Shown here one piece after another: positions 1 to 35,326 of a DNA stretch of 35,326 nucleotides. Where the stretch lies: assembly GCA_902634795.1 (NCBI GenBank), contig CACPLK010000008.1:1-35326 (forward strand). The letters run 5' to 3'. Source of the DNA: an uncultured Prochlorococcus sp. (GTDB lineage Bacteria; Cyanobacteriota; Cyanobacteriia; PCC-6307; Cyanobiaceae). The notes under the pieces were generated by a model that was given only the letters and a program-made list of their open reading frames with translations, searched no databases and was not told where the DNA came from. Position numbers and translations under genes: made by a program. The first letter of the stretch is position 1; every line of letters starts with the position of its first letter.

Positions 1-194
1 GAAATATTTCCTTTCAGATGAAACTTAATTGCTTGATTAATTATTTGTTCTTTAGAAGCTTTAGAAAGAGTGTTAGTGATAATAGTAATATTTTCTTTAT
101 TTTCTTTATTTTCTTCTAAAGAAAATGGAACATTAAATGTTTTTATATCAATGAATTCATTCTTTCTTTGGTCTTGTTTGTCTGATTTTTCCAT
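1..194 (-). CDS. N-terminus of TPR-family protein (runs off left edge), paralogue of 1267 and 34538 genes
   Basis: Reverse-complement translation from ATG at 194: MEKSDKQDQRKNEFIDIKTFNVPFSLEENKENKENITIITNTLSKASKEQIINQAIKFHLKGNIS..., matching the leader of the two other TPR proteins in the window. Confidence 0.75.
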   Translation of the reverse strand, partial: MEKSDKQDQRKNEFIDIKTFNVPFSLEENKENKENITIITNTLSKASKEQIINQAIKFHLKGNI

Positions 195-611
195 ATATTT
201 TATTTCAGTTAAAGAGACAATAAAATACGTACATATATATTTCCTTTATAAGTGATCAAGATCTATTAAATATTTCTTCTTAATACTTTGCGACTGCAAT
301 GCTTCAAATACTGCTTTTATCTATTGATCCATAACTCGCCATTATTATAGAGAAAGAAGCATTTAAACTATCTTGCAATCTATTTGCATCGACGTTAAAG
401 AAATGGGTCACTGCGAATATCGAAAGAAATAGCTCGTGATTTGGTTGGTTGAAGCCTTAGAACACAGTTTTCTAATAGTTACTCAAATTTTTGACGATAA
501 CTAGTCCCTCTCTCAGTAAAGAAGAGGAGTCAACACAAAATCTAGTAACACCTCAACCAACTATTGCTGACGAACTTGATCCAAATGGCAAGAAAATAGA
601 TTCATCATTAA

Positions 612-927
612 GCAACTACAAGAAACTCTAAAATCTAATGAATTAAAATTTCTAGGATTCTTACTTCCACAATTAGTTAAATCTGCATATAAGAACTATT
701 TCCCAGAAGATAAGAAACAAACGAACTTACAAAACTGGAAAAAGTTTGAACCACAACATCCCACGACCTTCTCAGAAATGTATCAGTTATTTTTTCTAAA
801 ATTTCTATCTGAATACTTCAAAGCATCTAAGTTTTGCAGTCTTAGGAGAACTCCATCCATATACGCTTTCTCTGTAGAGACGGTAACAAGTAAAGCTCCC
901 ATATATTGCCAACCACTAAACCACTAA
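612..927 (+). pseudogene. Degraded coding remnant
   Basis: Open frame without a good start, ...SNELKFLGFLLPQLVKSAYKNYFPEDKKQTNLQNWKKFEPQHPTTFSEMYQLFFLKFLSEYFKASKF..., ending in the 8-bp tandem repeat. Confidence 0.35.
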
Positions 928-950
928 ACCACTAAACCACTAAACCACTA
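911..950. repeat. 8-bp tandem repeat, 5 x AACCACTA
   Basis: Exact five-unit array read directly. Confidence 0.95.
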
Positions 951-1266
951 CCATAGGTAAGCAAATACCGACTAAAACGCAAGTATTCATTCTATCAGTG
1001 CCTTGATGATAATAATTTATTACCACTCAATGTCTCCTTGAGAATATTCATTAATATCCAATTCTACTATTCAGGTAATATTAACGAGATTTTCATGTCA
1101 AGCTTGGTTCAAGCTCATAGGAGGCTGTTATGAACTGAAAACTTCACAAAGATGACAATAACTTGGAGAAATCATGACAATTATTCTAAGAGACTGATGC
1201 TTAATCTAGCTATATATTTTAATAAAAAGGTTTTAGAATTAGCTGTACCATAGGACTAAAGTAAGA

Positions 1267-1842
1267 ATGATGGAATCTGAAAACAAAAACGTCTCTGAGA
1301 TAGAAATCACAACATTTACAGTTCCATTTGCAATTGGAAAAATGAAAGAAAAGATTTCTATTTCAACTCAGAAACCTTCTCAAGAACAAATAATTGATCA
1401 AGCGTTCAAATTTCATTCGGAAGGGAACATTTTAGAAGCAGTAAAACTTTATGAATATTTCATTGATCAAGGTTACAGTGATCACAGAGTTTTTTCTAAT
1501 TATGGAGCCATTTTAAAACGTCTTGGCAAATTAGAAGAAGCAAAAATATCACTTCGTAAAGCAATTCAACTCAAACCTGATTTCGCTCCAGCTCATTCCA
1601 ATCTGGGAGCCATTTTAAAACGTCTTGACAAATTAGAAGAAGCAGAAATATCACTTCGTAAAGCAATTGAACTCGATACTGAGCTCGCTGATGCACATTA
1701 CAATCTTGGAGTGATTTTAAAACGTCTTGACAAATTAGAAGAAGCAGAAATATCACTTCGTAAAGCAATCCAACTCAAACCTGATTTCGCTCCAGCTCAT
1801 TCCAATCTAGAAAACATATTGAAAAAGCTTGGTAAACTATAA
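1267..1842 (+). CDS. TPR repeat protein, short/truncated relative to 34538 paralogue
   Basis: ORF with at least three TPR units (LRKAIQLKPDFAPAHSNLGAILKRLDKLEEAEIS); same leader (EIEITTFTVPF..EQIIDQAFKFHSEGN) as paralogues. Confidence 0.8.
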   Translation: MMESENKNVSEIEITTFTVPFAIGKMKEKISISTQKPSQEQIIDQAFKFHSEGNILEAVKLYEYFIDQGYSDHRVFSNYGAILKRLGKLEEAKISLRKAIQLKPDFAPAHSNLGAILKRLDKLEEAEISLRKAIELDTELADAHYNLGVILKRLDKLEEAEISLRKAIQLKPDFAPAHSNLENILKKLGKL

Positions 1843-1947
1843 AAAGTCTTGTGAAATAGGAATCACAAATGGTGTCAGGGACAATTGATAGTTGTATAAA
1901 AAAAATAATTCAATAGTAGAAAAATACCCATAGTGCCATTATTTGGC

Positions 1948-2067
1948 ATGAATTATTGGTTAAATCAATTAAACAGCGGTGCTGAAACGAGATATGAAGT
2001 TCTTCTAGATTTCTCTGAATCAGCTGAGAATAAAGCGCTCTTTACAGACATGACAGGTTTTGGATAA
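1948..2067 (+). pseudogene. C-terminal fragment of a DUF4214-like domain
   Basis: MNYWLNQLNSGAETRYEVLLDFSESAENKALFTDMTGFG* resembles the C-terminus of the 3723-5357 protein (YNYWVGQLKNGIEDRSELLLGFAESTENQTLFSEVTGLY*). Confidence 0.6.
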
Positions 2068-2284
2068 TCACCTCAATACCCAGCACAAATTTCTTCACTC
2101 TCATTACTCATAGAACCACCACTCATTTAACCCCATACGCCGCTTCTATATAGCTATTAAAAGAGAAGAAACAACAACCTACTACCTCAAAGAAATCAAG
2201 TCACAACAGTCTTGATTGGGTAGAGAAAGAACTTTTGGAAGTACGAGCATTTGATATGGGAATTCGAATAAAATAATTAAAAAG

Positions 2285-3643
2285 TTAATCTTTACAGAGT
2301 GTTAGACCATTATCCCAATAAGAACATTTCCAATCTAACTTCTCCACTATCTCTATTGCTTTAGTTTGTAATTTTGAGCTAGATCCTGATCCTCCAGGGT
2401 CTTTTGGGTTAATCAATATACTATTAAAGTCATAAAAATTGTTATAGATATGTTTTTGTTGAAGAATATCAACTGATTCTCGATGAGTTAAATGAGGTGC
2501 TAAGTAATTTGTAGTCAATACTCTATCAGTAGGTTCTATCAATTCTCGAGCAGTGTTCAGAATTAAAACATCTGGCAACCTTCTAAGATACTTTCCAGCA
2601 AAATAACCAGGCTTAGCGAATGATGCCCAACAAAAACTCAAGAGAAGTAACCTTCGCCATGGCAACTTCATATTTTTTTGCTCGCTTAATCCATCAATGG
2701 CAGCCACAACAAAAATGACAGCCAAAGGTAAATTATAGTGATATATGAGATTTCGCTGAGTTGCTGATTCGGATAAAATATTTACAACGATCAGAGGAAC
2801 TGCAGATAATAAAATTGGTATTGATGATTTCCTCCAGAATAAAAAAGTCGATATACAGATAAACAAAATATATTCAGGTAAAGATGGCCAATCAATGATC
2901 GATAATAGTTTCGATGGTTGAAATAAAATACTTAATACAACACTAGACATATTATCTCCAAGTGCACTAAATCTTGCTAACGCAGCAGGACCAGCTTGAT
3001 CATTAAATAATGGAAAAATAAATTCACTTAACGTAAATATCCAACCAGTTCCAATTCCTATCGCTAATAGTCCCCATTTGTAATTCTTTAAAGCGATTTC
3101 TGTCAAACCTAATCCTAATATCAGAAGAGAATATCCATCTCTACAGCCAAGGATCCAGAAAATACAACTCAACCAAATAAATCTTCGTTTTTCTCGACTT
3201 GCCCATATTGCAAGAGCAAAGGCTGGCATGGCCCAAACATCAGGATGAAAATCCCATAAATTAGTATTAAATACTTGAGGTTGTAAAAACCAAAGTAAAG
3301 GAACTACACCGATAAACCTTAGGGGTAATGATTTCTGTTTCCAAATTTTAATTAGAGGTAATGCAGTAAATGACAGAGAGAAAGCCTGAGTCGCTAACAA
3401 CCAATTAACACTGGGGAGCATCCAATATAAAAAGCCTGCAAAGTAAAACAGATAGGCACCATGATTACCAATATGGTGAAGATCTAAAAGCGTTGACTTG
3501 GCTTCTAGACCGCGACTAATTAACCATGCAACTTGATCATATATTCCAAGATCAAAAGCAGTGCTCTGATAAGCATAATGCCTAAAAGCAGAACAACCCC
3601 ATAAAAAAAAACCTATTACTAGGCTCAGCAATGGTAGAGCCAT
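2285..3643 (-). CDS. Polytopic membrane protein, DUF2079-like
   Basis: 452-aa ORF, many hydrophobic segments, motif AFDLGIYDQVAW...LDLHHIGNHGAYLFYFAGFLYW...WDFHPDVWAMPAFALAI typical of DUF2079. Confidence 0.75.
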   Translation of the reverse strand: MALPLLSLVIGFFLWGCSAFRHYAYQSTAFDLGIYDQVAWLISRGLEAKSTLLDLHHIGNHGAYLFYFAGFLYWMLPSVNWLLATQAFSLSFTALPLIKIWKQKSLPLRFIGVVPLLWFLQPQVFNTNLWDFHPDVWAMPAFALAIWASREKRRFIWLSCIFWILGCRDGYSLLILGLGLTEIALKNYKWGLLAIGIGTGWIFTLSEFIFPLFNDQAGPAALARFSALGDNMSSVVLSILFQPSKLLSIIDWPSLPEYILFICISTFLFWRKSSIPILLSAVPLIVVNILSESATQRNLIYHYNLPLAVIFVVAAIDGLSEQKNMKLPWRRLLLLSFCWASFAKPGYFAGKYLRRLPDVLILNTARELIEPTDRVLTTNYLAPHLTHRESVDILQQKHIYNNFYDFNSILINPKDPGGSGSSSKLQTKAIEIVEKLDWKCSYWDNGLTLCKD

Positions 3644-3722
3644 AAAAGATATAACTGTATATTTAATATATAAGATCTAGCACTAAATCTTATATATTAA
3701 AAAAAGAAATTTTGAAAGCAAT

Positions 3723-5357
3723 ATGCCTCAAAATAAACCTCCTATTCTCTTGAAAAACCCTCCTGCATCTATGCCGGCAGCGGGTACAAAAGATTATGAA
3801 TTGCTTTTAGAAGAAACAGGTGGTGCTGCAGCTAATGAAGGGTTTAACTACGAATTACATATTGCTGCAACTCGACCAAAATCTGACCCAACTCCAACGC
3901 CCGAACCAACTCCAAAGGCAAAGGACCCAATGGTTCGAGTCTATATTTCTGAAGTAGAAAGTGGAAATGAATTAATTACACCACAGAAAGGAACACTTGC
4001 TTATCAACAACTTTTAGAAGAAACAGATGGTGCTGCAGCTAATGAAGGGTTTAACTATGAAGCTCATTTAGCTGCAACTGGACAAGTTCTATTCGCAGAT
4101 GATGATCCACGATCCAGCCAATATGCTGATACTCCAGGATATGCAGGAAATAGGGCTAACCAGGATGATCTTTTATATATGCCAAATATTGATAACTCTA
4201 CTCCTGACCCAACTCCAACGCCCGAACCAACTCCAAAGGCAAAGGACCCAATGGTTCGAGTCTATATTTCTGAAGTAGAAAGTGGAAATGAATTAATTAC
4301 ACCACAGAAAGGAACACTTGCTTATCAACAACTTTTAGAAGAAACAGATGGTGCTGCAGCTAATGAAGGGTTTAACTATGAAGCTCATTTAGCTGCAACT
4401 GGACAAGTTCTATTCGCAGATGATGATCCACGATCCAGCCAATATGCTGATACTCCAGGATATGCAGGAAATAGGGCTAACCAGGATGATCTTTTATATA
4501 TGCCAAATATTGTGCAGGAAGACACAAAGACAGATACACCAAAAGAGAATAAACCACTTATCTATGAAGGGACAGATGCGTTAGGCAACACAATTGCACC
4601 AGTTTATTTACTTAAGGCTCCTACAGAAATGCCTAAAAAGGGGACAGAAGAATATGAATTACTAGAAAAAGAGATTGGCACTGAAATTCCTGAAGGATTT
4701 AATTATATAGCTCATATAGCAGCTACTCGTAAACCAAAAGATTATCCAGATTGGCTCGATCCAGTAGTCGATATTGATGATCGTTGGGTTGACCCTAGCA
4801 AGCTAAATACATCTAAAACTTATGAAAAAGAATTAGAAGAATACTCGTTCTTCAGAAGAAGTGATGGATCCATTGAAATCAAAACAGAAGAAGGTTTTGA
4901 TGAAATCACTGGTATCCCAAAACTTCAATTTGCAGATAAAGCTGTGAGTGCCATTGCTGAAATAGAAGCAACCTTTGATCAAATCAAAGCAAAAGACGAT
5001 GTCACAGGAAAAATGTTCCGCGTTTATAACGCTGCCTTCAATCGATTCCCTGATTCAGATGGACTTGAGTACTGGATTGAAAAAAATGGATCAGGAGAAA
5101 ACACAGAAAGGCAAGTAGCAGAGTCATTCTTAGCCTCAAATGAATTCAAAGAAAAATATGGAGAAGATGTCTCAAATGAACAATATGTGAAAACGCTTTA
5201 TCAAAATATTCTTGATAGAGAACCAGATCTAGAGGGATATAACTACTGGGTTGGACAACTCAAAAATGGAATTGAAGATAGAAGTGAATTACTTTTAGGG
5301 TTTGCAGAATCCACTGAGAACCAGACCCTTTTCAGTGAGGTTACAGGTTTATACTGA
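3723..5357 (+). CDS. Repeat protein with C-terminal DUF4214-like domain
   Basis: 544-aa ORF; four copies of a LLEETxGAAANEGFNYExHxAAT-type module and C-terminal VYNAAFNRFPDSDGLEYWIE...LYQNILDREPDLEGYNYWVGQL. Confidence 0.75.
   Translation: MPQNKPPILLKNPPASMPAAGTKDYELLLEETGGAAANEGFNYELHIAATRPKSDPTPTPEPTPKAKDPMVRVYISEVESGNELITPQKGTLAYQQLLEETDGAAANEGFNYEAHLAATGQVLFADDDPRSSQYADTPGYAGNRANQDDLLYMPNIDNSTPDPTPTPEPTPKAKDPMVRVYISEVESGNELITPQKGTLAYQQLLEETDGAAANEGFNYEAHLAATGQVLFADDDPRSSQYADTPGYAGNRANQDDLLYMPNIVQEDTKTDTPKENKPLIYEGTDALGNTIAPVYLLKAPTEMPKKGTEEYELLEKEIGTEIPEGFNYIAHIAATRKPKDYPDWLDPVVDIDDRWVDPSKLNTSKTYEKELEEYSFFRRSDGSIEIKTEEGFDEITGIPKLQFADKAVSAIAEIEATFDQIKAKDDVTGKMFRVYNAAFNRFPDSDGLEYWIEKNGSGENTERQVAESFLASNEFKEKYGEDVSNEQYVKTLYQNILDREPDLEGYNYWVGQLKNGIEDRSELLLGFAESTENQTLFSEVTGLY
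3883..4513. repeat. Exact in-frame tandem duplication, period 321 bp (107 codons)
   Basis: ctgacccaactccaacgcccgaa...ttatatatgccaaatattg at 3883 and again at 4204, no differences seen over about 310 bp. Confidence 0.9.
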
Positions 5358-5458
5358 TTATTTAATTCACAAATAACTTAAAAGTAGTACTAAAAAAATA
5401 TATATTTAGTATCTAGACATGAACCACGGTTCACCTCTTGAGGTTTAAAAAAGTAACA

Positions 5459-5564
5459 TCACACTTTTAAAAAATCTACATCACACTTAGGTCACACTTT
5501 CAAAGGTCCGTATTAAAGGCCCTTCAAATCCATTGATATAACTTATGTGTCTAGTATCACACTT
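5459..5564. promoter_or_regulatory. Outer cluster of phased TCACA(CTT) arm-like sites left of the left core
   Basis: TCACACTT at 5459, 5481, 5492 and 5557; spacings 22, 11, 65 bp. Confidence 0.55.
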
Positions 5565-5590
5565 TAGGTCGTATAGGCACTATTGATACG
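5565..5590. repeat. Putative left att core: decoy of the argJ 3' end
   Basis: taggtcgtataggcactattgatacg versus argJ end taggtcgtgtagtcggcattgatatg (20/26); reverse complement reads KNIRINSAYTT-stop against ArgJ QYVHINADYTT-stop. Confidence 0.65.
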
Positions 5591-5656
5591 TATATTCTTG
5601 ATTCTTATTTCGTACATATAAATTACCCCTTTTATATCAGTACTTTTTAAGACTTT

Positions 5657-5699
5657 TCTTAGTCACAAGTTAGTCACAATACCTTTCATTTTAGTCACA
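5657..5699. promoter_or_regulatory. Left inner arm-like sites
   Basis: TAGTCACA at 5660, 5671 and 5692 (11- and 21-bp spacing); tcttagtcacaagttagtcaca (5657-5678) is identical to 13234-13255. Confidence 0.6.
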
Positions 5700-5816
5700 T
5701 TTCCTACCAGAGGAGAAAACTAAAAGATCACACTCCAGTCATTGCAGTTAATTACACACTGAAAGAAAAGGTTCGCATACAACAAGTAATCACAAAATGG
5801 TCACATCTTTAGAAAA

Positions 5817-6182
5817 GTGCGTATTAATAGAAAGCACTGTTCAAATCATCAAGTGAAAAAATACATTCTTCATTTAATACTTCTTACCAGTTGCATTGGA
5901 GGTGGAGTTCTTGCAGGACAAATGTTCCGTGCAGGAGGAAGTGGTAGTTCTTGTCCTTCAGGTAGTCAATATAAAGGGAATGGGTTTTGCAGTTCAAATG
6001 ACAATAAACAATTCTTTCGTGCTGGCGGCAGTGGTAGTTCTTGTCCTTCAGGTAGTCAGTACAAAGGGAGTGGGTTCTGCAAATCAAATGACTACAAACA
6101 ATTCTTCCCTGCAGGAGGGAGTGGATCCTCTTGCCCCTCTGGTAGTCAATACAAAGGGAATGGGTTCTGCCGAAGCAACTAA
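5817..6182 (+). CDS. Secreted-like small protein with three 30-aa cysteine-pair repeats
   Basis: GTG-start ORF, N-terminal hydrophobic segment (YILHLILLTSCIGGGVLAG) then 3 x F[R/P]AGGSGSSCPSGSQYKGxGFCxSN; 90-bp period at 5925, 6015, 6105. Confidence 0.75.
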   Translation: MRINRKHCSNHQVKKYILHLILLTSCIGGGVLAGQMFRAGGSGSSCPSGSQYKGNGFCSSNDNKQFFRAGGSGSSCPSGSQYKGSGFCKSNDYKQFFPAGGSGSSCPSGSQYKGNGFCRSN

Positions 6183-6185
6183 GTT

Positions 6186-6443
6186 CTAGCAATCTGTCTG
6201 GAGATCTGCTCTAACCCTTTCTGCTAAATAATCAGGAAGACTTTTAAGACCACTCTCTAGACCTTCTTCGGTGATCTCATTATCTTTGTAGAGATTATGA
6301 AGAGCGTTCGCCAGCATGATATTGATACCTCCTTCTACTAATTGCTTCTTTGTTTTTTCCTCAAGAATTGCTGAAGCAACTACATCTAGTTTCCACGAGT
6401 ACTCATCTGTAAGACGGATATATTCTTCAGAGATCACCTTCAT
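6186..6443 (-). CDS. Hypothetical small protein
   Basis: 85-aa ORF whose ATG overlaps the stop of the upstream 41-aa ORF. Confidence 0.5.
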   Translation of the reverse strand: MKVISEEYIRLTDEYSWKLDVVASAILEEKTKKQLVEGGINIMLANALHNLYKDNEITEEGLESGLKSLPDYLAERVRADLQTDC

Positions 6444-6565
6444 TTTTTCTTCCCATATTCAGCACTTATTAAGTCACCTAAAAAATTCTCTGGTTTTTTC
6501 TTTGCCGCTTTTGAGAGTTCAATCAACATCTGGTAATAAACAGCACCCAATTTAACTTGTTTCAT
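6440..6565 (-). CDS. 41-aa hypothetical protein (not in ORF track)
   Basis: MKQVKLGAVYYQMLIELSKAAKKKPENFLGDLISAEYGKKK*, 4-bp overlap with the 6443 start. Confidence 0.55.
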   Translation of the reverse strand: MKQVKLGAVYYQMLIELSKAAKKKPENFLGDLISAEYGKKK

Positions 6566-6567
6566 AT

Positions 6568-6753
6568 TCACACCAATTGAAGTTTCGATTGTTGTCTGGC
6601 ATTGAAGTAGAACTTGATTGCATCCTTATGAACATCACTTCTACTCTTCCCCGTTTCATCCATTAACTGATGCTCAAGAGGAATGATCTTGCTTGTCTCT
6701 CCTTTTCGATAGTGACAACAGAAGGTTTGCTTTAGAGGTCTAAACTTCGCCAT
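6568..6753 (-). CDS. 61-aa hypothetical basic protein, possibly ribbon-helix-helix-like
   Basis: ORF immediately upstream of the 41-aa ORF, same strand (...LMDETGKSRSDVHKDAIKFYFNARQQ). Confidence 0.45.
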   Translation of the reverse strand: MAKFRPLKQTFCCHYRKGETSKIIPLEHQLMDETGKSRSDVHKDAIKFYFNARQQSKLQLV

Positions 6754-7211
6754 AGTTTCTGAATAGGTTCTATATGGATCGTGACTATTTAGGTTCTGGT
6801 GGGATTAAAAGAGTCTTATAGTCAACGCTCTTAAATAGCGAAAGGAAACAAAGACACCTACATTCTTTAGACCATTCTTTGATTGAATCCCTTCGGGATT
6901 GCTCACTTCGTTCGCCTTATCAGTTATTTGTTATTTAGTTGGTGAAAAACTAGATATAAAAACCCTTCAAACCTTACAAAGTTATTTATAAGTTTCTATA
7001 TTTTGACTCTATTCTTCCTATAGACACTTGAAAAAGTTTAGAGAACTTACGTGCATAAAATTTTCTGAAAAAATTTTTTAGGATTTTTATTAATATCAAG
7101 GAAATCTCCAATCGCTTAGATAAAGGTGCTTTTTTATATACGAGGATTAAACACTGCCACTAAGACATACAAAAGGGGGGTCGCTTAAAGTGTTCCTATG
7201 GTGTACATAAC

Positions 7212-7664
7212 TTGTTCACCATGACAACTTCCCAAAAAGTATTAAGACATCCAATTCATTTTGATCCTGAGAATTACAAGAATCGGGATTTCTCAGAAGA
7301 TTACGTAGTGGTAGAAGAAATCGCTGCTTTGATCTATGGATGTATTAAATCTGACTCTGAAGAAAGTGACGACTCATCTTTTGAGGTAGATGATTTTTTC
7401 TATGACATCATTTCAAATTTTGATCAATTCCATGATGAAGAAAGTGGTTGGTTTATTGAAGAAGATACCGATGAGAAGGATTCTTTAAGAGATGAAGTTT
7501 ATTTCCACATTGGATTAACAACAAACAGACTCACTGAAGAGGCAATCGAATATGCACAAGTCAATGGTGAATGGGATGGAGATATGGATCAGTATGTGAC
7601 TTGGGATGACCTAAAGAATTTGAAGTATTGGGATGCAATCTCCTTCTACCTTCCTCTCGAATAA
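7212..7664 (+). CDS. Hypothetical acidic protein
   Basis: 150-aa ORF, strongly acidic; terminator-like hairpin downstream. Confidence 0.6.
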   Translation: MFTMTTSQKVLRHPIHFDPENYKNRDFSEDYVVVEEIAALIYGCIKSDSEESDDSSFEVDDFFYDIISNFDQFHDEESGWFIEEDTDEKDSLRDEVYFHIGLTTNRLTEEAIEYAQVNGEWDGDMDQYVTWDDLKNLKYWDAISFYLPLE

Positions 7665-7708
7665 CAAAAGGGGAACTAAAAAACAGGATTAGCAGCAATG
7701 ATTTTTAT

Positions 7709-7739
7709 GGAGGGGTTTCTTGCCTCTCCTATTTTTTTT
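7709..7739 (+). terminator. Rho-independent-type terminator
   Basis: ggaggggtttcttgcctctcctatttttttt. Confidence 0.6.
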
Positions 7740-7805
7740 GCATCAGTCACATTGTTGGCATGGACTGTTTCTTTCCATGTTTTCCCACCCTGAAAATATG
7801 TAAGT

Positions 7806-7994
7806 TCAACCTTCATTTACTTTCGCTCTCAACTTGTAGAAGGTTTCTTCACAGCGACAAGTAACGCCCTTGAAACCTTTTGGAAAGGATTTCATAAAAC
7901 TAGGAATTGCCATCGTGACTGGATAACCACCTTTGATATGAAAGACAACCTCTTTCTTCTTTTCATCTATGAAATGAGGAGGGAGACTCATCAC
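7806..7994 (-). CDS. 62-aa hypothetical protein, paralogue of 7991-8242
   Basis: FIDEKKKEVVFHIKGGYPVTMAIPSFMKSFPKGFKGVTCRCEETFYKLR; 4-bp overlap with the upstream gene. Confidence 0.6.
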   Translation of the reverse strand: MMSLPPHFIDEKKKEVVFHIKGGYPVTMAIPSFMKSFPKGFKGVTCRCEETFYKLRAKVNEG

Positions 7995-8242
7995 ACTTGT
8001 CCTCGATATTTCTTGAACTCATCCAAGTCTCTGGTAACGATGCTCTTGTAATCATCAGGGAATCTTTCCTTCATTATTTTTGGAATTGCTAGACAAGTTG
8101 GATAAGGATTTTCCAGATAAAAAATAACTTCCTTCTCTTCCTTCAAAACGATGTAATCACCTAACCCGCCAATATTTTTTCTTTGCATACTGCTTCCTTT
8201 CGTCTTGCTCATACTGCTATCACCTTTCTTTTTTTTAGTCAT
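7991..8242 (-). CDS. 83-aa hypothetical protein
   Basis: YIVLKEEKEVIFYLENPYPTCLAIPKIMKERFPDDYKSIVTRDLDEFKKYR; 4-bp overlaps on both sides. Confidence 0.6.
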   Translation of the reverse strand: MTKKKKGDSSMSKTKGSSMQRKNIGGLGDYIVLKEEKEVIFYLENPYPTCLAIPKIMKERFPDDYKSIVTRDLDEFKKYRGQV

Positions 8243-8433
8243 GCTTTCTCCTTCTCTCCAAAATTAGGAACCATCAATACGTCATCTATCTCTTCGGAAA
8301 GAGGGTTATACATCCACTCACCCATCTCACACAAAAGATGAAACCTCTCTTCAGAGTTGAGGGATTTCATTTGCTCGCAAGCATTCACCACGCATTCATC
8401 CATTGCTTTCATTATTTCTGTCTTCTTGCTCAT
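8239..8433 (-). CDS. 64-aa hypothetical protein
   Basis: ORF overlapping the resolvase stop by 4 bp. Confidence 0.55.
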   Translation of the reverse strand: MSKKTEIMKAMDECVVNACEQMKSLNSEERFHLLCEMGEWMYNPLSEEIDDVLMVPNFGEKEKA

Positions 8434-9065
8434 ACTTCTATCACCACATCTTGCTCAACAATAATTCTTCTAATGGTTGATAAAGCAAGTCCAGTTTGTT
8501 TTCTAATTGAACGGTAAGAACAACCTTCTTTTCTTAAACGTAAAACCAAACCTTCTTTCTCATCATTTGTCTTTGGTCTGCCTCCAAGATTTCCACCTGT
8601 CTCCCTCCTGTGGTTAATACTCTCTTGAGTTCTCTCTATAACCATCTGACGCTCTACTTCTCCTAGTCCAGATAAAAGACCAATAACGATAGGAGCAAAC
8701 TTTCCAAGAGCACGAGTATTGATCATGCCATCGGTTGTACGAACATGAATCCCTTTTTCTTGAAGGTCATGAAGGGTATTGATGCACTGCCTCTGATTTC
8801 TAAATCCTCTATCCAATTTGGTGAATACGATTTCATCCCCTTCCTCAAGAGTTCCTAATGCTGCCTCGAATTGTGGTCTTGATTTATCTGCACTTGAAAC
8901 AGTCTCCTGAAAAACAACAACGCAACCTGCCTTCTTTAACTCTTCAACTTGAGCACCAATAGAGATTTGTTTATTCGTACTTTGGCGGGCATAACCGATG
9001 CATTTGTATTCAGGTCGATCTCTGAATAGTGGTTTTTCTCTTTGGAACTTTGCTTGTGTTTTCAT
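8430..9065 (-). CDS. Serine recombinase (resolvase/invertase family)
   Basis: GYARQSTNKQISIGAQVEELKKAGC...SRPQFEAALGTLEEGDEIVFTKLDRGFRN..HDLQEKGIHVRTTDG...GLGEVERQMVIERTQE...GGRPK plus C-terminal HTH. Confidence 0.92.
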   Translation of the reverse strand: MKTQAKFQREKPLFRDRPEYKCIGYARQSTNKQISIGAQVEELKKAGCVVVFQETVSSADKSRPQFEAALGTLEEGDEIVFTKLDRGFRNQRQCINTLHDLQEKGIHVRTTDGMINTRALGKFAPIVIGLLSGLGEVERQMVIERTQESINHRRETGGNLGGRPKTNDEKEGLVLRLRKEGCSYRSIRKQTGLALSTIRRIIVEQDVVIEV

Positions 9066-9292
9066 CTGTTCCAGAAACTATGGTGTTTCTTATTAAATTA
9101 CTTATGTCATTATTTTATCAACAAAACAGTGTTATTGGAACGCAGAGAACCAAGTATCCTGTAATTTTTAATGATTTTAATTTTACTGAATGATCGTTTG
9201 TATACCGTGCCCTTTTTGGAACACCAGTTTTTCTGATATTTAAGAGAATATTTCTATTGCTACCAATTTTGTATTTGGTGCATTAGAAAGGA

Positions 9293-9355
9293 TATACAGA
9301 ACAACTCCTCACACATAGTTCTGTACCAAAAGGGCATCCAATAGGGTGCTTTTTT
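9293..9355 (+). ncRNA. yfr1: Yfr1-like sRNA (copy 1)
   Basis: ACTCCTCACAC (9304-9314) in the loop of hairpin acagaac/gttctgt, followed by terminator gcatccaatagggtgcttttttag. Confidence 0.8.
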
Positions 9356-9445
9356 AGTGCCTTTTTTTCAAGTATTGGCACATGTGACAGTTGAGAAACT
9401 CATCTGATAAACCTTGAGTGCTCTAATTGCTTATAATAATTTCCA

Positions 9446-9542
9446 TATGTGAGGAGTTGAGATCCTCCGTAGTGGAAACAAGGAAACACTTACGCCTGAT
9501 CTCACGAAGAAACCGTCCAAACAGAACTGGGCGGTTTTTTTG
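9446..9542 (+). ncRNA. yfr2: Yfr2-like sRNA (copy 1)
   Basis: GTGAGGAGT (antisense to the Yfr1 motif), GAGATC..GATCTC stem, loop GGAAACAAGGAAACAC, terminator aaccgtcc..gggcggtttttt; -10-like tataat at 9432. Confidence 0.8.
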
Positions 9543-9548
9543 TGCCTA

Positions 9549-9692
9549 TTAATCCTCATACCCAATATTGTTTTCAGGATCAGTAATAAAGAGAATTAGT
9601 TGAAAGACTAGGTTTGCAGGCAATGAAAGTTTTTTAAGAAGTAACAAGGTCATGCCCTGTGTCACATTGAAATTCTCTTTTCTCTTACTCAT
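9549..9692 (-). CDS. Hypothetical small protein
   Basis: MSKRKENFNVTQGMTLLLLKKLSLPANLVFQLILFITDPENNIGYED; start chosen at the internal Met. Confidence 0.45.
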   Translation of the reverse strand: MSKRKENFNVTQGMTLLLLKKLSLPANLVFQLILFITDPENNIGYED

Positions 9693-9885
9693 ATTGTTTT
9701 TCCCAAAAAAGATAGAGGTTCGAGAATTGTTTGCTCGTATCAACAACAGCAGTACTGGTAGAAACTAATTTCCATCCCAATGAATTTCTTTTTTTGATTA
9801 TTTCTCCAATTTCAGTTTCCTGCCTAGAAGTATTGGTGTTTCCGACTGCATAGTAAATATCAAGATCATTTTCAGTTTTTGCCAT
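9685..9885 (-). CDS. Small protein resembling DUF4177-type folds
   Basis: MAKTENDLDIYYAVGNTNTSRQETEIGEIIKKRNSLGWKLVSTSTAVVDTSKQFSNLYLFWEKQYE, with an xLGWxLVSxS..LYLFWEK pattern. Confidence 0.5.
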   Translation of the reverse strand: MAKTENDLDIYYAVGNTNTSRQETEIGEIIKKRNSLGWKLVSTSTAVVDTSKQFSNLYLFWEKQYE

Positions 9886-10007
9886 AAGAGCAATTCAGAT
9901 ACTTCTAAAGATAATCAACTAAACAATAATTCTGTTAGCAAAGGGAGGCACTCAAGGTCGCTGAAGCAGCAGGGTCACTTTCTTAATACCATTGTTAATT
10001 AGTTAAA

Positions 10008-10178
10008 TCAGTCTCCTTTATCGTGAATATCTCCTGAATAAGATTGAGTTCCTATCTCTGGTGGTGAATTATTTCCGAAGTCATCTACTAAAGCATCTGC
10101 CTCGCTAGTAAAAAGTTTGGTGAACCATTGTCTAGTGGCAATGATTGCTGTCCAAATCTTGTCTCTTTTTCTAGTCAT
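10008..10178 (-). CDS. Hypothetical small protein
   Basis: MTRKRDKIWTAIIATRQWFTKLFTSEADALVDDFGNNSPPEIGTQSYSGDIHDKGD; longer ORF start rejected because it spans a hairpin. Confidence 0.4.
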   Translation of the reverse strand: MTRKRDKIWTAIIATRQWFTKLFTSEADALVDDFGNNSPPEIGTQSYSGDIHDKGD

Positions 10179-10198
10179 AGAGATACCTCCAATGAAGT

Positions 10199-10224
10199 AA
10201 GGGGGCATGTGTTTGCCCCCTTCG
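10199..10224. terminator. Strong GC hairpin
   Basis: aagggggcatgtgtttgccccctt. Confidence 0.5.
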
Positions 10225-10502
10225 AGTCCATCACCCCAGAGATAGAAGTGTTTTGACTCCTGATCTTGTTTTACTCCTCTTAAATGGAAATTCATAGGGG
10301 TGAGAACACCAAGGTATTTCTACATTTGGGTTCTCTGCATAGAGATTTTTGATTAGTGGGAGTATATATAAATCAAGAGTCATAGCACTCTCGAAGATAT
10401 AAAAAAGGGGATCTGTGCATTGACTCTAGGGAGGAATCTCATACCTCCTTTTGTGAACAGAGAACACTTTTCGTGCGGTCTCTGCAATGGTCGGAACAAC
10501 CC

Positions 10503-10534
10503 CAACCCCTGATTCATTTCAGGGGTTTTCTTTT
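10503..10534 (+). terminator. Terminator hairpin
   Basis: acccctgattcatttcaggggttttctttt. Confidence 0.65.
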
Positions 10535-10632
10535 GAGGGCAATGAGCGTTAATACTTTAGGGTTTTTATCCTATAGATATTTTCAATTAGGAGGAGTAGA
10601 CATAAATCAAGGCACTATTAGGAGGTCAAACC

Positions 10633-10818
10633 ATGTCATGCGGCAATCCTTTTAAACATGCAATCGAAGACGTAAAGGAAACATTCTCGAAATCTTGTGG
10701 AATTCCTGTCCAAGGAAACGATTGGTGTGGTCTGGTTTCTAATTATGAAACTGATTTTGATGAGGTCGATTACGAGAATGAGTGTTTGCAGTTTGGAATC
10801 TGCTCAATGGACTACTAA
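10633..10818 (+). CDS. 61-aa cysteine-containing hypothetical protein
   Basis: MSCGNPFKHAIEDVKETFSKSCGIPVQGNDWCG... preceded by aggaggtcaaacc. Confidence 0.5.
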   Translation: MSCGNPFKHAIEDVKETFSKSCGIPVQGNDWCGLVSNYETDFDEVDYENECLQFGICSMDY

Positions 10819-10847
10819 AAAACATTGAATTCACAGGAGGACTAATC

Positions 10848-10982
10848 ATGCAAGCAACCCGTGGTTTCAGATCTAATGGGTCGAATACTCTTTCATCGCT
10901 CTTTCTTTGGGTTTCTGTTCTTTTAATTTCCTTGGGAATGCTCCCACACCTAATCCCTTACTATTTTCAATTGAAATATTGA
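10848..10982 (+). CDS. 44-aa single-TM small protein
   Basis: MQATRGFRSNGSNTLSSLFLWVSVLLISLGMLPHLIPYYFQLKY with caggagg ribosome-binding site. Confidence 0.5.
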   Translation: MQATRGFRSNGSNTLSSLFLWVSVLLISLGMLPHLIPYYFQLKY

Positions 10983-11190
10983 GGTATAAAAAATGATTCT
11001 TGATCTGCTTCAATTAATTTTCAGAAAGCACAAAGATTATTGGGTCGTTGGTTAAACAGGAGTTTTTTCTCATGTTCATCTGATCCAGATTTGTTAGAAA
11101 TGAATTAGGAGTTCTAGCACTTCCGTTCCCGCAGGTGGTTGGTTAGTAAAGGTTTGAATGTTCAGGCGGATACAAAAGTGCTGAACTCAA

Positions 11191-11220
11191 AAGGGGCGAC
11201 CAAAATCTCGCCCCTTCTTA
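11191..11220 (+). terminator. Terminator hairpin
   Basis: aaggggcgaccaaaatctcgccccttctt. Confidence 0.7.
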
Positions 11221-11259
11221 ATGAGAAAAAATAAGCACCTTGACTTACTAGACAAATAC

Positions 11260-11273
11260 AGTACGTTTGTACT
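11260..11273. promoter_or_regulatory. Putative LexA box
   Basis: AGTACGTTTGTACT matches the described cyanobacterial consensus RGTACNNNDGTWCB, inside a larger inverted repeat 11247-11276. Confidence 0.6.
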
Positions 11274-11301
11274 AGTTTAATCCCCATCACAAACGCAAAA
11301 G

Positions 11302-11331
11302 GAGGATCCAGTGAGCAGGATCCTTTTTTTG
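11302..11331 (+). terminator. Terminator hairpin
   Basis: aggatccagtgagcaggatccttttttt. Confidence 0.65.
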
Positions 11332-11351
11332 TCTTCTACATGAGGAGGACT

Positions 11352-11636
11352 ATGGCATGGTCAAAGAAAGCAAGATTCTTATCACCTGTAGAGGTTCTGG
11401 AGAACCCTGAAGAGTGGGACTACTTCACTGACTTGGAACTTATGAAGTCCAGAGGTAGTTCGATTTGTATGACATGCGAACACTTCACTTACACCTGTGA
11501 TAAGTCATGCGTCACTCTTCTAACTTGTCCTTTTCATCAGCGTCTTATTCCTCAAGGTGAACACCTAACCAAGCGTTGTAGAAATTGGCAGCGAAAGAGA
11601 GTCCTCGATATCGGTCTGTGTCCTGAAGTTGCCTAG
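11352..11636 (+). CDS. Cys-rich small conserved-type hypothetical protein
   Basis: MAWSKKARFLSPVEVLENPEEWDYFTDLELMKSRGSSICMTCEHFTYTCDKSCVTLLTCPFHQRLIPQGEHLTKRC...; ggagg upstream. Confidence 0.65.
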   Translation: MAWSKKARFLSPVEVLENPEEWDYFTDLELMKSRGSSICMTCEHFTYTCDKSCVTLLTCPFHQRLIPQGEHLTKRCRNWQRKRVLDIGLCPEVA

Positions 11637-11665
11637 CAACCCACAAAATTATTTTCTAAAAACCA

Positions 11666-11899
11666 ATGAACTTAACTACAAATGCTGATCGGGTAATGAT
11701 GTTTTGCATCCTCGCCTCAATAGCAATCCTTGATGCTTTTTCAACTCTTCTTTCCATATTTAAGAAAGGAGTATTTGTCGATCAGAAGTCACTGCTGATG
11801 CAAAAGACCAATAGAGAATTAAGGGCAATGCTGATTGGTGTAGAAAAAATATCCAAACTGAATAAAGAACAATTAGTTGAATTGGTATTAGTCCAGTAG
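11666..11899 (+). CDS. Small protein, TM segment plus Rho-N/SAP-like C-terminus
   Basis: 77-aa ORF ending NRELRAMLIGVEKISKLNKEQLVELVLVQ; stop overlaps the convergent integrase 3' end by 12 bp. Confidence 0.5.
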   Translation: MNLTTNADRVMMFCILASIAILDAFSTLLSIFKKGVFVDQKSLLMQKTNRELRAMLIGVEKISKLNKEQLVELVLVQ

Positions 11900-13210
11900 A
11901 GGTTCATAGACCTCGGTGTTCTTAGCAAAGAAGGTTCTCCCTTTACTCAGGTCTGTTGTAGATAGTTCTGCTTCATGGTGGTAGTAGAACGCCTCGATGT
12001 AACGCAATCCAGTACCAGCATTACGTGCAAGTTTGAGATGGTTTACGCCTCTCTGAACAGCAAAAGAAATCCCACTGTGGCGAAAACTGTAATAGGAGAT
12101 GTTCTTCTTATTCATCCAGTCGCCACCTGCTTCTATGACACGATCTTTAATCTCTCTCCAGCATCGATTCCAAGTACCAAGACCAAAGGGTTGATCTCCC
12201 TTCTGTTCTTTACAAAAGACATATTGATCTTTATAGGCGTTAGGAATATGAGGAAAATTTTTACCTGCCTTTGGGATGCCAGACAAAACTCTCAAACGAT
12301 CAAACCAAACTTGAGTTGGTGAATTAACTCTTCTAGGTTTTCCAGTTTTCGTTGTTTCACCCCTGATATTGATTAGATGATGAATCTGACGATCTTCTCC
12401 TTTCAGATGAGGGTTATGTTCTATGTCTGACCATTTTAATTGCTTTAATTCTCCGATCCTGATTGCAGAATTAATCATGATGACTATCCCGCAGTACACA
12501 ACATTTCTGTTGTAGATCATTCGAGAAGTGGTTGTTTTATCTTTGCGATAGGCATTGAGAGTAGGAAGCATCGACTTCCATTCAGCAAGAGTTAAATAAT
12601 CCCTTCTTAAGTCCTCGGGTGCTTCAGTCTTCATTGACTTAATAGGAGGGACTTGATCTATCCATTCATTTGTATAGAGGTAAGTAAACAGTGATCTGAT
12701 CGTCGAGATCTCAGCATTGATAGTGTGATTGGTCTTTGGTGGGGTAGAACTATCCTTTTGTCGCCATGTTCCATAGTTGTACAAAGAACGCCTATCAAGA
12801 CTTTCTAACTTGGGATTACGACCATCAAAAAACTCTTGCAACCAACGAAGATGTACCCGCTTAATGCGGAAGGTTTCCTTTGTAATTCCTTTTCTAGGAA
12901 CACTACTAATACGCTTGCTTTCTTCTTCTAAAAACTCTTCAGCAAAGTCAAATAACTTTTTCTCTCTTTTGACTTTAAGACCACTCCTTTGCCTTCCTTG
13001 AATTTCATACCATCGTTCTCTCGCATAAGTCAGTGCCTCTTCTTGATCTTCTTGCTTAGTACTTTCTCGAATCACTCCTTCATTTTCCGTCTTGATATAT
13101 AACTGCCACTTCTTTGTCTTAGGTCTTTTGTAGATATATGTCCGCTTCTCTCCATCAAAAACATCTATTGGTTCTGAAACCCAAGATCCACTTTCACGAG
13201 CGCGAGGCAT
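11888..13210 (-). CDS. Tyrosine recombinase / integrase
   Basis: 440-aa ORF with INSAIRIGELKQLKWSDI, YYSFRHSGISFAVQRG and C-terminal GTGLRYIEAFYYHH; long N-terminal region before the catalytic domain. Confidence 0.92.
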   Translation of the reverse strand: MPRARESGSWVSEPIDVFDGEKRTYIYKRPKTKKWQLYIKTENEGVIRESTKQEDQEEALTYARERWYEIQGRQRSGLKVKREKKLFDFAEEFLEEESKRISSVPRKGITKETFRIKRVHLRWLQEFFDGRNPKLESLDRRSLYNYGTWRQKDSSTPPKTNHTINAEISTIRSLFTYLYTNEWIDQVPPIKSMKTEAPEDLRRDYLTLAEWKSMLPTLNAYRKDKTTTSRMIYNRNVVYCGIVIMINSAIRIGELKQLKWSDIEHNPHLKGEDRQIHHLINIRGETTKTGKPRRVNSPTQVWFDRLRVLSGIPKAGKNFPHIPNAYKDQYVFCKEQKGDQPFGLGTWNRCWREIKDRVIEAGGDWMNKKNISYYSFRHSGISFAVQRGVNHLKLARNAGTGLRYIEAFYYHHEAELSTTDLSKGRTFFAKNTEVYEPLLD

Positions 13211-13233
13211 CAGAATCGACCAACTTGCTTTTT

Positions 13234-13255
13234 ATCTTAGTCACAAGTTAGTCAC
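13234..13255. promoter_or_regulatory. Right inner arm-like sites
   Basis: tcttagtcacaagttagtcaca identical to 5657-5678; TCACA at 13240, 13251 and core-proximal 13317. Confidence 0.6.
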
Positions 13256-13325
13256 ACTATCAAATTTAGACTACAAATTATACAATAATATCAGTTATAT
13301 TAAGGTATCTTGGTTGTCACAGAAA

Positions 13326-14588
13326 CTAGGTCGTGTAGTCGGCATTGATATGAACATACTGATCTGACAAATCACACCCCCAAGCAGTAGCCGAGCCTTT
13401 TCCTATACCTATTCTTAATCTTATACATATCAGATCATCGGTCAAATATTTCCCTTTTAATCTTGCTTTCATAAAGTTGCTAACTATTTGTCTATCAAAA
13501 TCATGAGGTGTTCCATTAGAAAATATTTCATAAGGTCCAATCCATAACTGTACATCATTGAAATTAAAAGGAGTACCTGCACGACCAAGAGCAGCAATAA
13601 TTCTTCCCCAATTAGGGTCTGAACCATGAACTGCGGTTTTCACCAAAGAAGATGAAGCAATAGTACGAGCTATTGCATGAGCATCTAAATCACTTGGAGC
13701 ACCCTCAACTTTTATCTCAAGCAAACAATTAGCCCCTTCTCCATCCCTTGCGATTGATTTTGCCAGATATTGAGCTGTTAAATGAAGCCCTTCTTCAAGA
13801 GTTGATAAATCTCTTGGATCTAATTCGGCTCCAGAAGAAAAAGCTAAAAAAGTATCATTTGTACTCGTATCTCCATCAACTGTAATGGAATTAAAAGATG
13901 ATTCTGCAACACGCTTTATCATATCTGACCATAAAACATGATTTACGCCTACATCACAAGTAATATAACTCAACATTGTTGCCATTGAGGGATGGATCAT
14001 ACCTGAACCTTTCGCCATTCCTCCAATAGATATTCGTCTTCCTCCTAAAACTGCTTGATATGCAATTTGCTTGACCTGAAGATCAGTTGTCAAAATTGCA
14101 TTTGCTGCATCCAGATATGACTCCTTATCTAAACTATTTACAAGTTGATCCAAGTGACTACTAACTTTTTCAACAGGTATTGGTTCTCCAATCACACCCG
14201 TGGAACAGATCAAAACTTCTTCATTAGATAATTTCAAACGTTGAGCAAGCTCATTTGTAATGATTTCACTATCAATTTTGCCTCTACTACCTGTACAAGC
14301 ATTTGCGTGTCCAGAGTTGATCACTACAGCCCGTATTTTTCCCTTAGATGCCTTAATTCGATTAATACATAGATCAACACAATAAGCACGAGTAACTGAT
14401 TGAGTAAATGTCCCACTGCAACAAGCACCATCAGGGGCATATAGCAAAGCAAGATCTTTCTTCCCGGAAGGCTTCAATCCTGCGGAAATGCCAGCTGCTA
14501 AAAAACCATCAGGGGTAGTAATACCACCAGATATTGGAGACCATACAGAAGATGTCAAAAGACTCAAATTCAGAAGAGCATTTTTCAC
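13326..14588 (-). CDS. argJ: Glutamate N-acetyltransferase / amino-acid acetyltransferase ArgJ
   Basis: IRAVVINSGHANACTG, GGMAKGSGMIHPSMATMLSYITCD, C-terminal HINADYTT. Confidence 0.95.
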   Translation of the reverse strand: MKNALLNLSLLTSSVWSPISGGITTPDGFLAAGISAGLKPSGKKDLALLYAPDGACCSGTFTQSVTRAYCVDLCINRIKASKGKIRAVVINSGHANACTGSRGKIDSEIITNELAQRLKLSNEEVLICSTGVIGEPIPVEKVSSHLDQLVNSLDKESYLDAANAILTTDLQVKQIAYQAVLGGRRISIGGMAKGSGMIHPSMATMLSYITCDVGVNHVLWSDMIKRVAESSFNSITVDGDTSTNDTFLAFSSGAELDPRDLSTLEEGLHLTAQYLAKSIARDGEGANCLLEIKVEGAPSDLDAHAIARTIASSSLVKTAVHGSDPNWGRIIAALGRAGTPFNFNDVQLWIGPYEIFSNGTPHDFDRQIVSNFMKARLKGKYLTDDLICIRLRIGIGKGSATAWGCDLSDQYVHINADYTT

Positions 14589-14603
14589 TTACTATCAATA
14601 TTA

Positions 14604-15248
14604 ATGATTGACCAAAAACAAACAAACAAACTTTGTCTTAGATGGAAAGGCAAACAAAGAAGAATAGGTATCACTGGAGGTATTGCCAGTGGAAAAACAA
14701 TCATTGGAGATTTTCTATTTCAGGCCAAGCAGTGGCCTATTTTAGACGCTGACTTATATGCTCATGAAGCATTAAAAGCTGAAAGTCAAATAGCCAAAAA
14801 AGTCATATTGAGATATGGAAGTAAAATAATTCAAAATTCAAGTAAAAATGATCAAATTATTAATCGCAAAGCATTAGCCAAAATAGTTTTTCAAAATGAC
14901 ATTGAAAAAAAATGGATAGAAGGAATAATACATCCATTTGTCAACAAAAGAATTGAAGAAGAATTAGAAAGAATGAAATCAAATTCTATAGTAATTTTGA
15001 TTATTCCACTATTATTTGAAAAAAATTATACAGATTTATGTAGTGAAATCTGTTACATAGATTGCCCTAGAACCATGCAAGTAAAACGACTTCAGTCAAG
15101 AGATCAATTAAGTCTGGAAGAAGCTAATCAAAGGATTGATGCGCAATGGGACAACGCCTTTAAAAAACAATTTGCAGATCACATAATTACTAATTCTAAT
15201 AATGATGAATCATGGAAAATGCAGTTAAAAAAATTATATAATTTCTAG
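14604..15248 (+). CDS. coaE: Dephospho-CoA kinase
   Basis: RRIGITGGIASGKTIIGDFL...ILDADLYAHEAL...IIPLLFEKNYTDLC. Confidence 0.9.
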   Translation: MIDQKQTNKLCLRWKGKQRRIGITGGIASGKTIIGDFLFQAKQWPILDADLYAHEALKAESQIAKKVILRYGSKIIQNSSKNDQIINRKALAKIVFQNDIEKKWIEGIIHPFVNKRIEEELERMKSNSIVILIIPLLFEKNYTDLCSEICYIDCPRTMQVKRLQSRDQLSLEEANQRIDAQWDNAFKKQFADHIITNSNNDESWKMQLKKLYNF

Positions 15249-16720
15249 CCTTGTAACTTTTTAGTTAATATTTGATTAGCGAGTTTTGGATCCGCTTTTC
15301 CTTTTGTTTCCTTCATTAATTGACCCACAAAAAAACCTAATAATTTCGTCTTCCCAGCTCTAAAAGATTCAACCTCATTAGGATGATTAACGATCAATTT
15401 ATCAATAATTTCCTCAATAACTTTAGGATCACCAATCATACCTAAACCACGTTCTTTGACTAATTGCTTAGGAGAACCACCTTTACTTAATAGTTCAGGC
15501 AAAATTTCTTTAGCAATTTTTCCACTTATTTCTCCTGAATCAATCATTTTCAACATTTCTGCTAATTCATTTGGCTTAAAATATAATTGATCAAACGATA
15601 ATCTATTAGACTTAATAAATGCTGCTATATCTCCAGTTATCCAATTTGCTGAAGATTTCGCTGCTCCACCTTCATTAACAACTTTTTCAAAATATTTAGC
15701 CATTGAAGATTCGTCAGTCAAAACTCGTGAATCATAAATAGAAAGTCCAAGTTCTTCTGCGTATCTATTTCTTTTTGCAGCTGGCAATTCTGGTAATTCT
15801 GAGCGCCATTTTTCTTTTAAATCATGACTTACTTCAATCGGACCTAAATCAGGATCAGGAAAATAACGATAATCGCTACTACCTTCTTTTGACCTCATGC
15901 TTTTTGTCAGTTGCTTACCTTCATCCCATAACCTCGTTTCTTGTTTTACTTCTTCTCCAGATTCATAAGCTTTAATTTGCCGCTTAATTTCATACTCACA
16001 AGCTTTCTGAATAGCTGAAAATGAATTCATATTTTTTATTTCTACTTTTGTGCCAAATGGATCATTAACAGTTGGTCTAACTGAAATATTCACATCACAT
16101 CGCAAAGATCCCTCCTGCATATTCCCATCAGATACTCCCAAATAACGCATAATTCTTCTAATTTCAGCTGCATACTCCGCAGCCTCTCTACCTGTTCTTA
16201 AATCAGGTTTACTAACTATTTCAGCAAGTGCTACGCCTGCTCTATTGTAATCAACCAAAGAATGGGTGGAGCCTGACAATTGATCACTACCTGCGTGAAC
16301 TAGTTTTCCAGCATCCTCCTCCATATGTAGTCTTTCAATACCTATTTTTTTGACATACGTTTCTTTTCCTTTTTCGGCTACTTCAACCTCTATCCAACCA
16401 TCTTCTGCAATAGGTTCATCAAATTGAGATATTTGATAATTTTTTGGTAAGTCTGGATAAAAATATTGCTTTCGATCAAATTTACTGTGAGAGGCAATAT
16501 TTAGATTTAAAGCCATGGCTGCTTTTACTGCATATTCAAGAACCTTTTTATTTAGGACTGGCAAAGTGCCTGGTAATCCACATACCACTGGGTCGATATG
16601 AGTATTTGGATCATCACCATAGTTGGTTGATGCGCTAGTAAATATCTTGCTCTTAGTCCCCAACTGCACATGGGTCTCTAATCCGATTACAACTTCCCAA
16701 GAAACATTTGATTCTGACAT
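15245..16720 (-). CDS. gatB: Asp/Glu-tRNA(Asn/Gln) amidotransferase subunit B
   Basis: WEVVIGLETHVQLGTKSKIFTSAS...DYNRAGVALAEIVSKPD...GSSDYRYFPDPDLGPIEV. Confidence 0.97.
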   Translation of the reverse strand: MSESNVSWEVVIGLETHVQLGTKSKIFTSASTNYGDDPNTHIDPVVCGLPGTLPVLNKKVLEYAVKAAMALNLNIASHSKFDRKQYFYPDLPKNYQISQFDEPIAEDGWIEVEVAEKGKETYVKKIGIERLHMEEDAGKLVHAGSDQLSGSTHSLVDYNRAGVALAEIVSKPDLRTGREAAEYAAEIRRIMRYLGVSDGNMQEGSLRCDVNISVRPTVNDPFGTKVEIKNMNSFSAIQKACEYEIKRQIKAYESGEEVKQETRLWDEGKQLTKSMRSKEGSSDYRYFPDPDLGPIEVSHDLKEKWRSELPELPAAKRNRYAEELGLSIYDSRVLTDESSMAKYFEKVVNEGGAAKSSANWITGDIAAFIKSNRLSFDQLYFKPNELAEMLKMIDSGEISGKIAKEILPELLSKGGSPKQLVKERGLGMIGDPKVIEEIIDKLIVNHPNEVESFRAGKTKLLGFFVGQLMKETKGKADPKLANQILTKKLQG

Positions 16721-16819
16721 TAATTTGACCTAGATATATGAATCTTATGAAAGAAAAGCTCAGTCATGGAAACTAACGTAATCTAAAACATTGAAAATAA
16801 CATTTTCCAAATCCAAGCA

Positions 16820-17923
16820 ATGGGTATCTTAAATGAAAAACCATTGTTAATCCTCGGAGGAGGATTAATGGGTCTTGCAATAGCTCATGAACTTGCTCAA
16901 AGAGGCAAACGCGTAGAAATTTTAAGCAGAAGCAGAAGCGAAGCAGCAGGGTTTGTTGCTGCTGGAATGCTAGCCCCTCACGCTGAAGGGCTTCAAGGTG
17001 ATCTTTTAAATCTTGGTCAAAGTAGTCTTCAAAGCCAACCGAGATGGATAGAGAGCATTGAGAACAATAGCAAAATGTCCTGTGGTCTTAAAACTTGTGG
17101 AATTGTTGTTCCATTTGAAAACCTCAAAGAATGTGAAACCTACCCAACATATAAATTTGGTGAAAAGTTAAACAGAAATGAACTCCTTCAAGAAGTTCCA
17201 GGACTCTCAGAAAAATGGAAATTAGGTTTACTTTTTAGGCAAGACGGTCAAATCGATAATAGAAGACTATTAATGAGAGCACTTGAAAAAGCTTGTGTTG
17301 AATTAGGTGTTCACTTTCAAGAGGGAGTTGAAGTAATTGAAATAATGAAAGATTCAAATAAATTTCATGGGGTCAAAATTAAAGACATTAATGGAAATAT
17401 CAATCATTTAAAAAGCGAAGAAGCAGTTCTCTGCTGCGGAGCCTGGAGCAAACAAATTTTCAAAACACTCCCTATTTTTCCTGTTAAAGGACAGATGTTA
17501 TCCATACAGGGACCAAAACAGATTCTAAAAAGAATTATTTTTGGACCTGGCATTTACGTAGTTCCAAGAGATGACGGTCTAATAATCGTAGGAGCAACTA
17601 GTGAGCGTGAGGCAGGCTTCCAGAAAGGACTTACTCCAAAAGGGCAAAGCGATCTGCAAAAAGGAATTGAATCTCTTATTCCTGAACTTAATCAATTACC
17701 TCACATGGAGAGATGGTGGGGCTTTCGCCCATGCACACCCGACGAAGGACCTTTACTTGGAATGTCATCAATTAATGGACTCTGGCTTGCTACTGGACAT
17801 CATCGAAATGGAGTTCTATTGGCAGCGATAACTTCAACATTAATTGGAAAATCAATTTGCTCGACTTCATTAAGTAAAGAGGAAAGTAGTTTTTTGTACC
17901 AATTTAGATGGGACAGATTCTAA
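16820..17923 (+). CDS. thiO: Glycine oxidase ThiO-like FAD oxidoreductase
   Basis: LLILGGGLMGLAIAHELAQRGKRVEIL...GFRPCTPDEGPLLG...ATGHHRNGVLLA. Confidence 0.85.
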   Translation: MGILNEKPLLILGGGLMGLAIAHELAQRGKRVEILSRSRSEAAGFVAAGMLAPHAEGLQGDLLNLGQSSLQSQPRWIESIENNSKMSCGLKTCGIVVPFENLKECETYPTYKFGEKLNRNELLQEVPGLSEKWKLGLLFRQDGQIDNRRLLMRALEKACVELGVHFQEGVEVIEIMKDSNKFHGVKIKDINGNINHLKSEEAVLCCGAWSKQIFKTLPIFPVKGQMLSIQGPKQILKRIIFGPGIYVVPRDDGLIIVGATSEREAGFQKGLTPKGQSDLQKGIESLIPELNQLPHMERWWGFRPCTPDEGPLLGMSSINGLWLATGHHRNGVLLAAITSTLIGKSICSTSLSKEESSFLYQFRWDRF

Positions 17924-17960
17924 AAAACATTCAAAAAAGAATGTGAAATTCAACAATAAT

Positions 17961-18428
17961 TTATTCAACTCTCCATGATTGATCTGATGGAGTCCAATCA
18001 ACAAGTTCATTTCCCTGGAACCATAGATCGATTTCAAAAGCTGCTGTATCAGAACCATCAGAACCATGAATAACATTACGACCTATGTTCACAGCTAAAT
18101 CACCTCTGATAGTTCCAGGTTCAGCCTCAAGAGGCTTTGTTGCTCCAATCAATTTTCTCGCACTCGCAATAACACCTTCACCCTCCCAAACCATCGCTAC
18201 AACTGGCCCACTTGTTATGAAATCAACTAGACCTGAAAAAAAAGGACGATCTTTGTGAACACTGTAGTGTTTTTCAGCAAGTTCTTTGCTTGGAGTTAGT
18301 TGCTTTAGACCTACTAATTTGAATCCTTTCGTTTCAAAACGACCAAGAATTTCAGCGATTAAACCTCTTTGCACGCCATCTGGCTTGATAGCAACAAAGG
18401 TTCTTTCCAAAGTCATTGCGATATTCAA
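17961..18428 (-). CDS. ndk: Nucleoside diphosphate kinase
   Basis: [35 protein letters not shown]...[20 protein letters not shown]; probable start at MTLERTF (18416). Confidence 0.97.
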
Positions 18429-18558
18429 TAATATGAAGCCATAGTCTTCCTAAAACTACCCTCTTGGCAAGTAAAACATGACACTTAATAAAACTGTTCT
18501 TAGATTTAATTGTATTAATCGTGAATAATCAAAACTTAGCAACTTTGTTATCGCATAA

Positions 18559-20502
18559 ATGGCTTTGAAAAATACTAATGAATCTCTCTCTTGGACTATC
18601 CAAAACAGCTCAGACCTCTATGGGATTGGTCGATGGGGAAAGGGTTATTTCAAGATCAATGAAAAAGGGAATATTAGTATTTGTCCTAACGGTTCCAAAA
18701 ACAAATCTCATGATTTGATGGAACTCTTAGATGAACTCGAAAGTCGAAAACTAAAATTTCCTCTGCTAATAAGATTTGACGATATTCTGGAAGACTGCTT
18801 AAAAAACTTACATAAAGCTTTTGAAAAAGCGATTAATGACTATCAATATCAAGGAAAATACCAAGGTGTATTTCCAATCAAATGTAATCAACAGCGTCAT
18901 GTAGTTGAAGAATTAATCACCTGTGGTTCCAAATGGAATTTTGGCTTAGAAGCTGGAAGCAAACCAGAGTTACTAATTGCTTTATCAATCCTAGAAAATC
19001 CTAAAGCTTTACTCATATGTAATGGCTATAAAGATCAACGTTATATTGAAACAGCTATTTTAGCACGTCAGCTTGGACGTCAACCTATAGTAGTTATAGA
19101 ACAAGCAAGTGATGTTGATCTTATAATCAAATCGAGTAATTTACTGGGAGCATCTCCACTCATAGGAATACGAGCCAAGCTATCAAGTCAAAGCAGTGGA
19201 AGATGGAGTAGCTCGATTGGTGACAAGTCGAAATTTGGACTTTCAATTCCAGAAATATTGAAAGCAATCAAAAGATTAAAAGAAGCAAATCTTATCAATG
19301 AATTAAAGCTTTTACATTTTCATCTAGGGAGTCAAATTAACGATATAGGTGTTTTAAAAGATGCCTTACAAGAAGCAGGGCAAATTTATGCCGAATTAAT
19401 TAATCTTGGGGCACCTATGGGATACTTAGATGTTGGAGGTGGTTTAGGAATTGATTACGATGGAAGTCAAACTGCCTCAATAGCATCTACTAACTATTCA
19501 CTTCAAAATTATGCAAATGATGTAGTAGCAACAATTAAAGAATGTTGTGAATCAAAAAATATACCACTACCCACTTTGATTACAGAGAGTGGAAGAGCTA
19601 TTGCTAGTCACTTTTCGATTTTAATCTTCAATATTCTAGGCAAAAATTCGTTACCTTCAGACATTCCTAAAGAAGAAGAAAAAGAATGTCTCTCTGTCAG
19701 AAATTTACGTGAAACATTAGTCCATATAAATTCTCTAGAACTTCAGCAAGAAGAAGATTTAGCCAAACTACAAGAAGCATGGAATGATTCTCTTAAGTTT
19801 AAAGCAGATGCACTAGCGGCTTTTCGACTCGGTTATATAGATTTAGTTGAACGTGCAAAAGCTGAGCAGTTGACATGGGCCTGTGCAAAAACAATAGTTA
19901 ATCAGTTGCCCAAAAATTTACTTCTACCTAAAGAACTAAAGAAATTAAGTGAAAGCTTAGCCGTAACGTATTACGCGAATCTTTCCGTATTTAGATCGGC
20001 TCCAGACACTTGGGCGATTGATCAAGTTTTTCCAATTATGCCAATTCATCGGCTTTGCAAAGAACCGAAAAAACTTGGTCACTTTGCAGATTTAACATGC
20101 GATTCAGATGGAAAGCTTGACCAGTTTATTGATAATGGAAAAATTAAAAATTTGCTACCTCTTCATGAATTTAATCAAAACGAAAAATATCTAATTGGTC
20201 TGTTCTTAGGTGGTGCCTATCAAGAAGTAATGGGAAATCTACATAATTTATTTGGGAGTACTAATGCAGTCCATATAAGATTTACAGAAAAAGGGAACTA
20301 TAAAGTTGAGCATGTCATTCGTGGGAATACAAAATCAAATGTTCTTGAATATTTGGAACATGATCCAGAAATATTATTAGAACGATTACGAAAATCAAGC
20401 GAATTAGCTATTCAAGGCGGGCATCTAAAAATCGATGATGCACAAAAACTAATAGAACATGTAGAAGCAAGCCTCCGTCAAAGTACTTACCTACAGAGCT
20501 AA
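18559..20502 (+). CDS. speA: Biosynthetic arginine decarboxylase
   Basis: YGIGRWGKGYFKIN...GVFPIKCNQQRHVVEEL...LHFHLGSQI...YLDVGGGLGIDYDGS. Confidence 0.95.
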   Translation: MALKNTNESLSWTIQNSSDLYGIGRWGKGYFKINEKGNISICPNGSKNKSHDLMELLDELESRKLKFPLLIRFDDILEDCLKNLHKAFEKAINDYQYQGKYQGVFPIKCNQQRHVVEELITCGSKWNFGLEAGSKPELLIALSILENPKALLICNGYKDQRYIETAILARQLGRQPIVVIEQASDVDLIIKSSNLLGASPLIGIRAKLSSQSSGRWSSSIGDKSKFGLSIPEILKAIKRLKEANLINELKLLHFHLGSQINDIGVLKDALQEAGQIYAELINLGAPMGYLDVGGGLGIDYDGSQTASIASTNYSLQNYANDVVATIKECCESKNIPLPTLITESGRAIASHFSILIFNILGKNSLPSDIPKEEEKECLSVRNLRETLVHINSLELQQEEDLAKLQEAWNDSLKFKADALAAFRLGYIDLVERAKAEQLTWACAKTIVNQLPKNLLLPKELKKLSESLAVTYYANLSVFRSAPDTWAIDQVFPIMPIHRLCKEPKKLGHFADLTCDSDGKLDQFIDNGKIKNLLPLHEFNQNEKYLIGLFLGGAYQEVMGNLHNLFGSTNAVHIRFTEKGNYKVEHVIRGNTKSNVLEYLEHDPEILLERLRKSSELAIQGGHLKIDDAQKLIEHVEASLRQSTYLQS

Positions 20503-20503
20503 A

Positions 20504-23164
20504 TCAAGACAATTGTTGAGTCAAATCCTCATTAGCTTTTTCTAAAGCTAGATCCAACGATTGAGGTTGACTACCACCAGCTTGGGCGAGATTTGGACGA
20601 CCACCACCACCACCACCACACATTTTTGCAACCCCACTTATAAATTTGCCTGCATGTAAACCATCTGAGACTAAATCAGGAGAAAATGCAACAACAAAAA
20701 CTAATTTAGTATCGATCTCCTGATTTGGAATGCCTCCAAAAACAACAGCAGAGTACTTGCCTAAATGATCTATCAAACTTGAAGCCGCAGATTGCAATCC
20801 AGATCCGTCAACTCCATCTAAACGTCTAATTAATAATTTACTCTTACCAACAGATTTTGCATAACTCGCTAAACCTAATGCCTTCGCCAAAGCAAGTTCA
20901 TTTTTTACTTTGATAAGTTCTTTTGTTTTATCTTTCAATTCCAGTTGAAGAGATGAGACTCTTTCAACAATTTCATATGATTGAACTTTGAATGATTTAC
21001 TTAACTCCTTAACTACCAAATCACGTTCATTAAAATAATCTAAAACTGATGGACCAGCTACGGCCTCTATTCGTCTGACACCTGAAGCAATGCCTGTCTC
21101 ATTAATAATCTTAAACGTACCTAGTTGTGACGTGCGAGTTACATGAGTTCCTCCACATAACTCCATAGAAACGCCTGGAACATCTATAACACGTACCACA
21201 TCACCATATTTCTCACCAAACATTGCCAAAGCACCAGCAGCCATAGCGTCCTTAATTGGCATTGTTTTAATTTGAATTGGATGATCTTCGTTAATCCATT
21301 GATTTATTCGTACTTCCATATCTTCAAGTTCTTTTATTGTCAAAGGTTTTGGAGCATTAAAATCAAATCTCAATCGATGATTTGAAACTAACGAGCCTCT
21401 TTGACTTACACTTGAGTCAATAGATAACTTTAAAGCTGATTGCAATAGATGTGTAGCGGTGTGATTTGATGAAGTTCGTTGACGAAAAGATGGAGTAACA
21501 TTCATCTGGACAGATGAGTTAACTTTTAGAAGTCCAGCGTTAACAATTCCAGAATGAATAAAAATATTCTTCTTTTTTCTAACATTTTCTATAGACACCT
21601 GAAGATCTTGAGACGTTATTAAGCCTTTATCTCCGATTTGGCCACCCGACTCAGCATAAAAAGGCGTTCTATTAACAATAATCTTGACCAAATCACCCTG
21701 AACCGCTTGTTTCACTAATTCATTATTTTTAAAAATACCTATCACAGTTGAAGTGATTTCTAATTTTTCATAGCCCTCAAATCTTGTTTCATCAAATAAA
21801 GAAATTTCTCTTTCAATTGAACCCTCTTCAGTTAAATCAATACTGACCGAAGCCTCTTTTGCACGTTTACGTTGCTTTGCCATCTCGTTCTCAAAACCAT
21901 TAATATCAACAGAAATACCTTTTTCATTCGCGATCTCTTCTGTTAATTCCAAAGGAAAACCATAAGTATCATAAAGCTCAAATGCCTGCGCACCAGAGAT
22001 AAGATCACATTCATGAGCTGTTATCTCTGCCAAAAGTTTCTCTCCCCGTTCAAGCGTTTCAAGGAAACGAGATTCTTCTATTTTTAACTCATTAAGAATA
22101 ATTTTCTTTTTCTCAAGTAATTGAGGATAAGCATTTTTCATCAACTCAATAGCAACTTCAGCCAGTTGAGGTAGAAACGGCTGATTAATACCTACCAGTC
22201 GACCATGTCGAATCATACGCCGTATGAGACGACGAAGAATATAGCCTCGCCCTAGATTACTAGCACTTACACCATCACAAATTAAATGAGTTACAGCCCT
22301 GCAATGATCTCCAATAATTTTTAATGATGTTTTATTTTTTTTATTTGTAGTTTCATAATTAATTTGAGCGACTAAAGCCGTTGCTTCAATAAGCGGAAAA
22401 ATAAGATCCGTTTCATAATTATTAGATTTCCTCTGCAAAATTTGAGCCATTCTTTCTAAGCCCATTCCTGTATCAATATGACAATTCGCCAATGGTTTAA
22501 GATTGCCCTTTAAGTCCCGGTTGTATTGCATAAAAACCAAATTATAAAATTCTATAAATCGACTATCGTCTTCAAGATCTATTCCATCACTTCCTAATTC
22601 CGGTTTAAAATCAAAATAAAGTTCCGAACATGGGCCACAAGGTCCTGTGGCGCCAGATGACCAAAAATTATCAGCAGCACCCATTCTGATGATTCTTTTT
22701 GATTCAACCCCTACAACTTCTTTCCATATTTTCTCTGCTTCTGAGTCTTCTTCAAAAACGCTTATTACTATATTCTTTGGATTGAGTAGAAAAACCTCAG
22801 TAGTTAATTCCCAGGCCCATTGAATTGCCTCTTTTTTAAAATAGTCACCAAAAGAAAAATTACCTAGCATCTCAAAAAAAGTATGATGCCTCGCAGTTTT
22901 CCCTACATTTTCAATATCGTTTGTTCTAATACATTTTTGACTGGATGTTGCTCTCGGAGTAGAAGACTCTTTTAATCCTAAGAAGATCGGCTTAAAAGGT
23001 AACATCCCTGCAATCGTCAGTAAAACTGTTGGATCATCTGGAATCAAAGAAGAACTTGCAAGTTTCTTATGATTATGTTGGATAAAAAAATTTATAAATG
23101 CTTCTCTTATCTCATCTCCCGAAAGGAATGGAGGATTCATTGAAGAGGAAGAATTTTTTTGCAT
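20504..23164 (-). CDS. alaS: Alanyl-tRNA synthetase
   Basis: SGDEIREAFINFFIQHNHKKLASSSLIPDDPTVLLTIAGMLPFKPIF...CGGTHVTRTSQLGTFKI...CGGGGGGRPNLAQAGG. Confidence 0.97.
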   Translation of the reverse strand: MQKNSSSSMNPPFLSGDEIREAFINFFIQHNHKKLASSSLIPDDPTVLLTIAGMLPFKPIFLGLKESSTPRATSSQKCIRTNDIENVGKTARHHTFFEMLGNFSFGDYFKKEAIQWAWELTTEVFLLNPKNIVISVFEEDSEAEKIWKEVVGVESKRIIRMGAADNFWSSGATGPCGPCSELYFDFKPELGSDGIDLEDDSRFIEFYNLVFMQYNRDLKGNLKPLANCHIDTGMGLERMAQILQRKSNNYETDLIFPLIEATALVAQINYETTNKKNKTSLKIIGDHCRAVTHLICDGVSASNLGRGYILRRLIRRMIRHGRLVGINQPFLPQLAEVAIELMKNAYPQLLEKKKIILNELKIEESRFLETLERGEKLLAEITAHECDLISGAQAFELYDTYGFPLELTEEIANEKGISVDINGFENEMAKQRKRAKEASVSIDLTEEGSIEREISLFDETRFEGYEKLEITSTVIGIFKNNELVKQAVQGDLVKIIVNRTPFYAESGGQIGDKGLITSQDLQVSIENVRKKKNIFIHSGIVNAGLLKVNSSVQMNVTPSFRQRTSSNHTATHLLQSALKLSIDSSVSQRGSLVSNHRLRFDFNAPKPLTIKELEDMEVRINQWINEDHPIQIKTMPIKDAMAAGALAMFGEKYGDVVRVIDVPGVSMELCGGTHVTRTSQLGTFKIINETGIASGVRRIEAVAGPSVLDYFNERDLVVKELSKSFKVQSYEIVERVSSLQLELKDKTKELIKVKNELALAKALGLASYAKSVGKSKLLIRRLDGVDGSGLQSAASSLIDHLGKYSAVVFGGIPNQEIDTKLVFVVAFSPDLVSDGLHAGKFISGVAKMCGGGGGGRPNLAQAGGSQPQSLDLALEKANEDLTQQLS

Positions 23165-23454
23165 ACCTAAAAATTATCTCTAAAAAGGTTTTTGAAAACA
23201 ATCACAAAAACGTCAAATGTGCTCAACTCACCCTAAACAATAACAAAATGGAAACCCGTGAGACTTCGAAAAACAAAATCTTCAAAAAATCATTCGATAA
23301 GCTTGCTTATTGCAAACAAATACTATTTACGGGAAGCAGTATCACACTTACAAACCCCAATAGCCTAATATAGTTTCAATGAACTAGGTATTTTCACTTA
23401 GCAACCTGATTTATTGCAACCTTCAGGCTTCTTCTAATTATTGGCTTTAGGAAC

Positions 23455-25230
23455 ATGATTTTTACTGAATCGACAGCTTTAGAAAATCAGAAAAGTGATA
23501 CTCCTAAGCTTTCACTGCAGTATGAACAAATTGCTGCAGATACACACACTTTGAGGTCATTGGATTGGGATCGAAGCAGGTTTGATATTGAATTTGGTCT
23601 TCGAAATGGGACAACATATAATAGCTTTTTAATAAGAGGCAAAAAAACTGCACTTATAGATACAAGTCATTTGAAATTTAGAAATATTTGGTTTGAAAAA
23701 CTAAAACAAGAAATCAATCCAACAGAAATTGATTATTTAATTGTCAGTCACACAGAGCCAGATCATTCAGGACTTATAAAATATTTAATTGAATTAAACT
23801 CAAATATTGAAATCGTCGCATCTAAAGTAGCTATAAAATTCCTAGAAGATCAAATTCATCAACCTTTTAGATCAAGAGCAGTCAAAAGTGGGGAGGAACT
23901 CAATTTAGAAATTAATTCAATCAGTGGAATCGAGCATAAAATTGAATTTATTAGTGCACCAAATCTACACTGGCCCGATACTATATTTTCTTTTGATCAC
24001 GGTACACAAGTTTTATATACTTGTGATGCGTTTGGTTTGCATTATTGCTCAGAAAACTTGTATGACGAAAATCCAAGCTTATTAGATGAAGATTTTCGAT
24101 TTTATTACGACTGTCTCATGGGTCCTAATGCCCGGAGCGTAATTCAGGCATTAAAAAAAATTGATGCATTGCCAACTATCAATACTATTGGTGTTGGGCA
24201 TGGACCAATCCTTAATTTTAATACGCAGTTATGGCTTAATAATTATAGAGAATGGAGTAAGCAAAGAAGTACAGGCGAAAATTACGCTGTGGTTTGCTAC
24301 CTCAGCCAATATGGTTTTTGTGATCGGCTTAGTCAAGCAATTGCTCATGGCATAGGCAAAGCAAATGCTCCAGTCCAATTGGTTGATCTTATTGCTTCAG
24401 ACACTCAAGAGTTAAGTGCTTTAATTAGTGACGCAAGTGCAGTCGTTGTACCAACTTGGCCTATCAAGTCTGATTCAGAATTACAAAGCAATATTGGAAC
24501 CCTACTTGCATCCTTAAAACAAAAGCAGTGGGTAGCAACTTATGACTCTTATGGCGGAAATGAAGAGCCCATTGACTTTATTACCAACCAATTAAGAAAG
24601 CTTGGACAAAAAGAAGCTTTTAAACCACTTCGAGTTCGTGACGAACCAAACAAAAGTGTTTATCAACAATTTGAGGAAGCTGGTACAGATTTAGGTCAAA
24701 TTCTTACTAGAAAGAAAAATTTAGCTGCTACTAAAAGCCTTGATGGAGACTTAAATAAAGCACTTGGTTGCTTAAGCGGTGGGCTCTACATTGTTACAGC
24801 GAAAGATAGTGAAGGTGCGGACAGTCGAGACGGAGCGATGGTTGCAAGTTGGGTTAGTCAAGCAAGTTTTGAACCCCCTGGAATAACCGTAGCGGTAGCC
24901 AAAGATAGAGCCATTGAATCACTATTACAAGTAAATGATCGTTTTGTTCTAAATATCCTTCAAGAAAATAACTATTTGCACCTCTTCAGACACTTTTTAA
25001 AACGTTTTCCACCAGGTGCTAATCGATTTGAAGGAGTTGAATTAATAAATGATCTTGCAGCTGGGGGACCAGTGCTATCTGATGCGTTAGCGTTCCTTTC
25101 ATGTAAAGTTATTCAAAGAATGGAGACAACAGATCATTGGATCATTTATTCATCAGTTGAAAAAGGTAATTTATCTAATACTCTAAGTAAAACAGCAGTT
25201 CATCACAGAAGAGTTGGAAGTAATTATTAA
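23455..25230 (+). CDS. Flavodiiron protein with C-terminal flavin reductase domain
   Basis: HTEPDHSGLIKYL, SAPNLHWPDTIFSFD, flavodoxin-like segment, GAMVASWVSQASFEPPGITVAVAKDRAIESLL. Confidence 0.9.
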   Translation: MIFTESTALENQKSDTPKLSLQYEQIAADTHTLRSLDWDRSRFDIEFGLRNGTTYNSFLIRGKKTALIDTSHLKFRNIWFEKLKQEINPTEIDYLIVSHTEPDHSGLIKYLIELNSNIEIVASKVAIKFLEDQIHQPFRSRAVKSGEELNLEINSISGIEHKIEFISAPNLHWPDTIFSFDHGTQVLYTCDAFGLHYCSENLYDENPSLLDEDFRFYYDCLMGPNARSVIQALKKIDALPTINTIGVGHGPILNFNTQLWLNNYREWSKQRSTGENYAVVCYLSQYGFCDRLSQAIAHGIGKANAPVQLVDLIASDTQELSALISDASAVVVPTWPIKSDSELQSNIGTLLASLKQKQWVATYDSYGGNEEPIDFITNQLRKLGQKEAFKPLRVRDEPNKSVYQQFEEAGTDLGQILTRKKNLAATKSLDGDLNKALGCLSGGLYIVTAKDSEGADSRDGAMVASWVSQASFEPPGITVAVAKDRAIESLLQVNDRFVLNILQENNYLHLFRHFLKRFPPGANRFEGVELINDLAAGGPVLSDALAFLSCKVIQRMETTDHWIIYSSVEKGNLSNTLSKTAVHHRRVGSNY

Positions 25231-25232
25231 CA

Positions 25233-27083
25233 ATGATAGTAAAGAATATTTCTTCATCAAATTTAAATACTTTCGTAAAAAAAACTATTCAGATACCCAT
25301 TGAGGAGAACTTCATTTGCTTAAGAAGCCTAAACCCAAAAAGAACAAGATTTGAAGTTGAATATTCTCTTGAAAAAGGTAGTTGTACTAATTCTTTTTTA
25401 TTTAAGTCTTCTCAAGATGAACATTCTAATTCACATGATTATGTTTTAATTCATCCTCCTGGTTTAACATTTGAAAAAGAATTTTTAGAAGAGTTTGAGA
25501 CATTAATTAGCAGTGATTCGTCTGCAATAAAATTAGTCATGGGTCATATCAATCCTAATAAAGTATCTTTTGTGAAAAGAATGAATTTGAAATATAAAAA
25601 TTTAACGGTTATTTGTTCTAATCCAGGTGCGAAATTATTCAAAGAGATATGGAATTTACGAAAACCCTCGCAAAATACAAATCCTAAAGAAGCATTGGAG
25701 ACAGTTGAAGTTCTTCCAAATATACAAATCATTAAACAATTAGAAACTCTGTCACTAGAAAATAATTTTGAGATTACTTTCATTCCCGCGCCAACAGCTC
25801 GATGGCCTGGTGGACTAATTGTTTTTGAAAAGCAAACTGGTCTATTGATGAGTGATAAATTGTTTGGTGCGCATGTTTATGAAGAAAATTGGGCTGAATT
25901 AAACAGTAGTAGCACGGAAGAAGAGAGAAGACATTACTTCGATTGTCTAATGGCACCAATGTCTTCGCAAGTGAATAGTATTATCGATAAATTTGAAGAC
26001 TTTGAGATTGATGCAATAGTACCTGGACATGGACCTGCAATCAGCGGGAGTTGGAGGAGTTTATTAAACAACTACCAAAGCTGGGGAGAAAGCCAAAAAT
26101 ACAGCAACTTAAGAGTTACTCTATTATTTGCAAGTGCATATGGAAATACTGCTGCTATTGCTGATGCCATTGCTAGAGGAATTAGTAAAACAGGGGTCAA
26201 AGTTAAGATTATTAATTGTGAATTCACGTCATCAGATAGCTTAGTCACTGAGATTCGTAAAGCAGATGGATATTTAATTGGATCGCCAACATTAGGAGGA
26301 CATGCACCCACCCCGATTGTTTCAGCACTTGGCTCGCTTTTGGCTGAGGGAGATAGAGGAAAGCCGGCAGGAGTATTTGGAAGTTATGGATGGAGTGGGG
26401 AAGCTCTTGATTTACTTGAAAAAAAATTAAAAGATGGAGGCTTTAAATTTGGATTCGAACCTATCAAAATCAAATTCAGTCCTGATCCTTTAATGATTAA
26501 AAAACTTGAAGAAACAGGTATCCAATTTGGTAAGCAATTAATTAATGCAAAGTTACGTCAACAAAGAAAAGCTAATGTTGGTTTAAATACAAGTAAAAGT
26601 GATCCAACAATGAATGCACTAGGAAGAGTCGTCGGATCATTATGTATATTGACTGCTCAAAAAGGAGATGAAAATAATCTGATTAGTGGAGCTATGGTTG
26701 CAAGTTGGGTTAGTCAAGCAAGCTTTTCTCCACCTGGTATTACGATTGCAGTGGCTAAAGAAAGAGCTGTAGAAAACTTACTACATACAGGAGATAACTT
26801 TGCTTTAAACATTTTAGAGCAAAACAATTACCAAAGCCTCCTTAAACAATTTCTCCAATCATTTAAACCTGGAGATAATAGATTTACCGATCTTGAGATC
26901 AAATTAAGTCCAAGCAATCAGCCATTATTAAATGAAGCTTTAGCATGGCTAGAGGGTACAGTTAGTCAACGAATGGAATGTGGGGATCATTGGCTGATAT
27001 ATGCTGAGATTAAACATGGAAAAGTCATTAAAAAAGATGGAGTAACAGCAGTTCATCATCGAAAAACCGGCGCGAACTACTAG
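25233..27083 (+). CDS. Flavodiiron protein, partner paralogue with altered metal-site region
   Basis: Paralogous to the preceding gene; LFASAYGNTAAIADAIARGI...GSPTLGGHAPTPIVSALGS...GAMVASWVSQASFSPPGITIAVAKERA. Confidence 0.88.
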   Translation: MIVKNISSSNLNTFVKKTIQIPIEENFICLRSLNPKRTRFEVEYSLEKGSCTNSFLFKSSQDEHSNSHDYVLIHPPGLTFEKEFLEEFETLISSDSSAIKLVMGHINPNKVSFVKRMNLKYKNLTVICSNPGAKLFKEIWNLRKPSQNTNPKEALETVEVLPNIQIIKQLETLSLENNFEITFIPAPTARWPGGLIVFEKQTGLLMSDKLFGAHVYEENWAELNSSSTEEERRHYFDCLMAPMSSQVNSIIDKFEDFEIDAIVPGHGPAISGSWRSLLNNYQSWGESQKYSNLRVTLLFASAYGNTAAIADAIARGISKTGVKVKIINCEFTSSDSLVTEIRKADGYLIGSPTLGGHAPTPIVSALGSLLAEGDRGKPAGVFGSYGWSGEALDLLEKKLKDGGFKFGFEPIKIKFSPDPLMIKKLEETGIQFGKQLINAKLRQQRKANVGLNTSKSDPTMNALGRVVGSLCILTAQKGDENNLISGAMVASWVSQASFSPPGITIAVAKERAVENLLHTGDNFALNILEQNNYQSLLKQFLQSFKPGDNRFTDLEIKLSPSNQPLLNEALAWLEGTVSQRMECGDHWLIYAEIKHGKVIKKDGVTAVHHRKTGANY

Positions 27084-27131
27084 ATCCATTACAAAACGAC
27101 ATCATCCATTTACACTTCCCTTTTATTCACA

Positions 27132-27656
27132 ATGTCTAATAAAAAGCTTCTTGTTATAGCTGCTAGTAATGGTGAAAATCTCAAATTAGCCAAAAGATTT
27201 CTAGTCGCAGGCAAGGAACTAAATTACTCATGCGAATTACTTGATTTAACAGAATCAAAAAATGATTTACCTATATTTAACCCACGTCATAATTCAAAAG
27301 ATAAAGCACCAGAAAATCTTCAGTCGATCAATACTCAAATGGAGAGCCACTCACATTGGGTCATTTGTGCACCTGAATATAACGGCTCAATTCCTCCAAT
27401 TCTTACAAATGCAATAGCTTGGCTGTCTGTGCAAGGAACAGATTTTCGAAGTTTATTCAACGAACGTCCAATTGCAATTGCAAGTTTTTCAGGAGGAGGG
27501 TGTATGGAGTTATTACTTTCGATGCGAATTCAATTAACCCACCTTGGGGCTTTAGTCTTAGGTCGTCAATTAGCTACGAATAAATCAAAAGTTGCTGAGG
27601 ATGAATCAATCAATGCAATTCTAAATCAACTACTACAACTAAATCATTCTAATTAG
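27132..27656 (+). CDS. NADPH-dependent FMN reductase-like flavoprotein
   Basis: WVICAPEYNGSIPPILTNAIAWLS...RPIAIASFSGGG. Confidence 0.8.
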   Translation: MSNKKLLVIAASNGENLKLAKRFLVAGKELNYSCELLDLTESKNDLPIFNPRHNSKDKAPENLQSINTQMESHSHWVICAPEYNGSIPPILTNAIAWLSVQGTDFRSLFNERPIAIASFSGGGCMELLLSMRIQLTHLGALVLGRQLATNKSKVAEDESINAILNQLLQLNHSN

Positions 27657-27682
27657 ATCTATAACTCTTCTTTACCAATAAT

Positions 27683-29494
27683 TCATTGCTCATTAGAGTT
27701 TAACTTATACCATTTTTTTAACATTTCTTTTGCCATAGGTAGAGCATGCACTGAACCACCACCAGGAGTATTCTGAGCAAATGCAACAATGACTATTTCT
27801 CCTGAGTCATAAGGTGCAAAGCCAGCAAACCATGCATGGTCACTACCTCCACTGCTATCTTCTGCCGTTCCAGTTTTACCAGCGACTGGAGGGAAAATAG
27901 AGGTATCTACATTAATTCCCATACCAGTACCACTAGTTACTACTTTTCGAAGTCCACGACGAATTGTCTCGAGTGTCGTATCTTGAATGTCTACTTTTTG
28001 TAAATATTTTACTGATCTCCAGTTTATATTGGCATCCACTAAGTGAGGAGTAATCAAATAACCACCATTTGCAAAAACTGAATATGCTCGTGCTAATTGC
28101 AATGGAGTAACCAGAACAACAGATTGACCAATAGATGCACTAGCCATATCTTCTACGATCCAAGGAGTTTCTCCAGGTTTTCCACCTCCACGACCTTCAT
28201 CAGCCCATTTCTTATTCCCTACTAAGCCTTTAGTTTCATCAAGTACAGTTTCTATGCCAGTGTAATTGTCGAAGCCAAGTTTTATTGCCGCATCATATAA
28301 AGCCTTCGAACCAGAGCCAACCCCAACCTGGTAAAAGAAAGTATTACTGGAGACTCTGAATGCATCTTCATATCCAATCCAACCAAAACCTCTTTTATTA
28401 TATTCCGGAAAACAATGACTTCCATATGTAATACAAGGAACAGTATTTAATTTTTGACTAGCAGGAAATTTACCACTTTCCATCCCTGCGATAGCAGTCA
28501 CGGGCTTCCATGTACTCCCTGGATCATACGCATTAAATACTCTACTCAAAAGAGGAAGATTAGATGACAAAAAAAGATTGTCATATTGTTGATTTGTAAA
28601 AGGTTGAGAAAAAAAATTAAGGTCGAAAGTTGGTTTACTAGCAATTGCTCTAATTGCACCTGTACGTGGATCAATCGCTACTATTGCGCCAGCACTTTTA
28701 TCGGACAAAACTTTTTCTGCAGTAAGTTGTAGCTCTAGATCAAGAGTTAATCGTATATCCCTACCAGCTTTTGGCAACTTTAATCCTAGGCTACGTTGAA
28801 CCGTACCTATTGAATCAATCTCAAGCATTTCACCTCCCCATGTACCTCTCAAGTCAGATTCAAATGCAGCTTCAATACCCTTCCGTCCAATTCGATCAGA
28901 TAATTTGTATCCTCTTTCTGAAAGCTTGGAGAACTCATTTTGAGTTATCAACTGTGTATAGCCCAAAGCATGAGCCGCTAATGACTTATAAGGGTAATTT
29001 CTAACTAAACCAATATCAATTTGAGCACCATACAAGTTATTCTCTTGTTCTTTAAACCTAATAACTTGCTCCACCGACAAATTAGTCAAGAGGACTTTTT
29101 TATAAGGAGTGTCGGAATGACTTCTATTAAATTCAATTTCTAATTGCTCAGTAGAAACATTTAACAAATCAGACAAAGAATTTCTAAGATCTATCCATTC
29201 CCTTTTAGATAAAAGTCTAGGTTGAATAGATAATGAGTAAAAGAGTTTATTGTCGGCAAGAACTACACCATTACGATCTAATAATCTTCCTCTTATTGGT
29301 GGATTAGCAATTAGCTTAATTCTATTTTCTTCTGAAAGTTGTTTATAGTATGACCCATTAATTATTTGTAGCCAAAAAAGACGCACACCTGTTAGTGAAA
29401 AAATTAAACAAATAAACAAAAAGAAAATTAGGGGTTGATTAAAAGCACCTACATGCTTTTTAGAACTGAGATGTAATTTTTCTTGTTTCTTCAT
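27683..29494 (-). CDS. mrdA: Penicillin-binding protein 2 (peptidoglycan transpeptidase)
   Basis: NPPIRGRLLDRNGVVLADN...YDPGSTWKPVTAIAG...VAGKTGTAEDSSG..HAWFAGFAP. Confidence 0.9.
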   Translation of the reverse strand: MKKQEKLHLSSKKHVGAFNQPLIFFLFICLIFSLTGVRLFWLQIINGSYYKQLSEENRIKLIANPPIRGRLLDRNGVVLADNKLFYSLSIQPRLLSKREWIDLRNSLSDLLNVSTEQLEIEFNRSHSDTPYKKVLLTNLSVEQVIRFKEQENNLYGAQIDIGLVRNYPYKSLAAHALGYTQLITQNEFSKLSERGYKLSDRIGRKGIEAAFESDLRGTWGGEMLEIDSIGTVQRSLGLKLPKAGRDIRLTLDLELQLTAEKVLSDKSAGAIVAIDPRTGAIRAIASKPTFDLNFFSQPFTNQQYDNLFLSSNLPLLSRVFNAYDPGSTWKPVTAIAGMESGKFPASQKLNTVPCITYGSHCFPEYNKRGFGWIGYEDAFRVSSNTFFYQVGVGSGSKALYDAAIKLGFDNYTGIETVLDETKGLVGNKKWADEGRGGGKPGETPWIVEDMASASIGQSVVLVTPLQLARAYSVFANGGYLITPHLVDANINWRSVKYLQKVDIQDTTLETIRRGLRKVVTSGTGMGINVDTSIFPPVAGKTGTAEDSSGGSDHAWFAGFAPYDSGEIVIVAFAQNTPGGGSVHALPMAKEMLKKWYKLNSNEQ

Positions 29495-29515
29495 CTACAA
29501 AAATCAAGAAGATTT

Positions 29516-29890
29516 TTAATCCTCTATCTTTGATGAGTCATTACTGATCAAGCATCTTAATTGATCTAATTCAGTATCAATTCTTTTTAAAGTTGACACT
29601 AAAGAATCTTGTTCATTGCTTTCATAATCAGGATAATTCTCATCAACAGTTACATCAACTGAAACAACTGGATTACCTAAGCCAGGAATCACTTGATCAA
29701 TTTTGTCCCTCACTGTCTTTGCAGAGGTTTCGCCATCAACCTGAAATTCTGAAAAGGGATCTTTTGATTTGAATACATCGATTATTTTTTGAAATCCACC
29801 AGTTTTAGCATTGTTAATAATACCCATACCAAAAGGCAAAGCAGACTCCATTGCAAATAAGTGAAAATGCCTTAATTGATCTTTAGCCAT
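29516..29890 (-). CDS. Conserved-type cyanobacterial hypothetical protein
   Basis: MAKDQLRHFHLFAMESALPFGMGIINNAKTGGFQKIIDVF... Confidence 0.7.
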   Translation of the reverse strand: MAKDQLRHFHLFAMESALPFGMGIINNAKTGGFQKIIDVFKSKDPFSEFQVDGETSAKTVRDKIDQVIPGLGNPVVSVDVTVDENYPDYESNEQDSLVSTLKRIDTELDQLRCLISNDSSKIED

Positions 29891-29907
29891 CATGGCTATA
29901 CTAACTG

Positions 29908-30519
29908 CTACTTAAGAATACCTGTTTCTGACGTAGGAAAGTAAGGAGTACAACTATTATTAGAAATACCTATGGACCAACCAGCAAATATTGACATTAC
30001 AATTGCTGCTGCGAATGGAAGAAAAGCTTGATGGGTAGTTTCAAGAGTTAACCATTCTCTCCAACCTCTTATAAACCTCTCTCTAGCAAATCTATTACGC
30101 TCTTTTGAAGCTTGATTAATTTTTTTTCTAAAAGATTTTTCTACCCAACGCTCAAAAGACTTTTTTTTAGTAACTGCCATTTTTCTCTCTACTTCTAACA
30201 ATTGTCCTGCAGTTAGGTGAGGGTGAAAAGTGCCTATTAATTCGAGTGTTTTTAAAAACATTTCAACTGCTGCATCTTTAATAACCCGCTCTTCGTCTTG
30301 AAGAAAAGTCCAATCAACTTCAGGATAAAAACGAGCTCTATTCAGATTGATTTGCTCCTCTCCTAACTGGCCAGGCTCTCTCAACCATCTATCAGTATTG
30401 TTGTCGAAGCGACGCCAATATAGAAAAGGATTAATATAAATTACCTTTCCTGAGATAGTAATACTATCGTTCTGAAGCCGTCGGCTTAAATGAGCATCAG
30501 ACCGTTGTGCAACTGTCAA
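29908..30519 (-). CDS. Hypothetical protein, one predicted TM segment
   Basis: 203-aa ORF, INPFLYWRRFDNNTDRWLREPGQLGEEQINLNRARFYPEVDWTFLQDEERVIKDAAVEMFLKTLELIGTFHPHLT... Confidence 0.75.
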   Translation of the reverse strand: MTVAQRSDAHLSRRLQNDSITISGKVIYINPFLYWRRFDNNTDRWLREPGQLGEEQINLNRARFYPEVDWTFLQDEERVIKDAAVEMFLKTLELIGTFHPHLTAGQLLEVERKMAVTKKKSFERWVEKSFRKKINQASKERNRFARERFIRGWREWLTLETTHQAFLPFAAAIVMSIFAGWSIGISNNSCTPYFPTSETGILK

Positions 30520-30828
30520 AAGTAATCAGCTATTGAACTAAGTTATCTTTTTTTATTGAAATAGACCACCCCTACCCAACAAGATTACTCAATTTAGCAA
30601 TATCAAAATGATCTCACTTCACAAGGTAAAGATAGAATTTCTTTTGATCTATTTCTAGGTCATTCTCCACTTTTTCTTTGAATATAAATGCTATCTCGCT
30701 TGATTTTATTCAAAATTTCTGTATAAATCATATCCAATTTTTTACAGAGACAAGTATCTTCTTTGATGAATCTATGCAAAACAACCATTATTCAGTTATG
30801 TTCATTTCGAACATAATCAAAAAAAGAA

Positions 30829-31146
30829 ATGCTACGTAAGCAAGAAAAAAATGCGATCACAAGAGGAGTAATCCTCGCTATTGGTTGGGGATGGGGTTTA
30901 GATAGATTTTATGAAGGTGACAAAAAAGGAGGAATTCTATCAATTATTGGCTGGGGAATTGTCTTCACAAGTTTTCTTTACTTGAAATGTTCAGGTATTG
31001 AATATGTTGATGGTGTAAAAGATTATTCCAACTACAGTCCAAATCCTTTAATAGTTCTTCCGTTAATTGCTGGGCTATATGGAATCTATTTAATTTTGAG
31101 AAAAGGATTTAGATTAGCAAAACAGTTTGAAAACGCAGAAGACTAA
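30829..31146 (+). CDS. TM2-domain-like membrane protein
   Basis: GWGWGLDRFYEGDKKGGILSIIGWGIVF. Confidence 0.7.
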   Translation: MLRKQEKNAITRGVILAIGWGWGLDRFYEGDKKGGILSIIGWGIVFTSFLYLKCSGIEYVDGVKDYSNYSPNPLIVLPLIAGLYGIYLILRKGFRLAKQFENAED

Positions 31147-31240
31147 TTAATCTTGGAGGCCATAGATCAATTCAGCCCCATGATCTAAGTCATTTTGTTT
31201 TTTATTAGTGACAAAAAGTCCTAATGTAAGTAAAAATAAA

Positions 31241-31316
31241 TTAACAGGACAACTCCTCACACAACCGTTCTGTTAAAAAAAGCACCCAACTTCTTGTAAG
31301 CAGGGTGTTTTTTAAT
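31241..31316 (+). ncRNA. yfr1: Yfr1-like sRNA (copy 2)
   Basis: ACTCCTCACAC (31252-31262) between aacagga and ttctgtt; terminator gcaccc...agggtgttttttaa. Confidence 0.8.
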
Positions 31317-31401
31317 GACTGGTTGTCGAATTGTCACATGTGACAGTCAATGAACCCCCATGCTCATATTTGAGTTTCCCATTAGGTGAGCAATGATATG
31401 G

Positions 31402-31497
31402 TTGTGAGGAGTTGAGATCCTCCGCAGTGGAAACAAGGAAACACTTGCGCCTGATCTCTCAAAAACCGTCTTGTTAAGAACTAGGCGGTTTTTTTAT
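31402..31497 (+). ncRNA. yfr2: Yfr2-like sRNA (copy 2)
   Basis: gtgaggagttgagatcctccgcagtggaaacaaggaaacacttgcgcctgatctc plus terminator aaccgtct..aggcggttttttt. Confidence 0.8.
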
Positions 31498-31609
31498 GAT
31501 TATTTTGATTTAGAAAAAGCCCAACAGGTAATCAGAACGGTATTCTCTACAATTTTTGGTATGAATTGAATAAAAATTATATTATATTAAAAAATTAGCT
31601 TAATATTAA

Positions 31610-31849
31610 ATGACTGAAGAAAAGAAAACAGACAAAAAAAAGTGTGCTGATAAAGCTAGAGCAATGTTTGTTTATGGTGTTCTTCAACTAGGTTCGAGCA
31701 TAGTTTCTGCTGCTGCTCTTGCTGCAATCGCACTGAGTTTTTGTTCTCTTAAACAACAATCAAAAGTATTCAATGAATGTGTTGAAGAGATTCAAGCGAC
31801 TGGCAAGAGTGCATCCGATGCAGTGAGGTTCTGCAATGGTGGTAAATAA
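31610..31849 (+). CDS. Small single-TM hypothetical protein
   Basis: 79-aa ORF followed by a strong terminator. Confidence 0.6.
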   Translation: MTEEKKTDKKKCADKARAMFVYGVLQLGSSIVSAAALAAIALSFCSLKQQSKVFNECVEEIQATGKSASDAVRFCNGGK

Positions 31850-31902
31850 CAATCAGTTGCAAGGTAATAAAATTATTCCTCGAATCAATTAGTAATATCA
31901 TT

Positions 31903-31931
31903 GGGGTGTACTAACTTACACCCCATTTTTA
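31903..31931 (+). terminator. Rho-independent-type terminator
   Basis: ggggtgtactaacttacaccccattttta. Confidence 0.8.
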
Positions 31932-32204
31932 GTTGTGTAAATTTTCTAGTACCCATCACACTCACCCCGCAAATCTCTCCGTGATAAAGAGTTAAAAAAA
32001 TCTCTCCACTTTTTGCTGAATTTGCATCAGTTACACTCAAGGAAAATATTAGATCTATTTCTACATTTTTTGGTAAAGAACTTTCCCTGATTAGATTTGA
32101 AACATGTATAGCTTTTATCCGAGAGAAGTCTATAAAAAGTTGATGAAAGGATTTAGTGATGATGTTAATTCTCCATCAATAATAACCACAATGTTTCTTA
32201 TCCA

Positions 32205-32600
32205 ATGAATCTCAAAAATATTAAAAGTGTTTGCCTTGGTTTTTTAGTACTCCTCATTCTTTTTTATCAACCAAAAATAGAAGCTCTTTCTCATGAATGG
32301 ATTGCAGTTCCAAAAAGTCAGTATGGAGAGCAGGTATAGGATAAGAAAAGCGTTAGTAAAAATCAAGATGGATTCATACGAGTGTTAAGCAAATTTATTC
32401 CTAAAAGCACTACTGACATTACTCAGGACATTCTATATACGATGGATATCGACTGTTCGGAGAAATCTTTCAGAGATATTACCTTAGGTACAAAAGAATT
32501 TAATGAGTTCGAGAATCAAGATTCAGAGTGGAAAGATCCAAATGGAGATAAATTGATTTTGGGTGTAATTGATCAGGTTTGTGCTTTTAGTAATGACTAA
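32205..32600 (+). pseudogene. Secreted, surface-adhesin E-like protein interrupted by one in-frame TAG
   Basis: MNLKNIKSVCLGFLVLLILFYQPKIEALSHEWIAVPKSQYGEQV-TAG-DKKSVSKNQDGFIRVLSKFIPKSTTDITQDILYTMDIDCSEKSFRDI..., same frame throughout. Confidence 0.7.
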
Positions 32601-32768
32601 TGATAACAATTGAAAGACAAACCATGAAGGCAAAAAAGTGTTGACGGTATAAATGAGTCTCACATCAAATCAAATTGGATGGTGAGTTTCTTTTATTGAT
32701 TGCTATCCAAATTTCATAGAGTTTCCTATCACCCATATCTATATTTTCTTCATTTACTTATTTTTTTC

Positions 32769-33131
32769 CTAATCCCAATCAACTTTCACTCCAAAGCCCT
32801 CGGGTATATCTGCACTTATATCTCTTAAATCCAGCCATTTTATCTCCTCATCTAAAGTCAAATTTTTAAACCTTCTTAAATAAATGTCTCCAGCAAGATC
32901 TGGATCTTCAACACCAAAAAAGTCACATATTTCTTCTACTCTTGCCCAATACTCAATTTCATTAGTTGCTCGCTGGAATTCAGTCCTTTGAAATTTCGCT
33001 TGTTCTTCAAGACTTAATTTATCTAAAACTGTAGAAGATACTCTGACAGTTGCAAAGTTCCATTGAGAAGCATCCTCCCCTTGAAGAAAAAGGTTTCTTT
33101 TATTAAGTTCTTTCAACCAAGCTTCATCCAT
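32769..33131 (-). CDS. Hypothetical protein
   Basis: 120-aa ORF, no family recognised. Confidence 0.5.
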   Translation of the reverse strand: MDEAWLKELNKRNLFLQGEDASQWNFATVRVSSTVLDKLSLEEQAKFQRTEFQRATNEIEYWARVEEICDFFGVEDPDLAGDIYLRRFKNLTLDEEIKWLDLRDISADIPEGFGVKVDWD

Positions 33132-33293
33132 AATCTTGCAATCAAATTAAAGACTTTATTTGATTCAACTCATCTTTTCAAAACTCATCCTGCTAAAACT
33201 TAAAAAACAAGGCGAATAGATTGAGATAATGCAGCAGCAAATTGAAGGAACCTAATTTATTTTACGATGGTTTTAAATTAATTAGACTGCGGC

Positions 33294-34022
33294 TTAAGCC
33301 TCACCTATCTCAAGTGATGCCCTAGTTTCGTCTGCGAAATGGATTTCAAGTTCATTACTAAATATATCAGTGCCATTCGAGGGGAAAATAAGGGGTAAGC
33401 CTCTGTAAGTAAGCAAACAATTTTCCATATTTAATTCCTTCGATGAATAATTTCCCTGATGCTGTCCACCCTTTGTTTTAAACTCACCTGCCTCTGTTCT
33501 CGACCAGATGATAAACCAATCTAGCTTTTCCAATTTTTCTAGTTTTGCCTCATTCAATTTATGGTATTCGTCACAGTCAAAAAACTCCCCTACAGACGTC
33601 TCTACTCCCTTGCCATCAACTTCTATTCGCCCTTCATCCAAGTGGATTTGATATTCTTCAGCCCCATCCTCTTCAACAAGAACTTCATTATTAAAAGTTT
33701 TCTGAGCTAAAGCGAACATCTCCTCTTTTCTATCATCAAGAATCTTGCTGATAACCATATCTTCGTCCCAATGACTCTCATCAATAATGTATCTAAGCGA
33801 ACCAAATCTTTCAGAAAGTGCCTTATTAGCAGCATCTTTAGCAATTTTTGCTGCCTTTTCACTATCTTCATCAAGTTCCTTTTTCAAGCGTATTAAGTCA
33901 CTGGCAAATGCATCCATTTGTGTGTAGAACTCGCCATAGTACTTTCCAGCTCTCGTAATTTCAGTTGAGTAGAAAACCTTAATGTATTGAATATCCCCGT
34001 TGTAAGTAACTTCAAATGACAT
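33294..34022 (-). CDS. Hypothetical protein
   Basis: 242-aa ORF, no family recognised. Confidence 0.6.
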   Translation of the reverse strand: MSFEVTYNGDIQYIKVFYSTEITRAGKYYGEFYTQMDAFASDLIRLKKELDEDSEKAAKIAKDAANKALSERFGSLRYIIDESHWDEDMVISKILDDRKEEMFALAQKTFNNEVLVEEDGAEEYQIHLDEGRIEVDGKGVETSVGEFFDCDEYHKLNEAKLEKLEKLDWFIIWSRTEAGEFKTKGGQHQGNYSSKELNMENCLLTYRGLPLIFPSNGTDIFSNELEIHFADETRASLEIGEA

Positions 34023-34103
34023 TAGATGCTAATTATCTCTTATTGGAATGATCACGCGTTTTTCGACCCCTCGCCAGAATTAATTTGATAGATTAAAAAT
34101 ATA

Positions 34104-34146
34104 AGTACTGGACTCAAAGTGGGAAACCAAAACTTTCCCCCTTCTA
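34104..34146 (+). terminator. Hairpin related to 11178-11216
   Basis: agtactggactcaaagtgggaaaccaaaactttcccccttct. Confidence 0.5.
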
Positions 34147-34537
34147 ATATCTATAAGTTTTTTATTTCGTAGATAAAATCTAATCAAACTTACAAAAAAA
34201 CACATTTTAATTATATACTTATCATTTATAATTAACTAGTAATACTAAATAGTTCCACTACCAAGACTCCCTTTAATCATTGTTCCTAACTCAATGATTT
34301 TTGATCAATTCTCGTATAGAACATACAGGAGACATATTTGAGTAAATGATTCTCCTCTTTTAACTTTACCTTAAAGATACCGTAAATGGTATTGAACACC
34401 CCTTACAGTTGAAATCAAATCCACTTGTCCTAAATCTGTATATAAAATAATATACATACTCTATTTGTAATTCTAACTATATGAGATTAAAAAAGATTTA
34501 GTAGTAAAATACTAAAAATCAAAGTTTCTAAAAACAA

Positions 34538-35326
34538 GTGGAAGAATCTGGTTACAAAAATAAAGAGAACAAGAAAGTCACTGAGATAAAAACATTCACA
34601 GTTCCATTTTCTTCAAAAGAAGGGAAAAAAAATATCACTACTACTAATACTCCTTCTCAGACCTCTAAAGAGCAAATAATTAATCAAGCATTGCTTTTTC
34701 ATTCACAAGGTAATATTTCTGAAGCAACAAAGTATTATCAATACGCTCTTGATCAAGGATTTAATGAACCAGCAATTTTGTCAAATTATGGGATGATATG
34801 TAGACAGGAAGGAAACATAGCTCTAGCTAAAAAATTATATCTAAAATCAATTTCCTTATATCCAAATTTTTCAGTTCCATACTCTAATCTAGGCTTTCTA
34901 TTGAAAGAAGATAATGATCTAAAAGGAGCTATGCAATATATTCAGAAAGCAATTGAACTGAATCCTAATTTCACTGAAGCACATGCCAATCTTGGGACCA
35001 TACTAAAAGATCTTGGTAAATTACAAGACGCAGAATTATCTACTCGTAAAGCAATTGAACTAAATCCTAATTTCGCTGATGCACATTCTAATCTTGGGAC
35101 CATATTGAGTGATCTTGGTAAATTACAAGACGCAGAATTATCTACTCGTAAAGCAATTGAACTCAATCCTAATTTCGCTGATGCTCATTTTAACCTTTCA
35201 TATTTAGAACTATTAAAAGGAAATTATCAGGATGGTCTGGAAAATTATGAATTTAGATTTAAAACGAAAAAGCCTACCTCATTGCACGGAAATCCAACTA
35301 TAAGAAAGATCGATGCTAAGGGCTTT
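34538..35326 (+). CDS. TPR repeat protein, GTG start, runs off right edge (not in ORF track)
   Basis: VEESGYKNKENKKVTEIKTFTVPFSSKEGKKNITTTNTPSQTSKEQIINQALLFHSQGNISEATKYYQYALDQGF... followed by TPRs. Confidence 0.85.
   Translation, partial: MEESGYKNKENKKVTEIKTFTVPFSSKEGKKNITTTNTPSQTSKEQIINQALLFHSQGNISEATKYYQYALDQGFNEPAILSNYGMICRQEGNIALAKKLYLKSISLYPNFSVPYSNLGFLLKEDNDLKGAMQYIQKAIELNPNFTEAHANLGTILKDLGKLQDAELSTRKAIELNPNFADAHSNLGTILSDLGKLQDAELSTRKAIELNPNFADAHFNLSYLELLKGNYQDGLENYEFRFKTKKPTSLHGNPTIRKIDAKGF

Follow-up and report, generated by a model that had tools for sequence, protein, structure and literature searches.

Evidence for a compact element integrated at the 3' end of argJ in an uncultured Prochlorococcus, and for related arrays in its family

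The window analysed here is a 35,326-nt stretch from an uncultured Prochlorococcus sp. (GCA_902634795.1, contig CACPLK010000008.1, forward strand, positions 1-35,326; a fragmented, 61%-complete assembly). Within it, a segment of about 7.76 kb extends from the 3' end of argJ to a copy of that end at 5564-5590. This segment is almost certainly an element integrated site-specifically at argJ, with the mechanism and family-wide use of the site set out below. An earlier note had proposed an integrative element using the argJ 3' end; empty sites and integrase homologues at argJ-end copies, found among hundreds of related genomes of the Prochlorococcus/Synechococcus family, now support that proposal.

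Results

The argJ end and its distal copy

The host gene argJ occupies 13326-14588 on the minus strand (Pfam ArgJ, E = 9e-134), and its last eight codons with the stop (13326-13352, minus) form the proximal attachment copy. The distal copy (5564-5590, minus), the displaced argJ end, forms the element boundary. The imperfect direct repeat described in the earlier note is accurate in its coordinates (26-mers at 13327-13352 and 5565-5590) and its 20/26 identity, and the distal repeat, said to end YTT-stop in the argJ frame, reads R-I-N-S-A-Y-T-T-stop. A 27-nt profile built from the argJ ends of 33 same-genus genomes (argJ was found in 34 of 41), with a hit threshold of 12, scores the proximal copy at 40.1 and the distal copy at 21.7. 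Besides the argJ end, the distal copy is the sole site in the window above 12, and the 4 Mb of order-1 Markov sequence used to set the chance level contains no such site, so that a chance repeat is rejected. A search of the window found no tRNA gene, in line with the note's own failure to recognise one, thereby eliminating an overlooked tRNA target.

Anatomy of the element

The tyrosine recombinase gene (11888-13210, minus; 440 aa; PHROG integrase, E = 4e-27) has its start 115 bp away from the stop of argJ, as previously estimated. It is followed inward by a conserved 98-aa ORF (11340-11636, plus), which is 91-93% identical at the nucleotide level in G040 and G016 and 87% in G027, with no match in a Pfam search, and by a Cyano-1 sRNA gene (9443-9507, plus; Rfam RF01701, 59.5 bits) also present in the sister elements of G040 and G027. 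A small serine recombinase of the resolvase/invertase type (8430-9065, minus; 211 aa; Pfam Resolvase, 1e-27; PHROG DNA invertase) recurs in many argJ-site elements. The remaining genes comprise an 83-aa ORF (7991-8242, minus; 94% nucleotide identity in G016), an acidic 150-aa ORF (7212-7664, plus), which is cargo and matches no family in Pfam or PHROGs, an 85-aa ORF (6186-6443, minus; 93% nucleotide identity in G040), and a small Gly/Ser/Cys repeat protein with three 90-bp repeats (5817-6182, plus; 95% nucleotide identity in G040). Beyond the distal boundary lies a neighbouring integrase-less cassette with a DUF4214 gene (3723-5357, plus; Pfam DUF4214, 1e-37); a similar cassette stands immediately 3' of argJ in G037 and G016.

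Arm-type sites at both ends

A second, better-kept direct repeat, TTAGTCACAAGTTAGTCACA, is located just within both element ends, at 5659-5678 and 13237-13256. It is enclosed in a 28-nt repeat whose two copies are 93% identical; because this repeat lies inside both ends and constitutes an arm-site pair, it is rejected as the core attachment site. The proximal pair (13237-13256, minus) consists of two TGTGACTAA motifs 11 bp apart and is identical in G016 and G040. Three distal sites lie within 5659-5699 (minus): two TGTGACTAA motifs form a pair at 5659-5678, and another site occupies 5691-5699, an arrangement repeated in G040. The neighbouring cassette carries a different pair, AAAGTGTGACCTAAGTGTGA (5481-5500, minus), and the same arm occurs directly after argJ in G037. 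Arm-type sequences vary from element to element, with spacing and distances constant: the 11-bp spacing is exact in 54 of 79 arms (0.6 expected), and the integrase-side pair sits at, or close to, one fixed distance in 24 of 25 loci.

Empty sites and transfer between species

In G037, the sequence left of 5564 in the window directly follows argJ (83% identity over about 200 nt, against 51% for the control), providing the empty site that the integration model called for. A second empty/occupied pair is Synechococcus-like, with G127 empty and G268 occupied. In G016 the same element belongs to an array whose contig lies away from argJ, and it still begins there with its own argJ-end copy. The integrase gene is 97-98% identical in nucleotides in two other species, the argJ of those hosts only 85-86%, and this gap therefore indicates recent movement of the integrase gene. 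Cassettes bearing single genes such as cyanate lyase show 95-98% identity between hosts whose argJ genes are mostly 89-92% identical.

Tandem arrays and the point of exchange

Tandem arrays punctuated by argJ-end copies are present in 22 of 34 same-genus genomes. Across 485 kb, profile hits of at least 12 number 79 on the plus strand, including the 33 argJ ends themselves. The minus strand has 7, which fall in inverted arrays; about 0 are expected by chance. Hits to the argJ-end pattern occur family-wide, with the control near 0. Elements at the site range from about 0.8 to 12 kb in long tandem arrays within one cyanobacterial family, and their cargo includes cyanate lyase, restriction systems and surface proteins. 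Most arm-matched cassettes contain no integrase.

The argJ-end copies terminate at the same 27 nt. Crossover mapping shows ancestry changing somewhere from position 6 to position 15 of this 27-mer, and the 8-mer AATGCCGA is nearly invariant, including in non-coding argJ-end copies. Strand exchange accordingly maps within 13339-13346, at AATGCCGA, in the Asn-Ala-Asp codons, so that the Tyr-Thr-Thr-stop is supplied by the element. The mapping, along with the element-borne gene end in G016, agrees with the suggestion that integration preserves argJ, an essential gene. The distal copy differs from AATGCCGA, reading AATAGTGC in the window element and AATGCTAA in G040, whose sequence matches the window element as far as 5582 and diverges beyond. 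Given this degeneracy in the crossover 8-mer, the distal copy of the window element may have decayed, or exchange may tolerate mismatch.

A clade of integrases tied to argJ

All 31 intact members examined of the argJ-site integrase clade start beside an argJ-3' copy, the location anticipated for homologues of the window integrase; some integrases are fragments. The clade has a single origin in the tree (support 96/92). In its sister group, an argJ-end copy lies nearby in none of eight, so that the wider recombinase family is not argJ-dedicated, and the eight remoter relatives were left out of the clade. Other tyrosine recombinases sampled from the same genomes fall outside the clade on long branches.

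The catalytic residues R251, K288, R377 and the nucleophile Y409 are conserved, in order, and match those of canonical recombinases in almost every aligned row. The histidine of the Leu-Gly-His box is replaced by Thr400 in every row of the clade, and the sister group likewise has Thr or Ser there, a shared pattern that therefore marks a lineage variant at a variable position and not a core requirement. The window integrase reaches 18 bits against Pfam Phage_integrase, under the 27-bit cut-off; 9 of 12 clade members match that family at an E-value of at most 0.001.

Discussion

Proposed mechanism

In the proposed mechanism, the tyrosine recombinase would engage the TGTGACTAA arm-type sites near both ends and act on the last argJ codons borne by the element and on the argJ 3' end, recombining the two. 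With strands exchanged in AATGCCGA, the Tyr-Thr-Thr-stop codons would be those of the incoming element, leaving ArgJ unchanged. The displaced native end would become the distal boundary and remain a usable attachment site, and elements would therefore accumulate head to tail. The site is in use family-wide, by a single clade of argJ-dedicated integrases that diverge in arm-site specificity, and the many integrase-less cassettes with matched arms would be moved in trans. The anatomy and boundaries of the element, the empty sites, transfer between species, the single origin of the integrase clade and the point of exchange are shown here, and catalysis by the integrase, excision and movement in trans are inferred.

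Alternative explanations

An ordinary tycheposon whose target switched from a tRNA gene to argJ is improbable, though it would share the hosts, a tyrosine recombinase, cargo and tandem accretion; the window holds no tRNA gene, the attachment site is argJ, and the same-genome recombinases sampled lie outside the argJ clade on long branches. Tycheposons, as a secondary source describes them, measure 4-200 kb, use seven tRNA targets in Prochlorococcus and combine, like the argJ element, a tyrosine recombinase with cargo elements in the same organisms, differing in that they target tRNA genes and not a protein gene (PMC10872708). A defective prophage or phage satellite with incidental use of argJ is less probable still: a tyrosine integrase accompanied by a DNA-invertase-like recombinase would suit it, but Pfam and PHROG searches of the element ORFs recognised no virion structural, packaging, lysis or phage-hijacking genes, the integrase matches no phage record, and viral contigs contain neither an integrase relative nor the exact argJ-end pattern. 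Pseudogene debris, in which argJ-end fragments spread by duplication or homologous recombination with the integrase as a passenger, is scarcely credible despite the short, imperfect copies and the fragmentary integrases, because the anatomy is fixed: copies end at the same 27 nt with the ancestry switch in one 8-mer, element-specific paired arms at fixed spacing bound them, and every intact integrase adjoins an argJ-end copy.

Relation to known systems

Integration at argJ, as preferred here, resembles several known systems. Integron arrays hold small, mostly single-gene, recombinase-less tandem cassettes beside a fixed site. The argJ arrays are similar in their small, mostly single-gene, recombinase-less tandem cassettes at a fixed site, but have two-armed attP-like ends, integrases within the elements, and several arm specificities together; neither an intI-attI platform nor folded attC sites have been identified in them. 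Lambda-type heterobivalent integrases likewise use a core and paired arm-type sites, and the argJ integrase profile matches the lambda Int structures 1z19 and 1p7d (E about 0.001); the similarity is weak, however, Thr replaces the Gly-His histidine, and no excisionase has been identified.

The strategy of a gene-dedicated integrase that restores the gene end is already known, for instance from dusA islands. These use a dedicated integrase family at the 5' gene end in diverse bacterial hosts, average 42.6 kb, and have imperfect attachment repeats of about 21 bp, the integrase being the sole gene common to all islands (PMC4482086). In both systems an integrase family is tied to one protein gene and a replacement gene end is supplied; for argJ, one recombinase clade accompanies the gene (31 of 31) and the target end is restored. 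Unlike dusA islands, argJ elements use the 3' end, span about 0.8-12 kb, form long tandem arrays, mostly without integrases, and belong to one cyanobacterial family. No precedent for the argJ target, the family-wide array or the integrase-less cassettes was found in the open literature searched, nor did a search on cyanate lyase islands return an argJ-site precedent; on this basis argJ may be a new integration target.

Significance

Prochlorococcus and Synechococcus are the ocean's most abundant photosynthetic cells. It has long been asked how their flexible genes move, with answers so far centred on tRNA genes. The argJ end represents a second, protein-gene gateway, family-wide and with precise boundaries. 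The chances are about even that it acts more broadly as a cassette platform in marine picocyanobacteria, at which related integrases with one core site and diverged arm recognition each move their own integrase-less cassettes in trans (cyanate lyase, HupE/UreJ-type permease, restriction-modification, DUF4214 proteins), amounting to integron-like shuffling without an integron. The gateway would explain patchy single genes such as cyanate lyase. The punctuation by argJ ends makes mobile cargo countable per genome or metagenome, and the defined attachment site with its integrases might serve the engineering of these hard-to-manipulate organisms.

Anatomy and boundaries of the insertion

The window is a single contig of a 1.1-Mb genome, 61% complete. 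Among the named genomes of the collection its closest kin are Prochlorococcus sp. AG-402-P16 (G016) and AH-324-J21 (G040); from these relationships and the genome size we infer it to be LLI-like. argJ ends at position 13326, the start of a 440-aa tyrosine recombinase lies 115 bp beyond, and a distal copy of the 27-nt argJ end occupies 5564-5590. The recombinase next to argJ and the distal repeat are both present as the earlier note described, and the window contains no tRNA gene, in keeping with its reading. Scored against a profile built from 33 argJ ends, the proximal copy reaches 40.1 and the distal copy 21.7; no further site in the window scores above 12, and none does in 4 Mb of first-order random sequence.

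The sequence CTATACGACCTAAAGTGTGAT... lies to the left of the distal copy, and in the related genome G037 it follows argJ directly, with 83% identity over ~200 nt; the control, argJ-proximal DNA of the window itself, gives 51%. This empty-site comparison favours the integration proposed in the earlier note. G040, which carries the same integrase, has sequence in common with the window as far as 5582 and diverges beyond. In a Synechococcus-like genus, the argJ site is empty in G127 and occupied in G268, where the far side of the insertion holds the displaced native argJ end and native downstream DNA. The G016 element begins with AGCATCAACGCCGACTACACGACCTAG inside an array, and the intact argJ of that genome lies on a different contig; the element therefore carries the argJ end.

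Several other genes lie in and around the element. A small serine recombinase (8430-9065) recurs with integrases in argJ-site elements at loci L085, L068, L136, L140, L144 and L148, spanning Prochlorococcus to Synechococcus-like genomes. Two Cyano-1 (RF01701) sRNA genes are found at 9443-9507 (+) and 31398-31462 (+), one of them carried by the element, and the sister elements in G040 and G027 each carry one; argJ mRNA is a reported Yfr1 target in MED4 (PMC6778093). A small Gly/Ser/Cys-rich protein with three 90-bp repeats and a hydrophobic N-terminal stretch (5817-6182) is kept in the G040 element at 95% nucleotide identity. TPR-repeat genes with similar N termini lie near both contig ends (1267-1842 and 34538-35326).

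Position of strand exchange

The crossover was mapped with 70 att copies, sorted by downstream DNA (the element arm) and by upstream DNA (host argJ or the previous element). Where two copies share the arm but not the upstream DNA, they agree from position 15 onward; where they share the upstream DNA but not the arm, they agree through position 14 and then diverge (position 15, 0.87 versus 0.49; position 21, 0.78 versus 0.21). Because agreement switches at 14/15 and positions 7-14, AATGCCGA, are nearly invariant, non-coding copies included, comparison of the copies shows that the incoming element supplies TAY-ACN-ACN-stop, with the ArgJ C terminus kept. The distal copy departs from this 8-mer in both carriers retaining one (AATAGTGC, window 5564-5590; AATGCTAA, L085 distal end), which may reflect decay or a tolerated mismatch. 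The AATAGTG of the window's distal copy resembles the high-light-type argJ end (AATAGCGAATATAC).

Integrases and arm-type repeats

Across 400 family genomes, all 23 fetched full-length integrase matches are preceded by an argJ-end copy at a distance of 137-236 nt, and two split matches have a copy just before the gene; a contig end accounts for the shift in L218. Three further relatives also have a copy, and five integrase fragments are without. The 31 argJ-adjacent proteins in the tree, three of them added from arrays, form one group (31/31; support 96/92; 0/500 shuffles as low) in a tree where some outgroup branches are long, bearing out the link between this integrase and argJ. Eight sister proteins have no argJ-end copy nearby (L229, L230, L233-L236, L238, L239); some sister recombinases have 11-bp paired repeats upstream. 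Catalytic R251, K288, R377 and Y409 are conserved, and the Gly-His histidine position is Thr in the argJ integrases. No excisionase was recognised.

In 54 of 79 left arms, a 9-mer recurs at a spacing of exactly 11 bp (8/9 or better; shuffled expectation 0.6), and none recurs at the other spacings from 8 to 15. The pair is placed 44-48 or 63-70 nt past the stop, and in many elements the motif is present again at the opposite end. On the integrase side, a pair (at least 7/9) stands at or near the expected place in 24/25 loci, 69-83 nt from the core or again at ~135 nt. Arm sequence varies with the integrase (TGTGACTAA in the window, GGTAACA in G005, GCTACCG in G036). The layout is that of a heterobivalent integrase attP, and arm binding is predicted from it.

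Arrays, cassettes and movement between hosts

Among the 34 same-genus genomes with argJ, 22, that of the window included, have at least two argJ-end copies downstream, up to six (score at least 19, within the fetched stretch; several of the rest run into the end of a contig). When the 400 family genomes were scanned with a degenerate pattern, many other genera showed multiple copies close together, and the reversed control gave near zero; G092 holds five inside 4 kb. In genus g18, taken from its genome size to be high-light Prochlorococcus, the argJ end encodes Asn-Ser-Glu-Tyr-Thr-Thr instead, and G057 has three copies of this version. Copies in L057 (G002) and L071 (G036:C14) are inverted relative to argJ or to integrases, which suggests local inversion of array segments.

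In 21 modules the arm motifs at the two ends match, and only 5 of these modules have a recognised integrase. Among the cargo are a cyanate lyase of 147 aa, a HupE/UreJ-type protein and DUF4214 proteins, along with a 5-methylcytosine methylase, type I restriction-modification and a PD-(D/E)XK nuclease with DUF4379. The 1.28-kb cyanate lyase cassette (L055:248-691, L078, L054 ~6461-7771, L057, L061, L088) is bounded by argJ-end copies in most genomes and has no integrase of its own; the sample contains no integrase whose arm motif is that of the cyanate-lyase or HupE cassettes.

The closest precedent is the integrase family of dusA islands, likewise tied to one protein gene whose end is restored (PMC4482086). 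Tycheposons, according to PMC10872708, target tRNA genes, whereas the element here uses argJ. The literature searched holds no precedent for argJ with an integrase, attB, integrative element or genomic island, and novelty of the target is provisional because much subscription literature lies outside that search.

Hosts whose argJ identity is mostly 89-92% (95% in one pair) share cyanate lyase cassettes at 95-98% identity over 1.0-1.3 kb; HupE cassettes reach 99.5%, against 90% for argJ. The integrase gene and its G016 and G040 counterparts show 97-98% identity, against 86% and 85%, respectively, for argJ, so the element has moved between species recently.
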